Source of the DNA: Halospina denitrificans
Lineage (GTDB): Bacteria; Pseudomonadota; Gammaproteobacteria; Pseudomonadales; Oleiphilaceae
Assembly (NCBI RefSeq): GCF_004364635.1
Contig: NZ_SOAX01000001.1
Coordinates: 372,001-436,000 of the forward strand
DNA: 64,000 nucleotides
Direction: 5' to 3'
Shown piece after piece: positions 1 to 64,000 of this stretch. The translations under genes and the position numbers were made by a program. The stretch's first letter is position 1. Each line of letters begins with the position of its first letter. The notes beneath the pieces are model-generated. The model saw only the letters and a list, made by a program, of their open reading frames with translations, was not told the origin of the DNA and made no database searches.

Positions 1-138
1 CGCGGAATCCCGGGCACTTTCGGTGGACCTGGTGGCGGTTTCCACGTTGTTGCTGTTCTCGGAGCCGGAGCCACTGAGGCAGGCACTCAGGGCGGGTACC
101 ATAAGGAGGACAATCAGGGCCTTGTTGAGGGGGAGCAT
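1..138 (-). CDS. Lipoprotein, N-terminal part (cut by window edge)
   Basis: Reading leftward from an ATG at 138, 46 codons stay open to the window edge. The start has a GAGGTG ribosome binding site about seven bases upstream. Residues 1-20 form a lipoprotein signal: a lysine at position 6, a hydrophobic stretch, and a lipobox LSAC with the acylated cysteine at residue 20. The part after the cysteine is polar and rich in Ser, Asn and Thr (SGSGSENSNN), as in a flexible linker. The mature domain lies outside the window, so no function can be given. It is divergent from the transglycosylase-like gene at 266. Confidence 0.7.
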   Translation of the reverse strand, partial: MLPLNKALIVLLMVPALSACLSGSGSENSNNVETATRSTESARDSA

Positions 139-265
139 GAAGCACCTCGTTGTTGTGTTATGTGGTTGTCCCCCGTAAACGGGGCAGTGTAACGAAACGT
201 TCCCGTTCAGTAACAAAACTGTATCCGCGCTTTCTGGGCGCGCTGAGTCATTCAAGGAGCTTTTA

Positions 266-937
266 TTGAATCTGTTCCACTGCCTTGGTGGAGGCACTGC
301 TGGCCGGCGATGGCTGTGGGCCCTGTTGGTGGGGCTGATGTTGATGGTTGCTGGCTGTTCCCTGTTCACGCCTTCGCCGCCCCGGGATCAGAGCAATATC
401 TGCGAGATCTTCCGCGAAGAGCCGCAGTGGTATGACTACGCCCGAGCCTCCGAAGAGAGGTGGGGTACGCCCATTGCCACCCAGATGGCCTTCGTGCAGC
501 GGGAGTCCTCGTTCCGCAGTCATGTACGCCCGCCCAGGCCCTGGATCTGGGGCATCATCCCCTGGTTCCGGTCCTCCTCCGCCTATGGGTATGCCCAGGC
601 ACAGGATCCGGTCTGGGGCGAGTATGAGGAGGACGCGGGTGGTCTTTTTGCGCGCCGCACCCACATGAAGCACGCCACGGACTTCATCGGCTGGTACAAC
701 CGGCGTACTCACGAGCGGCTGGGAATCGCGCTGTCCAATCCAGAACATCTGTATTTCGCCTATCATCAGGGACCGACGGGGTATCGGCGTGGGACTTACA
801 AGGGCAAGCCCGCCCTGAAGCGGTATGCGGCCAGTGTGCAAAGGAGAGCTTACGCCTATGACAACCAGCTCAAGCAGTGCGAGTCGGAATTCCGCTGTCG
901 TCGCTTCTACCAGTTCTGGCCCTTTTGCCAGAAGTGA
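266..937 (+). CDS. Lytic transglycosylase (SLT)-like lipoprotein
   Basis: A 223-residue predicted outer-membrane lipoprotein. It starts at a TTG preceded by AAGGAG at 255-260; the signal peptide ends in a VAGC lipobox (Cys31). The segment FVQRESSFRS near residues 76-85 looks like the catalytic-glutamate motif of soluble lytic transglycosylase domains (Glu followed by Ser), and SAYGYAQAQD matches the following substrate-cleft motif, where many relatives have GLMQ. A late YHQGPTGYRRG segment fits the family's G-Y-x-G region. If active it would cleave peptidoglycan glycan strands to anhydromuropeptides. It lies 90 bp upstream of a peptide-type ABC transporter operon on the same strand, so a role in murein turnover and uptake is possible but inferred. 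Confidence 0.65.
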   Translation: MNLFHCLGGGTAGRRWLWALLVGLMLMVAGCSLFTPSPPRDQSNICEIFREEPQWYDYARASEERWGTPIATQMAFVQRESSFRSHVRPPRPWIWGIIPWFRSSSAYGYAQAQDPVWGEYEEDAGGLFARRTHMKHATDFIGWYNRRTHERLGIALSNPEHLYFAYHQGPTGYRRGTYKGKPALKRYAASVQRRAYAYDNQLKQCESEFRCRRFYQFWPFCQK

Positions 938-1027
938 GACATTAACCGTGCGTGTGCGCTTTTACGGCGCCATGCAGTTCGTATAACCTGACGCGTCAAC
1001 AGATCATGACGTTGGAGTGCCGGGCCC

Positions 1028-3550
1028 GTGATAAAAAGAATCGCCTGGCTGCTGGCAGGGCTGATCCTTGGTGGGATTGTCCTTGTTGTGCTGATGGGCC
1101 AGGAAGACACCAGTGATACTGCGGATGACACCAGGGATGCCTCTGAGGTCGATGTGTCCGACCGCCGTGGCGCCCTGGTGGACGAGGTCGTTTTCACCCA
1201 GGAAACGGATGTGGGCAAGGTTGCCGGCCTGATCGAGCGGGGTAGCCACCAGGTTTTCGCCCAGGGGGTGACCAACACCACCACCTTCCATCGCCTGCAG
1301 GATTCCACCAAGGGCGACTATGAAACCGCCTACGGCTCCAATACGGAACTGACCCTGAATCCGGCCGAATTCGAGTCGGGCATCAACCCCTTCAGCAACC
1401 GCCGTATCCGCGAGGCCATGAACTGGCTGGTGAATCGCCGCCACGTGGCCGAGGAGATCTACGGCGGCATGGCGGTTCCCCGTTTTCTGCCCATGAACAC
1501 GGCCTTCCCGGACTACGCACGGCTCGCGGAAACCGCGCGGTCCCTGGAGCTCAAATATGGGTACAACCCTGAACGAGCCCGGGAGATCGTCGGCGAGGAG
1601 ATGGAAAAGTTGGGGGCAGAGCGTCGTGGGGGGAAATGGTACTACGACGGCGAACCGGTCACGCTCCGGATCCTGATCCGCACCGAGGATGCACGCAACC
1701 AGGTAGGGGATTACTTTGCCAACCTGATGGTCGACCTGGGCTTCGAGGTTCGCCGCCAGTATCGCACGGCGGAGGAAGCCTCGCGCATCTGGATTGCCAC
1801 GGACCCGGCTGCGGGCGAGTGGCATGTGTACACCGGGAGCTGGGTTTCAACGGCCATCAATCGGGATGTTTCCAGCAACCTGAGCTACTACTACACCAAC
1901 CGGGGGCGCCCGGATCCGCTCTGGCAGGCCTATGACCCAAGTGAAGAGCTGAACAGCATTGCCAAGCGGCTGGAGCGGCGGGACTACAGCAGCCTGGAGG
2001 AACGGCGCGATCTTATGGCCCGGGGCATGGAACTGGCCATGAAGGAGTCCTACCGGATCTGGCTGGTGGACCAGCTCAGCGTCATTCCGCGCGCGGCCAA
2101 CGTTTCACTGGCGGCGGACCTGGCCGGTGGTATCGCCGGCTCGCGACTTTGGCCCTATACGCTGCGGTACAAAGACAAAGTGGGCGGCAGCATGACCTTC
2201 GCCGCGCCCAGTATCCTGACCGAGCCCTGGAATCCGGTGGCGGGCAGCAACTGGCTGTTCGACACCATGATTACGCGCGCACTCAATGACCCACCGCTGG
2301 TGCCCGACCCCTACACCGGCCTTTATCGGCCCCAGCGCGTTGAAAGCGCCGAGGTCACCGTGAACGAGAACACCACGGTCAAGCGTACCCTTGACTGGGT
2401 GAGCCTGGAAACCAGCGAAAAAATCACGGTGCCGCCGGGGGCCTGGATCGGGTGGGACGCCAAGCGCAGTGACTTCAAGACGGTGGCGGATGCCCATCCG
2501 GAAGGGACCACCGCCCGTTCCCGGACCCGCATCACCTATGAGGAAGGCTTCCTGGACCGGCAATGGCATGATGGGACGGAAATGTCCCTGGCGGACCTGG
2601 TGCTGCCCTGGATCCTGATGTTTGCCCGCGCCGACGAGAACAGCCCCTTCTTTGATCCCGCCCATGTGCCGCGCTTCCGGGTGTTTGAGCAGTACTTCAA
2701 AGGCTGGCGGATCCTCGATCGGGACCCGCTGGTGATTGAGGTCTACAGTGACCAGGTCATGCCGGATGCCGAGACCATCGTGGCCCAGCAGGCGCTCTCG
2801 CCCCAGGCCTGGCACACCCTGGCGCTGGGGATGATGGCCGAGGAGGCGGGGGACCTGGCGTTTTCCTCCAATAAGGCGGACGCTGAGCGGATCGACTGGC
2901 TGAGCTTCGTCTCAGGGCCCAGCCTTGATGTGCTTAAACGCCACCTGGGGCGTGCGAGAGACAGGGAGTACCTTCCCTATGCCTCCGTCCTGGGGGATAT
3001 GATCGAGTCGGAGGAAGAGATTCCTTCCCGTTATCGGGCGCTTGCCGACTGGTACGAGCAGTACAATCATTTCTGGGTCGGGGACGGGCCCTTCTACCTG
3101 CACTCCGTGCATCCGGTGGAGAAGACCGTGGTGCTGCGCCGCAACGAGGATTTTCCGGACCCGGCCACCAAGTGGCTGGACTTCAGTGAGCCGGAAATCC
3201 CGGAGCTGGCCCTCAATGGCCCCATGATGGTGCGCCATGGCGAGTCCGCCCGTTTCTCGCTGGACATCACCTTCGGCGGCGAGCCCTACCCCAGGGAGGC
3301 CATTGAAAACGTGGAGTTCCTGCTTTTCGGTGGTGACGGGACCATGGAGAAAAAGGGTAAGGCGACCTACACCGATGGGGGGCGCTGGCAGGTTGAGCTC
3401 TCTGAATCCACTCTTGAATCATTGGGCGACGGAGCGAACAGCCTGGAAGTGGCGGTAACCTCGTCCCGGGTGGCACTGCCCGCCTTTGCCTCCCACGCCT
3501 TTGCCACGGTTCCCGAGGGCACAACGGTCATGGAGGCTGTCGATGAGTGA
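1028..3550 (+). CDS. ABC transporter family 5 substrate-binding protein, apparently circularly permuted
   Basis: An 840-residue periplasmic binding protein, membrane-anchored by residues 4-23, with no lipobox cysteine; GTG start. The usual family (SBP_bac_5) is about 500-550 residues. Here the order of blocks is unusual. Residues 50-140 (LVDEVVF, then NPFSNRRIREAMNWLVNR) match the middle of a normal family member. Residues 200-385 match its C-terminal part, and residues 387-709 match its N-terminal part (QWHDGTEMSLADLV at 512, then GDGPFYLHSVHP at 685). Residues 727-840 are a beta-rich tail, possibly Ig-like. It is the first gene of the operon and overlaps the next by 8 bp. The ligand is probably a peptide or muropeptide, but this is not shown by the sequence. 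Confidence 0.75.
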   Translation: MIKRIAWLLAGLILGGIVLVVLMGQEDTSDTADDTRDASEVDVSDRRGALVDEVVFTQETDVGKVAGLIERGSHQVFAQGVTNTTTFHRLQDSTKGDYETAYGSNTELTLNPAEFESGINPFSNRRIREAMNWLVNRRHVAEEIYGGMAVPRFLPMNTAFPDYARLAETARSLELKYGYNPERAREIVGEEMEKLGAERRGGKWYYDGEPVTLRILIRTEDARNQVGDYFANLMVDLGFEVRRQYRTAEEASRIWIATDPAAGEWHVYTGSWVSTAINRDVSSNLSYYYTNRGRPDPLWQAYDPSEELNSIAKRLERRDYSSLEERRDLMARGMELAMKESYRIWLVDQLSVIPRAANVSLAADLAGGIAGSRLWPYTLRYKDKVGGSMTFAAPSILTEPWNPVAGSNWLFDTMITRALNDPPLVPDPYTGLYRPQRVESAEVTVNENTTVKRTLDWVSLETSEKITVPPGAWIGWDAKRSDFKTVADAHPEGTTARSRTRITYEEGFLDRQWHDGTEMSLADLVLPWILMFARADENSPFFDPAHVPRFRVFEQYFKGWRILDRDPLVIEVYSDQVMPDAETIVAQQALSPQAWHTLALGMMAEEAGDLAFSSNKADAERIDWLSFVSGPSLDVLKRHLGRARDREYLPYASVLGDMIESEEEIPSRYRALADWYEQYNHFWVGDGPFYLHSVHPVEKTVVLRRNEDFPDPATKWLDFSEPEIPELALNGPMMVRHGESARFSLDITFGGEPYPREAIENVEFLLFGGDGTMEKKGKATYTDGGRWQVELSESTLESLGDGANSLEVAVTSSRVALPAFASHAFATVPEGTTVMEAVDE

Positions 3551-4655
3551 TGCCAATCTGCCCGCCGGCAGGGGTGCCGGTCCACTGCGTGATCTCCGGC
3601 GCCTGGCCTTCTTTACGCTCCGCCGGGTCCTGGCGCTGTTCGTGACCATACTGGTTGGCGTCTATCTCACCATCATCATCGCCAACATGGGCGGCAAGGT
3701 GGACGAGCTCCGCGAGCTCCAGATCCGCTCGACCATCTCCGAGGCCGTCCGCGCGGATCCGTCCTACCAGCAAATGGACTCAGAGGAACGCAACGCGCTG
3801 ATCCAGGAGCAGGTGCAGATGGAGATTGAGCGCCGCAACCTGGACGAGCCCTTTATCTGGCGCAGTTTCGACTACCTCGCCCAGGCCATACAGCTCGACC
3901 TGGGCCGGGCCGAGGAGATGCACAGTGATGCCGGCTCCCGGGATGTTTACGACATCATCGTTGAACGGCTGCCGGCGACACTGCTGCTGTTCGGCACCGC
4001 CAACCTTCTGGTGTTCTTCGTCTCCGTCTACGCGGCCCTGTACCTGTCACGACACTACGGCAGCCGCCTGGACAGGCTGGTTATCGGACTGGCACCCAGC
4101 TCGGCGGCGCCTGGCTGGTTCTACGGCATCTTCCTGATCCTGATTTTCGCGTTTATCATTCCCATACTGCCGGCCGGCGGCATGGTGGACATCCCGCCGC
4201 CGGAGAACGACTGGGCCTATGCCCGCAGCGTGCTGAGCCACATGGTGCTGCCGGTGATCGCCATGTTCATCTCGTCCATCTTCATTTCCATCTACTCCTG
4301 GCGGACCTTCTTCCTGATCCATTCCAGCGAGGACTATGTGGAAATGGCCCGGGCCAAGGGCCTGCCCGCCAACCTGATCCAGAGCCGCTACATACTGCGG
4401 CCCACGCTGGCACCCATCATCACCAACTTCCTGCTGATGCTGATCGGTCTCTGGAGCGGTGCCATCATCCTGGAGCAGGTGTTCAACTGGCCGGGGCTGG
4501 GAACGCTGCTGTTCCAGGCCATCGGGTACCGGGATACGCCCGTGATCATCGGCGGCGTGGTGATCTTTGCCTACCTGCTGGCGGTTACCGTGTTTATGCT
4601 CGATTTCCTCTACGCGATCCTGGATCCGCGTGTGCGCATTGAAGGAGGCCAGTAA
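3543..4655 (+). CDS. Peptide-type ABC transporter permease (OppB/DppB-like)
   Basis: A 370-residue inner-membrane permease. The ATG at 3543 was chosen because it overlaps the upstream stop by 8 bp and has GGAGG just upstream; an in-frame ATG at 3486 would lie inside the preceding gene. Residues 30-48 are the first membrane segment, followed by a charged periplasmic region (51-140) that includes the family segment NLDEPFIWRSFDYLAQAIQL. Further membrane segments follow, with the cytoplasmic EAA coupling loop at about 264-290 (DYVEMARAKGLPANLIQSRY). A typical relative has about 310 residues, so the first periplasmic loop is somewhat enlarged. It should pair with the permease at 4655 and the ATPases at 5983 and 6959. 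Confidence 0.88.
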   Translation: MSDANLPAGRGAGPLRDLRRLAFFTLRRVLALFVTILVGVYLTIIIANMGGKVDELRELQIRSTISEAVRADPSYQQMDSEERNALIQEQVQMEIERRNLDEPFIWRSFDYLAQAIQLDLGRAEEMHSDAGSRDVYDIIVERLPATLLLFGTANLLVFFVSVYAALYLSRHYGSRLDRLVIGLAPSSAAPGWFYGIFLILIFAFIIPILPAGGMVDIPPPENDWAYARSVLSHMVLPVIAMFISSIFISIYSWRTFFLIHSSEDYVEMARAKGLPANLIQSRYILRPTLAPIITNFLLMLIGLWSGAIILEQVFNWPGLGTLLFQAIGYRDTPVIIGGVVIFAYLLAVTVFMLDFLYAILDPRVRIEGGQ

Positions 4656-5986
4656 TGAATCGCTGGACGCAGGGATTCCGGGAGCTCAAGCGCTATCCCT
4701 CCGCACTGGGTGGCATGGCCATTATCCTGTTCCTGATCGCGCTGTCCTTCTACACCGTGATCACGATTCCCTATTCGGAGGCCCTGGAGCAGTGGCGCGG
4801 CGGGGATCACTGGCGAATGCACCCGGTCAATGCCTCGCCGCTCTGGACGGACCGGCTGACGGGTGGCGACAAACCTCAAACACAGGTGATCGAGAGTGAT
4901 GCCTCCGAGATTCGGGAAACGAGCTTTGAAGGCGGTAAACAGGTCCGCATCCCACTGGACTTCAGCTACAACAACGATGGCTTCCCCAGTGAACTCAACC
5001 TCTTCCTCGAACAGCGCCATAGCGGTCAGGAAGGCTTTGTCAGGCTGACCTGGCACCGGCCGGATGGTGAGACCATCAACCTGGGCGGCCAGCGGATTGG
5101 CGAGAAGGAGCGCGTCTCCATCTCCCAGAATTCCAGCCTGGAAGGTCGGCTGGGCATGGTTCCCCACGTAGGGCTGTTCGCGGGAGACAGTGATCCGGAA
5201 TCACCGCAGGCACGGCAGGGGCAGTACCGGCTGACCCTTGATGCCATCCTGTTTGACGAGAACGCCGAGCTGGAAGCGGACCTGGCTGTTTACGGCCGCG
5301 TCCATGGACTGGCAGGCACGGATTACCAGCGCCGGGACCTGATGCTGGCGCTGATGTGGGGCACCCCGGTGGCCCTGGCCTTTGGCCTTCTGGCCGCCGT
5401 GGGCACGACGGTCACTACACTGATCATCGCGGCCACCGGCGTCTGGTTCGGCGGCTGGGTGGACGCCATTATCCAGCGGCTGACCGAAGTGAACATGATC
5501 CTGCCCATGCTGCCGATACTGGTGATGGTGGGTACGCTCTACTCCACCAGCATCTGGCTGATGCTCGGGGTGGTGATTGCCCTGGGCATCTTCAGCGCCG
5601 GCATCAAGACCTACCGGGCCATGCTGCTGCCCATCCGCGAGGCCCCATACATTGAGGCGGCCCGGGCCTATGGCGCTGGCAGCGGGCGCATCATCATGCG
5701 CTACATGATCCCGCGCATCCTGCCGGTGCTGATCCCCACCTTCGTCACCCTGATTCCGACCTTCGTCTTCCTGGAGGCGTCGCTGGCGGTACTGGGGCTG
5801 GGTGATCCCGAGTTGCCCACCTGGGGCAAGGTGCTGAACGATGCCCAGGAGCAGAGCGCCCTCTATAACGGCTTCTACTACTGGGTGATCTCGCCGGCGG
5901 TACTGCTGATGCTGACGGGGCTGGGTTTCGCCATGTTCGGCTTCGCTCTTGACCGTGTATTCAACCCGAGGCTGAGGACGCAATGA
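4655..5986 (+). CDS. Peptide-type ABC transporter permease (OppC/DppC-like) with extra periplasmic domain
   Basis: A 443-residue permease whose ATG overlaps the previous stop by one base, with GAAGGAGG upstream. Residues 19-37 form the first membrane segment. Residues 66-212 form an inserted soluble, beta-rich domain absent from ordinary DppC proteins of about 300 residues. Family sequence resumes at LAGTDYQRRDLMLALMWGTP (219-238), the counterpart of the usual LGTDxLGRD motif. The EAA loop is EAPYIEAARAYGAGSGRI. The inserted domain faces the periplasm, so it could contact the large binding protein encoded upstream. The gene is translationally coupled to its ATPase through an ATGA overlap at 5983-5986. 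Confidence 0.86.
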   Translation: MNRWTQGFRELKRYPSALGGMAIILFLIALSFYTVITIPYSEALEQWRGGDHWRMHPVNASPLWTDRLTGGDKPQTQVIESDASEIRETSFEGGKQVRIPLDFSYNNDGFPSELNLFLEQRHSGQEGFVRLTWHRPDGETINLGGQRIGEKERVSISQNSSLEGRLGMVPHVGLFAGDSDPESPQARQGQYRLTLDAILFDENAELEADLAVYGRVHGLAGTDYQRRDLMLALMWGTPVALAFGLLAAVGTTVTTLIIAATGVWFGGWVDAIIQRLTEVNMILPMLPILVMVGTLYSTSIWLMLGVVIALGIFSAGIKTYRAMLLPIREAPYIEAARAYGAGSGRIIMRYMIPRILPVLIPTFVTLIPTFVFLEASLAVLGLGDPELPTWGKVLNDAQEQSALYNGFYYWVISPAVLLMLTGLGFAMFGFALDRVFNPRLRTQ

Positions 5987-6969
5987 CACAGAGCGCGGAC
6001 ACACTGCTCCAGGTCTCGGACCTGACCCTGCATTACCGTACCCGCCGGGGCACTGCCCGGGCCGTGGATGGCGTCAGCTTTGATCTGCGGCGCAATGAGG
6101 CCCTGGTGGTGCTGGGCGAGTCGGGTTCGGGTAAGAGCTCCCTGGCCAAGGCCCTGATGCGGCTGCTGCCGCGTAACATCGAGCGGTTCAGCGGTCAGGT
6201 TATGCTGGGCGATATGGACATCATGCAACTGGGTGACGAGGCTTTCCGCAAACAGGTCCAGTGGAACCGCATGGCGTTGGTGATGCAGGCGGCCATGAAC
6301 GCCCTCAATCCGGTGGTTCGCGTGGGTGAACAGGTGGCCGAGCCCCTGCGGGTGCACCGGGGGTGGTCGAAGGACAGGGCCATGGAGCGGGTGGCCGAGA
6401 CCTTCAGAAAGGTAGGTGTCTCCACAGACTTCCTCCAGCGCTACCCGTTCGAGCTTTCCGGTGGCATGCGCCAGCGGGTGGTCCTGGCTATGGCGCTGGT
6501 GACAGAGCCGGATGTGGTCATCCTGGACGAGCCCACCTCGGCGCTGGACGTGCTGACCCAGGCCAGCATCATGAACGTGCTCAAGCGCATCAAGCGCGAG
6601 GAAGGCACCAGTTTCATCCTGATCACCCACGATGTGGCCACCTCCAGCGAGCTGGCCGACCGGGTGGCGCTGATGTACGCGGGGCAGATCGTCGAGATCA
6701 GCGATGCGCGGGACTTCTTCCATTATCCGGCCCATCCCTACTCACAGATGCTCATGGACAGCGTGCCCCGTCTCCATCAGGCCGAGGCGCCGGGCTACAT
6801 CCCCGGCGAGCCGCCGGACCTGATCGACCCGCCGACGGGATGCCGTTTTGCGGACCGCTGCCCGTCGCGCTTCAGCAAGTGTTCCCAGGACCCGCCCGCG
6901 TTCAGCCCCGATGAGCGTCGCCGGGTGCGTTGCTGGCTGCATGAAGACGAGGTGGCCCGTGGAAGCTGA
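5983..6969 (+). CDS. ABC transporter ATP-binding protein (OppD/DppD-like)
   Basis: A 328-residue cytoplasmic ATPase. Walker A is GESGSGKSS at about residue 46; the ABC signature LSGGMRQR and Walker B VVILDEPTSALD follow. The C-terminal extension carries the four-cysteine-type oligopeptide-transporter motif (CRFADRCPSRFSKC), which in OppD/DppD proteins binds an iron-sulfur cluster. The start ATG overlaps the upstream stop as ATGA. With the next gene it forms the heterodimeric motor of the transporter. Confidence 0.9.
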   Translation: MTQSADTLLQVSDLTLHYRTRRGTARAVDGVSFDLRRNEALVVLGESGSGKSSLAKALMRLLPRNIERFSGQVMLGDMDIMQLGDEAFRKQVQWNRMALVMQAAMNALNPVVRVGEQVAEPLRVHRGWSKDRAMERVAETFRKVGVSTDFLQRYPFELSGGMRQRVVLAMALVTEPDVVILDEPTSALDVLTQASIMNVLKRIKREEGTSFILITHDVATSSELADRVALMYAGQIVEISDARDFFHYPAHPYSQMLMDSVPRLHQAEAPGYIPGEPPDLIDPPTGCRFADRCPSRFSKCSQDPPAFSPDERRRVRCWLHEDEVARGS

Positions 6970-7966
6970 ACAACAGAACGACATTCTGCTCAAAGCCAAT
7001 AACCTCCACACTTGGTTCGACCTGCGCCAGTGGGGCTTCCTGCGCATCGGGTCCGTGCGTGCCGTGGACGGTGTGGATTTCGAACTGGCCCGGGGCGAAG
7101 CCGTGGCATTCGTGGGGGAGAGCGGCTGTGGCAAGAGTACCCTGGCGCGCACGCTGCTCGGGCTGCACCGGCCCACCAGTGGCGATGTGACCTTTGATGG
7201 TCAGGAGCTGAGCACCCTCAAGGGCGAGGCCCGCCAGCAGTACCTGGCCAGCGTGGGTTATGTCCAGCAGGACCCCTTTGGTGCCCTGCCGCCGTTTATG
7301 GACGTGCGCCGGCTGCTGTCCGAACCGCTCATCATCCACGGCGTGAAGGACCGCGATACCCGGGAAAAGCGGATTCGCCAGGTGCTTGAGGAAGTGCGGC
7401 TGACCCAGGTGGACGAGATCCTGCCCAAGTTCCCGCACATGCTCAGTGGCGGGCAACAGCAGCGCGTTGTTATTGCCCGGGCCCTGCTTCTGGAACCTTC
7501 CATGCTGATTGCCGACGAACCGGTCTCCATGCTGGACGCCTCGGTGCGCGTGGAAATCCTGAACCTGCTGCGTAATATCCAGAAGCAGCGGAGCCTGACC
7601 CTGGCCTTTATTACCCACGACCTTTCCACCGTTCGCCATTACGCCGATCGCATCTTTGTGATGTACGCGGGTCGTATCGTGGAGCAGGCACCGGTGGAAA
7701 AGCTTCTGGACAGCCCGCAACATCCCTATACCCAGTCACTGCTCGCGGCGATCGCGGATGTGGATGCGGACAATGCCCTGGAGGAGCGTGACGTGCCCAG
7801 TGGGGAGCCACCGAGCCTGCTTAAGCCGCCTCAGGGCTGCCGGTTCCACCCGCGGTGCCCGAAAGCGATCGCAGGGACCTGCGACGTCAAGGATCCGCCC
7901 TTCTTCGAGCCCCAGACCGGCCACTTCTCGGCCTGCTGGCTCCATGACGAGGCGCATCGAGGCTGA
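6959..7966 (+). CDS. ABC transporter ATP-binding protein (OppF/DppF-like)
   Basis: A 335-residue ATPase partner of the OppD-like protein. Walker A is GESGCGKSTL, the signature is LSGGQQQRV and Walker B is MLIADEPVSMLD. The C-terminal cysteine motif is CRFHPRCPKAIAGTC. The chosen GTG at 6959 has GAGGTGG upstream and gives an 11-bp overlap with the previous gene; an ATG at 6941 is the alternative. Longer in-frame extensions would run deep into the upstream gene and are unlikely. Confidence 0.88.
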   Translation: MEAEQQNDILLKANNLHTWFDLRQWGFLRIGSVRAVDGVDFELARGEAVAFVGESGCGKSTLARTLLGLHRPTSGDVTFDGQELSTLKGEARQQYLASVGYVQQDPFGALPPFMDVRRLLSEPLIIHGVKDRDTREKRIRQVLEEVRLTQVDEILPKFPHMLSGGQQQRVVIARALLLEPSMLIADEPVSMLDASVRVEILNLLRNIQKQRSLTLAFITHDLSTVRHYADRIFVMYAGRIVEQAPVEKLLDSPQHPYTQSLLAAIADVDADNALEERDVPSGEPPSLLKPPQGCRFHPRCPKAIAGTCDVKDPPFFEPQTGHFSACWLHDEAHRG

Positions 7967-7968
7967 GC

Positions 7969-8130
7969 ATGCGCACCCTGGGCCTTCTGTTGATGCTATC
8001 CGCCCTGGCCATGCTGATGGCGATGGTCGTGGGGACCATCGACCCAGAACTCTGGCAATCCTTGCTCAGCTACGGGCTTCTATTCGCCGGCGTATTCTGT
8101 TTTACCGCAGGTGTGATCAGGAACCACTAA
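7969..8130 (+). CDS. Small two-helix membrane protein, 53 residues
   Basis: An open frame from ATG at 7969 to TAA at 8130 begins two bases after the stop of the ATPase gene. It encodes 53 residues that are almost wholly hydrophobic. The first helix (about 4-22) starts MRTLGLLLMLSALAMLMAMV, and a second helix (about 32-49) starts near LLSYGLLFAGVF. A GAGG lies about ten bases upstream. Its position as the last cistron of the ABC transporter operon suggests a small accessory subunit, but I do not recognise a family. It ends directly against the stop of the convergent symporter gene, with no space for a terminator. Confidence 0.6.
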   Translation: MRTLGLLLMLSALAMLMAMVVGTIDPELWQSLLSYGLLFAGVFCFTAGVIRNH

Positions 8131-9510
8131 TCACAATTCGTCCGCATGCCGTTTCATGTAGTCTCGCGTTGCTTCCATAACCCGAGGGGACATAACCAGT
8201 GTGGCGATCATTGTGGGTATGGCCATCAGGGCGTAGCCGGTCGTGATCAGGAAGATAACCGCTTCGATGGAGGCCACGGCACCCACCACGATCAGCGCCA
8301 CATAGAAGTACTTGTACCAGTCCTGGTGTTCCGCGCCGATCATGAAGCCCAGCGCCTTGGCACCGTAATACCAGAAGGTGAACATGGTGCTCATGCTGAA
8401 GATCACGATCAGCACCATGATGATCCAGGGCCCGAAGATACCCAGGGCATCCCCGAAGGCCCGGGCCGTGAGGGCGGCGCCGGCCACATCGGATCCGGCC
8501 TCCCAGGTGCCGGTGGCCAGAAGCACCAGCGCGGTCAGGGTGCACACGATGAGGGTATCGATCACGGGGCCCATCATGGCGACCAGTCCCTCGCGGACAG
8601 GCTCCCGGGTCTGGGCCGCACCGTGCGCCATGACCTCGGTGCCGATCCCCGCTTCATTGGAGAAGGCCCCCTGACGGACCCCGGTAATCACCACACCCAT
8701 GAAGCTGCCTGCAGCCATGCCCGAGAGGTCGGTCTCGAAGGCGTGGGTGAAAATTGAGGCGATGGCACCGGGGACGGCTGGCGCATTAATCACAAGAATC
8801 AGCACGGCGCAGGCCAGGTAGACGATCACCATGCCGGGCACCAGCTTCGCGGCGGTTGCCCCGACGCGCTGGATGCCACCGAAGATAACCACCCCGACAA
8901 TCGCGGCAATCAGAATGCCGAACCAGAGGTTGAAGGTGCCGGCCTGCTGCTCGTTGATGACGCCTTCGGGAATCAGCACCGCCTCGCGCACAGCCTCTGT
9001 CAACTGGTTGATCTGGAAAATCGGCAGTGTGCCCACCAGCGCCGCGATGCAGAAAAAGAACGCCAGCGGCAGCCACTTACTCCCCAGCCCCTCACGGATC
9101 ATGTACATGGGGCCGCCCTGGACCTGCCCCAGGCTGTCCTTTCCGCGGTACATGATGGACAGGGTGCAGGTGAAGAACTTGGTGGCGACGCCCACCAGGG
9201 CCGTGATCCACATCCAGAAGACCGCGCTGGGTCCGCCGTAACTCACCGCAAAGGCCACCCCTGCGATGTTACCCAGACCCAGGGTGCCGGAGAGTGCGGC
9301 GCAGAGCGCCTGGAAATGGCTGATGTCGCCGGGATCACTGGGGTCGTCGTAACGGCCTCGCAGAATGGCGATGGCGTGCCCGAAGTGGCGGTAGGGCAGT
9401 GCTCGCGAAAGCACCAGGAAGAAGAGTCCGCCACCCACCATCAGGATGATCAGTGGCGGCCCCCACAGGAAGTCCGACATTGCCTTGAACACGGATTCGA
9501 GCGTTTCCAT
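8131..9510 (-). CDS. Sodium:alanine/glycine symporter family protein (AGCS)
   Basis: A 459-residue inner-membrane symporter. The N-terminal region with GDISHFQALCAALSGTLGLG followed by NIAGVAFAVSYGGPSAVFWM is characteristic of AGCS/DAACS alanine-sodium symporters. The motif EAGIGTEVMAHGAA and a GGPMYMIREGLG stretch also fit. These proteins import alanine or glycine with Na+ (some with H+), in keeping with a saline habitat. The gene is the last of three on the minus strand, with 68 bp to the MFS gene upstream. Substrate specificity cannot be read from the sequence. Confidence 0.88.
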   Translation of the reverse strand: METLESVFKAMSDFLWGPPLIILMVGGGLFFLVLSRALPYRHFGHAIAILRGRYDDPSDPGDISHFQALCAALSGTLGLGNIAGVAFAVSYGGPSAVFWMWITALVGVATKFFTCTLSIMYRGKDSLGQVQGGPMYMIREGLGSKWLPLAFFFCIAALVGTLPIFQINQLTEAVREAVLIPEGVINEQQAGTFNLWFGILIAAIVGVVIFGGIQRVGATAAKLVPGMVIVYLACAVLILVINAPAVPGAIASIFTHAFETDLSGMAAGSFMGVVITGVRQGAFSNEAGIGTEVMAHGAAQTREPVREGLVAMMGPVIDTLIVCTLTALVLLATGTWEAGSDVAGAALTARAFGDALGIFGPWIIMVLIVIFSMSTMFTFWYYGAKALGFMIGAEHQDWYKYFYVALIVVGAVASIEAVIFLITTGYALMAIPTMIATLVMSPRVMEATRDYMKRHADEL

Positions 9511-9578
9511 GCTGCCTCCCTGAGCCGGCTCTCAAGATGCAGAAGCTAACGGAACTGCAGCACAGGGGGTGTCCACTG

Positions 9579-10799
9579 TCAATGCTCGGGCTGTGCGGGG
9601 CCATGGGGGGCGGCCAGCACCAGTATCGAGGTCGTTACGGCGATGCCCGCGAAGATGAGACCAAGCCCGGAAGGCGTAATGCCGGCATCCAGGGCCAGGC
9701 CGGCCAGAATTGGCGAGGTGGCGGTAGACAGCACCATGGCCGCGTGGGCTAGGGAGCGGATAGCGCCGATATGGCGGACGCCGTAACGCTCCGGCCAGAG
9801 CGCATTGCCGGCTGTACCGGCAAAGCCCTGACTCATACCGGTGAGACCGAGGTAGATAAAGGGCGTCCAGGGGGAATTGGTGGTGGCCATGATTACCAGC
9901 CCCGTGATCATCGGGTAGAGACCAACCGCCAGCGCCTTGCCCGCACCGACACGGTCCACCAGGGGGCCGGCCAGGAAGAGCGTCAGGAAGTGGCCCAGCG
10001 CATAGCCGGAGAATGCCAGGGAGATCCGTTCCAGTGACCAGTCCCGGACTTCGGCAATCGCCGTCTGGTGGAAGAGAATAGCGGTCACCGTGAAGGGAAC
10101 GGTCAGCGCCCCCGGCAGCACCATGTAAAGGCCGGGATCGCGCACTGCCTGGGCGCGTGTCATTCCCTTATCGGCCGTGCCGTCCGTCTGCTGGGCGCCG
10201 ACTTCGCTGGGTAGAGGTGCTCCCCGTGACAGCCACCGCATGCCCGGCAGGGCAATGAGCAGCAAAAAAGCTGCCGCCGCCAGCCAGGGTGTGCGCCAGC
10301 CATAGGCCGCCAGGATCAGACCGCCAGCGGCGGGCAGAACGGCCTCGGCCAGCGGCATCCCCGAGACGGTCAATGCCATGACCTTCCCCCGATCCTTCTC
10401 GAAATAGCGGCTCGCCGCAGTGAAACCGATGTGGCTCATCATCCCCTGACCGCCGAGACGACCCAGGAAAAAGCCCGGGATGAGGAAGAGCCAGTGGCTG
10501 GCAAAGCCCAGAACCAGACAGCTTGCAGTCAGAAGCGCAAAAGCCAGTGTGGCGCAGGAAGACAGGGACCAGCGATCGACGATGGTGCCGATCTTCAGGA
10601 GCATCAGCGCGGAACCGAGGGTCGCAAGACTGTAGACCGTCCCGTAGTCCGCATTGCTGAGATTGAAATCCGCGCGAATACCGCTGCCGAAAACGGAAAT
10701 GAAAAAGGTCTGTCCGAACCCTGAAAAGGCGGTCGCCAGGAACGCAAACAGCGCCAGTGCAGGGTTGGTGCGGATGAAGCGTGGCAGATAGACGGACAC
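9579..10799 (-). CDS. Major facilitator superfamily transporter
   Basis: A 406-residue polytopic membrane protein with about twelve hydrophobic segments and the MFS layout of two six-helix halves. An acidic motif (KIGTIVDRWS) between helices 2 and 3 corresponds to the loop 2-3 signature, and LAGPLVDRVGAGKAL is its repeat in the second half. The start is a GTG at 10799 with GGAG a few bases upstream. It is preceded by 80 bp and the COG3044-type ATPase on the same strand. It is not of the NarK type, and I cannot assign a substrate. Confidence 0.8.
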   Translation of the reverse strand: MSVYLPRFIRTNPALALFAFLATAFSGFGQTFFISVFGSGIRADFNLSNADYGTVYSLATLGSALMLLKIGTIVDRWSLSSCATLAFALLTASCLVLGFASHWLFLIPGFFLGRLGGQGMMSHIGFTAASRYFEKDRGKVMALTVSGMPLAEAVLPAAGGLILAAYGWRTPWLAAAAFLLLIALPGMRWLSRGAPLPSEVGAQQTDGTADKGMTRAQAVRDPGLYMVLPGALTVPFTVTAILFHQTAIAEVRDWSLERISLAFSGYALGHFLTLFLAGPLVDRVGAGKALAVGLYPMITGLVIMATTNSPWTPFIYLGLTGMSQGFAGTAGNALWPERYGVRHIGAIRSLAHAAMVLSTATSPILAGLALDAGITPSGLGLIFAGIAVTTSILVLAAPHGPAQPEH

Positions 10800-10879
10800 A
10801 ATGAACTCCGGATCATGGCAGAGGGCGCCATGATAATGATCCGGAAACCGTTATTACAGGGTGGTTCAGCCCCGGGCTG

Positions 10880-12580
10880 TCACTGGCCGGTGGGCTGAAA
10901 CCCGGTCTGACGCAGCCGGTTCAGGGCCGCCATGACCTCAAAGACACGGGGCAGGGCCAGATCGCCATCCGGCCGGGCACTGATGGTCCGGAGGCCCGCC
11001 TCAAGCCGTTCCTCAATGGTCGTTCCCGGTTGCTCCAGCGTTTTCCCTTCCGAGGCAAGCCGCGCCAGCAGCAGCCCGATGGCCCGGACCTGGGAGCTGT
11101 CGGCAATCTGTTCCACCGCCCTGAGGTCCACGTCGTCGCGCCCGAAAACCAGGGTGTCCATGCCGCGGGCCTGTACCTTCTGTTTGCCCGGCTTGGTTTC
11201 CGGGTTGAGCCGCTGGCAGGCCAGACGCCTGGGGTGCGGACGGGCCAGGGGTTCCGTGGCTTCCTGTTGGCGGCCTGTGGTGTACTCGGCGGCGATCCCG
11301 TGTGCCTCGGAGGTGACATCGTAGGCGCCATAATCCTGCATCTGGATGACCGTATCGGCGCAGTCGAAGTAGTCCCCGGAGCCGCCCATCACCAGAATGG
11401 TGGCCACGTCCACTTCATCGCGAAGCTGGCGGATGCGGTCGACAAAGGGGGTGATGGGCTCGTGTTCCCGGGCCACCAGCGCCTGCATGCGCCGGTCCCG
11501 GATCATGAAGTTGGTGGCGGATGTGTCCTCGTCCACCAGCAGCGTCTCAGCCCCGGCCTCCAGGCTTTCCTGCAGCGCCGCCGCCTGGCTCGTCGACCCG
11601 GACGCCATTTCCGTGGAGAAATCCACCGTGGTCTTTCCGAAAGGCAGGCGGTTGATGTAGGGGGACAGGTCCATGTTGTGAACCGCACGGCCATCCTCGG
11701 CCCGGATCTTGACGGCGGATGGCTCCGTTACCACCTGTTCCCGGCCATCCCCGGGGATATGGTCGTAGACGCCCACACTGATCGCGGAAAGCAGCGTGGA
11801 TTTACCGTGAAAGCCGCCACCGACCACCAGCGTAATGCCTCGCGGTACCCCCATGCCGACCACGGTGCCGCTGTTGGGGGTATCGATCCGGACGGTCAGT
11901 GATTCCGGTGACTGGAAAGGGATGGCGTCCTTAAGCGGATGGTCATCAATGCCTGACTGGCGTGCGAGGATGGCGTCATTGCCAACAAAGGCCACCAGGT
12001 TACGGGCCGGCAGAGCCCGGCGCAGTGCTTCCTGGTCTTCCACGGCTGCCATGTGCCGCTCCAGGGCTTCCAGATCCAGACGCTGGGCGGTTGCTGCTTC
12101 AAGCACGGCCTCCGGCAGAAGGTCACAGATCAGCTTGCGTGCCTGATGACCCAGGATGGTGCGACCCCGGGCCGGGAGGTTAAGGGTCAGTCGAAGCTCA
12201 ACACCATGGTCCGTGAACAGAACGGCGGTCCGATCAAGAACGGTCTGTTGTCCGGCATCGATGCCCAGGGCTTTTTCGTCCCTGACCGCATCGCGAAAGG
12301 CCCTCGCAATGAAATCCCGGGCGGCCCGCTCCCGTGCGGGCGAACTGAAGACAGTCTGCGGGAGCTCCGCTGTCCTGCTGTCGACAATGGCCCGTATCCG
12401 GGAGGGCGCCGCGAAGGGGTCCGCCTGGACATGATCGACAACCAGTAACCAGCCCTCAAACGCGTACTCACCCAGAAGGCCCTTGTAGGCCTTGTAGCCC
12501 TTGCCATCAAGATCCGTGAGTGTACGTTCCAGCGGTGCCATCAGATGCTCCTTGTCAGTCGTGTTCCCAGTGTCATCCAT
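10880..12580 (-). CDS. Predicted ATPase of the ABC class (COG3044 / PF09818 type)
   Basis: A 566-residue soluble protein with no membrane-domain partner. The P-loop is GGGFHGKSTLL, in the middle of the chain (near residue 255). The later stretch ASGSTSQAAALQESLEAGAE followed by TLLVDEDTSATNFM resembles an ABC signature helix plus Walker B. This arrangement identifies the uncharacterised ABC_ATPase family (established family knowledge); its cellular role is not known. The C-terminal third is charged and may bind nucleic acid, but that is a guess. The gene is divergent from the channel-like gene at 12766. Confidence 0.82.
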   Translation of the reverse strand: MDDTGNTTDKEHLMAPLERTLTDLDGKGYKAYKGLLGEYAFEGWLLVVDHVQADPFAAPSRIRAIVDSRTAELPQTVFSSPARERAARDFIARAFRDAVRDEKALGIDAGQQTVLDRTAVLFTDHGVELRLTLNLPARGRTILGHQARKLICDLLPEAVLEAATAQRLDLEALERHMAAVEDQEALRRALPARNLVAFVGNDAILARQSGIDDHPLKDAIPFQSPESLTVRIDTPNSGTVVGMGVPRGITLVVGGGFHGKSTLLSAISVGVYDHIPGDGREQVVTEPSAVKIRAEDGRAVHNMDLSPYINRLPFGKTTVDFSTEMASGSTSQAAALQESLEAGAETLLVDEDTSATNFMIRDRRMQALVAREHEPITPFVDRIRQLRDEVDVATILVMGGSGDYFDCADTVIQMQDYGAYDVTSEAHGIAAEYTTGRQQEATEPLARPHPRRLACQRLNPETKPGKQKVQARGMDTLVFGRDDVDLRAVEQIADSSQVRAIGLLLARLASEGKTLEQPGTTIEERLEAGLRTISARPDGDLALPRVFEVMAALNRLRQTGFQPTGQ

Positions 12581-12765
12581 GCTAACAGTCCTGAGTGTTC
12601 AGAGGGTCTTACAGTTATCTGCCTGGGTTGAACTGTTGACCGGCATCATTGGTCTGCTGTGGATCATCGGTATATGCTCAGTAGTTGGGTCGAGTAGGCC
12701 GTCCGATCTCCAGCGCCCTGGAAGGGCTCATTTTTCTCAAAAGAAGTATATCTTCGGAGGCAAGT

Positions 12766-14292
12766 ATGGAAACTTGGTCGGATTTTGGGCAGTTCATTGC
12801 CCAATATGGGCTGAACGTCCTGGCGGCTATTGTCATTCTCGTAGTCGGTTGGATCATTGCCTGGGTGCTATCCGCGCTTGTTGGGCGTGGCCTTAAGCAC
12901 ACATCCATTCACGAGCGTATAGCAGAACATGTTGCCGGAGATGAAACCGGCGCGGTGCAGATCGAAAACTGGACGAAACGGCTGGTTTTCGCCGTTCTGA
13001 TGCTTTTCGTTCTGATCGCTGTATTCGAAGCCCTTCTGCTTCAGTCGGTTACCGGGCCCCTCAGCGAAATGCTGACTGTGGTGCTGGATTACATCCCCCG
13101 TATTGCCGGCGCGTTGGTATTGATCCTTCTGGCATGGGGACTGGCCACCCTGTTACGTGCCGTATTGAGCCGAAGCATTGGCGCCATGCGCCTGGACGAG
13201 CGCTTGAACGAAACGACTGAAATCACCCACCAGGGCCCTACCCTGGCGCAGACAATATCCAATACGGTTTACTGGCTCGTCTTTCTGCTGTTTCTGCCTG
13301 CCGTGCTGGGCGCGCTTGAACTCCAGGGGTTGCTTGCCCCGGTTGAGACCATGCTCCAGAAGATCCTGAATTATCTGCCCAACATCGCGGTTGCCGCACT
13401 GATCTTCGTTATTGGCTGGCTGGCGGCGCGCTTTGTGCGACGCATTGTGACCCAGTTTCTTGAGGCCGGACGCGTCAACACCCTGGCGGAACGCTACGGC
13501 ATGACACGCGCGCTGGGAGACAACTATTCCGCCGCCCAGGCCGTGGGCACCATCGTCTACATTCTGATTCTCCTGCCGGTGGTGGTTGCCGGGCTCCATG
13601 CCCTGCAGCTGGATGCACTGACAAACCCGGTCCAGAACGTGCTGGCGATCATACTCGACGCCATTCCCGCAATCTTCGCCGCCGCCGTACTGGTGACGCT
13701 GGCGTATTTCGTGGGCCGGTTTGTATCGGGATTGATCGCGGAGCTGCTGGGCGCCACAAGTTTCGATCGCCAGATGCAGAAGCTTGGCGTCAGAACCGAA
13801 CAGGTTGAAGAGACCGGCGGCCGGACGCCGTCACAGCTGGTTGGCTCCCTCACCCTGATCGCGATCATGCTGTTCGCTGCCATGGAAGCGCTGTCACTGC
13901 TGCAGTTCGAGCACGTCGCGGTTCTGATTGCCGATATGCTGATGTTCTTCGGCCAGGTTCTGGTGGGTCTGATCGTCATTGGCCTCGGCTTCTTCCTGGC
14001 CAACCTGGCGGGCAACACCATTCGCGCCAACGCCTCGCAGTACGCCGAGCGCCTGGCGCTGATTGCCCGCGTCGCGATCATCGCCCTTGCAATCGCCATG
14101 GGCCTGAACCAGATGGGCTTTGGCGAGGAGATCATCAACCTGGCCTTCGGTCTCGTTCTGGGTTCCGTTGCGGTTGCCGCGGCCATTGCCTTTGGCCTGG
14201 GTGGCCGGGATCTGGCGGCGCGCGAGCTTGAGAACTGGCGTGGCGGAGGCTCGAAGTCGTCTTCGGGCAGCACCCGTAAGAAGTCGACCTAA
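12766..14292 (+). CDS. Mechanosensitive-channel-like protein with repeated conserved TM helices
   Basis: A 508-residue membrane protein. The ATG at 12766 was chosen for its CGGAGG at 12755-12760; an in-frame ATG at 12685 lacks such a site. The protein contains at least four copies of the conserved TM-helix motif of the MscS superfamily (PF05552 type): a hydrophobic helix opening with L-x-x-(I/L)-P-x-I, as in LDYIPRIAGALVL, LNYLPNIAVAALIF and LDAIPAIFAAAVL, ending in a small basic loop. The C-terminus is a Gly/Arg/Ser/Lys tail. It is about twice the length of single-repeat relatives such as CmpX. It probably contributes to osmotic or envelope-stress responses. A strong terminator follows. Confidence 0.75.
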   Translation: METWSDFGQFIAQYGLNVLAAIVILVVGWIIAWVLSALVGRGLKHTSIHERIAEHVAGDETGAVQIENWTKRLVFAVLMLFVLIAVFEALLLQSVTGPLSEMLTVVLDYIPRIAGALVLILLAWGLATLLRAVLSRSIGAMRLDERLNETTEITHQGPTLAQTISNTVYWLVFLLFLPAVLGALELQGLLAPVETMLQKILNYLPNIAVAALIFVIGWLAARFVRRIVTQFLEAGRVNTLAERYGMTRALGDNYSAAQAVGTIVYILILLPVVVAGLHALQLDALTNPVQNVLAIILDAIPAIFAAAVLVTLAYFVGRFVSGLIAELLGATSFDRQMQKLGVRTEQVEETGGRTPSQLVGSLTLIAIMLFAAMEALSLLQFEHVAVLIADMLMFFGQVLVGLIVIGLGFFLANLAGNTIRANASQYAERLALIARVAIIALAIAMGLNQMGFGEEIINLAFGLVLGSVAVAAAIAFGLGGRDLAARELENWRGGGSKSSSGSTRKKST

Positions 14293-14316
14293 CCGCCTCA
14301 CCCGCACTCCGTTACA

Positions 14317-14339
14317 GGGCCCCTCCAGGGGCCCTTTTT
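14317..14339 (+). terminator. Rho-independent terminator
   Basis: A perfect 7-bp GC stem (GGGCCCC paired with GGGGCCC, loop TCCA) is followed by five T residues, 25 bp after the channel-like gene. Confidence 0.9.
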
Positions 14340-14445
14340 CATGAATAGTCTGGTGGATCTACAAGTCCGGTGATCAGGCTCTGCTGTGGAAGCATATGGC
14401 CGCCTTGGGGTATGGTTGCCTTTTCCCCGCAGCGAGGAGGCGTGA

Positions 14446-15000
14446 GTGAAGCGGATCTGTGTCTACTGTGGTTCACGATCGGGGCGCGGAGCCGGCTATA
14501 CGGAGGCAGCCGCAGCGCTTTCGGATGCGCTTTGCAACCGGGATCTGGGGCTGGTTTATGGCGGCGCCTCGGTCGGGATGATGGGGACAGTTGCGGATGG
14601 CGTGCTTGCGCGCGGCGGCGAGGCCATTGGCGTTATCCCGGAGTCGCTGGTGAGTCAGGAGGTGGCGCATCAGGGATTGAGTGAGCTGATTGTCACGCCG
14701 GATATGCACGAGCGTAAAAAGGTGATGGCGGATAGGGCCGATGGGTTCATTGCCATGCCGGGCGGCCTGGGAACACTGGAAGAACTGTTTGAGATACTGA
14801 CCTGGGCCCAGCTGCGTTTCCACGCCAAGCCCTGTGGCCTTCTGAACGTCAACGGCTACTATGACTCCCTGGTTGCGTTCCTGGATAACGCTGTCTCGGA
14901 GGGGTTTATTCACCCCGACCATCGCGCGTTTCTCAAGGTGGCTGATGACCCTGCTGCGCTTCTTGAGATGCTTGGTTTCCAGGCGCCCGAGCCGCGTTGA
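14446..15000 (+). CDS. LOG family protein (TIGR00730, Rossmann-fold nucleotide hydrolase)
   Basis: A 184-residue protein starting at GTG 14446 with GAGGAGG at 14434-14440. It has the family hallmark PGGLGTLEELFE (about residues 105-116), which binds the phosphate and carries the catalytic Glu, plus an N-terminal CVYCGSRSG segment and LVYGGASVGMMGTVAD. LOG proteins hydrolyse nucleoside 5-prime-monophosphates of the cytokinin riboside type to base and ribose 5-phosphate; several bacterial relatives act on AMP. The gene lies 32 bp before the methyltransferase on the same strand. Confidence 0.88.
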   Translation: MKRICVYCGSRSGRGAGYTEAAAALSDALCNRDLGLVYGGASVGMMGTVADGVLARGGEAIGVIPESLVSQEVAHQGLSELIVTPDMHERKKVMADRADGFIAMPGGLGTLEELFEILTWAQLRFHAKPCGLLNVNGYYDSLVAFLDNAVSEGFIHPDHRAFLKVADDPAALLEMLGFQAPEPR

Positions 15001-15032
15001 GAACCTTTGTTCAATGATTGAGGGTAACGCCC

Positions 15033-15689
15033 ATGGATCACCAGTTCTGGCACAATATCTGGACCGAGAGAAAGATCGGCTTCCACCGCAGTGATGTACA
15101 CCCGATGCTGACCCGACACTGGTCGGGGATTGCCCGGTCCTCTGCTGCTGTCCTTGTCCCACTCTGCGGCAAGACCCTGGACATGGCCTGGCTTGCGGAG
15201 CAGGGCCACAGGGTGGTGGGGGTGGAACTCGATGAGCGCGCGGTCAGCGAGTATTTCCAGGAGCGTCAGACAACCCCGTCCGAGCAGACCCGGACAGACG
15301 GTCTGGAAGAGCGTCATGCGGATGGCGTCAGTATCGTGGTGGGCGATTTTTTCCGCTTCCGCCCCGAAGAGCCCTTCGAGCTTTTTTACGACCGAGCGGC
15401 GTTGGTGGCCCTGCCAGAAGCGATGCGCCGGAACTACCTGCGATTTCTGGCCTCGTTGATCGTGGAGGGTGGGCAAGGCCTGCTGATCACTTTCGAGTAT
15501 CCGGAAGACTGCATGAACGGCCCTCCGTTCAGTATTCCCCGGGATGAGGTCCAGGGCCAGCCCTGGTTCTCGGTGGAGACGCTCGAGCGTGAGGATGTGA
15601 TTGAGGTTTATGACCATCTGAGGGAGGCCGGGGTCCATTACCTGATCGAGACGGCCTACCGCCTGACCCGCAATGAACACCCGGTGTAG
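15033..15689 (+). CDS. tpm: Thiopurine S-methyltransferase (TPMT family)
   Basis: A 218-residue S-adenosylmethionine-dependent methyltransferase. The ATG at 15033 gives the typical beginning MDHQFWHNIWTERKIGFH; an upstream in-frame ATG at 15018 adds five atypical residues. LVPLCGKTLDMAWLAEQGH is the characteristic SAM-binding segment of bacterial TPMT, and VVGVELDERAV follows. Bacterial members methylate thiopurines and can methylate selenite or tellurite, which may be their physiological value. The protein is cytoplasmic and probably monomeric. It converges on tpx with only 3 bp between the genes. Confidence 0.9.
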   Translation: MDHQFWHNIWTERKIGFHRSDVHPMLTRHWSGIARSSAAVLVPLCGKTLDMAWLAEQGHRVVGVELDERAVSEYFQERQTTPSEQTRTDGLEERHADGVSIVVGDFFRFRPEEPFELFYDRAALVALPEAMRRNYLRFLASLIVEGGQGLLITFEYPEDCMNGPPFSIPRDEVQGQPWFSVETLEREDVIEVYDHLREAGVHYLIETAYRLTRNEHPV

Positions 15690-15692
15690 GGG

Positions 15693-16190
15693 TTACAGCG
15701 CGTTTATCGCGGCCTGATAGTCCGGCTCCTCGCCGATTTCCGGAACCAGCTGGCTGTGCAGGACCTGGTTGTTCTCATCCAGTACGACAACCGCCCGTGC
15801 ACAGAGGCCACTGAAGGGCCCGCCTTCGAGCGCTACCCCATAGTCATGGCGGAAACGGTCGTTACGGAAACACGAGAGCGTGACCACGTTATCCAATCCT
15901 TCCGCCCCGCAGAAACGGGCGGTGGCAAATGGCAGGTCCGCGGAGATGACGAGGACCACGGTATTATCCAGGTTGCCTGCCTTTTCATTGAAGGTCCGCG
16001 TGGACGCAGCACAGACACCGGTGTCGATGCTGGGGATAATGTTGAGTACCTTGCGCTTGCCCTGCCACTGGGAAAGGGACACATCCTCCATGTCGCCGTT
16101 GGTGAGTGTGAAGTCGGGAGCGCTTTCGCCCTTCTGAGGCAGGGCCCCCGCGACTTCCACCGGATTACCGCCCAATGTTACCTGTGCCAT
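15693..16190 (-). CDS. tpx: Thiol peroxidase Tpx (atypical 2-Cys peroxiredoxin)
   Basis: A 165-residue peroxiredoxin. The peroxidatic cysteine is in [18 protein letters not shown] and the resolving cysteine in [11 protein letters not shown], the pair typical of Tpx. The N-terminus [15 protein letters not shown] also matches. It reduces H2O2 and alkyl hydroperoxides using thioredoxin; a trxA gene is present at 56657. The start has GGAGC just upstream. The long gap upstream probably carries its promoter. Confidence 0.95.
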
Positions 16191-16535
16191 GTTCTGCTCC
16201 TTTTTCGGTTACGGGTTTATCCCGTTCAGGGATACGACCGGAACTGTCGCCGGGTTCAGGGATGGAACCGGCTGCCTGACGTCTTCCTGCACCGTGCCTG
16301 AGAGGTGGAAGGACGTCCACACCAATACCAGGCCAACCAGAGCAGTGCCCGCGCCACTGATGTTCACATTCGACAAAACGTTGTGGCTATGTTGCTGGAT
16401 GTAAAAAAATTTGAATAGCTAACCAAAATTGGTGTTGGAACTGGTAAATTCCGCACACGTAAAAACCGCTCCAGCTGTGTCCGGTCCCCTGTAAGGAGTG
16501 GTTTGTCGTTGCCAACCGGGTCTGGAAGAGGATTG
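16191..16535. other. Divergent intergenic region between tpx and the cyclase gene
   Basis: The 345 bp hold the weak small frame described at 16209-16367. The rest (16380-16520) is AT-richer than the surroundings, including a run of seven A at 16403-16409. That is consistent with promoters for tpx and the PAS-GGDEF gene, but I could not place -35 and -10 boxes with confidence. Confidence 0.4.
16209..16367 (-). CDS. Possible 52-residue membrane-anchored small protein
   Basis: A GTG-initiated frame runs from 16367 to TAA at 16209, ending 18 bases before the tpx start. It would encode 52 residues with one hydrophobic segment near the start (TALVGLVLVWTSFHLSG), followed by a proline-rich tail. 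Third codon positions are mostly G or C, like its neighbours. No Shine-Dalgarno sequence is visible before the GTG, so it may be chance. I recognise no family. Confidence 0.25.
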   Translation of the reverse strand: MNISGAGTALVGLVLVWTSFHLSGTVQEDVRQPVPSLNPATVPVVSLNGINP

Positions 16536-17465
16536 ATGCAGGATCTGAAAAGTGGCGAGTCAATGAGCGAGGTGTCCGCACTGCGAACCGTCCTCGATAA
16601 TCTGGATGCCCTGGTCTACGTCTCCGATTTCGACACCTTCGACGTTCTCTATATGAACGCTTATGGTCGAAGAGTCTGGGGGGAGCCCGCAGGGCGAAAG
16701 TGCTGGGAAGTGCTTCAGGGCGGTGATGGTCCCTGCGCCTTCTGTAACAATTATCGGCTCAGAGACGAGGCGGGCAATCCCCTGGAACCCGATGTCTGGG
16801 AGTTCCGGAATTCCCTGGACGGTCGTTGGTACCAATGCAGGGATCAGGCCATCTATTGGACGGACGGCCGGCTTGTGCGCCTGGAGGTCGCCACCGACAT
16901 TACACGGCGCAAGGAGATGGAGCAGGAGCTGGAGGATGCTCATCAGCGGGCTGAAGCCCAGGCAAGACGTGATGAGTTGACCGGTATGCCCAATCGCCGC
17001 GCCTTTTTCGAACTGGGCGATAAATTCCTCGCGCAATTCAGACGCAACGGCAATCCCATGTCGTTGATGATGATTGACCTCGATCATTTCAAGCAAATCA
17101 ACGATGAGTATGGGCACAAGGCGGGTGACGAGGTTCTGCGGTCTGTTGCCGGTATTCTCGAACGTGAGCTGCGTGCCGCGGATGTTGCCGCACGTCTGGG
17201 CGGTGAAGAATTTGTGGTTCTGCTTGCGGATACAGATGCAGGGCAGGCAATGCGGTGCGCCGAGCGCCTGCTCAGGGCCCTCGAGGAGGAGTCCACGCGG
17301 GACACCAGTCTGGCAGTGGGCGTGACCGCAAGCTGCGGCATCGCATCACTGTCTGATTCAACTGAGGATCTGTTTGAACTGCTCCGGCATGCGGATCATG
17401 CGATGTACAGGGCAAAGGCCAAGGGGCGGAATTGCGCTGAAATACTGGCGCCAATTCAAACCTGA
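16536..17465 (+). CDS. PAS domain diguanylate cyclase
   Basis: A 309-residue soluble signalling protein. Residues 18-130 form a PAS domain of the type with cysteines 56, 67 and 70 (CWEVLQGGDGPCAFC). Residues 145-305 form a GGDEF domain with the active-site motif GGEEF at 222-226 and an intact product-inhibition I-site RAAD at 213-216. It should condense two GTP into cyclic di-GMP. A coiled-coil linker (EMEQELEDAHQRAEAQ) joins the domains. The ATG at 16536 was chosen for AAGAGG just upstream; TTG 16503 and ATG 16563 are alternatives. The PAS ligand is unknown. Confidence 0.88.
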   Translation: MQDLKSGESMSEVSALRTVLDNLDALVYVSDFDTFDVLYMNAYGRRVWGEPAGRKCWEVLQGGDGPCAFCNNYRLRDEAGNPLEPDVWEFRNSLDGRWYQCRDQAIYWTDGRLVRLEVATDITRRKEMEQELEDAHQRAEAQARRDELTGMPNRRAFFELGDKFLAQFRRNGNPMSLMMIDLDHFKQINDEYGHKAGDEVLRSVAGILERELRAADVAARLGGEEFVVLLADTDAGQAMRCAERLLRALEEESTRDTSLAVGVTASCGIASLSDSTEDLFELLRHADHAMYRAKAKGRNCAEILAPIQT

Positions 17466-17534
17466 AGCCCTTGCCCGTGAATTCAAGGTGCAGTGTTATC
17501 CTTCCAGTCGTTTTCAACGTTTAAGGATGCTTCC

Positions 17535-18509
17535 ATGAAGGCGATTGCGGTAAGCGATAACGGCCTGGAATGGGTTGAGCAGGACGATCCCGGAACCCCC
17601 GGAGCGGGCGAAGTGCTCATTGATGTGGCCTGGGCCGGCATGAACCGCGCCGACCTGATGCAGCGCGCCGGCGCCTATCCACCCCCGGAAGGTGCTTCGC
17701 CTATATTGGGGTTGGAGGTCAGCGGCGTGGTTCGCGAACTGGGTGCCGAAGTAACCGGGTTGACCCCGGGGGATGAGGTCTGTGCGCTGCTGACCGGTGG
17801 CGGCTATGCCGAACGGGTGCGGGTGCCTGCGTCCCAGGTGTTGCCCATTCCCGAGGGGGTGTCACTGCGTGATGCAGCGGGTCTGCCGGAGGTCTTCGCC
17901 ACCGCCTGGCTGAACCTCTACCGGGAGGCTGTCCTGGCGCCGGGCGAACGGATCCTGCTTCACGCTGGCGCCAGCGGGCTGGGCACGGCGGTTATCCAAC
18001 TGGCGAGGGTGATGGGCAATCCGGTGTTCGTGACCGTCGGCAGCGACGACAAGATCGAGGCTTGCCGGGCTCTGGGTGCCGACGACGGGTGGAACCGTCA
18101 TAAGGGCAGTTTCGTCGAGGCTGTCCGGAACTGGGGTGGTGCGGACATGGTCCTGGATCCGGTCGGGGGTGACTACATCCGGCAGGATCAGTCCGTTCTG
18201 AACGCCGACGGGCGCATCGTGGTGATCGGGCTCATGGGTGGCCGTGAGGCTGACATGGACCTGGGGTATCTGTTGGTGAAGCGCCAGAGGCTGATCGGTT
18301 CCACGCTCCGCTCCCAGCCCGTCTCCGTGAAAGGGGAGGTGATGGCGGCGCTGCGCGAGCATGTCTGGCCGCGTCTATCCAGTGGCGAGATACGGCCCGT
18401 CATTGATTGCACCTTTGCCATCACCCAGGCCGACGAGGCCATGGGTTACCTCCAGGCCAACGACAATACAGGGAAGGTGCTGCTGGCGGTTCAGGCTCAG
18501 GCTGAATAG
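17535..18509 (+). CDS. NAD(P)H quinone oxidoreductase, PIG3/QOR-type zinc-independent MDR
   Basis: A 324-residue medium-chain dehydrogenase/reductase. The ATG at 17535 follows AAGGATG. The N-terminal part (EVLIDVAWAGMNRADLMQRA) is typical of the TP53I3/PIG3-like quinone oxidoreductase group. The nucleotide-binding segment is LLHAGASGLGTAVIQLARVM, and GADMVLDPVGGDY follows. There are no zinc-ligand cysteines, as expected for this branch. It probably reduces quinones with NADPH in the cytoplasm. It converges on the ECF sigma gene with a 3-bp gap. Confidence 0.85.
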   Translation: MKAIAVSDNGLEWVEQDDPGTPGAGEVLIDVAWAGMNRADLMQRAGAYPPPEGASPILGLEVSGVVRELGAEVTGLTPGDEVCALLTGGGYAERVRVPASQVLPIPEGVSLRDAAGLPEVFATAWLNLYREAVLAPGERILLHAGASGLGTAVIQLARVMGNPVFVTVGSDDKIEACRALGADDGWNRHKGSFVEAVRNWGGADMVLDPVGGDYIRQDQSVLNADGRIVVIGLMGGREADMDLGYLLVKRQRLIGSTLRSQPVSVKGEVMAALREHVWPRLSSGEIRPVIDCTFAITQADEAMGYLQANDNTGKVLLAVQAQAE

Positions 18510-18512
18510 CCC

Positions 18513-19058
18513 TCAAGTGTTGCTTACTGGCAGCGCACGGTGGCAGCAGACTTTCCCCTGCTCATCCAGAACCACCTGGCAGTTGCTGACGAGTTGGGTG
18601 CGAAGGCGTTGTCTGGCGCGACGCAGTCGCGCCTTGGTGGCTGGTAATGACAAGCCCTGTTCCGCAGCGTAGTCGTTCTGCGTCATGCCTTCGAGATCAC
18701 AGGCCTCCAGGATGTGCTGGTCAGCGGCCTCAAGGTCCGGGAGATTCCGGGTGATGCATTCCTGGAGTTGGGATATCGGTGCGTCCGCTTTGGAGGGCGC
18801 CTTGATGTCGCTTTCGTGCAGCTGCGCGTAATTTTTTCGCAGCCGCTGCGCATCAATCAGCTGGTTTCTGGCGACCCGGAACAGCCATGATCTGGCGTTG
18901 CTCAACTCACAGAAAGCGCCCCCTTCCTGCATGGCCCGCGTGAAGACCTCCTGAAGCAGATCCTCAGCCTCTTCGGAGGAGTCGGCCCGCTGGGTCAGGA
19001 ATCCTTCCAGTTCGTCACTGTGTTCATTCCAAGCGTTCAGAACGCATTCGTACGCCAT
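18513..19058 (-). CDS. ECF-type RNA polymerase sigma factor (SigZ-like) with Cys-rich tail
   Basis: A 181-residue sigma factor. The start is ATG 19058 (AGGTGG upstream); an in-frame start at 19139 would run through the divergent gene's promoter. Region 2 includes AEDLLQEVFTRAM and ARSWLFRVARNQLIDAQR (about residues 30-75). Region 4 includes GMTQNDYAAEQGLSLPATKA with RLRRARQRLR. No anti-sigma gene is adjacent. The C-terminus carries three cysteines and a histidine (C150, C161, C162, H163), which could bind metal or sense redox state directly. It is divergent, with 100 bp between starts, from an ArsP-like permease followed by a CxxC protein, its likely targets. Confidence 0.85.
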   Translation of the reverse strand: MAYECVLNAWNEHSDELEGFLTQRADSSEEAEDLLQEVFTRAMQEGGAFCELSNARSWLFRVARNQLIDAQRLRKNYAQLHESDIKAPSKADAPISQLQECITRNLPDLEAADQHILEACDLEGMTQNDYAAEQGLSLPATKARLRRARQRLRTQLVSNCQVVLDEQGKVCCHRALPVSNT

Positions 19059-19158
19059 GGCCCACCTGTTTATCGCTGACCCTGAAAAAGTGAGCATCCT
19101 TTTCCGGATTCGTTCGTCTTCAGGGGTGACATTGACCATTCATCCAACGAGGATTCCA

Positions 19159-20169
19159 ATGCTCGCAATTTTCACCTGGCTTGCTGACGGGATTGTCTAC
19201 ACGCTCATGGGGTTCCAGGAAGGGACCCGATTGGCGGATTCGATCCACTTCTTTGTTGAGGATACCACCAAGATCCTCGTGTTGCTTGTGGTGATGATCT
19301 ACGTCATCGCGCTCGCCAGGGCATCCCTGAACCTGGAGAAGGTGCGTCATTACATCCAGCATCGTCACCGGGTGACGGGCTATTTTCTGGGCTCGGGATT
19401 TGGCGCGATTACGCCTTTCTGTTCCTGCTCCAGCATTCCACTGTTCCTGGGCTTTACCAGTGCCGGTATCCCGCTGGGTGTAACGATGGCATTCCTGTTC
19501 ACTTCCCCGATCATCAACGAGGTGGCTGTCATCATGCTCTGGAGCCTGCTTGGCTGGCAGTTCACTCTTGCGTATGTCGTCATCGGTGTCCTTGTGGGCA
19601 TCACTGGTGGTGTGGTTCTGGATCTCCTGCGCGGCGAGCGTTGGCTTCAGTCGTTTGCCGCCAAGGCATACCAGCAGGCTGCTACGTCACCCCATAGCGA
19701 GGCTGACCCGACTGAAAGCGGGCAGAAGCTGACGCTTTCGGACCGGCATGAATTCGCCGTTGAGGAAGTTAAGGAAATAGTCGGGCGTATCTGGAAATGG
19801 GTCATCCTCGGTGTCGCACTGGGATCGGCGCTGCACGGTTTTGTCCCGGAGGGCTGGTTCGCGGAGAACCTGGGGTCCGGGCAGTGGTGGAGCGTCCCAG
19901 CTGCTGTATTAGCCGGGCTGCCACTGTACTCGAACGCCACGGCGGTTATCCCGGTCATGGAAAGCCTGATTGTGAAAGGGCTGCCCGTGGGCACAACCCT
20001 GGCGTTCTGCATGAGTACGGTCGCCGCCAGTTTCCCGGAATTCATCATGCTCAAGCAGGTCATGCAGTACCGCCTGCTTGGCCTTATCTTTGTGATCCTG
20101 CTGATCAATTTCATGATCGTCGGCTGGATCATGAATGGGGTCAGCCCCTGGCTGTTCAGCGGGGCCTGA
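19159..20169 (+). CDS. Permease of the ArsP/YraQ family (PF03773)
   Basis: A 336-residue inner-membrane protein. ATG 19159 has ACGAGGA upstream; the longer frame from 19057 overlaps the sigma factor start and is unlikely. The family signature ITPFCSCSSIPLFLGF lies near residue 80, followed by GIPLGVTMAFLFTSP. A second similar half contains AAVLAGLPLYSNATAVIPV and CMSTVAASFPEFIMLKQ. ArsP proteins export trivalent organoarsenicals in some bacteria; most YraQ-type relatives have no proven substrate. The 39-bp gap to the thioredoxin-fold gene indicates one operon. Confidence 0.85.
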   Translation: MLAIFTWLADGIVYTLMGFQEGTRLADSIHFFVEDTTKILVLLVVMIYVIALARASLNLEKVRHYIQHRHRVTGYFLGSGFGAITPFCSCSSIPLFLGFTSAGIPLGVTMAFLFTSPIINEVAVIMLWSLLGWQFTLAYVVIGVLVGITGGVVLDLLRGERWLQSFAAKAYQQAATSPHSEADPTESGQKLTLSDRHEFAVEEVKEIVGRIWKWVILGVALGSALHGFVPEGWFAENLGSGQWWSVPAAVLAGLPLYSNATAVIPVMESLIVKGLPVGTTLAFCMSTVAASFPEFIMLKQVMQYRLLGLIFVILLINFMIVGWIMNGVSPWLFSGA

Positions 20170-20208
20170 TCCAACCATCACTCAAACTGGAAAGAGGAGA
20201 ACACAGCC

Positions 20209-20442
20209 ATGCGGATTGAAGTGCTCGGAACAGGCTGCAGGAAGTGCGATAACACAGCGACCGCGATACGCGAGGTTGCCCGGGAACTGGGTATCGAGGC
20301 CGAGGTTGAGAAAGTAACGGACCCGTCGCTCATCATGCAGTATCAGGTCATGTCGACCCCGGCCGTGGCCGTGGACGGCAAGGTCCAACACAGCGGCTCC
20401 GTTCCAACGAAAGAGGCCATTACCAGTATGCTTGGCGGATAA
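20209..20442 (+). CDS. Thioredoxin-fold redox-active disulfide protein (TM0996/MTH895 family)
   Basis: A 77-residue cytoplasmic protein. It has a CxxC near the start (GTGCRKCDN, C11 and C14), a helix, and a cis-proline segment MSTPAVAVDGKVQ. That layout is the small glutaredoxin-like redox-active disulfide protein family, which is very often encoded next to YraQ/ArsP permeases. GAAAGAGG precedes the ATG. It may deliver electrons or metal to the permease or to a target enzyme; this is inference from synteny. Confidence 0.88.
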   Translation: MRIEVLGTGCRKCDNTATAIREVARELGIEAEVEKVTDPSLIMQYQVMSTPAVAVDGKVQHSGSVPTKEAITSMLGG

Positions 20443-20482
20443 TCGCCCTGATGGGAAGCCGGTTCTGGTTCTGGGAATCCGG

Positions 20483-21496
20483 TTACTCGAAGGTCCGTGA
20501 CCGGACCGTATCCGGTTTCAGGAAGTCCTTCTCACCTGTGTTTTCGTGATCTCCCAGGCGCTTGCCGTCCACCTCACGGATCTGCCCGTAACGGGAATGT
20601 TTGTGGAAGGTGGGCCCGTACTTTTCCCGGGTTTCCTCAACATCGCCGGTATAGCGTGGGTCCTGGGGCCGTTCCTGACTGCTTATGTAGTACGCGATGT
20701 CCCAGGCTTGCTGATCCGAGAGGGAATTCGGCTGCCCCAGGGGCATATTGTTCTTGATGAACCCAGCCGCAGTGAACAGACGCACGATGCCCGCGCCCCA
20801 GTTGTTGGAGCCATCACCCCAGGGAGCCGGGAATACAGTCTGGTTGCCCACCTGCAGGCCAGAGCCATCCTCGCTGTGGCAGACGGCGCACTTTTCATTG
20901 TAGCCCTGCTCGCCGCGGGAATAGCTCAGCTCCTCCGGGCGGTCAGGGGCAGGGAAACCACGCCCGTAGATGGGCTTGTCCGGGTACATCTCAACACCGG
21001 TTGCCAACCAGCTATGGTAGGCCGTCAGGGCAACCATCTTGTCACTGCCATACTCAGGTGGCTTGCCGTTCATTGAGTAGGTGAAGCAGCCAGCAATCCG
21101 CTCTTCGAGGCTGTTCACGTGGCCATTCTTGCCCCGGAAATCCGGAAGCGTGACGGCGGCAGGCCAGATCGGCGCGCTGAACGGCATGCGTCCGGCACCT
21201 GTATGGCAGCTGGAGCAGTCCATATTATTGAACACGTTTTCGCCGCGCAGTTGCTGCGTGTTCGTGAAAAGATCATAGCCCCGGCGGATCACCCGTTTGA
21301 GTTCCGGGTGTACATCCGCCTCTTCCAGATCTTCCATGGTGGGGGGGATATGCACCAGTTGGTTCTCTTCTGGAGCCGGGTATCCCAGTTCGGTCAGCGT
21401 ATTGATGTATTTCTCGGTTTTCTCGTCCGCCGACAACAGGCCTGAAGAGAACAGAATGGCGCCGATCAGGGCGATACAGAAGAATCTGCGGATCAT
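20483..21496 (-). CDS. tsdA: Dihaem cytochrome c, thiosulfate dehydrogenase type (TsdA)
   Basis: A 337-residue periplasmic protein with a signal peptide (residues 1-23, cleavage near LLSA-DEK). Haem sites are CSSCH at 94-98 and CAVCH at 203-207. Between them, EERIAGCFTYSMNG places C137 where TsdA has its unusual axial cysteine ligand, and NNMPLG gives a candidate Met251 ligand for the second haem. TsdA joins two thiosulfate molecules to tetrathionate, passing two electrons to a cytochrome. The start is ATG 21496 with GGGAGTGG upstream. It lies 13 bp after the c4-like gene, matching tsdB-tsdA order. The alternative is an unrelated SoxA-like dihaem cytochrome. Confidence 0.78.
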   Translation of the reverse strand: MIRRFFCIALIGAILFSSGLLSADEKTEKYINTLTELGYPAPEENQLVHIPPTMEDLEEADVHPELKRVIRRGYDLFTNTQQLRGENVFNNMDCSSCHTGAGRMPFSAPIWPAAVTLPDFRGKNGHVNSLEERIAGCFTYSMNGKPPEYGSDKMVALTAYHSWLATGVEMYPDKPIYGRGFPAPDRPEELSYSRGEQGYNEKCAVCHSEDGSGLQVGNQTVFPAPWGDGSNNWGAGIVRLFTAAGFIKNNMPLGQPNSLSDQQAWDIAYYISSQERPQDPRYTGDVEETREKYGPTFHKHSRYGQIREVDGKRLGDHENTGEKDFLKPDTVRSRTFE

Positions 21497-21509
21497 GGTG
21501 ACCACTCCC

Positions 21510-22157
21510 CTATTCGGTTGCGGCGTTCTGGTTGGCGAGCCAGACGGCCACCGCGTGAATGTCGTCATCGCTCATGCGGCGGGCGATGGAGCCCATCAGG
21601 TCCTGGGGATCATTATTACGGGAGCCGGCTTTCCAGGCCTGGAGTTGGGCCTCGATATAGCCGGCGTGCTGGCCGGCAATGCCCGGGGCTACGTCGCCAG
21701 CGCCACGGTTGCCCGGGCCGTGACAGCTGGCGCAGCCGACAATGTACTCGGACCAGTCGCCGCGTTCAGCAAGCTTCTGCCCGCGTTCAAGGGTTGCCTT
21801 ATCCGCGTCGGCTCCGCCCTGGCCGGTTGTCGCTTCCATCTGGCTGTAGTAGGCCGCAACATCCGCAATCTGCTGATCGTCGAGCATATTCGCGAAGGGT
21901 GCCATGGCCGCGTTCTGGCGGGTTCCCTCCTGAAAGTCGTGCAGCTGTTTGGCGAGGTAGGCCGCGTTCATTCCGGCAAGCCGTGGCCAGGATTCGCCGT
22001 CTTCGATGTGTTTGCCGCTGCCGTCTGCCTGATGGCAGGCCGTGCACTGGGCTGCGACTTCAGCACCGCGTTCGGCATTTCCTTCAGGTGCGGGCTGGGC
22101 AAAGCCTGGCTGGGCCACTAGTCCCAGAACAGCGAGTATCATCGGAATCGCTTTCAC
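21510..22157 (-). CDS. tsdB: Dihaem c4-type cytochrome (TsdB-like)
   Basis: A 215-residue periplasmic electron carrier with a signal peptide ending near GFAQ. It has two CxxCH motifs (CTACH and CASCH) in two homologous halves, each followed by a Met ligand region (NAAMAPFAN and DPQDLMGS). The GTG start at 22157 has GGGAGG nine bases upstream. The c4-like layout, directly upstream of a TsdA-like gene, indicates the electron acceptor TsdB. It would pass electrons from thiosulfate to terminal oxidases or other c cytochromes. Confidence 0.8.
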   Translation of the reverse strand: MKAIPMILAVLGLVAQPGFAQPAPEGNAERGAEVAAQCTACHQADGSGKHIEDGESWPRLAGMNAAYLAKQLHDFQEGTRQNAAMAPFANMLDDQQIADVAAYYSQMEATTGQGGADADKATLERGQKLAERGDWSEYIVGCASCHGPGNRGAGDVAPGIAGQHAGYIEAQLQAWKAGSRNNDPQDLMGSIARRMSDDDIHAVAVWLANQNAATE

Positions 22158-22301
22158 GGGCAGTATCCTCCCTGTCCCCTGGCTGCCGTTACTGTAAGCA
22201 TGGCACGCCGCTGCAAACGGCTGATTGACCGGGATCAAATTGTTGGGGGCTGTCAGATTCTGGCGTGTTTTGAAGGTGGCGGTGCGGTGCTGAAAAGAAA
22301 A

Positions 22302-22330
22302 GGGCCTGCAGTCTCCTGCAGGCCCTTTTT
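22302..22330 (-). terminator. Bidirectional rho-independent terminator 3-prime of the tRNA
   Basis: A perfect 10-bp stem (GGGCCTGCAG with CTGCAGGCCC, loop TCTC) is flanked by A and T runs on both sides. It lies six bases past the tRNA-Arg CCA end on the minus strand, so it should end the tRNA transcript. It also works for plus-strand transcription. Confidence 0.9.
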
Positions 22331-22335
22331 ATGTT

Positions 22336-22412
<77 letters not shown>

Positions 22413-22599
22413 TGGGTGACACCGGAAAGGATGGTTCCGGTGTCGATTCGGCGGGTACGGCCTTGTGAGCAATGCCGCCGAAACAGGGCGACATGATAAG
22501 GATCACAGCCGTGGAAGTCCATCCCCTGGAAGCAAACCAGTAAAGACGGGACTGGCAGACTAGTGAGGGGCAAACAGAACGATTTTTACACAAAAAGAC

Positions 22600-22635
22600 T
22601 TGCATTCTTTGGCGTGAATAAGAATAATTAGCATT
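22600..22635 (+). promoter_or_regulatory. Promoter of bfd with overlapping Fur-like box
   Basis: TTGCAT at 22600-22605 and AATAAT at 22623-22628 are separated by 17 bp, a good sigma-70 promoter. The 19 bases at 22617-22635 (AATAAGAATAATTAGCATT) match about two thirds of the Fur consensus and cover the -10. Iron-dependent repression of bfd would fit its role. The site is a sequence match only. Confidence 0.55.
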
Positions 22636-22665
22636 AAGGTGCTCGTTACCAATGCAGGAGAGGCC

Positions 22666-22872
22666 ATGTACGTCTGCGTCTGTAATCGTATAACTGATCA
22701 TGAGATCCGCCGGGCCGCCGAGGACGGTTGTCACAGTATGCGTCAGCTCGGCAAGGAGCTTGGCGTGGGGCAGCAGTGTGGCCGGTGTACCTGCATGGCA
22801 CGCGATATCCTGCGGGAGCACCGTCAGTCCGTCGACCTGGACCTGCTGAGCGCCCTCGCACGCCCCGCCTGA
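22666..22872 (+). CDS. bfd: Bacterioferritin-associated ferredoxin Bfd
   Basis: A 68-residue [2Fe-2S] protein. MYVCVCNRITDHEIRRA gives cysteines 4 and 6, and GVGQQCGRCTCMA gives the C-terminal pair, the order found in Bfd. It docks on bacterioferritin and passes electrons that reduce and release stored iron. The ATG at 22666 has CAGGAGAGG upstream. A bacterioferritin gene follows 119 bp later. Confidence 0.92.
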   Translation: MYVCVCNRITDHEIRRAAEDGCHSMRQLGKELGVGQQCGRCTCMARDILREHRQSVDLDLLSALARPA

Positions 22873-22892
22873 GAGACCACTTCCGGTCTCTC
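22871..22892 (+). other. Stem-loop directly after bfd
   Basis: GAGAGACC at 22871-22878 pairs with GGTCTCTC at 22885-22892 around a 6-nt loop, overlapping the bfd stop codon. There is no T run, so it is more likely a stabilising or attenuating mRNA structure than a full terminator. Confidence 0.5.
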
Positions 22893-22991
22893 CCTGCAAT
22901 GCCTTTCCGCCGTTCCGTATGGTCCTTGGCAAACCGGTTATGCTAAATTGCCGTATGATCCACCAAGAATGATTCTCTCAGGGAGCTTAAA

Positions 22992-23480
22992 ATGAAGGGC
23001 GACAAACAGGTCATCCAGTATCTGAACCAGGCACTTGCGGCAGAGCTGACTGCCATCAACCAGTATTTCCTGCACGCCCGCATGCTCAAGGACTGGGGTA
23101 TCGATCGGCTCGGCCAGGTTGAATACGACGAGTCCATTGATGAAATGAAGCATGCCGACAAGCTGATCGAGCGGGTCCTCTTCCTGGGCGGGCTGCCCAA
23201 CCTCCAGGATCTCAACAAGCTGCTGATCGGGGAAAACGTCCGGGAAATCCTCGAATGTGACCTGAAAGCAGAGCATGACGGCATCGCGATCTACAAAGCC
23301 GGCATCCAGCATGCGGAATCAGTGCAGGATTACGGCACAAGGGATCTTTTCGCGTCACTGCTCGCGGACGAGGAAGGGCACGTGGACTTTCTCGAAACGC
23401 AGCTCGATATGATTGATCGCATGGGTCTTGAAAACTACTGCCAGCTTCAGTCCACGGGTGGTGAAGAAGCCGGCGAGTAA
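22992..23480 (+). CDS. bfr: Bacterioferritin
   Basis: A 162-residue four-helix-bundle ferritin that stores iron as a 24-mer with haem between subunits. The ferroxidase ligands are in place: Glu18, Glu51 and His54, with later acidic residues in AEHDGIA and [10 protein letters not shown]. Met52, the haem ligand, is present (DEMKHAD), so this is a true haem-binding Bfr. The start has a GGGAGC upstream. The palindrome AAGAATGATTCTC just before it resembles half of a Fur box. Confidence 0.95.
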
Positions 23481-23573
23481 AACGGCGCGACCCGCTGGAT
23501 CGACTCGTTAGACTCGTGTCTCAGGCGAACAACGGGTACAATGCGGCGCGTTGTTCATCAGAGAGGTATGGTA

Positions 23574-23990
23574 ATGAGAAAGTGGACGAAATTTCTGGCC
23601 TCTGCGGGCCTGATTGTGACGCTTGCGGGCTCCGCACTTACTCTGGCGGCCGTGGAAGATGAAATCCGTGAGCGCATCAAGCCTGAAGGCAATGTGAGCA
23701 TTGCAGGGGAGTCCGCGGAAGAGGCACAGGCGGCTGAGGCACCTGCTGATCGTTCCGGGAGCGACGTTTACGCCTCTGCATGTTCGGCCTGCCATGATTC
23801 CGGCGCAGCAGGCGCACCGAAAATCGGCAGTTCCGGTGACTGGGCGTCGCGCTTCGAACAGGATACGGAAACGCTGTACGACCACGCGATCAATGGCTTT
23901 AACGCCATGCCAGCCAAAGGTGGCTGCTCCGGTTGTTCCGACCAGGAAGTGAAAAACGCCGTTGATTACATAGTCTCTGAGACTCAGTAA
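23574..23990 (+). CDS. Cytochrome c5-type monohaem cytochrome
   Basis: A 138-residue exported cytochrome. Residues 1-31 form a signal peptide or anchor (KFLASAGLIVTLAGSALTL), followed by an Ala/Glu-rich linker. The haem motif is CSACH, the Met ligand lies in NGFNAMPAKGG, and a CSGC pair near the end is the disulfide typical of c5. It should carry electrons in the periplasm between bc1-type complexes and terminal reductases or oxidases. ATG 23574 was chosen; ATG 23568 is an alternative. It ends 55 bp before nsrR. Confidence 0.85.
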   Translation: MRKWTKFLASAGLIVTLAGSALTLAAVEDEIRERIKPEGNVSIAGESAEEAQAAEAPADRSGSDVYASACSACHDSGAAGAPKIGSSGDWASRFEQDTETLYDHAINGFNAMPAKGGCSGCSDQEVKNAVDYIVSETQ

Positions 23991-24045
23991 ACGGCGTTGA
24001 TCGCACTTATTTCCCCCGGGCAATGCCGGGGGCGCGGGGCAGTAT

Positions 24046-24504
24046 ATGCGCATTACGGGCTACACCGACTATTCCCTTCGAGTGCTGATGTATGTCACGG
24101 CTCAGGGTAACCGGTTGGCAACCATCCAGGAAATTGCTGACCGGTACGGCATCTCCAAGAACCACCTGATGAAGGTCGTGCACCAACTCACCCGAAAGGG
24201 CTATCTGGAAAGCGTGCGCGGCAAGAAAGGCGGGATCCGTCTAAAGCCGAACCCGTCAGATATTAACCTGGGGATACTGGTCCGGGAGATGGAGCCCGAC
24301 CTGCATCTTGTTGAGTGTTTCGGTCCTGATAATACCTGCGTTATCACGCCCATCTGTTCCCTCAAAGGGGTTCTGAATGAGGCGTTGCAGGCATTCCTTG
24401 CGACTCTCGACCAGTACACCCTGGCGGATATCACGCCCTCAAGCGATATCCCCCAATTGATTCGCCTGCTGAACATCCCCACGGAAGATGCTGCGCCGGG
24501 CTAA
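24046..24504 (+). CDS. nsrR: NsrR, nitric oxide-sensing Rrf2-family repressor
   Basis: A 152-residue regulator with an N-terminal winged helix-turn-helix ([20 protein letters not shown], about 25-44) and the wing segment RGKKGGIRL. Cysteines 91, 98 and 104 ([14 protein letters not shown]) are the cluster ligands, spaced as in NsrR rather than IscR. It holds an iron-sulfur cluster that NO destroys, lifting repression of NO-detoxifying genes. Its location beside the nitrate reductase region fits a defence against NO made during nitrate respiration. Its stop overlaps that of the convergent moaA by 4 bp. Confidence 0.9.
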
Positions 24505-25499
24505 CCGCCCGTCATATTCATAAAGCGTACGATCTGGACGTCCCCGTCCGTTGTAAAGTGGTGCTCCCTCGGCTTGAGGTCCATGGCGCTGATGATGGCC
24601 TGACGGATCGGTTCGTCATCTTCAGGATGTTCCCGGAGCAGATCCCTCAGGTCTTTTGAATGTTCGTTCCCCAGGCACAGCAGTAAGCGTCCTTCCACTG
24701 TCATGCGTACGCGATTGCAGTCGCCGCAGAAGTTGTGGCTGTGCGGGGAAATAAAGCCGATTCTGCTTTGCGAGTCCGGCATCCGGAAATAGCGGGATGG
24801 GCCACCGGTGTCCACAGTGCTCGGGATGAGTTCGTAGCGCTGTTCGATGATTTCCCGCACTTCGTCGCTGGAGCAGAAGGTCTGGTCCCGGCTGTGGTCC
24901 GAGATCTCGCCCAATGGCATTTCCTCGATAAAGCTGATGTCGATGCCCCGTTCCCGGGCGAAGTCGACCAGATCCAGAACCTCGTGGTCGTTGCTGTTCT
25001 TCATGATGACGCTGTTGAGCTTGATGCCCTTTAAGCCGGCCTCAACCGCCGTATCGATGCCCTTGATGACCCGGGTCAGGTCTCCGGTGCGGGTGATGCG
25101 CCGGAATTTCTCCGCGTCCAGTGAATCCAGGCTGATGTTCAGGCGGTCCATGCCCGCGGCCTTGAGCTCGTGGGCAAGCTTGGGGAGCTGGCTGCCGTTG
25201 GTGGTCATGGTGAAGTCATCAAGGCCCAGGCTGCCGATATCCTGGATCAGCGTGAGGATGTCCTTGCGCACCAGGGGCTCGCCGCCGGTCAGCCGGATCT
25301 TTTTGACGCCAAGGCCCTGGAAGATGCGGGCCAGACGGCCGATTTCCTCGAGCGAGAGGATTTCGTCGCGGGGCAGAAATTCCATGTCCTCGCTCATGCA
25401 GTAGACGCACCGGAAGTCGCACCGGTCCGTGACTGAGAGGCGCACATAGGTGATGGTGCGGCCGAACTTGTCGACAAGGGCTGGTTGTGTGTCTGCCAT
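24501..25499 (-). CDS. moaA: GTP 3-prime,8-cyclase MoaA
   Basis: A 332-residue radical SAM enzyme, the first step of molybdenum cofactor synthesis from GTP. The N-terminal cluster motif is CDFRCVYCM; the C-terminal cluster motif includes [12 protein letters not shown] followed by LLLCLG. The chain ends in a Gly-Gly pair needed for catalysis in the family. ATG 25499 has AGGAGA upstream; the longer frame to 25604 has no recognisable start. Its partner MoaC is not in the window. It lies downstream of the nar gene group on the same strand. Confidence 0.96.
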
Positions 25500-25533
25500 G
25501 GGTGGCTCTCCTGCGTCTACTGCCTGTGCGTCG

Positions 25534-25974
25534 TCAGCCTTCGGCCTGTACTCTGACAGGTTCGCCGCTGCGCGTGAAGAATGCGAAGCTCTCGAGGCTT
25601 TCACCCGTGGTCAGGCTCTGTGCCATGCGGGTAAGGTGCGGTTCGGTTTCGTCTTCTGGCGCGGGCTGTCCGTTCTGGCCGGGCATGACGGCGGTCATGA
25701 GGAATTCCCAGTCGGTGCTGACTTCGTCGGCTTCCCGGACAATGTCGTTCAGGGTTGTCTGGGGTGTCAAGATGAAGTCGCGGACCATCAGGGGCATGAG
25801 GGTGCCTTCGCCGTCCTTGGTTTCGTAGTCGCCGTTGGCGGTTTTCTGCTGGTGGCGTTGGACTTTGACTAACACGACCAGGAGCTTGGTGCCGGGGCCG
25901 TCCATTTCGGCCATTCGGACCAGGTCTTCGAAGGTGCTGATTCTTGGTTCCGGGGTGAAGGTGTCTACCGTCAT
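25534..25974 (-). CDS. Unrecognised 146-residue protein linked to nitrate reductase genes
   Basis: A soluble, acidic protein with no signal peptide or membrane segment. The N-terminal part ([20 protein letters not shown]) leads into a hydrophobic strand [12 protein letters not shown], then a long helical and acidic region. There are no cysteines and no motif that I recognise. It lies 34 bp upstream of moaA and on the same strand as ppiC-like and narIJHG, so co-transcription is plausible. A role in nitrate reductase maturation or molybdenum cofactor delivery is only a guess from position. Confidence 0.75.
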
Positions 25975-26031
25975 TTCTGGACTCTTCTGTGTGTGGTTCG
26001 AAGCTTGGCCCTAGCCTGATGAATTGGTGCT

Positions 26032-26144
26032 GGCCTTGCTGCAGGGGAACCCTTTCAGGGACCGCTGTGAACCCATCCATGGGCGCTGGCGCGATGACAT
26101 CCTGTCATCGAGCCTCCCTGAAAGGGTTCCCCTGCACCAAGGCC
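26032..26144. repeat. Long palindromic element A (30-bp arms, two internal hairpins)
   Basis: The arms 26032-26061 and 26115-26144 are reverse complements over 30 bp with one mismatch (22 bp perfect next to the loop). The 53-nt interior holds hairpins at 26092-26110 (8-bp stem) and 26072-26083 (CCCA-TCCA-TGGG). It is the main content of the 230-bp gap 25975-26204, 3-prime of the isomerase gene. It has the same layout as elements B, C and D, though its interior is the most diverged. Confidence 0.85.
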
Positions 26145-26204
26145 CCCGGTTCTTATGCTCGTCCGAGACCACAGACCGGCATCCCTAATCCGTACACTTC
26201 TGGT

Positions 26205-27017
26205 TTACTGCACCAGTGGGTTTTCGGCCCCATTCAGATCAATTCCCTCAATCCGTGACCGCCCAGCCAGAATCTGCAGGTACTGGCTCACGGAGCGGCG
26301 CCATACGGATTCTTTCAGGTACGTTGCGATTTTTTCCCGCACCGCTTCGTAGGGAAGAAGCTCGCCCCGGCGGCGTTCGTGGAGCCAGACCACATGGAAA
26401 CCGTAACGTGTTTCCAGGGGGTAGGGCGAGATTTCGCCTTCGGGGAGTCGGTCCAGGGCCTGTTCGAAGTCATGGGATGTGTCTCCGGGACCGACGACGC
26501 CCATGTCGCCACCGGACTCGGCGGACGGGCACTTCGAGTGCTGGAATGCGAGTCGGGTGAAGCGGCTGGGCTCGGCCAGGCTGACGCGGATGATGCGGCG
26601 GCAGCGTTCGCGGGCGGCGACACGTGCGTCGGCGTCGTCGGCCGGGGCCGGGCGGAATATGTGGGAGACGCGGTATTCGCTGGGCGTACGGAAGCGTTCG
26701 CGGTTGCTTTCGAAGTACTGGCGGCACGCCGCTTCGTCCGGCTCCGGATTGTCGAGTTCCCGATCCAGAAGTTGACGGATCTGTGCTTCTTCCTGGGTTT
26801 CCGCGGTCTGTCGGTCTTCACCGGTGATGCCCTGACGTTCGGCTTCGGTTATGAGCATGGCGCGGATGGAAAGCGCGCGCGCGGCTTCTTTCCGGGCTTC
26901 CTGAAGCGATGAAGCGGGGTGATACTGAACTTCCTGGTCGATGGCATCTTCGGTAATCGTACGACCGTTAACCAGAATTTCGCCACCGGCGACTTGTTGA
27001 ATGGGGATGGCTTGCAT
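26205..27017 (-). CDS. Parvulin-type peptidyl-prolyl isomerase (PpiC/NifM-like)
   Basis: A 270-residue soluble protein with no signal peptide. The start MQAIPIQQVAGGEILVNGRT at ATG 27017 was chosen because the longer frame to 27242 runs through a palindromic element. Residues 1-120 form a helical chaperone-like part, and about 135-250 form the rotamase domain (YRVSHIFRPAP, SAESGGDMGVV, then LETRYGFHVVWLHERR). Similar cytoplasmic NifM-like isomerases are often found next to narGHJI, where one is presumed to help fold the complex. It lies between elements A and B/C, downstream of narI. Confidence 0.85.
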   Translation of the reverse strand: MQAIPIQQVAGGEILVNGRTITEDAIDQEVQYHPASSLQEARKEAARALSIRAMLITEAERQGITGEDRQTAETQEEAQIRQLLDRELDNPEPDEAACRQYFESNRERFRTPSEYRVSHIFRPAPADDADARVAARERCRRIIRVSLAEPSRFTRLAFQHSKCPSAESGGDMGVVGPGDTSHDFEQALDRLPEGEISPYPLETRYGFHVVWLHERRRGELLPYEAVREKIATYLKESVWRRSVSQYLQILAGRSRIEGIDLNGAENPLVQ

Positions 27018-27045
27018 CGTTATGCCCTCATGGTTTCGTGCTGGT

Positions 27046-27157
27046 CGGAAGGAGCCGGTGATGCTTTCCGGGAATCGCCACAAGTACGTCCATGTAGGCT
27101 GCGCTTTCGCCATCCATGGCGAAAGAGCTTCCCTCCAAGCATCACCGGCTCCTTCCG
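27046..27157. repeat. Long palindromic element B (21-bp arms, two-hairpin core)
   Basis: The arms 27046-27066 and 27137-27157 are perfect 21-bp reverse complements. The 70-nt interior carries a 9-bp hairpin at 27104-27125 with loop TCCA. The core matches those of elements C and D but is in the opposite orientation, while the arm sequence is unrelated to theirs. Confidence 0.88.
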
Positions 27158-27196
27158 CCCCATAATTCTGTGCATCGTTACCCCCAAATTCGGATG

Positions 27197-27316
27197 GGTG
27201 CAGCAGGCGCTGGGGGTGTTTGTAGGGAAACTCGGTGGCCATGGATGGCCACCGCGTAGCCTACAGGGACGTACTCGTGGCGGTTCCCGGAAAACACCCC
27301 CAGCGCCTGCTGCACC
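27197..27316. repeat. Long palindromic element C (25-bp arms, two-hairpin core)
   Basis: The arms 27197-27221 and 27292-27316 are perfect 25-bp reverse complements. Inside lie GGGAA (27225) and TTCCC (27284), an additional pairing, and a 9-bp hairpin at 27233-27254 with loop TGGA. It ends 16 bp after the narI stop on the minus strand. Confidence 0.88.
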
Positions 27317-27332
27317 ACTGCACGAACCCAAC

Positions 27333-28016
27333 CTACTGGGGCCGAACAATCTGATACCGCCGAGCCACATACTCCACCGGCCAGCTCCAGATGTGGACCA
27401 GACGGCTGAACGGGAAGGCAGTGAACATCAGCAGACCCAGGAAGATATGCAGCTTATAGATCCAGTGCACGTCCACGATGTACTGCCAGGCGCCGGCCTG
27501 GAAGGTAACGATCCCCTGGGCCCAGTGGGCCAGATCGAGCATCACCGCACCGTCCAGGTGGTCCATGGACACGAACAGGGTACTGAGCCCGGTAATCAGC
27601 TGCAGGTAGATCAGGCAGATGATGAACGTATCCATGGAGCTGCTGTTAGCCCGCACGCGGGCGTTGAACAGGCGTCGGAACACCAGGTAGGTGAGGCCGA
27701 CGAAGCACAGCAGTCCGAAGAGGCCGCCGGCGACCATGGCCATGATCTGCTTGGCGCCCGGGCTAAGCCCGACCGACGTGTAGACCACGGTGGGTGTAAG
27801 CAGGCCGAAGAGGTGACCGAAGAACAGCAGCAGGATGCCCACGTGGAAGGCGATACTCGCCCAGCGAAAGGCTGGCGGGTTGCTCAGTGTCTGGCTGGAC
27901 ATGGCCCGCCAGGTGTACTGGCCACGCTCGTAGCGCAGGAAGCTGCCGAGCAGGAAGATGGTGCCGGCCAGGTAGGGGCCGACGCCGAAGATCAATTGAT
28001 TGATGTAGGTTTCCAT
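27333..28016 (-). CDS. narI: Respiratory nitrate reductase gamma subunit NarI
   Basis: A 227-residue inner-membrane dihaem cytochrome b that takes electrons from quinol and passes them to NarH. Five hydrophobic segments are visible. Histidine ligands are supplied by SIAFHVGILLLFFGHLFGLL and by a C-terminal pair in VDVHWIYKLHIFLGLL. ATG 28016 gives the typical beginning METYINQLIFGVGPYLAGT. It is the last gene of narGHJI, 16 bp after narJ. Confidence 0.96.
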   Translation of the reverse strand: METYINQLIFGVGPYLAGTIFLLGSFLRYERGQYTWRAMSSQTLSNPPAFRWASIAFHVGILLLFFGHLFGLLTPTVVYTSVGLSPGAKQIMAMVAGGLFGLLCFVGLTYLVFRRLFNARVRANSSSMDTFIICLIYLQLITGLSTLFVSMDHLDGAVMLDLAHWAQGIVTFQAGAWQYIVDVHWIYKLHIFLGLLMFTAFPFSRLVHIWSWPVEYVARRYQIVRPQ

Positions 28017-28032
28017 GGTGCTCTCCCCTGAA

Positions 28033-28764
28033 TCAGCGTTGGCCGGCAGCCTGGGCGCCGGGGTTGTCCACCCAGCGCACAGGGATCTCGTCCGTTGGTG
28101 TGGTGGCGGCGCCGGGGCTGGTATTGCCACAGCCACCCCCGGCCGGATCATTGTTGCCGAGGAAGGTGACCTGCTCTTCCTCCCAGATCTCGTCCATCTT
28201 GGTGATGGTCTCGTCCGGGCCCTCGGTCGAGGCCAGCTCACGCATGTCCCGCGCCTGTTCACAGCTGCCGCCGATGGCTTCCAGGGCATGGAACAGGGCC
28301 GCATAGGCGGATTCCTTCTCCTCCAGCCGGGCGCCGAGCAGCACCATCACGGGCATGGCGTCACCGAGCATGTCGGTAATTTCGGTTTCGTCCTGTGTGG
28401 ACAGGTATTCCAGGAAGAGCGGAATGTGGTCCGGCAGCTCCTTGGCGTCCAGCTCGTAGCCGTTGAGGCGGTAGTGTTCCATCAGGTCCACCATGGCCTG
28501 GCCGCGGTCCCGGGACTCGCCGTGCACATGCTCGAACAGGTGCAGGGAGAGGTGGCGCCCGCGATCGAACAGGCTCACGTACTGCTCCTGGATCTCGCCC
28601 AGGGGCTGGTCCTGGAGTTCCGTGATCAGGTTGATAACCGCCTGTTTGGGGCCTTCCGCCAGCCGCTCTTCATTGCGGATAACCTCGGCCAGCTCCGGCA
28701 GGGCTTCCTGCATGGGTGCGTTCGGGTAGGCCATCAGGTGCGCCAGTGCTCTTAATGTCAGCAT
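28033..28764 (-). CDS. narJ: Nitrate reductase molybdenum cofactor assembly chaperone NarJ
   Basis: A 243-residue all-helical cytoplasmic chaperone of the TorD/NarJ family, which holds apo-NarG until molybdenum cofactor and iron-sulfur centres are inserted. The family segment EQYVSLFDRGRHLSLHLFEH followed by VHGESRDRGQAMVDL is clear. The C-terminus has an additional low-complexity tail (DPAGGGCGNTSPGAATTP). ATG 28764 has GAGGAG upstream. It lies 10 bp after narH. Confidence 0.95.
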   Translation of the reverse strand: MLTLRALAHLMAYPNAPMQEALPELAEVIRNEERLAEGPKQAVINLITELQDQPLGEIQEQYVSLFDRGRHLSLHLFEHVHGESRDRGQAMVDLMEHYRLNGYELDAKELPDHIPLFLEYLSTQDETEITDMLGDAMPVMVLLGARLEEKESAYAALFHALEAIGGSCEQARDMRELASTEGPDETITKMDEIWEEEQVTFLGNNDPAGGGCGNTSPGAATTPTDEIPVRWVDNPGAQAAGQR

Positions 28765-28774
28765 CTCGATCTCC

Positions 28775-30328
28775 TCAGTTACCGACCTTGTCCACGCGCA
28801 CGGCGAAGAACTGGCGTTTGTTGTTGGGCTTGCCGCCGAAGACGTCCGCGTCGTCGCCGCCACCGGCGTTGCAGCCGCTGCCGAAGCTGAAGCCGCAGCC
28901 GCCGCGCTCGGTCTGGCCGTCGTACATGGAGTGGGCGTACTCGCGCTTGTTGGTCGGGATCACGAAGCGGTCCTCGTAGTCGGCGATGGCCATGTAGCGG
29001 AACATCTCCTCGACCATCTCCACGGTCAGGCCGACGCGCTCAAGCACCTCGGTGTTCTCGACCCCGTCCACGTTGCGCCCGCGCATGAAGGCGCGCATGG
29101 CCAGCATCCGTTCCAGGGCGTGGGTGATGGGCTCCTCTTCACCGGCGGTCAGCAGGTTGGCCAGGTAGCGCACCGGGATGCGCAGCTGGTCCACATCCGG
29201 GATGGCGCCGTTGTAGCCGATCCGGCCGGACTCGGCGGCGGACTGGATGGGCGACAGCGGCGGGGCGTACCACACCATCGGGAGCGTGCGGTATTCCGGG
29301 TGCAGCGGGAAGGCGACCTTCCATTCCATGGCCATCTTGTAGACCGGCGATTGCTGCGCGGCTTCCAGCCAGTCGTCCGGGATGCCCTGGCGACGTGCCT
29401 CGGCGATGATCTCCGGATCGTTTGGGTCCAGGAAGACGTTCAGCTGCGCTTCGTACAGATCCTGCTCGTTGGGGGTGCTCGCGGCCTCTTCAATGCGGTC
29501 GGCGTCGTAGAGCATTACACCCAGATAGCGGATCCGGCCGACGCAGGTCTCGGAGCACACGGTCGGCTGGCCCACCTCGATACGTGGGTAGCAGAAGGTG
29601 CACTTCTCGGACTTGCCGGACTTCCAGTTGTAGTAGATCTTCTTGTACGGGCAGCCGGAGACGCACATGCGCCAGCCGCGGCACTTGTCCTGGTCGATCA
29701 GTACGATGCCGTCCTCTTCCCGCTTGTAGATGGCGCCGCTCGGGCAGGAGGCCACGCAGGTCGGGTTGAGGCAGTGCTCGCAAAGCCGGGGCAGGTACAT
29801 CATGAAGGTGTTCTCGAACTGGCCGTAGATCTCCTTCTGCACGCCCTCGAAGTTGTAGTCCTTGGAGCGGTGCTTGAATTCCGTGCCCAGGATCTCCTCC
29901 CAGTTCGGGCCCCATTCGATCTTTTCCATGCGCTTGCCGGTCAGCAGCGAGCGCGGCCGGGCGGTAGGCATGGTCTTCGAGTCGCCGGCCTTCTGCAGGT
30001 GCGCGTAGTCGAAGTCGAAGGGCTCGTAATAGTCATCGATCGCCGGCATGTCCGGGTTGGCGAAGATGTTCGCCAGTACCCGCCAGCGTCCGCCAATGCG
30101 GGGCTGGATCTGGCCGTCGTCGAGACGCTTCCAGCCGCCCTTCCAGCGTTCCTGGTTCTCCCACTCCTTGGGGTAGCCGACGCCGGGCTTGGTCTCGACG
30201 TTGTTGAACCAGGCGTATTCCATGCCCTCGCGGGAGGTCCAGACGTTCTTGCAGGTTACCGAGCAGGTGTGGCACCCGATGCACTTGTCCAGGTTCAGCA
30301 CCTTGCCGATCTGTGCGCGTATCCTCAT
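28775..30328 (-). CDS. narH: Respiratory nitrate reductase beta subunit NarH
   Basis: A 517-residue iron-sulfur protein that wires NarI to NarG. The first ferredoxin motif is CIGCHTCSVTCKNVW; others are CEHCLNPTCVASCP, CRGWRMCVSGCPYKK and CTFCYPRIEVGQPTVCSETC. The tryptophan replacing one cysteine (CRGWRMC) gives the [3Fe-4S] centre typical of NarH. The start ATG 30328 is one base after the narG stop. It ends with a Gly/Cys-rich tail before KPNNKRQFFAVRV. Confidence 0.97.
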   Translation of the reverse strand: MRIRAQIGKVLNLDKCIGCHTCSVTCKNVWTSREGMEYAWFNNVETKPGVGYPKEWENQERWKGGWKRLDDGQIQPRIGGRWRVLANIFANPDMPAIDDYYEPFDFDYAHLQKAGDSKTMPTARPRSLLTGKRMEKIEWGPNWEEILGTEFKHRSKDYNFEGVQKEIYGQFENTFMMYLPRLCEHCLNPTCVASCPSGAIYKREEDGIVLIDQDKCRGWRMCVSGCPYKKIYYNWKSGKSEKCTFCYPRIEVGQPTVCSETCVGRIRYLGVMLYDADRIEEAASTPNEQDLYEAQLNVFLDPNDPEIIAEARRQGIPDDWLEAAQQSPVYKMAMEWKVAFPLHPEYRTLPMVWYAPPLSPIQSAAESGRIGYNGAIPDVDQLRIPVRYLANLLTAGEEEPITHALERMLAMRAFMRGRNVDGVENTEVLERVGLTVEMVEEMFRYMAIADYEDRFVIPTNKREYAHSMYDGQTERGGCGFSFGSGCNAGGGDDADVFGGKPNNKRQFFAVRVDKVGN

Positions 30329-30329
30329 G

Positions 30330-33300
30330 TCATGCCCCCTCTGTTCGCATGGCATCGCCCGATTCCTCGTCCATCCAGTCGACGTTTTTCATCTTCCGGA
30401 CGACGATGAACTCGTCGCGGTTGGAACCCACGGTTCCGTGATAATTGAAGAAGTAGCTCTGCTGGGCGTAGCCGCCGATCATGTGCGTCGGCTTGAGCAC
30501 GGCCCGGGTCACGGAGTTGTGAATGCCGCCCCGGTTGCCGGTGATCTCGGATCCGGGCGTGTTCACGATCTTCTCCTGGGCGTGGTACATCATCGACATG
30601 CCTTCGGGCACCCGCTGGCTGACCACCGCCCGCGCCGTGATGGCGCCGTTGACGTTGAAGACCTCGATCCAGTCGTTGTCCTCAAGTCCGGCCTTGGCCG
30701 CGTCCTTCTCACTCATCCACACGATGGGCCCGCCACGCGAGAGCGTGAGCATCAGCAGGTTGTCTGTGTAGGTGCTGTGGATGCCCCACTTCTGGTGCGG
30801 TGTGATGAAGTTGAGCACGATCTCGGTGTTGCCGTTGCCCTTCTTGTTCATGATCGGGTCGATCGTCTTCATGTCGATCGGTGGCTTGTACACGCACAGG
30901 GTCTCGCCGAAGGCGCGCATCCACAGATGATCCTGGTAGAACTGCTGGCGCCCCGTGATGGTCCGCCAGGGGATCAGCTCGTTGATGTTGGTCCAGCCGG
31001 CGTTGTAGCTCACCTTCTCGGACTCGATGCCGGACCAGGTGGGCGAGGAGATGATCTTGCGCGGCTGGGCCACGATGTCGTTGAAGCGGATGGTCTCGCC
31101 CTCATGGGAATTCGCCAGGTGCGCGTGTTCGCGACCGGTCTGCACGCTCAGGGCGTCCCAGGCGCGCACCGCTACATGGCCATTGGTCTCCGGAGCCAGG
31201 CTCAGGATGGTCTCGCAGGCGTTGATGGCGGTGCGGATCTTCGGGCGCCCCTTGGTGCTGACGTCCTCGGTCACGCGGCCATTGAGATCGCCCAGGAACT
31301 CCACCTCGTCATTGGTCTTCCAGGTGATGCCCTTGCCGCCGTTGCCCACGTTGTCCATGAGCGGGCCCAGGGCCGTGAAGCGGTTGTAGGTCTCGGGGTA
31401 GTTGCGCTCCACCGGCACCATGTTGGGCATGGTCTTGCCGGGGATGGGCTCGCATTCGCCCTTCTTCCAGTCCTTCACGTCCTTGGGCTGGGCCATTTCC
31501 GCCGGGGTGTCGTGGATGTGCGGCAGGGTGGTCACGTCGGTTTCCTCGCCGAGGTGGCCCTGGCACAGCTCCGAGAACTTCTTCGCGATGCCCTTGTAGA
31601 TGTCCCAGTCCGAGCGTGACTCCCAGGCCGGATCCACGGCCGCGGTGAGCGGGTGGATGAAGGGATGCATGTCGGAGGTGTTCATGTCGTGCTTCTCGTA
31701 CCAGGTGGCCGTCGGCAGCACGATGTCCGAGTACATGCAGGTGGTGGACATGCGGAAGTCCAGGGTGGTCAGCAGGTCCAGCTTGCCGGTGGCCGCATCG
31801 CGCCACTTGACCTCTTCCGGCTTCTCCGCGTTCGGGATGCTGTCCAGGTCCTTGCCCTGGAGGCCGTTCTCGGTGCCGAGCAGGTACTTCAGGAAGTACT
31901 CGTGGCCCTTGCCCGAGGAGCCCAGCAGGTTGGAGCGCCAGACGAACATGTTGCGCGGGAAGTTGGCCGGGTTGTCCGGGTCCTCGCTGGCGAACTGCAG
32001 GCTGCCGTCGCGCAGGGACTGCACGATGTAGTCCTTGATCTCCATGCCGGCCTGCTTGGCCTCGCGTGCGACCTGAAGCGGGTTGCGCGAGAGCTGGGGC
32101 GCGGAGGGCAGCCAGCCCATGCGTTCGGCGCGCACGTTGTAGTCGATCATGGAGCCGTTCCAGTCATCCGCGTTGACCAGCGGTGACAGGATTTCATCCA
32201 TCTTCACCGTCTCGTGGCGCCACTGGCTGGTGTGGTTGTAGAAGAAGGAGGTGGAGTTCATGTGCCGTGGCGGACGGTGCCAGTCCATCGCGAACGCCAC
32301 CGGCGCCCAGCCGGTCTGCGGGCGCAGCTTTTCCTGGCCCACGTAGTGCGCCCAACCGCCGCCGGAAACACCGACACAGCCGCACATCATCAGCATCTTG
32401 ATGACGCCACGGTAGTTCATGTCCATGTGGTACCAGTGGTTCATGGCGGCACCGATGATGATCATGGACTTGCCGTGGGTCTTGTGGGCGTTCTCCGCGA
32501 ACTGCTGGGCCACGGTGATGACCTTCTCGCGCGGTACGCCGGTGATGGCTTCCTGCCAGGCCGGGGTGTAGGGCACGTCGTCATCGTAGGAGCTGGCAAC
32601 GTGGTCGCCGCCCAGGCCCCGGTCGATGCCGTAGTTGGCCACCATAAGGTCGAAGACGCTGGCCACCCGGGCGCTGCTGCCATCGGCCAGGGTGATGGTG
32701 CGGATGGGTACCCGACGCTTCTGAACCGGATCATGGCTGGTATGGGAGAAGTGCGGGTTGCCGCCGCCGCCGAAGTAGGGGAAGGCCACCTCGGTGACCT
32801 CGTCGGAATTATCGATATGGCTCAGGCGCAGATGAATGTCCCTGCCGTCGCCGGTCTTCTGCTCCAGGTTCCACTTGCCCTTGGTCTCGGTCCAGCGGAA
32901 GCCGATGGAGCCGGTGGGGGCGACCAGGCTACCGCTGTTCTCGTCCCAGGAGATGGTCTTCCAGTCCGCGTTGTCCTGCTCGCCCAGATCATCCGCCAGG
33001 TCTGAGGCGCGCAGGAAGCGACCGGGGACGGTGTTGCCGTTCTCCTCGTCCAGCAGGACCAGGTAGGGCAGGTCGGTGTAGCGGCGCACGTAGTCGTCGA
33101 AGTAATCGCTCTTACCCTCGACGTGCCACTCCTTCAGGATTACGTGGCCCATGGCCATGGCGAGGGCGGAGTCGGTGCCCTGCTTGGGGTTGAGCCAGAT
33201 GTCGCCGAACTTGGACGCTTCCGAGTAGTCCGGGGTCACGGTGACGGTCTTGGTGCCCCGGTAGCGGGCCTCGGTCATGTAGTGGGCGTCCGGTGTGCGC

Positions 33301-34079
33301 GTCTGCGGCACGTTGGAGCCCCACATCATCAGGAAGGTGGAGTTGAACCAGTCCGCGGACTCCGGCACGTCCGTCTGCTCGCCCCAGGTCTGGGGCGAGG
33401 CGGGCGGCAGGTCGCAGTACCAGTCGTAGAAGCTCATGCAGACACCGCCGATCAGTGACAGGTAGCGGGTGCCGGCGGCGTAGGAGACCATGGACATGGC
33501 CGGGATCGGGGAGAAGCCGATGATCCGGTCCGGGCCGTAGTCGCGCGCGGTGTAGACGTTGGCGGCGGCGATGATCTCCTGCACCTCCTGCCAGTCGGCG
33601 CGCACGAAACCACCCAGCCCGCGACGGGACTTGTAGGACTGGGCCTTCTTCGGATCCTGGACGATGGAGGCCCAGGCCTCCACCGGGTCACTGTGCTGCT
33701 TCTTAGCATCCCGCCAGAGTTCCACCAAGTGACGGCGCACCATGGGGTACTTCAGGCGATTGGCGGAGTAGATGTACCAGGAGAAACTGGCGCCCCGGGC
33801 GCAGCCGCGCGGCTCATGGTTGGGCAGCCCCGGGCGGGTGCGTGGGTAGTCGGTCTGCTGGGTTTCCCAGGTGACCAGGCCGTTCTTCACGTAGATCTTC
33901 CAGGAGCACGAGCCGGTGCAGTTAACACCGTGGGTGGAGCGCACCACCTTGTCGTGCTGCCAGCGCGAGCGGTAGCCGTCTTCCCAACGGCGGTCCTCGT
34001 CCACGGTCACGCCATGCTCGTTGGAAAAGGATTCCTTGTGGCGCTTGAAGAAGGTCAGTCGGTCGAGAAAGTTGCTCAT
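30330..34079 (-). CDS. narG: Respiratory nitrate reductase alpha subunit NarG
   Basis: A 1249-residue molybdenum bis-MGD enzyme that reduces nitrate to nitrite at the cytoplasmic face of the membrane. The N-terminal helix MSNFLDRLTFFKRHKE is the usual NarG start. The FS0 cluster ligands are in STHGVNCTGSCSWKIY (His plus Cys) and RGCARGASF. The candidate Mo-ligating aspartate is in SFYDWYCDLPPASP. Length is normal for the family. ATG 34079 has GAGGAGAACC upstream. It needs the cofactor genes at 24501 and 57040-60258. Confidence 0.98.
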   Translation of the reverse strand: MSNFLDRLTFFKRHKESFSNEHGVTVDEDRRWEDGYRSRWQHDKVVRSTHGVNCTGSCSWKIYVKNGLVTWETQQTDYPRTRPGLPNHEPRGCARGASFSWYIYSANRLKYPMVRRHLVELWRDAKKQHSDPVEAWASIVQDPKKAQSYKSRRGLGGFVRADWQEVQEIIAAANVYTARDYGPDRIIGFSPIPAMSMVSYAAGTRYLSLIGGVCMSFYDWYCDLPPASPQTWGEQTDVPESADWFNSTFLMMWGSNVPQTRTPDAHYMTEARYRGTKTVTVTPDYSEASKFGDIWLNPKQGTDSALAMAMGHVILKEWHVEGKSDYFDDYVRRYTDLPYLVLLDEENGNTVPGRFLRASDLADDLGEQDNADWKTISWDENSGSLVAPTGSIGFRWTETKGKWNLEQKTGDGRDIHLRLSHIDNSDEVTEVAFPYFGGGGNPHFSHTSHDPVQKRRVPIRTITLADGSSARVASVFDLMVANYGIDRGLGGDHVASSYDDDVPYTPAWQEAITGVPREKVITVAQQFAENAHKTHGKSMIIIGAAMNHWYHMDMNYRGVIKMLMMCGCVGVSGGGWAHYVGQEKLRPQTGWAPVAFAMDWHRPPRHMNSTSFFYNHTSQWRHETVKMDEILSPLVNADDWNGSMIDYNVRAERMGWLPSAPQLSRNPLQVAREAKQAGMEIKDYIVQSLRDGSLQFASEDPDNPANFPRNMFVWRSNLLGSSGKGHEYFLKYLLGTENGLQGKDLDSIPNAEKPEEVKWRDAATGKLDLLTTLDFRMSTTCMYSDIVLPTATWYEKHDMNTSDMHPFIHPLTAAVDPAWESRSDWDIYKGIAKKFSELCQGHLGEETDVTTLPHIHDTPAEMAQPKDVKDWKKGECEPIPGKTMPNMVPVERNYPETYNRFTALGPLMDNVGNGGKGITWKTNDEVEFLGDLNGRVTEDVSTKGRPKIRTAINACETILSLAPETNGHVAVRAWDALSVQTGREHAHLANSHEGETIRFNDIVAQPRKIISSPTWSGIESEKVSYNAGWTNINELIPWRTITGRQQFYQDHLWMRAFGETLCVYKPPIDMKTIDPIMNKKGNGNTEIVLNFITPHQKWGIHSTYTDNLLMLTLSRGGPIVWMSEKDAAKAGLEDNDWIEVFNVNGAITARAVVSQRVPEGMSMMYHAQEKIVNTPGSEITGNRGGIHNSVTRAVLKPTHMIGGYAQQSYFFNYHGTVGSNRDEFIVVRKMKNVDWMDEESGDAMRTEGA

Positions 34080-34214
34080 TGCGGTTCTCCTCAGGAGTGC
34101 CTCGCGGGACGGATCCCATCCGCGTTGCCCAACCCGGTTTCGGGATGATGATGGGGACATTCTGGCCAAATTGCGGCATCAAATCTGCATGGATACCTCG
34201 ACATAACCGGTTCC

Positions 34215-34221
34215 TACTCCT
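34215..34221. promoter_or_regulatory. NarL-type heptamer upstream of narG
   Basis: TACTCCT fits the NarL heptamer TACYYMT exactly, 136 bp upstream of narG, overlapping the narK stop. The 140-bp narK-narG gap also has a near-match TACCTCG at 34195 and an ATCAA half-site at 34177, but no full FNR box. Short motifs, so chance is possible. Confidence 0.3.
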
Positions 34222-35476
34222 AAATGGTTAGATGCCTGTCATACCTGGGGTTAAGTTGCTGATCCCGCGAATGTCTTTCGGCAAAAAACAGGCTCACCAT
34301 ACACAGGGCCAGCAGCCCGAATACGAGCATGAAAGCCGCGCTGCGGATGCCGGTGATGTCGTTGGCGACCCCGAAAAGCAGGGGCAGCACGGCCGCGGTG
34401 AGGCTGCCAAAAGCCAGCATCAGCCCCCCCACCGTCCCCATGTGTCGTGGGTAATGGTTGTAGGCCAGGCGCATGACGCTGCCTTTGCCCAGGCCCATGG
34501 CGGTGCCGGTAACCAGAGTCAGCAGGATGAAGGCCGGCAGGGGCAGGTTGATCCTGATATGAATGGGGTGGTCGATGCCCTGGATGATTAATGTCGTGGG
34601 CGGGTAGGACAGCAGGAACAGGCAGACGAAACAGATCCAGAAGACGGTCCAGCTCACCTGTTTGGCGCCGCTGTGATCCGCGAGCCAGCCACCGAAAAAC
34701 GCCATCAGCGAGCCCGGTAACGCAAAAAGCGTTGCGACCATGGCGGCCTGGTGCAGGTTCAGGTCGTAGCTTCCCTGAAGGAATCCAGGGAGCCAGAATA
34801 CGAGAGCAATATAACTGCCAAACAGGAAACTGAAATAAAGCGCAAAGCGCCACAATCGGGTCCGTTTCAGGAAGCGGTGGAAACCGCGGGCGGAAACGGT
34901 ATGGACCCGTGCGCTCGAGTCGCCCATCAGGCCCAGAAAAAGGGCCGCGAACAGCACCGGCATCAGGCTCCACAGGGGCGTGGCACGCCATCCGAACGCA
35001 TCGGCAACCAGCGGCGCCGTGTAATAGCTGATGCCCGCGCCAAAAATGCCCGCCCCGAAGAGCCCCAGGGCAAAGCCCGCGTGGCGGCGTGGCGCACTGG
35101 CGGCTGTGTAGGAGAGTCCGGCACTGAAAACACCGCAGGCGATCCCAAGGCCGGCTCCCGTGAGCAGGAACTGATTGTATCCCTGGGCAATACTCAACCC
35201 GACGAGTGCCGGGACCAGGGCCAGGAGGCTGACAATCAGCACCATTTTTGCCCCCCTGGTATCCGCCAGGTAGCCGACCGGAAAGCTCAGGGCGCTGCCC
35301 GTCAGCATGGGGGAGGCCAGAAGAAGTCCGAACTGACTGTGACTCAGCGCCAGCGCTTGCTGAATGGAAACGGCCATCACGGCGAACATTCCCCAACTGG
35401 CAAAGGCGACAGCCAGAGCCAGGGCAGCGAGAGGAATGGTTGCCGGAAGGCTTTCGTCGAATGGCTCTGATATCAT
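34220..35476 (-). CDS. narK: Nitrate/nitrite transporter, NarK/NasA MFS family
   Basis: A 418-residue twelve-helix transporter. AVAFASWGMFAVMAVSIQQA at the start, LTGSALSFPVGYLADTRGAK in loop 2-3, and GLGIACGVFSAGLSYTAASA correspond to nitrate-signature regions of the NNP family, as does GKGSVMRLAYNHYPRHMG in the second half. It brings nitrate in, or exchanges nitrite for nitrate, for NarG. The start at ATG 35476 is the best fit but has a weak ribosome site. It lies 140 bp upstream of narG on the same strand. Confidence 0.9.
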   Translation of the reverse strand: MISEPFDESLPATIPLAALALAVAFASWGMFAVMAVSIQQALALSHSQFGLLLASPMLTGSALSFPVGYLADTRGAKMVLIVSLLALVPALVGLSIAQGYNQFLLTGAGLGIACGVFSAGLSYTAASAPRRHAGFALGLFGAGIFGAGISYYTAPLVADAFGWRATPLWSLMPVLFAALFLGLMGDSSARVHTVSARGFHRFLKRTRLWRFALYFSFLFGSYIALVFWLPGFLQGSYDLNLHQAAMVATLFALPGSLMAFFGGWLADHSGAKQVSWTVFWICFVCLFLLSYPPTTLIIQGIDHPIHIRINLPLPAFILLTLVTGTAMGLGKGSVMRLAYNHYPRHMGTVGGLMLAFGSLTAAVLPLLFGVANDITGIRSAAFMLVFGLLALCMVSLFFAERHSRDQQLNPRYDRHLTI

Positions 35477-35551
35477 GATGGTCCAGCAAAGATGCTGATG
35501 GAAGAATGGATTCAGTTTCCTCGCCTTCGCAGGGGTTTTCAAAAGGTCAAA

Positions 35552-35558
35552 AGAGGTA
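35552..35558. promoter_or_regulatory. NarL-type heptamer in the narK-narX divergent region
   Basis: On the minus strand this reads TACCTCT, an exact TACYYMT match, 76 bp upstream of narK. The AT-rich 164-bp gap between narK and narX should hold promoters for both. No FNR box was found. Confidence 0.35.
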
Positions 35559-35639
35559 TATTGAAATGGTGGGAAATGTCTATTACTTTCTGGGTAGTCC
35601 GGCTCTCGGGCCTAACCCCTCCTTCTCAACGGAGCAGTA

Positions 35640-37496
35640 ATGCGTTCGCTCAGGGATTCCCTTATCACCCGCATTGGCGTTGCCCTGGGTGCGGTGATTT
35701 TTCTGGCACTGGTCAACATTGCCGTGTCTCTGTATGTCTCAGCAAGCGCCCGGGGTGACGCGGCCGCGATTAACCAGTCAGGCCTGATACGCATGGAAAC
35801 ACAGCGCCTGATTACCCGGGCTGAACGGTTCGAAAATTCACCCTCCGCTGAGAACCGTCAATTCCTTGAGCGGCAGATCGATACTATCTCGGGACGACTG
35901 ATCCATCCCAGGCTGGTTAACGCCATTCCCGGACTGGATCATCCGGTTGGTAACCGCTATCACCGGCTCAGGCTCACCTGGAGTGAATTCCTTAAGCCCC
36001 GTTTTGAAGCACTTCTGGAGACCGGCGCACCATTGGGACATGCCCCGGTGATGGCAAGAACCTTCATCGAGGAGGTGGATGCCATGGTTGAGGGGCTGGA
36101 ATCCCGTACAGAGTCCAGGATCACCCTTCTTGGTGTGATTCAGGGGTTGTCCCTGCTGCTGACCCTGGCTGTGGTTGCGGTCCTTTTCCTGGATTTCCGC
36201 CGCAACGTATTGCACCCGCTGGGGCGCCTGGTCGCGATGGCGCAGGCTGTTGCCAAGCAGGATTTCAGCCTTCGTACCCAGGCCTCGGGACGGGACGAGT
36301 TGAGTCTTCTGGGGCAGACATTTGATCGCATGGCGGATGAACTTTCCGTCCGGTATGCAAACCTCGAAGCCCGTGCGGAAAGCAAGACGAAAGAGCTGGA
36401 ACGCAGCCACAGGGCACTGCAACTCCTGCATAAAGCCAGTCGATCGCTCTATGGCAGCGCGGACCTCTGTGAAGGCTCTGTTCCACTGCTGCAGCAACTC
36501 GAGTCACTGCTTGATATCGGGCCCGTCAGCCTCTACCTGCACGAAAGAGAGAATGAAGGTGCCTTCGAGGCGGTAACCACCTTTGCCCGGACCCGCCCCG
36601 AACATTGCCGCTCCCTGTCCTGCGATGCCTGTCTGACGGGCTGTCACGTCCTGGAAGACCAGCCCGAGGCGCATCGTAATCGGCTGATGCTGCCGGTGCG
36701 CACGGGTGAGGAATTACTGGGCACCCTTGAGGTCTGGTACGCCCGGGACCGCATCCTGCAGCACCACGAACGCCAGCTTCTGGAAACCCTGGCGGATCAG
36801 CTTGCCACGGCGGTTTACCTTAATCGACGCATGACGGAGCAGAATCGTCTCACGCTTATGGAGGAACGCACGGTAATTGCCCGTGAGCTCCATGACTCGC
36901 TGGCCCAGTCACTGTCCTACCTGAAGATGCAGGTGGCGCGGCTGCAGCGGCTCCAGGGTGAAGGTGACACCGAACCCGATCCGCGCGAGGCCGAAGTGGT
37001 GCAGGACCTCCGTGACGGCTTGAACAACGGTTACCGCCAACTGCGTGAGTTGCTCACCACCTTCCGGCTACAGTTTGATTCGCCGGGGCTTGAGGAGGCC
37101 CTGAGGCAGACCTCGGAGGAATTCAGTGAACGACTGGGGTTCCATGTAGATCTGGATTATCACGTGCCGCCACGCATGTTTTCTCCCAATGAAGAGATTC
37201 ATATCCTGCAGATCGTTCGGGAGGCGCTGGCGAATGTGCACAAGCATGCCCAGGCCAGCCATGCGCAGGTCAGTGTCTATCAGCTGAGTGGGACGCTGAT
37301 GGTGGAGGTACGCGACAATGGCGTCGGATTGCCGGCCAATGGCGCGCCACCGAGCCATTATGGGCTGGTTATTATGCGGGATCGAAGCCTGACTCTGGGG
37401 GGTGAACTGAGCGTTGCCAATGCCGAGGGGGGTGGCACTGTTGTTCGTCTCGCGATACCGCAGCAGGCGTCGTCCATTATTACACAGGCCTCATGA
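35640..37496 (+). CDS. narX: Nitrate/nitrite sensor histidine kinase NarX
   Basis: A 618-residue membrane kinase. Transmembrane segments are at about 14-34 and 163-185, bracketing a periplasmic sensor with the P-box-like NQSGLIRMETQRLITR (45-60). A HAMP domain follows, then a central module with the NarX/NarQ cysteine cluster (C323, C328, C331, C335). The HisKA_3 H-box is ERTVIARELHDSLAQSLSYL with His418. The ATPase domain contains REALANVHKHAQAS, and EVRDNGVGL is its Asp-Gly box. It should phosphorylate the NarL encoded 42 bp downstream. Confidence 0.95.
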   Translation: MRSLRDSLITRIGVALGAVIFLALVNIAVSLYVSASARGDAAAINQSGLIRMETQRLITRAERFENSPSAENRQFLERQIDTISGRLIHPRLVNAIPGLDHPVGNRYHRLRLTWSEFLKPRFEALLETGAPLGHAPVMARTFIEEVDAMVEGLESRTESRITLLGVIQGLSLLLTLAVVAVLFLDFRRNVLHPLGRLVAMAQAVAKQDFSLRTQASGRDELSLLGQTFDRMADELSVRYANLEARAESKTKELERSHRALQLLHKASRSLYGSADLCEGSVPLLQQLESLLDIGPVSLYLHERENEGAFEAVTTFARTRPEHCRSLSCDACLTGCHVLEDQPEAHRNRLMLPVRTGEELLGTLEVWYARDRILQHHERQLLETLADQLATAVYLNRRMTEQNRLTLMEERTVIARELHDSLAQSLSYLKMQVARLQRLQGEGDTEPDPREAEVVQDLRDGLNNGYRQLRELLTTFRLQFDSPGLEEALRQTSEEFSERLGFHVDLDYHVPPRMFSPNEEIHILQIVREALANVHKHAQASHAQVSVYQLSGTLMVEVRDNGVGLPANGAPPSHYGLVIMRDRSLTLGGELSVANAEGGGTVVRLAIPQQASSIITQAS

Positions 37497-37538
37497 ATCG
37501 GGATCCGGAATCCGCCAATAACTGATCGGGTTGAGACT

Positions 37539-38219
37539 ATGGAAAAAAACGCTGACAACAAAGAGTCGCCAGCGAGCATTCTTCTGATTGATGATCATCC
37601 ACTGCTGCGCCGGGGGATTACCCAACTCCTGGAGATGGAGGAGGATATGGTGCTGGCGGGGGAAGCCAGTAATTCAGAGGATGGCATTCGTCTGGCGACC
37701 GAACTGGAGCCGGATCTGATCCTGCTCGACCTGAATATGCCCGGCGTCAATGGGCTGGAAACGCTCAGGCAGCTGCGCGACGGTGGCGTGGCGTCCCGCG
37801 TCGTAATCTTCACGGTATCCGATCACGAAGATGATGTGGTCTCGGCGTTACGGGCGGGTGCGGATGGTTACCTGCTCAAGGATATGGAACCGGAGGACTT
37901 GGTTGATCAGCTGCATCAGGCTGCGGTGGGCAAGATGGTGATCAGTGAGCGGCTGACCGCACTCCTTGCGGATGCCCTGCGTCACCAGCAGACCCCTGAA
38001 AAAGGTCAACCCGACTTTGCCAGCCTTACCCCCCGGGAGCGGGATATCCTGCGCCATATCGCCCAGGGGCTGTCCAACAAGATGGTGGCCCGCCGCCTGG
38101 ACATCAGTGAGGGCACCGTGAAGGTGCACGTGAAGCATCTGCTCAAGAAACTCGGCCTGCGCTCGCGGGTTGAGGCCGCTGTCTGGGCCGTTCAGGAGGG
38201 CTACGCCGAGTCCTCATGA
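37539..38219 (+). CDS. narL: Nitrate/nitrite response regulator NarL
   Basis: A 226-residue NarL/FixJ-type regulator. The receiver domain has acidic residues D18 and D19, phospho-acceptor D64 ([10 protein letters not shown]) and the conserved lysine in GYLLKDME. The LuxR-type DNA-binding domain begins [20 protein letters not shown], and [20 protein letters not shown] carries the recognition region. It probably activates narGHJI and narK. Its last codons overlap the 3-prime end of the convergent rep gene by 6 bp. Confidence 0.95.
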
Positions 38220-40223
38220 CAGGTCATCGAGCAGCGCCGAGAGGGTAGCCTTGCCCCGGCGTTGGTTGGTTTCCTTATCGGCCTTTCCGATGCCCTCGTG
38301 CTTGACGTGGTCATCCGGCATTTCATCAATGAACCGGCTTGGAATCGTCTCGATCACATCGCCGTACTGCTTGCGTTGGGCGGCATAGGTCAGGGTCAGG
38401 GTGCGCTGCGCGCGGGTGATGCCCACGTACATCAGCCGGCGCTCCTCCTCGATGCTGTCCTGTTCGATACTGCTGCGGTGTGGCAGCAACTCTTCCTCAA
38501 GGCCCATTACGAACACATGGGGAAATTCCAGCCCCTTGGAGGCGTGCAGCGTCATCAGCTGGACCTTGTCGCTGTCGTCCTCCTCTTCCTGGCGCTCCAT
38601 GATGTCGCGCAGCACCAGACGGCTGACCGCATCCTCCAGGGTCTGTTCGCCCTCGTCGTCCTCGTTGCGGTTCATCTGTTCCAGAGAATCCAGCAGGTAC
38701 CAGACGTTGTCCATCTGGCGCTGGGCCTGCTTGGTGCTGGAGGCATTCTGCTGCAGCCATTCCTGGTACTCGATGTCCGTGAACATCTGGCGGATGACCG
38801 GGAGGGTGTCTTCGCGTTCCAGGCGTTCGCAGGTCCGGTTCAGGAAATCCGCGAAGCGGCGCAGCTTCTCCAGGCTCCGGGCCTGGATATGAGCATCCGC
38901 TCCCATCTCGTTCAGGGCGCGGGTCAGGCTGAGACCACGCTGGCGGGCATAGCCCGTGAGCTGCTCCAGGGTACGCGGGCCGATCTCCCGGCGTGGCACA
39001 TTCACCACCCGCAGGAAGGCGGTGTCGTCATCCGGGTTGGTCAGCAGGCGCAGGTAGGCCATGGCGTCCTTGATCTCGTTCTTGGCGAAAAAGGAGGTGC
39101 CGCCCGAGATGCGGTAGGGAATCTGGTAGGCCTGGAGCTTGATCTCCAGCAGCCGGGCCTGGTGGTTGCCCCGGTAGAGCACCGCAAAGTCCCGGAACTC
39201 GGCGTGGCTCTTGAGCTTGTGGTCGAGGATCTCCGAGGCGATGCGCTCGGCCTCCGCCTCCTCGTTCCGGGTGCGCAGGATACGGATGGGATCTCCCACC
39301 CCAAGTTCACTCCAGAGTGCTTTCTCAAAGACGTGCGGGTTGTTGGCGATCAGGGCGTTGGCGGTACTCAGTATGCGGCGCATGGAGCGGTAGTTCTGCT
39401 CCAGTTTTACGATCTTCAACCCCGGAAAGTCTTCCTTGAGCTGGGCCAGGTTCTCGGGGCGTGCGCCGCGCCAGGCGTAGATGGACTGGTCATCGTCACC
39501 GACCACGGTCAGGCACTGGCGATGGCCCACCAGGAGGCGGACCATCTCGTACTGGCTCAGGTTGGTATCCTGGTACTCGTCCACCAGCAGGTAGCGGATA
39601 CGACGCTGCCACTTCTCAAGAATCTCAGTGTTGTTGCGGAACAACAGGACCGGCAGCAGGATCAGGTCATCAAAATCCAGCGCATTATAGGCTTTCAGGT
39701 AATCGGCATAGTGCTGGTAGATGACCGCGAAACGCTCTTCCCGCGCATCCCGGGCCCGGCTCAGGGCCTGGTCCGGCAGCAGCATGGCGTTTTTCCAGTT
39801 GGACAGGGTCATCTGCAGGTCGCCGACCTCCAGTCCCGTATCCGGCGCATGCTGTGCCAGAAGGTCGCGCAGCAGGGCGCGTGCGTCCTCGGCGTCGAAG
39901 ATGGAGAAGCCCGGGTGGTAGCCCACGGCATCGTGTTCTTCGCGCAGGATGGTCAGGCCCAGGTTGTGAAAGGTCGCCACGATCAGGCCCCGGGCGGCCC
40001 TGCGGTCCACCAGCCGGCCCACCCGTTCCTTCATCTCCCGCGCCGCCTTGTTGGTGAAGGTCACCGCGGCGATGTGGCGCCCGGGGAAGCCGGCGTACTC
40101 GATCAGGTGGGCGATCTTGCGGGTAATCACGCTGGTCTTGCCACTGCCGGCGCCGGCAAGCACCAGCAGTGGGCCATCCAGGTATTTAACCGCTTCGCGT
40201 TGACGGGGATTGAGTTGTGACAA
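38214..40223 (-). CDS. rep: ATP-dependent DNA helicase Rep
   Basis: A 669-residue superfamily 1 helicase of the Rep/UvrD/PcrA group that unwinds 3-prime to 5-prime and helps replication past obstacles. Motifs in order: [19 protein letters not shown] (I, about residue 22), [14 protein letters not shown] (Ia), [15 protein letters not shown] (II), [15 protein letters not shown] (III), LEQNYRS (IV), and [18 protein letters not shown] (V). MNPRQREA-type beginnings favour Rep over UvrD, as does the short C-terminus. It is convergent with narL. Confidence 0.95.
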
Positions 40224-40272
40224 TGGCGCTGCCCGGTAGTGTGGTGTTCATGGCTTGTCGCCCATCATACAC

Positions 40273-41136
40273 TCAGCCGTAGCGTCCGGTAATGTAATCC
40301 TCGGTCTTCTGCTCTCGCGGGTTGGTAAAGAGCGTGTCCGTGTCATTGAACTCGATGATCTCACCCATGTGGAAGAAGGCCGTGTAGTTGGCGACACGGG
40401 CCGCCTGCTGCAGGTTATGGGTCACGATCACGATGGTGTAGCGGTCCTTGAGCTCGTCGATCAGCTCCTCGATGGTGGCCGTCGCCAGCGGGTCCAGGGC
40501 CGAGGCCGGTTCATCCATCAGGATGACTTCGGGGTTCACCGCGATGGCCCGGGCAATGCACAGGCGTTGCTGCTGGCCGCCTGAGAGCTCGGTGCCGGGT
40601 GTATGCAGACGGTCTGCCACTTCACGCCACAGCCCGGCCCGCTTCAGCGAGTTTTCCACCAGCTCATCCAGGTCACGGCGCGAGTTGACCGTGCCGTGCA
40701 GGCGCGGGGCGTAGGCGATGTTCTCGTAGATGCTCTTGGGGAAGGGATTCGGCTTCTGGAAGACCATTCCCACATGGCTGCGCAGCTGGACTACATCCAC
40801 GCTCGGATCGTAGATGTCCTCGTCCTCAAGGGTGATCCTGCCTTCAATATGGACGCTGGGGATCAGGTCGTTCATCCGGTTGATACAGCGCAGGAAAGAG
40901 CTCTTGCCACAGCCGGATGGGCCGATCAACGCGGTCACTTTGCGTGCGTGGATATCCAGGTTCACGTTGTGCAGGGCCTGGGTCTGGCCGTACCAGAGAC
41001 GGACGTTTTCGGCCCTGACCTTCACATCCGGCTCTGGAGCGTGGTTCTGCCGGGACATTTCGGGTTCGTTGTCGGCCTGCATAGTGGTCTCGGATTCCGT
41101 GGTCGCAGTGGTTTGTGTTGCAGCATCAGAATACAT
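40273..41136 (-). CDS. pstB: Phosphate ABC transporter ATP-binding protein PstB
   Basis: A 287-residue ATPase of the high-affinity phosphate importer. Walker A is [20 protein letters not shown], the Q-loop is [19 protein letters not shown], the signature is [15 protein letters not shown], and Walker B is [13 protein letters not shown]. The first 40 residues are a Thr/Glu-rich extension not seen in short PstB forms. ATG 41136 has GAGGTG upstream. It lies 17 bp after pstA. No phoU gene follows; rep is next. Confidence 0.96.
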
Positions 41137-41153
41137 GGGCACCTCGAATGTCG

Positions 41154-42344
41154 CTACCAGCGACGTTCAAACTTGCGCCGCAGCAGGACAGCGGCGGCAT
41201 TCAGGGTGAGCAGGACAGCGAGCAGGACCATGATGCCGGCTGCCGTCTTTTCAACGTAGGCGCTTTCCGGTTCACTGGCCCAGGTGAAGATCTGGGCTGG
41301 CAGGACTGTCGCGGACTGGAATATGCCGGTGGGCGCCTCGGGGATATAGGCGATCATACCGATGATGATCAACGGGGCCGTTTCACCCATGGCCTGGGCC
41401 AGCCCGATGATGGTGCCGGTGAGGATGCCGGGCAGCGAGGCCGGCAGCACATGGTCCCGCACGACCTGCCAGCGCGAACAGCCCATGGCGAAGGCGCCCA
41501 GGCGAATGGGGTCGGGCACCGCGCGCAGCGCCGCCCGCGTACTGATGATAATGATCGGCAGCGTCATCAGGCCCAGTGTCAGGCCGCCGGCCAGTGCCGA
41601 GGACCGCGGTACCCCAAAGAAGTTGATGAACAGGGCCAGGCCCAACAGACCGAAGATGATGGAGGGCACGGCCGCCAGGTTGTTGATGTTGACCTCGATG
41701 GTCTGGGTCAGCTTGTTGTCCGGCGCGAACTCTTCCAGGTAGACGGCCGACATGACACCGATCGGAAAGGCGAACAGCAGGGTGATCCCCAGGACATACA
41801 GGGTGCCGACGGCGGCCGAGAAAATGCCAGCGAGCTCCGGCAACTTGGAGTCGCCGGCGGTGAAGAAGCGCGAGTTGAAGGCATTGCGGATCTGGCCGTC
41901 CGCCAGCAGTCGGTTCACCTTCTCCTCGAGCGAGTCAGACAGGGCCTTGTCGTTCTTGAAGTGCTGGTCGATGTCGCCCTTGACCGGTACCCAGGTTGTT
42001 TCCGTGGTGCCAAGCAGATCCGGGTTGCGGTCAATGGCTCGGGGGATGGATCGGGTTGCACCCCGCGAGGCCACATCGCGCAGGTCACTGTCCAGGGCGA
42101 ACTGTCCGATACGCTCCGAACGCTCGTTGTAATCCAGTGTGACCTGGACTTCATGGTGCCAGAAGGCAGTATAGCCCTGACCGATAATGTCACTGAAGAA
42201 CGTCACAATGATGGCAAGCGCCACCAGCACGGCGGAAATGCAGTATGCGTGGAAGCGGCGCTCCGCGCGGTAGCGGCGACGCATGCGCGGATCGTTGACG
42301 GAGCCGGTCAGTCGCGGTGTGTTGTTCTCAGATTGATCAGTCAT
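41154..42344 (-). CDS. pstA: Phosphate ABC transporter permease PstA
   Basis: A 396-residue inner-membrane permease. The first membrane segment is at about 33-53, followed by a large periplasmic region (55-165). Then comes the membrane core with [20 protein letters not shown]-type family sequence and the EAA loop in [20 protein letters not shown]. It is about 100 residues longer than E. coli PstA because of the periplasmic insertion. It overlaps the pstC stop by 8 bp, which implies translational coupling. Confidence 0.93.
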
Positions 42345-43587
42345 ATTCCTGCTTGAATCGCCGTACCAGGATAGTGGAGATGATGTTCAGGGTCAGGGTG
42401 ACAATGAACAGCACCAGGCCGAGAGCAAAAGCGGACAGCGTCTGCGGGCTGTCAAAGGACTGGTCTCCGGTCAGTGCCATGACAATGTTGACGGTAACCG
42501 TCGTCATGTCCTCGAGCGGATTCCAGGTCAGGTTCGGGCGGACCCCCGCGGCCATCACCACGATCATAGTCTCACCCAGAGCCCGTGAGACACCCAGCAG
42601 GAATGCCGAGATGACGCCGGGAAGCGCGGCGGGCACCACAATGCTGCGGATGGTTTCCGAGCGTGTTGTGCCCAGCGCAAAGGCGCCCTCGCGCAGGCTC
42701 TGTGGAATGCTGTTGATGACGTCATCCGAGAGCGACGAGATAAAGGGGATGATCATGATGCCCATGACAATCCCGGGTGACAGGATGTTGCTGTAGGACG
42801 CATCCAGGCCGAAGAACCCGGCGAGATCCACGATCACGGGCGTTACCGTAATGGCGGCAAAGAAGCCATAGACCACGGTGGGAATGCCGGCCAGCACTTC
42901 CAGCATTGGCTTGGCGATGCCACGGATCTTCGGGGACGCGTACTCGGACATGAAAATGGCCGAGAGAAGGCCGATGGGCAGCGCCACTATCATGGCGATG
43001 GCGGTTACCATGAAGGTGCCGGCAAACAGGGGCACGGAACCGAACACCGCGCCACCGCCCTCAGAAATCTCGTCTCCTCGACCGGCGGCCTCCAGGAACG
43101 AGTCCCCGGGCGACCAGACCGTGCCCGTAATGAACTCCCAGACGCTGACCTCACGGAAAAAGCGCATGGCCTCGAAGATGACGGAAAGCACGATGGCAAT
43201 GGTCGTCATAATCGAGATCAGCGCGGCGCCGAGCAGAAGCCAGCGAATGATATTATCGAGGGCGTTACGGGCTCTCAGGGTAGGGCGAACCGCCTTGAGG
43301 CCATAACCGAGGCCGGCGGCTGCGGTTACCAGGCTCATGAGCAGCACCAGCTCCGCCGGCAGGGTGATCCAGCCGAGCAGGTTCAGCAGTGATGCGGCTA
43401 TTGCTACACCGATTGCCGGAATGCCCATGGAGACCACGGAATACCAGCCATACTGCTGGGGCCGGGAGTGCATCCGGACGCCGTCCGCCACGGTGGTAAG
43501 CGCCTTGCGGCGTCCCAGGTAGAAGCCGGCGTAGCCGAGGGGGATCAATCCCGCAAGCAGCAGAAGGGTGGTTTCACCTATGCCCAA
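42337..43587 (-). CDS. pstC: Phosphate ABC transporter permease PstC
   Basis: A 416-residue permease that pairs with PstA. The N-terminal half has additional membrane segments (LLLLAGLIPLGYAGFYLGRR) and the core has VLAGIPTVVYGFFAAITVTP with the EAA loop REGAFALGTTRSETIRSIVV. The following segment GVSRALGETMIVVMAAGVRP is a PstC hallmark. It is longer than the E. coli protein by about 100 residues at the N-terminus, a form seen in many marine gammaproteobacteria. A stem-loop separates it from pstS. Confidence 0.93.
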   Translation of the reverse strand: MGIGETTLLLLAGLIPLGYAGFYLGRRKALTTVADGVRMHSRPQQYGWYSVVSMGIPAIGVAIAASLLNLLGWITLPAELVLLMSLVTAAAGLGYGLKAVRPTLRARNALDNIIRWLLLGAALISIMTTIAIVLSVIFEAMRFFREVSVWEFITGTVWSPGDSFLEAAGRGDEISEGGGAVFGSVPLFAGTFMVTAIAMIVALPIGLLSAIFMSEYASPKIRGIAKPMLEVLAGIPTVVYGFFAAITVTPVIVDLAGFFGLDASYSNILSPGIVMGIMIIPFISSLSDDVINSIPQSLREGAFALGTTRSETIRSIVVPAALPGVISAFLLGVSRALGETMIVVMAAGVRPNLTWNPLEDMTTVTVNIVMALTGDQSFDSPQTLSAFALGLVLFIVTLTLNIISTILVRRFKQEYD

Positions 43588-43648
43588 TTGAGCCTCCCAT
43601 CACCAGACCGCATGAGTTGCCACTTTTTGATTGGTTTCTGACGAGCAT

Positions 43649-43672
43649 GCGCCGACCGATGACGGTCGGCGC
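43649..43672 (-). other. Perfect stem-loop between pstS and pstC
   Basis: GCGCCGACCG pairs with CGGTCGGCGC over 10 bp, with a 4-nt loop. It lies 28 bp past the pstS stop. There is no T run, so it probably blocks 3-prime exonucleases and makes pstS mRNA more abundant than the rest of the operon. Confidence 0.65.
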
Positions 43673-43699
43673 GGAGTTGCGCGGCAACGCTACCACAGA

Positions 43700-44716
43700 T
43701 TATTTGAGATCGCTACGCTTGAGCTCGACGCGATCCGCGACCCGCTGCTGCCACTTCTTCCGTGGTTCGTCGGCCAGCGGAATCAGGCCCTGTTCGACCA
43801 GCAGCCCGTCCGGGCCGATCATCAGGTCATCCATGAACAGGCCCACGTACTCGCCGATACCCGGAGCGACATCACCTTCGTGAGCTTTCTTGATATAGAA
43901 CCACAGGCTGCGGGCCACGGGGTATTCCTCCGAGGAAATGGTATCCGTGGTGGGTTCAACACCGTCGACGGAAACCGCCTTGACGGTATTTCGGCTTTCC
44001 TCAAGGAAGCTGTACCCGAACACGCCAATCGCCGCCTTGTTTTCACGGATCCGCTGCACGATCAGGTTGTCATTCTCCCCGGAATCCACGTAAGCGCCAT
44101 CAGAACGGATATCGCTGTACTCCTCGGGGTAGCCCGCAGATTCACTGACGGCTTCAAGGGCCAGCTCTTCGAAAGCGTCCCGGGTGCCCGAGGTCGTGGG
44201 CGGGCCAAGGATTTCAATCTCGCGGTCCGGAAGGCTTGAGTCGATCTGGTTCCAGTTGTCGTAGGGGTTGTCCACCAGCTCGCCATCATGGGGCACCTTG
44301 TCCGCGACCGCGAGCAGGATCTGCTCCCGTGACAGGTTCAAATCCTCGTTGTCGATGCTTTGTGCCAGGACGATGCCGTCAGAGCCGATCATTGCCTCGG
44401 TGATCTTTTCAACACCATTTTCCTGGCAACGGTCAAACTCGCTGGTCTTCATCCGTCGGGACGCGTTTGTAATATCCGGCGTTCCTGCGCCAACGCCCTC
44501 GCAGAAGAGTCGAATGCCGCCTCCGGAACCAGTGGATTCGAGGGTCGGAGTGGGGTGCTCCGTGATGGCACCGAACTCTTCCGTCACATAGCTGGCGAAC
44601 GGATAGACGGTGCTGGAGCCGACAATTCGGATCTGATCGCGTTCCTGGGCCACGGAGACCGGGCTTGCGGTCATGATTGCGGCCAGTGCAATGGCGGATT
44701 TTTTCCAGGTCTGCAT
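43700..44716 (-). CDS. pstS: Phosphate-binding periplasmic protein PstS
   Basis: A 338-residue phosphate-binding protein. ATG 44716 has GAGGAGTG upstream, and a signal peptide (KKSAIALAAIMTASPVSVAQ) follows. Phosphate-contact motifs are IVGSSTVYPFASYVTEEF near the start, STGSGGGIRLFCEGVG, and PTTSGTRDAFEELAL. It captures phosphate and delivers it to PstCA. Length and motifs match the larger PstS form. It is the first gene of the operon, under a Pho box. Confidence 0.95.
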   Translation of the reverse strand: MQTWKKSAIALAAIMTASPVSVAQERDQIRIVGSSTVYPFASYVTEEFGAITEHPTPTLESTGSGGGIRLFCEGVGAGTPDITNASRRMKTSEFDRCQENGVEKITEAMIGSDGIVLAQSIDNEDLNLSREQILLAVADKVPHDGELVDNPYDNWNQIDSSLPDREIEILGPPTTSGTRDAFEELALEAVSESAGYPEEYSDIRSDGAYVDSGENDNLIVQRIRENKAAIGVFGYSFLEESRNTVKAVSVDGVEPTTDTISSEEYPVARSLWFYIKKAHEGDVAPGIGEYVGLFMDDLMIGPDGLLVEQGLIPLADEPRKKWQQRVADRVELKRSDLK

Positions 44717-44774
44717 GGATACACTCCTCAGGTTGACCCATCTCATCGTTACAGTAACGAGTCTATGGGTGTTG

Positions 44775-44793
44775 TGTGACAGTTTTATGACAA
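44775..44793 (-). promoter_or_regulatory. Pho box upstream of pstS
   Basis: On the minus strand this reads TTGTCATAAAACTGTCACA, matching the PhoB consensus of two TGTCA direct repeats at nearly every position, 58 bp before the pstS start. CATAGACT about ten bases downstream may be the -10. Confidence 0.88.
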
Positions 44794-44874
44794 CAGTGAA
44801 ATCCAGGGTCCGGATCGGACCCGGGTCTGGAAACCGCCCCGGCGGGGAACCCAAGCGGCTTCCGGAGGGCAGGC

Positions 44875-45903
44875 TCAGAAGCTGAAGATGGCGCCGACCA
44901 TGACCTGGTCGCCCTCATCCTCTGGACGGTCGTACTGACCGGCTTCCGCCCAGATGCTCAGTGGCTGGTAGAGCTGGTGTGAAACACCCAGGGTGATCTC
45001 ATCGCGTTCTTCGATAACGGTCTCATCATCCGGGGAAACGCGCTGGACGGCGCCGTAGTATTCAGTGCGGCCCTGGAAGAAGGTGCCGCGGAGGGCGGTG
45101 AAGGTAGTGTCTTCGCCGGCGGGGTCACCATCAAGGTTGTCCTGGATGGAGTACTTGGCGCCGAATTCGAGCTGGCCAATGCCGTAGATGCCGGAGACGC
45201 CGTAGGTGTTTTCGCCGACATAGATGTCAGCGCCCGGGATGGGAGTACCATCGCTGTATTCATCGGTGGAGTCAGCCTTGCGGTCATCATAACCCGCATA
45301 CAGACCCCAGTTTTCCCCGGTGTAACCACCGGCAATCGAAAGTCCAACCTCGTTACTGTCTTCGGGGCCTTCGTCACGTCCAATGACCCGTGCCTGGGTC
45401 CGGAAACTGAAGCCGTTCCAGTCCGGGCTGTAGTAGGCGATCTGGTTGTTCTCGCCGGCGAAGGCCTCATCCGTGATCTCGGCATCTTCCGCCACTTCGG
45501 TCGCGTCGATGATCAGATCCTCATAGACGCTGTCGAAGTTGCCGGCCTGGACCTTGCCGAAGTCGCCCTTGACGCCCAGAAAAGCGCTGTCCTGGTTGTC
45601 GAGCCCATTGCTGTTGTCGTCACTGTCGTATTCAAGCTCGACCTGGCCAAAGGCGGTAACAGCGTTACTGACCCGGGTCTCGAAGGCAAAGCCGAGGGTC
45701 GAGTCCTCATCCCCAAGCTCTGTGGAGGCGTCCCCGGCTGCGTTCTTTTCAGAGATCACCTTGGGTTCAACCGTTCCGTACAGGTTGAAGGTGGTGTTTT
45801 CCGCCAGGCTGAGCCCTTCATCCGCCGTGAACTCCAGGGCCTGCACGCTGGGTGCGGTCAGGGTAGCGGCGATGGCGGCGGAGAGAAGTTGTTTTCTGGT
45901 CAT
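44875..45903 (-). CDS. Gram-negative porin, probably phosphate-regulated
   Basis: A 342-residue outer-membrane beta-barrel. The signal peptide ends near SVQA-LEF. The mature chain is strongly acidic with alternating amphipathic strands, contains the loop-and-strand pattern NFDSVYEDLI, and ends VMVGAIFSF with the terminal phenylalanine needed for barrel assembly. It is of the general trimeric porin type. A Pho box lies 149 bp upstream and pstS lies immediately downstream, which suggests phosphate uptake across the outer membrane. The acidic composition fits life in salt. Confidence 0.88.
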   Translation of the reverse strand: MTRKQLLSAAIAATLTAPSVQALEFTADEGLSLAENTTFNLYGTVEPKVISEKNAAGDASTELGDEDSTLGFAFETRVSNAVTAFGQVELEYDSDDNSNGLDNQDSAFLGVKGDFGKVQAGNFDSVYEDLIIDATEVAEDAEITDEAFAGENNQIAYYSPDWNGFSFRTQARVIGRDEGPEDSNEVGLSIAGGYTGENWGLYAGYDDRKADSTDEYSDGTPIPGADIYVGENTYGVSGIYGIGQLEFGAKYSIQDNLDGDPAGEDTTFTALRGTFFQGRTEYYGAVQRVSPDDETVIEERDEITLGVSHQLYQPLSIWAEAGQYDRPEDEGDQVMVGAIFSF

Positions 45904-46051
45904 GGCATTCTCCTTGGGTTGTGTTGTGCCGGGTTAAGTGTGATCCAGGTCTATAAGTCTGTCATTGGCGCCCATCAATAATTGTTGATGGAAGTCAGTT
46001 TGTGTCGGCGGGGCTTGCCGCGACCGTCTGATGATGAGTTTATGGAGAGGG

Positions 46052-46070
46052 TATGACATTTTCGTGACAT
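46052..46070 (-). promoter_or_regulatory. Probable Pho box upstream of the porin gene
   Basis: On the minus strand this reads ATGTCACGAAAATGTCATA, 15 of 19 matches to the PhoB consensus, with two TGTCA repeats 11 bp apart. Orientation points to the porin rather than to tex. Confidence 0.65.
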
Positions 46071-46181
46071 CGAGGAAAGAAATTCATCCCTTTCCATAGG
46101 GGCTGTGTGAGACCTGTACCTGAGTGTGCGTATCGCTATAATGGCGCCTCAGTCACTGAAACAACCGGATGTGCCCCCCTA

Positions 46182-48536
46182 ATGACCGCCATCAATCAAG
46201 CCATAGCGAAGGAACTTGCCGTCAGTGAGCGCCAGGTGAATGCCGCGGTGGCTCTGCTGGATGAAGGCGCAACAGTTCCCTTTATCTCCCGGTACCGTAA
46301 GGAAGTAACAGGGTCGCTGGATGACAGCCAGCTTCGGTCCCTTGAGGAACGCCTGCGGTACCGGCGGGAAATGGAGGATCGGCGCCAGACCATCATCGAC
46401 AGCATCCGCGAACAGGACAAGCTGACCGACGAGCTGCTGGCGTCCCTCCAGGGGGCCGAGACAAAAGGGCGGCTTGAAGATCTTTACCTTCCGTACAAGC
46501 CCAAGCGCCGGACCAAGGGGCAGATCGCCCGCGAGGCAGGGCTTGAGCCGCTGGCGGATGCACTTTTTGAGGACCCGCAGAACGACCCCGAGACCCTGGC
46601 CGCGGGCTATGTGGACGCTGATGCCGGCGTTGCCGATACCAAGGCAGCCCTGGACGGCGCCAAGTACATCCTGATGGAACGTTTTGCTGAGGATGCGGAT
46701 CTGCTGTCGCGCCTGCGCAGCTTCCTGTGGCGTGATGGCCAGCTTCGGGTCGAGGTTGTTTCAGGCAAGGAACAGGAGGGGGCGCGTTTCCGGGATTATT
46801 TTGATCACCGCGAGCCCCTCAAAAAGGTCCCCTCCCACCGTGCGCTTGCCATCTTCCGGGGCCGCAATGAAGGCGTGCTTCAGTATCGTATTGAGGTGGG
46901 GGATCCGGAAGCCGACCCGAAGGCGCCCCATCCTGCCGAGGGTATGATCGCCTCGCACTGGGGCATCAGCAACCGGCAGCGCCCCGCCGATGCCTGGCTG
47001 GGTGAGGTGGTGCGCTGGACCTGGCGGGTCAAGCTCGGCACTCACCTGGAGACCGATCTGATGGGCGACCTGCGCGACCGGGCGGAGTCCGAAGCCATCC
47101 AGGTCTTTGCCACCAATCTCAAGGATCTGCTGATGGCCGCGCCGGCCGGTCAGCGTGCGACCATCGGCCTGGATCCGGGGCTGCGAACCGGTGTGAAGGT
47201 GGCCGTGGTGGACGGCACCGGACGTTTCCTGGACGAGGGTGCCATCTATCCCCACCCGCCCCAGAAGCAATGGGATAGGGCCATCGAGCAGCTTGCCGAG
47301 TGGTGTCGAAAGCACAGTGTCGGTCTCATCGCCATTGGTAACGGCACCGCATCCCGGGAGACCGATAAGCTCGCGGCGGAACTGATTAACCGTTACCCGG
47401 ATCTCGGGTTGACCCGTGTCATGGTCAACGAGGCCGGGGCCTCCGTCTATTCGGCGTCCGAATACGCGTCGCGGGAGCTGCCCAACCTGGATGTCACCAT
47501 CCGGGGCGCCGTCTCCATTGCCCGGCGGCTCCAGGATCCGCTGGCCGAGCTGGTCAAGATTGATCCCAAGTCCATCGGCGTCGGGCAGTACCAGCACGAT
47601 GTCTCCCAGGTGAAGTTGGCGCGGGCGCTTGATGCCGTGGTTGAGGACTGCGTCAATGCCGTTGGCGTGGACCTGAATACCGCCTCGGTACCTTTGCTGA
47701 CGCGTGTTTCCGGCCTCAATACCACGACTGCCGAGAACATTATCCGCCATCGTGAGGAGCAGGGGGTCTTCCGGAGCCGGCGCGACCTGAAGCGGGTGAG
47801 CCGCCTGGGTGAGAAAACCTTCGAGCAGGCGGCCGGTTTCCTCCGCATCATCGATGGCGAGAACCCGCTGGACGCATCCGCGGTCCACCCTGAGGCCTAT
47901 TCCTTTGTGGAGGGCCTTGCCCGGCGTGCGGGTAAGCCACTGGGGCAGATCATCGGCGATACCGATTTTGTCCGCTCGCTCAAGCCCGCCGAACTTGTGG
48001 ACGACCAATTCGGTGAGCCCACCATCCGTGACATACTGGCGGAACTGGAGAAACCCGGTCGGGATCCTCGCCCTGAGTTCACCTTCGCCAGTTTCCGAGA
48101 GGGGGTGGAGAAGCTTGAAGACCTTGAGGCCGGGATGAAGCTTGAGGGCAATGTCACCAATGTCACCAACTTCGGTGCCTTTGTGGATGTCGGGGTCCAC
48201 CAGGACGGGCTGGTGCACATATCGGCGCTGTCCCATTCCTTTGTTAAGGATCCCCGGGAAGTTGTGAAAGCCGGGGATGTGGTGACCGTGAAGGTGATGT
48301 CCGTTGACCGTGAGCGTCGACGCATTGAGCTCAGCATGCGTCTCGATGATGACGTTGCGACGAGCGGCGAGAAGCCGAAAGCGTCGGGCAAAGCCTCCTC
48401 GAATGAACCCGGCGGCAAGCCCGGTCGTAACAAATCGGGCGCCGGCAGGTCGGAAAAGCGTGAGAACGAGAAAACAGGTGGCGGTGCCATGGCGGACGCG
48501 TTCGCCAGGGCGCGCGGTTCCAACAGTAACCAGTGA
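46182..48536 (+). CDS. tex: Tex transcription accessory protein (S1 RNA-binding)
   Basis: A 784-residue RNA-binding protein. The ATG at 46182 gives the usual start [19 protein letters not shown]; the frame extends to 46107 without a better site. Domains in order: Tex N-terminal helical region, YqgF/RNase H-like domain ([20 protein letters not shown]), helix-hairpin-helix ([19 protein letters not shown]), and an S1 domain ([20 protein letters not shown]). A charged Lys/Gly/Ser tail ends the chain. Length is normal. It probably acts in RNA and transcription-complex handling. Confidence 0.95.
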
Positions 48537-48547
48537 GGGAGTGATAG

Positions 48548-50092
48548 ATGGGGGAACGGCGTCAGCAGGCGTTTGAGGCAGTGGTCGCTGAGCACTGGAG
48601 TGGCTTCCGCAAGGGCCTGGAAAAAGAAGGGCTCCGTGTTGATGCTGATGGTTTCATCGCCCAGACACCGCATCCGGAAGCACTCGGCTCCGCCCTGACC
48701 AATCCAGCGATCACCACGGATTACTCCGAGTCGCTGCTGGAGCTGGTGACGCCGGTCTGTGAAAGCACCGAGGAGCTGCTTCGCGCCCTCGATGGCATCC
48801 ACAGCTATGTGCATCAGCACCTGGGCGACGAGGTTCTCTGGCCCCTGAGCATGCCGTGCCGGCTCGACGGGGATGCCAGTATTCCGATCGCCCATTACGG
48901 CACCTCCAATATTGGCACCCTCAAAACGGTCTATCGCCGCGGCCTGGCGGAACGCTACGGGCGGGTGATGCAGAGCATTGCCGGGACCCACTACAACTTT
49001 TCCATGCCGGACAGCTTCTGGGAGAACTGGCAGAAGCAGCTGGGCGATACCGGACCACTCTCCGAGTTCCGGACCCAGCAGTATTTCTGGCTGATCCGCA
49101 ACTTCCGGCGGCGCAGCTGGTTGCTGATGTACCTCTTCGGCGCGTCGCCCGCGCTGGACCGGAGCTTTGTCGAGGGCCGCCGTCACCGGCTGGACACACT
49201 GGATAGCCAGACACTGTATGAGCCCCATGCCACCTCGCTGCGCATGAGCGACCTGGGCTACAACAACCAGGCCCAGTCGTCCCTGGATATCTGTTTCAAC
49301 CGGCTTGAGACCTACACGCAGACCCTGGATCATGCCATTCACACAACCTGGCCCCCCTACCGGGACATTGGCCTGTTCCGCGATGGCGAACGCATCCAGA
49401 TCAACGACAGCGTGCTGCAGATCGAGAACGAGTACTACAGCGCTATCCGGCCCAAGCGAACCACCCAATCCGGTGAGAAGCCGCTGCATGCATTGCAGAG
49501 TCGTGGTGTTGAGTATGTGGAAGTGCGCTGCCTGGATCTTGATCCATTTGCGCCTCAGGGGGTTACCCGGGAGCAGGTGGATTTCCTGGATCTCTTCCTG
49601 CTCGATTGCCTGATCTCGGACAGCCCACTGATCGATGACTCGGAATGTGACGGCCTGGATAACGCCTTCCAGGATGTGGTCCGGCAGGGCCGGGCACCAG
49701 GCTGCCGTCTGAGCCTCGAAGCGGAGACGGTCGAGCTCCGGCAGGCGGGTATGCGGATTCTGGAACGTCTGGAAAACCTGGCCGGGATGCTGCCGGGCGG
49801 TGACGACTATCGCGCCTGCCTGGACCAGCAGAAGGCCCGACTCCAGGATCCGGGTCTGACGCCGTCGGGCCGGCTGTTATCCGCATTGAGAGAGGAGGAT
49901 ACGGACCTTGTGACCTGGGGAATGCGTCAGGCGCGGGAGCAACAGGAGAGCTTCCGGGCTGCAGCGCCCCACCCTGAATGGCGAGATGAGCTGGAGGCTG
50001 TGAGCCGTCGTTCCCTCCAGGAGCAGGTCGAGATCGAAGCTTCTGAAACGGAGGATTTCGAAGCATTTCTGGCCCGGTATCTCAATGATTGA
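48548..50092 (+). CDS. gshA: Glutamate-cysteine ligase GshA
   Basis: A 514-residue enzyme, type 1 (E. coli class), that joins glutamate and cysteine in the first step of glutathione synthesis. GLEKEGLRVDADGFIAQTPH contains the catalytic glutamate region, TDYSESLLELVTP follows, and SIAGTHYNFSMPDSFWE and FGASPALDRSF are other class motifs. ATG 48548 has GAGGGAG upstream, 11 bp after tex. gshB is not in the window. Confidence 0.96.
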   Translation: MGERRQQAFEAVVAEHWSGFRKGLEKEGLRVDADGFIAQTPHPEALGSALTNPAITTDYSESLLELVTPVCESTEELLRALDGIHSYVHQHLGDEVLWPLSMPCRLDGDASIPIAHYGTSNIGTLKTVYRRGLAERYGRVMQSIAGTHYNFSMPDSFWENWQKQLGDTGPLSEFRTQQYFWLIRNFRRRSWLLMYLFGASPALDRSFVEGRRHRLDTLDSQTLYEPHATSLRMSDLGYNNQAQSSLDICFNRLETYTQTLDHAIHTTWPPYRDIGLFRDGERIQINDSVLQIENEYYSAIRPKRTTQSGEKPLHALQSRGVEYVEVRCLDLDPFAPQGVTREQVDFLDLFLLDCLISDSPLIDDSECDGLDNAFQDVVRQGRAPGCRLSLEAETVELRQAGMRILERLENLAGMLPGGDDYRACLDQQKARLQDPGLTPSGRLLSALREEDTDLVTWGMRQAREQQESFRAAAPHPEWRDELEAVSRRSLQEQVEIEASETEDFEAFLARYLND

Positions 50093-50254
50093 GCCCGTTT
50101 TGTGACGGCCGCACGGGTAGGCCTACGGATTACCGCACATTCTCCGGATGTTCATTTGTTCACCACTCCCCCGGTTGTTACTGTTTGTTAGCGAAAGTAA
50201 ACAGATGTTGCAAATCGCCAGGGACCAAGGCCGTTAACCGGGGAGAAAAGGGTC

Positions 50255-50455
50255 ATGTCGTATGGTAGAGAGCTTGGGTGGGATCTGGAGTCGCTGAACA
50301 AGGCGTACCGCCAGGGCTGCATGGCGGGTCGCATCCAGATGGAGCAGAACCGATGCCCCTATGAAAGCGACGTGGTCAAGGCTGCCTGGGAAGCCGGCTG
50401 GGAAGACGGCGCGGAAATGCATGCCGAGCAAGGCTCAACCGCCAACATTGCCTGA
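50255..50455 (+). CDS. rmf: Ribosome modulation factor-like protein
   Basis: A 66-residue protein with the RMF pattern: AYRQGCMAGRIQMEQNRCPY followed by AAWEAGWEDG, as in E. coli RMF (QRGYQAG, CPY, W-x-GGWR). RMF dimerises 70S ribosomes into inactive 100S particles in stationary phase. The protein is about ten residues longer than the E. coli form and is less basic. AAAAGGG lies upstream of the ATG. Confidence 0.85.
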   Translation: MSYGRELGWDLESLNKAYRQGCMAGRIQMEQNRCPYESDVVKAAWEAGWEDGAEMHAEQGSTANIA

Positions 50456-50648
50456 TCTGGCACTGCCGTGCCCGGATCATCTCCCGTTTCCCTCAATTAC
50501 CCTCCGTTTCAGTTTCGCTGTACCCTGCTTTTCCCGGATGCCGGGATAACCGTCGTCTGCGATCAATGAGTGGTATACCATGCATTGAAGGTGGCGTGCC
50601 GGCATACTGCGCATGGGCTGCCCCCACCCAACCCTGCTGGAGGAGATG

Positions 50649-51161
50649 ATGTCCCTGAGTCGCTTACTGTTTCTGGCCATTGGTGGAATCTGTGCCGTGC
50701 TCATGAGCGTGGCGCTTTATATGGAACACATGATGGGCCTTGAGCCCTGCCCGCTGTGCATGCTGCAGCGGGGCGCTGTTACAGGCACCGGGGTTATCGC
50801 GCTGGCTGCCGCCGCCATTGGGCCCCGGGGGTGGGGCATACGGCTTGGCGGTATCGGCGTGGCGCTGGCTTCAGTCGTGGGGGCGACCCTGGCGGGTCGC
50901 CAACTCTGGCTCCAGAGTCTTCCCGAAGACGCGGTGCCGCCGTGCGGGCCCGGCTACGATTACCTGCGCGAGACTTTTCCCCTGACGGAGGTGATCCGCA
51001 TGGCATTTCAGGGCTCCGGTGATTGCGCGGAAGTTCAATGGACCTTCCTCGGACTCAGTATCCCGGGCTGGACATTGGTGTTTTTTGTAGCCGTGGGCGT
51101 TACCGGCCTCTTTTTGCTGTACCGAGGTCCCGGCAGGGCGGATACTGGGTTGCTGCGCTGA
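50649..51161 (+). CDS. dsbB: Disulfide bond formation protein DsbB
   Basis: A 170-residue inner-membrane quinone reductase that reoxidises DsbA. Four membrane segments are visible. The first periplasmic pair is CPLC at 34-37 (EPCPLCMLQRGA), and the second pair is in DAVPPCGPGYD and GSGDCAEVQW. ATG 50649 has GGAGGAG just upstream; ATG 50646 is the alternative. dsbA is not in the window. It is followed by an rsd gene on the same strand. Confidence 0.94.
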   Translation: MSLSRLLFLAIGGICAVLMSVALYMEHMMGLEPCPLCMLQRGAVTGTGVIALAAAAIGPRGWGIRLGGIGVALASVVGATLAGRQLWLQSLPEDAVPPCGPGYDYLRETFPLTEVIRMAFQGSGDCAEVQWTFLGLSIPGWTLVFFVAVGVTGLFLLYRGPGRADTGLLR

Positions 51162-51242
51162 GTCTGTTGGGGTAACTTGCAGGTGACATGCTCATAAGAA
51201 GATCGAATAAAGTAAAACTATAAGAGCCTTGTGGGAGGGGTT

Positions 51243-51716
51243 ATGCTCGAGAACTGCGAGACTGCCAGGGACCGCTGGGGTGGGGTCAGTGAGCTGATCG
51301 ACCGCTGGTTGCGGGAACGCCAGGAACTGATCGTCCATTACTGCGACCTGGGCGCCAACCCAGAGCCGGAAAAACCGGATGAACTCTACGCTCGACTCTC
51401 CAGGTTCTGTGAGCTGCTCCTTGACTACGTTTCGGCGGGCCACTTTGAGATCTATGAGAAACTCATGGATGAAGCGCGCGAGTTCAACGACGGTGGTGTG
51501 GAAGTGGCCGCCAAGGCCTATCCCAGGATCAGCAAGACCACCCAGGAAATGCTGGCCTTCAATGACCTGCTTGAGGTAAGTGAAAAGACCGAGGATGACA
51601 TGCGCGCCATGTACGCCCGCGTCTCGCACCTGGGGGAGATCATGGAAGAGCGCTTTGAACTGGAGGATCTCCTGATCGAGAACCTCCATACCGCGCATGC
51701 CAGTCAGGTAGCCTGA
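51243..51716 (+). CDS. rsd: Sigma-70 regulator Rsd/AlgQ
   Basis: A 157-residue helical protein. MLENCETARDRWGGVSELID followed by RWLRERQELIVHYC is the highly conserved Rsd/AlgQ start, which binds region 4 of sigma-70 and frees core RNA polymerase in stationary phase. ATG 51243 has GGGAGGGG upstream; an ATG at 51231 is less likely. The gene is convergent with fklB with a 13-bp gap. An rmf gene lies nearby, so two stationary-phase factors are close together. Confidence 0.93.
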   Translation: MLENCETARDRWGGVSELIDRWLRERQELIVHYCDLGANPEPEKPDELYARLSRFCELLLDYVSAGHFEIYEKLMDEAREFNDGGVEVAAKAYPRISKTTQEMLAFNDLLEVSEKTEDDMRAMYARVSHLGEIMEERFELEDLLIENLHTAHASQVA

Positions 51717-51729
51717 TCCGGACTGAGGG

Positions 51730-52461
51730 TTATTTCACCTCAATCAGTTCCACGTCAAAGATCAGGGCCTGGTTGGGACCAATGCTGGACGGGGCATTCT
51801 CACCGTAGGCCAGCTCCGGCGGGATGTAGAACTTGTAGCGACCACCTTCCTGCATAAGCTGCAGCCCTTCAGTCCAGCCGGGGATAACCTGCTGCAACCC
51901 GAAAGTCGTGGGTTCGCCCCGTTCCCGGGAACTGTCGAAAACGGTCTCATCAGTGAGCATTCCCGTGTAGTGGACGGTGACCCTGTCGTCCGCCTCCGGT
52001 GACTGGCCATCTCCTTCCTCCAGAACCTCGTACTGCAGGCCTGACTCGGTGGTTTTCACCTCATCCCGTTCTGCATTTTCCTCCAGGAACGCCTCGGACT
52101 GTTCCAGGTTCTCGGTGGCGTTGCCCTGCTGCTGCTCCTGTCCGCCCTGGTTCTGGGCATCGGCCATCTCCTGCTGCATCCGCTTCTGGTAATCCTGGAT
52201 GCTGGCCTGGATCTCCTCATCGGAAAGCTGTTTCTCGTTACCTTCCAGGCCATCAATAATGCCGGCGACAAAGGCGTCGGTGTCCAGGTCCTGCATGTCC
52301 TCGCCGATCCGTTCAGCGAAGATGGTGCCCATGCTGTAGCTGAGCTTCTTCTCTTCCGTATCCAGTGATGCTTCGTTCTCGGCGCTGCACCCACTGGCCA
52401 GGATCAGCATGGCTGCCGCCAGGCCGCTGGATTTCAGTGCGTTGGTCAGGTTCTGTTTCAT
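51730..52461 (-). CDS. FKBP-type peptidyl-prolyl isomerase lipoprotein (FklB/Mip type)
   Basis: A 243-residue lipoprotein with lipobox LASGC (Cys25). The N-terminal dimerisation region begins [20 protein letters not shown] Gln/Glu-rich linker ([12 protein letters not shown]) follows. The FKBP domain has the core [20 protein letters not shown], the catalytic-pocket tail [12 protein letters not shown] and [13 protein letters not shown]. It assists folding at the envelope. Its start lies within the last 4 bp of the upstream gene, so the two are coupled. Confidence 0.92.
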
Positions 52462-52982
52462 TCTGGTTTCCCTGTTGGTTGGTCCTGTTCCGGTGTCTGT
52501 TTCCAGGCGTCTATGATCCGATCCTGGAGCGGAGCGAGTTCCCCGTCCAGTCCAATCAGGACCAGATTATGCCGGGCTCGGTCCACGGGGTGAAGATCGG
52601 CGTGTGCCGACCCGCTGTCCATGGTGCCCAGATGATGCCACCACCACGCAAGTTCAACCTGTTCCGATGCCAGCTCGCTTTCGGCGATCTGTTGGCGCAG
52701 AGGCGCCACTGCCGGGTTTTCCTTGCTGAGTGACTGGCGAAAGCGACGCAGGGATTCAGTCGCCTCCCGGCGCCAGGCGCCGATTGCTTTCGGCTCTTTG
52801 CCATCCCAGGCAAAACCGCTCTGGGCACTGTAAACGGCTGCGAGGATGTGGGTGACCGCGATGCCCGCGTTCTGAGCTTCAAGACAGGTCTCGGCGAAGC
52901 CGGGCCGGTTCCAGAGCGCCAGGGCCAGATCCCAGAGTGGGTTGGAGAGGTTCAGATCCTCGGGTGGGGCATGCCATTCCAT
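52458..52982 (-). CDS. TIGR02444 family protein
   Basis: A 174-residue soluble protein. ATG 52982 gives [20 protein letters not shown], and [20 protein letters not shown] matches the TIGR02444 (DUF2390) layout of a short helical protein. I know of no established function. It shares its stop and the next start with the FKBP gene (4-bp overlap), and it is divergent from the ABC-F gene with a 25-bp gap, a pairing common in pseudomonads and relatives. Confidence 0.82.
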
Positions 52983-53007
52983 GGGGGCTTTCCTGTAGAA
53001 TGCGGAT

Positions 53008-54930
53008 ATGCTTTCAATCGAGAACCTCAGTTTACAGCGCGGCGGCCAGTGGTTGCTAGACGACTGCTCCGTCACTATCCAGCCCGGTCAGCGTGTTGCC
53101 CTGGTGGGGGGCAATGGCACGGGCAAATCCAGCCTCTTCCAGATGATCCTCGGCGAGCTTTCCGCCGAGCAGGGCCATATCCGGCTCCCGGGTGGGTCCC
53201 GGCTGGCGCACATGGCCCAGGAAGTCGCCGGCAGCGACCGCAGTGCCCGTGACTTCGTGCTTGATGGCCACACCGAACTGCGTCGTCTTGAAGACGAACT
53301 TGCCCGTGCCGAGGCCTCGGGTGACGACAACGAACTGGTCCGTGTCCATGGCGAGCTCGACAACATCCGCGCCTGGGATGCGCCACGCGAGGCGGAAGCG
53401 CTGCTGCGTGGACTGGCCTTCGGCGATGAGGATATGGACCGCCCCGTGAGCGACTTCTCCGGCGGCTGGCGCATCCGCCTCAACCTGGCCCAGGCGTTGA
53501 TGGTGCCCTCGGACCTGCTGCTGCTGGACGAGCCCACCAACCACCTGGACATCGAGGCCTGCTACTGGCTCGAGGGCTGGCTCAAGCAGTACCAGGGCAC
53601 CCTCCTGTTCATCTCCCACGACCGGGATTTCATGGATCGCGTGGCCACCCATGTGGTCCATTTCGAGCACCGCAAGCTGTATTACTACACGGGCAACTAC
53701 CACTCGTTCGAGCGCCAGCGTGCCGAGCGGTTGGCTCGCCAGCAGTCCGAGTACGAGAAGCAGCAGAAGCGGGTTGCCGAGATCCAGGGCTTCATCGACC
53801 GGTTCCGCGCCCAGGCCAACAAGGCCAAGCAGGCCCAGAGCCGGATCAAGGCGCTGGAGCGCATGGAGACCATTGCACCGGCCCATGTGGATTCGCAGTT
53901 CGAGTTCCGCTTTCCGGAGGCGGACAAGGTCTCCAACCCACTGCTCACGGTTCGCGATGGAGCCGTGGGCTATGATGGCGAGCCGTTGCTGTCGAACATC
54001 CACCTCAACCTGATGCCGGGCAGCCGCGTGGGGCTTCTGGGCGTCAATGGGGCGGGCAAGTCCACACTTATTGCGATGCTTCGCGGCGCCACGCCGCTTC
54101 TCAGTGGTGAACGGGTCACCGGCGAGCATTTCCGCCCGGGCTATTTTGCCCAGCACCAGCTGGATGAGCTGGACGTGGACGCCAGCCCATTCCTGCACCT
54201 GCGCCGACTGACGCCGGGCGCCAGCGACCAGGTGATCCGGAACTTCCTGGGGGGCTTCGGTTTCCGCGGCGATGATGCCATGGCCAGCATCCGCAACTGC
54301 TCCGGCGGCGAGAAGGCGCGCCTGGCGCTGGCCATCATCGCCTGGCAGAAGCCCAATGTGCTCTTTCTGGACGAGCCCACCAACCACCTGGACCTGGAAA
54401 TGCGCCAGGCGCTGACCATGGCCCTGCAATCCTTCGAGGGGGCCATGGTGCTCGTCTCCCACGATCGGCACCTGTTGCGCAATACCGTGGATACGTTCTG
54501 GCGGGTGGCGGATGGTACCGTTACCGAGTTTGATGGCGACCTGGACGAATACGAGCGTTGGCTGTCCGAGCCCCGCCGCAAGGAGGCTGCGGCACCGGCC
54601 CAGGACGCGAAAGCGGTGTCCGGAGACGGCGGCCAGGACCAGCAGGGTCGCCAGAGCCGCAAAAAGGCGGGGGCCGAACGCCGCCAGAAAGTTGCGCCCT
54701 ACCGCAAGGAGGCTAAGCGCCATGAGCAGGCACTTGAGCGTATCAACGCGGAGAAGGCGGAAGTCGAGGAAGCCCTTGGCGACACCTCGCTTTATGAAGA
54801 AGCCCGCAAGGATGAACTGAAAAAGCTCCTTGCGCGGCAGGCGGAGCTGGAGCAGAAGGAGGAATCCCTTGAGGAGGCCTGGCTGGAGGCCAATGAGGCT
54901 ATAGAAGCCATCGAAGCCGGGGATGACTGA
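53008..54930 (+). CDS. ABC-F family ATPase, YheS type
   Basis: A 640-residue cytoplasmic protein with two ABC domains and no membrane part. Domain 1 has Walker A GGNGTGKSSL and signature FSGGWRIRL; domain 2 has GVNGAGKSTL and CSGGEKARLA. Both have DEPTNHLDI/L Walker B motifs. The inter-domain linker (KRVAEIQGFIDRFRAQANKA) and the long charged C-terminal coiled coil fit the YheS branch, which binds the ribosomal E site and eases difficult translation. Length matches YheS (about 637). Confidence 0.92.
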   Translation: MLSIENLSLQRGGQWLLDDCSVTIQPGQRVALVGGNGTGKSSLFQMILGELSAEQGHIRLPGGSRLAHMAQEVAGSDRSARDFVLDGHTELRRLEDELARAEASGDDNELVRVHGELDNIRAWDAPREAEALLRGLAFGDEDMDRPVSDFSGGWRIRLNLAQALMVPSDLLLLDEPTNHLDIEACYWLEGWLKQYQGTLLFISHDRDFMDRVATHVVHFEHRKLYYYTGNYHSFERQRAERLARQQSEYEKQQKRVAEIQGFIDRFRAQANKAKQAQSRIKALERMETIAPAHVDSQFEFRFPEADKVSNPLLTVRDGAVGYDGEPLLSNIHLNLMPGSRVGLLGVNGAGKSTLIAMLRGATPLLSGERVTGEHFRPGYFAQHQLDELDVDASPFLHLRRLTPGASDQVIRNFLGGFGFRGDDAMASIRNCSGGEKARLALAIIAWQKPNVLFLDEPTNHLDLEMRQALTMALQSFEGAMVLVSHDRHLLRNTVDTFWRVADGTVTEFDGDLDEYERWLSEPRRKEAAAPAQDAKAVSGDGGQDQQGRQSRKKAGAERRQKVAPYRKEAKRHEQALERINAEKAEVEEALGDTSLYEEARKDELKKLLARQAELEQKEESLEEAWLEANEAIEAIEAGDD

Positions 54931-54942
54931 GTGGGCTTCGGC

Positions 54943-56463
54943 TCAGTCCCCCTTTGTGATGACCAGCTCCATATCCGCCTGCTTCACGTAGGCCTGTTCG
55001 CTCTGCAGGTCCGCCAGTGTGAGGGGGTGATTGTCCAGCCAGTCTCCGGGTAAATGAATGCTGAGCCGGCTGCCCTTTGCTTCAAGGGTGAAGGGCGGGG
55101 GCGATTCATTGGTGCGCGCGTGCTGCAGGAGAACCCCGAGTCTCAGGATCAGCGCGAGCCGCTTGATCGGCGGTATATCCTCGGGGCTGTGTGATTCGAA
55201 GATTTTATTGTTGAACTTGCGCCGGTGCGCCCGGACCAGTGTTGCCAGGGACCGCTGGACGTCCTGGGAAAAGCCCGGAAGGTCCGAGTAGGTCATCAGG
55301 TAGGCGCCGTGCTTATGGTACTGGGTATGGCTGATGGCCAGACCGATTTCATGGATTCGACAGGCCCAGCGGAGCAGGTTGGAGTAGTAGGGGGAACTCA
55401 GCCCCCAGGCAGAAGCAACCTGGACCCTGGCCCGGTCGGCGGTTTGCTCCACCGCCTCCGCGTGCGCCGTATCGACGCTGTAGCGGACCTGCAGTGCCTG
55501 TATGGTGCGCTCGCGGACATCCTCGTGGGTATCCCGTCCGGCCATGTCGTAGAGCAGGCCCTCACGCAGGGCCCCATCCGCGAAGCTCATGAACTCGATT
55601 TCCAGGGATTCGAAAGCCGCGTACAGGATGGCAAACCCGGCCGGAAAGATGCTCCGCCGGTCTTCCCGGACGCCCAGCGCCTCAAGCTTCTCCACCCGCC
55701 CCATGTCGATCAGTCGTTTCCTCAGGTCCTTCATTGACTGACGGCTGATGCCCTCGCGTTCCAGGTTGAGGTCGCGCACCACACTCTCGATCGCCTTGAT
55801 GGAGCCGGAGGAGCCCACACAGTTTTCCCAGCCGCGAGCCCGGAAGCGCTGCTGGATGTTGAGCAGCTCCTGGCGGGCATGGGTGATCGCATTATCCATC
55901 TTTTTGCGTGAAATCTTGCCGTCAGGGAAATAGTGGTTGCGGAAGGAAACGCAGCCCATGTGGAGGCTTTCCGTCTCGCGGGTCTCGAAGCGTTCCCCGA
56001 TGATGAATTCCGTGCTGCCCCCGCCAATATCAATCACCAGGCGCGGCCCCAGGTCATCGGACAGGGTATGGGATACGCCCAGGTAGATCAGTCGCGCCTC
56101 CTCGCGGCCGGCAACCACCTCCACCTCGGTGCCCAGGATCTCCTCCGCCGCATGAATGAAGGTGCTGGCGTTGCGCGCGGCCCGCAGGGCATTGGTGCCG
56201 ACCACGCGCACGGACTCCGCCTGCATGCTTGCGACGCGCTGGGCAAAGCGCTTCAGGCATTCCAGGCCCCGCTCCTGGGCTTCCAGGGACAGATAGTTAT
56301 CCCTGTCCAGACCGGCGCCAAGCTGGACTTTTTCCCCCATTTTCTCAATCGTCCGGATCTCGCCCTGGACCCGCTGGGCCACCACCATGTGAAAGCTGTT
56401 GGAGCCCAGATCGATGGCGGCGAGGAGCTGTTTCGGATCCGGAGTCTGCTGGGGGTCGGTCAC
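54943..56463 (-). CDS. ppx: Exopolyphosphatase (Ppx/GppA family)
   Basis: A 506-residue ASKHA-fold phosphatase that removes terminal phosphates from polyphosphate or converts pppGpp to ppGpp. AAIDLGSNSFHMVVAQ is the phosphate 1 loop, LVIDIGGGSTEFI the phosphate 2 loop, and GSSGSIKAIESVV the third segment. The C-terminal HD-like part includes RIHEIGLAISHTQYHKH. Length fits Ppx. The start is GTG 56463. It is divergent from trxA, and convergent with the ABC-F gene with 12 bp between. Confidence 0.93.
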   Translation of the reverse strand: MTDPQQTPDPKQLLAAIDLGSNSFHMVVAQRVQGEIRTIEKMGEKVQLGAGLDRDNYLSLEAQERGLECLKRFAQRVASMQAESVRVVGTNALRAARNASTFIHAAEEILGTEVEVVAGREEARLIYLGVSHTLSDDLGPRLVIDIGGGSTEFIIGERFETRETESLHMGCVSFRNHYFPDGKISRKKMDNAITHARQELLNIQQRFRARGWENCVGSSGSIKAIESVVRDLNLEREGISRQSMKDLRKRLIDMGRVEKLEALGVREDRRSIFPAGFAILYAAFESLEIEFMSFADGALREGLLYDMAGRDTHEDVRERTIQALQVRYSVDTAHAEAVEQTADRARVQVASAWGLSSPYYSNLLRWACRIHEIGLAISHTQYHKHGAYLMTYSDLPGFSQDVQRSLATLVRAHRRKFNNKIFESHSPEDIPPIKRLALILRLGVLLQHARTNESPPPFTLEAKGSRLSIHLPGDWLDNHPLTLADLQSEQAYVKQADMELVITKGD

Positions 56464-56656
56464 TTGTCTTGAAATCCTGTTGAAAGCCCATATATCCTGA
56501 ATAACCGTAAACTGAAGAGTAGACGGAAATCAGTGAGCGGGATAGTAACCCGCCGGGCACCCCCTGTAACAGAGGGGGAATCGACGTGTCCCTTAACCGG
56601 TTAATCAAAGGCCCCTGGCTGGCCTATTCATTCAGCTGAAAATTGGAAGTAGGGCG

Positions 56657-56983
56657 ATGAGCGACAACATTGTTTATGTAACAGACAGCACCTTTGAAGA
56701 CGAAGTCCTCAAGTCGGATGTGCCGGTACTGGTGGATTATTGGGCGGAATGGTGCGGTCCCTGCAAGATGATCGCCCCGGTTCTGGAAGAGATTGCCGAT
56801 GAATACGAAGGCAAACTCAAGATTGCCAAGCTGAACATCGACGAGAACCAACAGACGCCGCCGCGATTCAACATCCGTGGTATCCCGACGCTGATGCTGT
56901 TCAAGAACGGCGACGTGGACTCCACCAAGGTGGGCGCACTGTCCAAGTCCCAGCTGACGGCATTCCTCGACAGCAACCTGTAA
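56657..56983 (+). CDS. trxA: Thioredoxin 1
   Basis: A 108-residue cytoplasmic thioredoxin with active site [11 protein letters not shown] (C33 and C36), the cis-proline in GIPTLMLF and the usual C-terminal helix. It reduces ribonucleotide reductase, Tpx and other targets. In many gammaproteobacteria rho follows trxA directly; here rho is 3.7 kb away, with five molybdenum cofactor genes between. AAGTAGGG precedes the ATG. Confidence 0.97.
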
Positions 56984-57039
56984 ACGGAACCCGTGCCCGG
57001 TGAAGCCTCGCCGGGCCATCCAGCGATCGAAGGGGCGCC

Positions 57040-57624
57040 ATGATTCCAGGCGGACTGATACTGGCTGGCGGACGTGGTGAACGACTCGGAGGCCAGGACA
57101 AAGGCCTCCTGCTCCATGATGGAGAGCCCTACGTGGCCCATCTCGCCCGTTGCCTTGAACCGGTAACGGCCGCAGTGGCGGTCAGCGCCAACGACCATGC
57201 CACTGACTACCGCCAATGGGCCAACACCATCCTCCCCGACCGCCAATTCCCGGGCCAGGGCCCCCTGGCCGGCCTCTACGAAGGATTGTCCTGGGCCCAG
57301 ACCCAATCACTCCCCGGCCTGCTCGTAGTCACCTGCGACACCCCGGCACTGCCCCCCGCCTGGGCAGTCCAGATGCTCGAAACCGCCCGACTCAACCCGG
57401 ACACCCCCTGCCTGTCCGAAACCCCCGACCAACGCCATTACCTCCACGGCTATTACCCGGTCTCGGTACTACCAACACTGCACGATTCCCTGACCGCCGG
57501 CGAAAACCGCGCCTGGCGCCTGGCAGAACGCACACAAGCCCTCTGGCTGGACTGCGAAGCCATGGCATCAGGATTCATCAACGTGAACACAAAATCAGAC
57601 CAGGAAGAACTCGCAGGCCGCTGA
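57040..57624 (+). CDS. mobA: Molybdenum cofactor guanylyltransferase MobA
   Basis: A 194-residue enzyme that adds GMP from GTP to molybdopterin, making the MGD form that NarG uses. The nucleotide-binding start is ILAGGRGERLGGQDKGLLL, followed by DRQFPGQGPLAGLYEGL and the Mg-binding VTCDTPALPP. ATG 57040 has GAAGGGG upstream. It begins 57 bp after trxA, converging on moaE with element D between them. Confidence 0.93.
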   Translation: MIPGGLILAGGRGERLGGQDKGLLLHDGEPYVAHLARCLEPVTAAVAVSANDHATDYRQWANTILPDRQFPGQGPLAGLYEGLSWAQTQSLPGLLVVTCDTPALPPAWAVQMLETARLNPDTPCLSETPDQRHYLHGYYPVSVLPTLHDSLTAGENRAWRLAERTQALWLDCEAMASGFINVNTKSDQEELAGR

Positions 57625-57634
57625 ACACTCAGGG

Positions 57635-57744
57635 GATGGGGTCGGGTAGGCCTGTCCGGGAAGCTCCGGAGCCATGGATGGCGGAGGCGCAGCGTACATG
57701 GACGTATTCAAAGCGGTTCCCGGACAGGCCTACCCGACCCCATC
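57635..57744. repeat. Long palindromic element D (28-bp arms, two-hairpin core)
   Basis: The arms 57635-57662 and 57717-57744 are perfect 28-bp reverse complements. The 54-nt core includes the hairpin GCCA-TGGA-TGGC at 57671-57682, extended by CTCC/GGAG with a 3-nt bulge. It begins 11 bp after the mobA stop and runs 15 bp into the 3-prime end of moaE, so it may end transcription of both convergent genes. It has the same orientation as element C. Confidence 0.88.
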
Positions 57745-58200
57745 TTCCCCCGAACCCTGCCATCGCGCCGCCGATAACCGGTCACTCTCTTTCTGCTCAA
57801 CCCAGATTTCGCCATCCTTCGTCAGCTCCTTCTTCCAGAACGGCGCCCGAGTCTTCAGAAAATCCATAATAAACTCACAGGCCTCAAACGCCTCCCGCCG
57901 ATGGCTACTACTCACCCCCACAAACACGATCCGCTCCCCCGGCATAATCTGTCCCACCCGATGCCGAACCTCCACCGCCTGAATGGGCCAACGCGCCCGC
58001 GCCTCGTCAATCACCCCTTGAATGGCGTTCTCCGTCATCCCCGGATAATGCTCAAGGTACAGCCCGTTGACCGATTCCCGGTCTCCGTAGTCCCGGGCAA
58101 GCCCGGTAAACGTACAGACAGCTCCTATTTGCGGCGCATCGGCTTCCAGCCAGGTCGTACAGTCGGCGGGATCAAAGGGCGCCTCATCGATGCGGATCAT
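57730..58200 (-). CDS. moaE: Molybdopterin synthase catalytic subunit MoaE
   Basis: A 156-residue large subunit of molybdopterin synthase, which puts two dithiolene sulfurs into precursor Z with MoaD as sulfur donor. Family motifs are GAVCTFTGLARDYGDRESV, LYLEHYPGMTENAIQ, and RHRVGQIMPGERIVFVGVSS; FLKTRAPFWKKE has the active-site lysine. Its start is one base after the moaD stop. The last 15 bp lie in the arm of element D. Confidence 0.95.
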   Translation of the reverse strand: MIRIDEAPFDPADCTTWLEADAPQIGAVCTFTGLARDYGDRESVNGLYLEHYPGMTENAIQGVIDEARARWPIQAVEVRHRVGQIMPGERIVFVGVSSSHRREAFEACEFIMDFLKTRAPFWKKELTKDGEIWVEQKESDRLSAARWQGSGEDGVG

Positions 58201-58201
58201 C

Positions 58202-58450
58202 TCAACCCCCGGTTACCGGCGGGAAAAAGGCCACTTCATCACCATCCGAGACCGGTGTCTGGTCCCGTGCCATGGTCTGATTGACCGCTACCAGGGCCCA
58301 CTCCCCATCGAGCAGGTCGGCCCAGTCCTCGCCACGTTCCCTGAGCACCTGGCGCAAATCCGAAACGCAGGCCGTATCGTCAGCCGGCAGCTCGAGCTGG
58401 TCCAGACCCAGCCGTTCCCGGAGGCTGGCGAAAAACAGAACACGGATCAT
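58202..58450 (-). CDS. moaD: Molybdopterin synthase sulfur carrier subunit MoaD
   Basis: An 82-residue ubiquitin-fold protein. It starts MIRVLFFASLRERLGLDQLE and ends DEVAFFPPVTGG, the Gly-Gly that is adenylated and then carries the thiocarboxylate to MoaE. The start has GGAGAGGATG upstream, 12 bp after moeA. Confidence 0.95.
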   Translation of the reverse strand: MIRVLFFASLRERLGLDQLELPADDTACVSDLRQVLRERGEDWADLLDGEWALVAVNQTMARDQTPVSDGDEVAFFPPVTGG

Positions 58451-58462
58451 GACATCCTCTCC

Positions 58463-59677
58463 TTAACCGTAAAGCAGGCTGGAGAACGGGTAATAAAGCA
58501 CCGTGTCACCCACCGCCAGTGTTTCATTTTCAGGAATCACCGCGAGCCCATCCGACCAGCAGGCCGTGCTGAGAACGCCGGAACTCTGGTTGCTGGCTGC
58601 CTCAAGCCACTGGCGTCCCTCAAGCTGGCGACAGCGCACACGCTGGTATTCCCGGCGCGACTGGGCGCGGGGCACTGCAAAGCCCAATGGCAGTGCATAG
58701 GCGGCCGGAGTCGTCAGTCCACTTTCACCCTGGCAGCAGCGTAGAAAGGGACGACCGAGCATGAGGAAGGTCACAAGAACGGCGGCGGGATTCCCGGGTA
58801 AACCGAGGATGGGGGTGTCGCCGATATGGCCGAAGGCCAGTGGCTTGCCCGGCTTGATGGCCATGCGCCACAGGTTGAGCTGCCCCAGTGACTGGATCGC
58901 ATCACGGATGTGATCCTCTTCGCCCACCGACACGCCGCCTGTGGTGATGATCACGTCCGCCTCCTCGCTGGCCCTTTGGAGGGCGTTCCGGGTGGCGTCA
59001 AAGGTGTCCGCCACCGTTTCGAAGGGGACAGGTTCCCAGCCCGCCGCGCTGACCAGGGACTGGAGCATCGTCTGGTTGGAGTTGTAGATCTGCCCCGGTG
59101 CCAGGGGCTGGCCCGGAGTCACCAGCTCGTCACCGCTGCTCAGAACGGCGATGCGCAGGGGGCGGTAGACTCGCACCTGGGGCAGCCCGGCCGAGGCAAG
59201 GAGCCCAAGGTGCCAGGGTTCCAGCCGAGTACCGGCCTCAATGAGCGTTTCGCCCGCCTGGATATCCTGTCCGGCGGGCCGGATGTTCTGGTTGGCTTCC
59301 GGGGTGCGGGAAAAGACGACCTCCTCCCCCTCCAGGGTGGCGTTCTCCTGCATCATGACGGTGTCCGCACCCTCGGGAACGGCGGCTCCGGTAAAGATGC
59401 GGGCAGCGGTTCCGGGCTCCAGTGGCAGCGGATCCTGTCCGGCGGCAATTCTCTGGGAAACCGGCAACGATGGTTGTGACGCATCGCGGCTGTTCAGGGC
59501 ATAGCCGTCCACGGCGCTGTTGTCCGCAGGTGGAACGGTAACGGCGGCGACCGGGGTTTCCGCCAGGATGTTGCCAAGGGCCTTACCCAGAGGGCGGGCT
59601 GTGGCTTCGGGCAGAACCCGGGCCGCCTTGAGCAATTGTCCCAGCGCGTCATCCACGTTCATCAGTGAATCCGCCAT
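58463..59677 (-). CDS. moeA: Molybdopterin molybdenumtransferase MoeA
   Basis: A 404-residue enzyme that inserts molybdate into adenylated molybdopterin. Family sequence includes VTVPPADNSAVDGYALNSRD near residues 42-61, PGTAARIFTGAAVPEGADTV, and the MPT-binding TTGGVSVGEEDHI. LGLPGNPAAVLVTF closes the central domain. It lies 2 bp after moaB, with GGGAGG upstream of the ATG. Confidence 0.95.
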   Translation of the reverse strand: MADSLMNVDDALGQLLKAARVLPEATARPLGKALGNILAETPVAAVTVPPADNSAVDGYALNSRDASQPSLPVSQRIAAGQDPLPLEPGTAARIFTGAAVPEGADTVMMQENATLEGEEVVFSRTPEANQNIRPAGQDIQAGETLIEAGTRLEPWHLGLLASAGLPQVRVYRPLRIAVLSSGDELVTPGQPLAPGQIYNSNQTMLQSLVSAAGWEPVPFETVADTFDATRNALQRASEEADVIITTGGVSVGEEDHIRDAIQSLGQLNLWRMAIKPGKPLAFGHIGDTPILGLPGNPAAVLVTFLMLGRPFLRCCQGESGLTTPAAYALPLGFAVPRAQSRREYQRVRCRQLEGRQWLEAASNQSSGVLSTACWSDGLAVIPENETLAVGDTVLYYPFSSLLYG

Positions 59678-59679
59678 GA

Positions 59680-60258
59680 TCAGGAGCCTCCCTGACGTGC
59701 CGCGTCGAGTGCTACGGGTTCATCAAGGCAGCGAAGGTCGCGCTCCGGCTTCTTATGCAGCAGTGCCGAGAAGTTGCAGGGTTTGTGGCCGCTGTTGAGC
59801 TGGTCGCGCACAATGCCGTTCCAGGCTGTGCGGCACGCACCGGTGGAGCCGGGCATGCAGAAGACGACGGTATAGTTGGCCAGGCCGGCCAGGGCACGGG
59901 ACTGGATCGTGCTGTTGCCGATTTCGTCGGCGGACAGGCGGCGGAACTCCTCGCCAAATCCTTCGATGGTTTTCTCGAATAGCGGGCCCAGGGCCTCAGG
60001 GGTGCTGTCGCGCTCGTGAAAGCCAGTGCCGCCGGTGATAAGTACCGCGTTAATGGCCGGATCCGCAATCCAGCGACTGACCAGCGCCCGCATCAGGGGG
60101 ATGTCGTCCTGCAGGATGCGTCGCGCAACCACCTGGTGGCCGGCTTCCAGTGACGCATCGACCAGGAACTGACCGGAACTGTCTTCGGTTGGTCCCCGTG
60201 TGTCGGATATGGTCAGAACCGCAAGGTTGAGGGGCTTGAATTCGCTGGCCGATGTCAT
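59680..60258 (-). CDS. moaB: Molybdenum cofactor biosynthesis protein MoaB
   Basis: A 192-residue MogA/MoaB-type protein that adenylates molybdopterin before metal insertion. It contains LAVLTISDTRGPTEDSSGQF, the nucleotide-binding TGGTGFHERDSTPEAL and a FCMPGSTGACRTAWNGIV segment. It is the first gene of the moaB-moeA-moaD-moaE operon. The start is ATG 60258 with GGAG upstream. A palindrome lies 35 bp before it. Confidence 0.93.
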   Translation of the reverse strand: MTSASEFKPLNLAVLTISDTRGPTEDSSGQFLVDASLEAGHQVVARRILQDDIPLMRALVSRWIADPAINAVLITGGTGFHERDSTPEALGPLFEKTIEGFGEEFRRLSADEIGNSTIQSRALAGLANYTVVFCMPGSTGACRTAWNGIVRDQLNSGHKPCNFSALLHKKPERDLRCLDEPVALDAARQGGS

Positions 60259-60292
60259 CGGGTCATTTTCTCCACGGCAGGATTATTTAGAC

Positions 60293-60308
60293 TATTATGG
60301 CTATAATA
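60293..60308. promoter_or_regulatory. AT-rich palindrome upstream of moaB
   Basis: TATTAT-GGCT-ATAATA is a perfect 6-4-6 palindrome centred 42 bp upstream of the moaB start. It overlaps good -10-like sequences on both strands. It resembles an operator for a dimeric regulator such as ModE or a CRP/FNR-family protein, but matches no consensus well. Confidence 0.4.
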
Positions 60309-60396
60309 CGTAAGCATCGGGGATGGCACCAATGCCTCGGTTGAGGTAGGCTGACAGGAATTGCGCCAGGCGCCGCCAGAGCGTGATCGCGGAATT

Positions 60397-60425
60397 TTGC
60401 ACTCATCCGATAAATGGTGTATTTT
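60397..60425 (+). promoter_or_regulatory. Probable sigma-70 promoter of rho
   Basis: TTGCAC at 60397-60402 and TATTTT at 60420-60425 are spaced by 17 bp. Transcription would start near 60432, giving a leader of about 220 nt before the rho ATG. Confidence 0.55.
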
Positions 60426-60653
60426 TTAGATTCCTGATGCAGGCAGCCCGGTGTCCACTGGCTGTCAGCTGTCATGAGCCCCGGTAATACCGTTCTGACC
60501 CTGGTTCCGTTGATTGTCACTAAGGTGCAGAGTTTTCCCTTGTACTGAAACGGCCCCCGATCGGCAGGTCCCGGGCAATCCGGAAATCCGCTTTCGCCGG
60601 ACACCTGAATAACAAACCCATTTCATCCTATCCAGACCGTACCCAGATAATCT

Positions 60654-61916
60654 ATGAACCTGACTGAACTCAAGAAAAAGTCCGTACCTCAACTGCTTGA
60701 AGTTGCGCAGGAAATGGGCCTTGACAACATGGCCCGTTCGCGCAAGCAGGATGTGATCTTCGCGATTCTCAAAAAACACGCTAAAAGCGGTGAAGATATT
60801 CACGGCGACGGCGTACTGGAAATCCTTCAGGATGGCTTCGGGTTTCTGCGCTCGGCAGACGCGTCCTACCTTGCGGGTCCCGATGACATCTATGTCTCGC
60901 CCAGCCAGATTCGCCGCTTCAATCTCAGGACCGGCGACAGCATTTCCGGCAAGATCCGCCCCCCCAAGGATGGCGAGCGTTATTTCGCGCTTCTGAAGGT
61001 CAATGAGATCAACTTCGGCAAAGCCGACAGCACGCGCCACAAGATTCTTTTCGAGAACCTTACGCCGCTGTTCCCGGAAGAGCGGCTGCGTCTGGAGGCC
61101 GGCAACGGCAGTACCGAGGATCTCTCGGCGCGGATTCTGGATCTGGTGTCGCCCATCGGTAAGGGGCAACGAGGCCTGATCGTTTCGCCGCCCAAGGCCG
61201 GTAAGACGCTGCTGATGCAGACCATGGCCCAGTCGATTGTGCGCAATTCCCCGGATGTTCACCTGATGGTGCTGCTGATCGACGAGCGCCCGGAAGAGGT
61301 GACCGAGATGCAGCGTACGGTCCGCGGTGAAGTGGTGGCATCAACCTTTGACGAACCGCCGGCACGCCACGTCCAGGTTGCCGAGATGGTGATCGAGAAG
61401 GCCAAGCGGCTGGTTGAGCACAAGAAGGACGTGGTCATTCTGCTGGACTCCATAACCCGTCTTGCCCGTGCCTACAACACCGTCATCCCGTCCTCCGGCA
61501 AGGTGCTGACTGGTGGTGTGGACGCCCACGCCCTGGAAAAGCCCAAGCGTTTCTTTGGCGCCGCCCGGAACGTTGAGGAAGGCGGCAGCCTGACCATCAT
61601 GGCCACGGCGCTGGTGGATACCGGGTCCAAGATGGACGAGGTCATCTACGAGGAATTCAAGGGTACGGGCAACATGGAGGTCCATCTGGACCGTCGTATC
61701 GCCGAACGCCGCACCTATCCGGCCATCAATGTCCGCCGCTCCGGTACCCGGCGAGAGGACCTGCTGGTGAGCGAGGACGAACTCCAGCGCGTGTGGATCC
61801 TGCGCAAGCTGCTCCACTCAATGGATGATGACGTGGCGGCCGTGGAGTTCCTGATCGATAAGCTCCGTGACACCAAGACCAATGAGGAATTCTTCCAGGC
61901 GATGAAGAAGCGCTAG
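60654..61916 (+). CDS. rho: Transcription termination factor Rho
   Basis: A 420-residue hexameric RNA helicase, a normal length. The N-terminal part is [20 protein letters not shown]. The RNA-binding fold has [19 protein letters not shown]. The P-loop is [12 protein letters not shown] with Q-loop [20 protein letters not shown], and [19 protein letters not shown] is the R-loop region. A long leader fits Rho autoregulation. It lies 32 bp before ubiD on the same strand. Confidence 0.98.
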
Positions 61917-61948
61917 CCTGGAGGGCCAGTCACCGCGCCGGAGTGTCC

Positions 61949-63415
61949 ATGAAATACCGGGACCTGAGAGACTTTGTCGAGCAGCTGGAGCAGCAGGGTG
62001 AACTGAAGCGGATCCGCACGGCCGTCGATCCGAACCTGGAGATGACCGAGATCGCGGACCGGACCCTGAAGGCCGAAGGCCCGGCCCTGTTGTTCGAGAA
62101 CCCCGTGGGGCATGACATGCCGGTGCTGGCCAACCTGTTCGGCACGCCTCGGCGCGTGGCGCTGGGAATGGGCTGCGAGAGCGTTGAAAGCCTGAGAGAG
62201 ATTGGTGAGCTTCTGGCTTTCCTGAAGGAGCCGGAGCCGCCCAAGGGCTTCCGCGACGCTTTCGATAAGATGCCCATCTTTCGGCAGGTCATGAAAATGG
62301 GCCCGAAAATCCGCCGCTCCGCGCCCTGTCAGCAGGTGGTCCGTGAGGGTGAGGATGTGGACCTCAACCAGCTGCCGGTCCAGACCTGCTGGCCGGGCGA
62401 CGCCGGGCCCCTGATCACCTGGCCACTGGTGGTGACCCGTGGGCCGGAAAAAGAGCGCCAGAACATGGGCATCTATCGCCAGCAGGTGATCGGTCGCAAC
62501 CGGCTGATCATGCGCTGGCTGGCCCATCGGGGCGGGGCCCAGGACTTCCGGCAGTGGCAGGAGCAGCACCCGGGCGAGCCATTCCCCATTGCCGTGGCTC
62601 TGGGCGCCGATCCCGCGACCATCCTGGCGGCGGTCACGCCGGTTCCCGATACCCTCTCCGAGTACGCGTTTGCCGGACTGCTCCGTGGCGAGCGGACCGA
62701 GCTGGTGCGCACCCAGGTCGGCGATCTTCAGGTGCCCGCGAGCGCCGAAATCGTTCTGGAGGGCTATATCTACCCGGGTGATACGGCTCCCGAGGGGCCT
62801 TTCGGCGATCACACCGGTTACTACAACGAGGTTGAGGAGTTCCCGGTGTTTACCGTGGAGCGGATGACCCACCGCAAAAACCCGCTCTATCACAGCACCT
62901 ATACCGGCCGGCCACCGGACGAGCCCGCGATTCTGGGTGTGGCGCTGAATGAGGTTTTCGTGCCCATACTGCGCAAGCAGTTTCCGGAGATTGTGGATTT
63001 CTATCTGCCTCCAGAGGGCTGCTCCTACCGGATGGCCGTGGTGACGATGAAGAAGCAGTATCCCGGCCATGCCAAGCGGGTGATGATGGGCGTATGGTCC
63101 TTTCTGAGACAGTTCATGTACACCAAGTTCGTAATCGTTACGGATGATGATGTGAACGCCCGGGACTGGAAGGACGTGATCTGGGCGATGACCACCCGCA
63201 TGGATCCAACCCGCGACACGACCCTGGTTGATAACACCCCCATCGACTACCTGGATTTTGCGTCGCCCGTTTCGGGGCTGGGATCCAAGATGGGGCTGGA
63301 CGCGACCGCCAAGTGGCCGGGCGAGACCGAGCGCGAGTGGGGCAGACCCATCCGTATGAGTGACGAGGTCCGTCAGCGCGTTGATGAGCTCTGGCCATCG
63401 CTGGGACTCGACTGA
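61949..63415 (+). CDS. ubiD: 4-hydroxy-3-polyprenylbenzoate decarboxylase UbiD
   Basis: A 488-residue prenylated-FMN-dependent decarboxylase in ubiquinone synthesis. ATG 61949 gives [20 protein letters not shown], the E. coli-like start; GTG 61943 adds two residues. Cofactor and active-site regions are [39 protein letters not shown], and [20 protein letters not shown] with the catalytic E-x-x-x-R region upstream. The partner UbiX is not in the window. A Fre-like reductase follows, as in E. coli. Confidence 0.96.
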
Positions 63416-63489
63416 ACCCGGGCGCATAGCCGGACGTACTTCCTCTGGTTGATTACCGATGTACCGTCGTCCGTTTTAATGAGGAGTCT

Positions 63490-64000
63490 ATGGACGCCAA
63501 GCCGCAACAGCCCGCCTATTTCACCTGTCACCTGAATGAGCTGGGCCTCATCGGGGAGGACATCTACCAGGTTCGCCTGGAGTGGCCCCACGAGCGGCCC
63601 GTTCACTTCCTGGCGGGGCAGTACCTTGCCGTCCATCTACCGCATCGCGACCCGTCCTGGTTTTCCATTGCCAGTGCCCCCGGAGCCGAGCAGCTGACGT
63701 TGCACATCCAGGCGCCACAGGAGTGGGAAACCGCCCGTGAGATCATCGATTACCTGAGAAAGCATGGCAGTATCCGGGTCAGCATGCCGTATGGCGAAGC
63801 CTGCCTGCGTACGCCGCCGGAGCAACCGCTGCTGCTGGTGGTTGCGGGAACCGGGTTCGCCCAGGCCAAGAGCCTGGTGGATTTCCTGAGAAGCAGTCGG
63901 ATGGCGCAGCCCGTGTATCTCTACTGGGGGGCTCGCAACGAGCGTGATATGTACCTCCGGGAGCTTGCGGAGCGCTGGGAGGCTGAGTGGTCGCAGTTCC
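63490..64000 (+). CDS. Fre-like NAD(P)H-flavin reductase (cut by window edge)
   Basis: An open frame from ATG 63490 (GAGGAG just upstream) to the window end, 170 codons. LAGQYLAVHLPHRDPSWFSI with IASAP is the FAD-binding segment of ferredoxin-NADP reductase-like flavoenzymes, and VVAGTGFAQAKSLVDFL is the start of the NAD(P) domain, as in E. coli Fre. It should reduce free FMN or FAD, which could supply reduced FMN for UbiX/UbiD. The 3-prime end is missing, so other family members remain possible. Confidence 0.82.
   Translation, partial: MDAKPQQPAYFTCHLNELGLIGEDIYQVRLEWPHERPVHFLAGQYLAVHLPHRDPSWFSIASAPGAEQLTLHIQAPQEWETAREIIDYLRKHGSIRVSMPYGEACLRTPPEQPLLLVVAGTGFAQAKSLVDFLRSSRMAQPVYLYWGARNERDMYLRELAERWEAEWSQF

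Follow-up and report, generated by a model that had tools for sequence, protein, structure and literature searches.

A probable circularly permuted family 5 solute-binding protein in Halospina denitrificans and evidence for recurrent rotation in its archaeal kin

Introduction

Natural circular permutation is generally regarded as a rare event, occurring once in a protein family. A gene near the start of the window analysed here (a stretch of 64,000 nucleotides of Halospina denitrificans contig NZ_SOAX01000001.1) raises the question of whether a family 5 solute-binding protein (SBP) has exchanged the order of its two halves and, if so, whether this has happened more than once among its kin. The protein, P0001, is very probably a naturally circularly permuted family 5 SBP of an Opp/Dpp-type ABC importer. 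A wider proposal, which we consider likely, is that Thermoproteota family 5 SBPs are rings of three blocks (N, Cmid and Clast) found in all three cyclic orders, with at least three order changes that include switches between both non-canonical orders among 55-65% identical proteins, P0001 being a bacterial descendant of one archaeal rotation; rotation may also re-site the membrane tether.

Layout of the P0001 gene and protein

The gene is an intact open reading frame (ORF) of 840 aa with a GTG start, in which the following parts can be distinguished.

1028..3550, + strand: P0001, very probably a circularly permuted family 5 solute-binding protein (Pfam, phmmer, profile, hhalign, BLASTP)
1031..1096, + strand: N-terminal hydrophobic helix, residues 2-23, signal or membrane anchor (helix 2-23 in the AlphaFold2 model; sequence without cysteine)
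1166..2179, + strand: counterpart of the canonical C-terminal half (C-half), residues 47-384, LVDEVVF strand first (Pfam 49-291 to profile 146-365; hhalign 99.8)
2180..3205, + strand: counterpart of the canonical N-terminal half (N-half), residues 385-726, end near VGDGPFY...LRRNEDF (hhalign 97.7; 7fi3 63-310; AlphaFold2 model of the N-half)
3206..3547, + strand: beta-rich C-terminal tail, residues 727-840 (strands in the AlphaFold2 model; tail model in 70/90 permuted ORFs)

This layout agrees with the original prediction, which had placed the break between the counterparts of ERNPDYW and LDEVVF: the second canonical half occupies residues ~47-384 and the first runs from 385 to ~710. The N-terminus had been described as an anchor without lipobox, and the hydrophobic helix at 2-23 is indeed followed by no such motif, there being no cysteine, by eye, among the first 60 residues. 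The tail at 727-840, expected to be beta-rich, consists mostly of strands in the AlphaFold2 model and on our reading may be Ig-like. Searched alone against Pfam it gave no match at E<=1, and weak sub-cut-off matches to Ca_tandemer (Pfam) and 6xi1 (PDB) were seen.

Sequence evidence for the crossed order of the halves

In Pfam, SBP_bac_5 (PF00496) was the sole family above cut-off in P0001, matching residues 49-291 to positions 146-365 of a 368-position profile (E 2.2e-19) with 70.3 bits against a gathering cut-off of 32.4, which places the protein in the family. Since this match begins mid-profile, at 146, P0001 starts in the middle of the family model; by Pfam alone, its N-half was not detected. 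Both halves were found by phmmer in 7fi3_A, the OppA of Thermococcus kodakaraensis, where residues 488-713 matched 87-310 (i-E 2.7e-8) and residues 119-291 matched 402-585 (i-E 8.7e-19), i.e. two stretches in crossed order. Profile A1, built from 10 orthologous sequences with the window's copy included, matched the same structure at 63-310 with its positions 460-712 (i-E 6.2e-16) and at 398-583 with its positions 115-289 (i-E 1.4e-24). The order also crosses in BLASTP with the archaeal normal-order protein L113, whose residues 445-711 align to 106-346 of P0001 (E 1e-25) and whose residues 152-361 align to 512-710 (E 1.5e-6).

In a profile-profile comparison (hhalign), 83 permuted relatives were set against 41 further family 5 proteins, 15 duplicate loci having been dropped beforehand with the window's own copies among them; 3-329 aligned to 255-540 (probability 99.8) and 347-516 to 62-184 (probability 97.2). 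The N-half of the permuted set was matched to the N-half of the other family 5 proteins with a probability of 97.7, and mismatched halves gave 0.1 (N-half with C-half) and 5.3 (C-half with N-half). Three of the 41 comparison proteins (L086, L096 and L097) were later found to be non-canonical, i.e. in another rotation, and their rows in the C model hold only the middle block, which is sequence after the break. N-half HMMs built from the 41 proteins reached 8-26 bits in those members of the window's clade for which they gave matches to both halves, and did not report the window's own copy; with scores so weak or absent, the link of the P0001 N-half to the family rests on the profile-profile comparison, 7fi3 and L113.

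The claim that the SBP_bac_5 halves of P0001 are swapped is thus borne out by phmmer, profile HMM, hhalign and BLASTP, all of which depart from the canonical N-to-C block order, and it is because its blocks are out of this order that P0001 is called a permuted variant rather than a plain family 5 member. Searching the halves separately had been suggested as a check, and the hits do swap order (phmmer, HMM, profile, hhalign and BLASTP); no alignment putting the halves of P0001 in normal order was seen. Judged from these sequence matches, chance is not a candidate for their source.

Predicted structure

AlphaFold2 modelling of P0001 from 15 aligned sequences gave five models with mean pLDDT from 64.4 to 81.3, the best having a pTM of 0.76; residues 22-40 and 273-302, the latter within the C-half, and three short stretches had pLDDT under 50. 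In a Foldseek search of the PDB with the full model, the best match was 7fi3_A (E 1.1e-18, 397 columns), while the other 49 of the best 50 matches covered 299-355 columns of 465-669 residues with a TM by target of 0.33-0.49. Such partial coverage is as expected if only part of the modelled P0001 can be matched in sequence order. When modelled alone (pLDDT 85.1), the N-half again matched 7fi3_A (E 3.5e-14, TMq 0.69, 337 columns), its sole Foldseek match at E <= 0.001. As Foldseek rows come without aligned ranges, the crossing itself rests on the sequence tests described above. Nevertheless, the outcome of this second suggested check is that the P0001 model fits one SBP fold, with 7fi3_A as best match and the N-half alone also matching it, so that both halves are predicted to form a single bilobed fold. 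Two complete binding-protein folds within P0001 are made very improbable by the full and N-half models.

The transporter genes around P0001

The genes that follow P0001 encode the remaining components of an importer.

3543..4655, + strand: permease subunit B (BPD_transp_1), whose ATG lies within the end of the SBP gene
4655..5986, + strand: permease subunit C (BPD_transp_1), 443 aa (Pfam)
4766..5329, + strand: large segment of permease C before the transport domain, ~residues 38-225 (alignment; boundaries by eye)
5983..6969, + strand: ATPase 1 (ABC_tran + oligo_HPY; Pfam)
6941..7966, + strand: ATPase 2 (ABC_tran + oligo_HPY; Pfam; start chosen by eye)

Two BPD_transp_1 permeases and two oligo_HPY ATPases make this an Opp/Dpp-type neighbourhood, and P0001 is the one and only PF00496 match in the window's genome. 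The run SBP-permease B-permease C-ATPase-ATPase is found in the window and in 8 of the 14 loci with P0001-type proteins (L007-L011, L013, L014 and L020), a Desulfurococcales MAG being among these eight. In L012, L015, L016, L018 and L019 the contig ends before the run is complete, and in L017 no permease or ATPase was matched within ~1.9 kb after the SBP gene. Directly upstream of P0001, on the same strand, lies a gene with an SLT_4 transglycosylase domain (window 266-937), which was matched also in L007-L009 and not in the remaining loci compared.

The permease C segment at 4766-5329 was unaligned in two archaeal operons with canonical SBPs, where permease C has 301 and 293 aa (open frames). 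A tie between the enlarged permease C and permutation is, however, ruled out: permease C has 439 aa in the operon of the normal-order L113, and in those of L101 and L102, both permuted, it has 365 and 356 aa, respectively. The extra segment is therefore a feature of a broader transporter clade and not of the permutation. It is possible that this segment is a partner of the SBP tail.

Distribution of the permuted order

A search for related loci yielded 15, of which 14 (L007-L020) hold a P0001-type protein or part of one, the last (L021) being a normal-order protein that was matched weakly. Their sources are Halovibrio, Vreelandella utahensis and Aquisalimonas, and MAGs of Halomonadaceae, Alcanivorax, Rhodospirillales, Planctomycetota, Meiothermus and Desulfurococcales; some contigs in MAG bins may be foreign. 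From Halovibrio to the Desulfurococcales MAG, ten members keep the order at a mean column identity of 59%. Matches were present in 5/97 relatives of the window's genome and 6/369 genomes of its class (its own included in both counts), and in 2/246, 13/111 and 197/349 genomes in the phyla of the Planctomycetota, Meiothermus and Desulfurococcales MAGs, respectively (that MAG included each time), half order having been inspected in the fetched loci. Permuted order is frequent in the archaeal genomes sampled.

Both P0001-type halves occur in 92 distinct ORFs of the sample, which favours permuted genes since the search profile is itself permuted; 90 of them, the window's included, are permuted and two (L113 and L114) are in normal order. 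Relatives thus share the break of P0001, as the original prediction would have it. The tail model matches 70 of the 90 permuted ORFs, and in 59 the region near the C-terminus includes a strongly hydrophobic segment. Counted by hand, this segment is seen in 57/62 archaeal-sample ORFs versus 2/28 others, these two being barely above cut-off (1.61 and 1.62), and two of the five archaeal ORFs lacking it are truncated where the locus ends.

Origin of the window's clade

For the trees, the set of 83 permuted rows was reduced to 37 at 62% identity; that of permease B used 62 hand-chosen rows, those with <200 matched residues having been left out. One group among archaeal proteins, with a support of 98 (C-half), 92 (N-half) and 99 (permease B), takes in the bacterial relatives of the window: those from Gammaproteobacteria, from the MAGs of Planctomycetota and Meiothermus, and some of the other proteins sampled from the Meiothermus phylum. 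This placement fits a transfer of these genes from archaea to bacteria. Four proteins from bacterial-phylum samples (L149, L156, L158 and L159) are placed elsewhere in the permuted clade, apart from this group, so that either transfer took place more than once or some bins are contaminated.

L113 and L114 are normal-order relatives of the permuted clade; L113 carries a hydrophobic segment at its N-terminus, and the permease C beside it is enlarged. In the C-half tree, the two are placed among permuted proteins. A single clade of the window's type without them was not rejected by the AU test (p 0.415 for the C-half, 0.585 for the N-half), and in the permease B tree they are sister to the window's clade (support 92, not starred); a reversal in L113/L114 is therefore not required, and a single permutation with these two as normal-order sister of the window's clade is possible. 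In the same permease B tree, permuted L103 falls outside both, which implies either that L103 underwent a permutation of its own or that L113/L114 returned to normal order. A single origin of L103 and L104 with the window's clade and L113/L114 was not rejected (C-half p 0.581, N-half p 0.672). L103 (705 aa) and L104 (831 aa) are permuted SBPs distant from the window's clade, both with a hydrophobic segment at the C-terminus, and the L103 tail gives weak sub-cut-off Ig-like matches (Big_1 and Invasin_D3).

Recurrent rotation in archaea

Far from the window's clade, L101 matches the Pfam profile at 145-361 and then at 1-142, and L102-L104 are similar. BLAST of L102 against L086 aligned 308-705 to 130-534 (59% identity) and 55-279 to 547-771 (56% identity), by which the two are close kin in different rotation. 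Set against the canonical block order of L072 (N-Cmid-Clast), that of L102 is Cmid-Clast-N and that of L086 is Clast-N-Cmid. With L102 as query, 30 of 349 genomes gave matches, and the 30 fetched loci comprise 17 in the order Cmid-Clast-N (L102's own included) and 13 in the order Clast-N-Cmid; L087, in which the third order was seen with a Clast piece at E 0.2 only, was left out of the 13.

The third cyclic order, Clast-N-Cmid, is that of the archaeal family 5 SBPs L086, L096, L097 and L185-L197. Pfam shows one ordinary collinear match in the four entries scanned (L086, L096, L097 and L185, the last being the same gene as L096), because the moved block lies outside its model and the third rotation is thus invisible to it; collinear domain models can hide rotation. 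A reading of L086, L096 and L097 as normal order, with N before Cmid, was overturned in favour of the third rotation by the sequences and pairwise BLAST. Three other family 5 SBPs (L115, L120 and L087) have about 290-320 residues ahead of their N-half match.

In a tree of the L102-type clade with seven canonical outgroup rows, the two rotated orders are intermixed, with two changes required for each and three for all three labels taken together, on starred branches. The fork uniting three Cmid-Clast-N with nine Clast-N-Cmid proteins has a support of 98/94 and is starred; for the fork of the remaining fourteen Cmid-Clast-N proteins the values are 92/90, without a star. Two orders intermixed on a well-supported tree argue that rotation recurred, a conclusion that, on these sequences, is well supported within the L101/L102 clade.

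Whether the break that both the L101/L102 clade and the window's clade have was gained independently in each is a closer call. The break could have arisen once, in the ancestor of all permuted archaeal families, and been inherited by L101/L102. One clade of all permuted proteins together with the second-rotation group and L113/L114 is indeed not rejected by the AU test on single halves (p 0.132 for the C-half, 0.101 for the N-half). However, it is disfavoured with joined halves (p 0.038), and without the second-rotation group the C-half p falls to 0.0005; the C-half p for the window's clade with L113/L114, L101 and L102 is 0.0297. Moreover, the permease B tree places L101/L102 among operons of canonical SBPs, and rotation changes again inside their clade. 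We consider inheritance from one ancestral break unlikely and regard independent gain as moderately, if borderline, supported.

Alternative explanations and a possible mechanism

The usual model for gene rotation is tandem duplication with truncation at both ends, and this route would leave a C-half followed by an N-half, so P0001 could in principle be a fusion of two SBPs, each of them truncated, or a tandem duplicate that has degenerated, in which no single fold was re-formed. However, each half model matches P0001 (L002) once, the model fits one fold (AlphaFold2, Foldseek), and the order is conserved among the ten members compared above, which makes this very improbable. The weak or absent scores of the N-half HMMs from the 41 other family 5 proteins, and the fact that Pfam sees the C-half only, would suit an N-half that is non-homologous and was replaced by another domain, but this candidate is ruled out, and exceedingly improbable, in view of the homology detected by profile (7fi3 63-310, i-E 6e-16), by BLASTP to L113 and by hhalign, and of the Foldseek match of the N-half model to 7fi3. 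Nothing was found in favour of an assembly or frame artefact, the probability of which is negligible: it is contradicted, and ruled out, by the same order in independent genomes (90 distinct ORFs and 5/97 relative genomes, the window's own included in both).

As to function, Ig-like tails and anchors are also found in adhesive proteins, and there is a weak sub-cut-off adhesin-repeat match in the tail of P0001, which could therefore be a sensor or surface protein rather than the receptor of the importer. This is improbable, since P0001 directly precedes two permease and two ATPase genes, with permease B starting inside its end, and is the sole PF00496 match in its genome.

For P0001 as a permuted importer receptor, the following mechanism can be outlined. 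Its two lobes would fold as in OppA, the original C-terminus would run into the original N-terminus at about residues 380-390, and the new ends would lie in the loop between the ERNPDYW and LDEVVF counterparts, to which both the N-terminal hydrophobic helix and the beta-rich tail would attach. Since the canonical ends are joined with little or no linker (~380-390), the ring can open elsewhere. An oligopeptide-like ligand would be bound in the cleft and passed to the two permeases, driven by the two ATPases; such transport is inferred, and the ligands are probably peptides, by analogy with 7fi3, to which P0001 is kin and which was crystallised with an endogenous pentapeptide (entry title line). 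The new break is followed by the tail in the window's clade, and also by the C-terminal hydrophobic segment in most of its archaeal members, while in L101 an N-terminal hydrophobic segment and a proline-/threonine-rich linker join the same break from the other side. Both arrangements put the tether at the ERNPDYW/LDEVVF loop, and rotation perhaps serves to move the membrane tether point.

Comparison with known systems

A large receptor family has seemingly been rotated repeatedly, with close pairs in different order, and such pairs make it possible to test how rotation affects folding, docking and tethering, and by what route such genes come about. One naturally permuted binding protein has already been described. 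Treponema Tp0684 (MglB-2), proposed as 'Type Ic/Cluster Bc', is reported to be a circularly permuted binding protein of an ABC importer whose homologues are found for the most part in treponemes and Gram-positives; the part that moved, about 70-100 residues at the end, is poorly matched by sequence, and the authors considered domain replacement for part of the protein and speculated about tethering (PMC4990184). Tp0684 is, however, a Cluster B sugar-binding protein of another fold class (PMC4990184): the Pfam matches (E<=1) of P0001 and its best 50 Foldseek matches are family 5-type, not Cluster B (Type I). In our literature search, no permuted family 5 or archaeal SBP was found among the matches listed.

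P0001 resembles OppA/DppA/NikA-type proteins of PF00496 in its Pfam match above cut-off and its Opp-type neighbours, and differs from them in its swapped halves, added tail and missing lipobox; the lipobox cysteine of bacterial SBP lipoproteins was not seen in its first 60 residues. Its best match in both sequence and fold, 7fi3, is a large archaeal family 5 SBP that matches it in opposite half order. The archaeal L101/L102 clade and the L086/L096/L097 clade are both rotations of the same three blocks; the former has its break at the same boundary as P0001 and no match to an Ig-like tail in L101/L102, and the L086 type starts in the last block.
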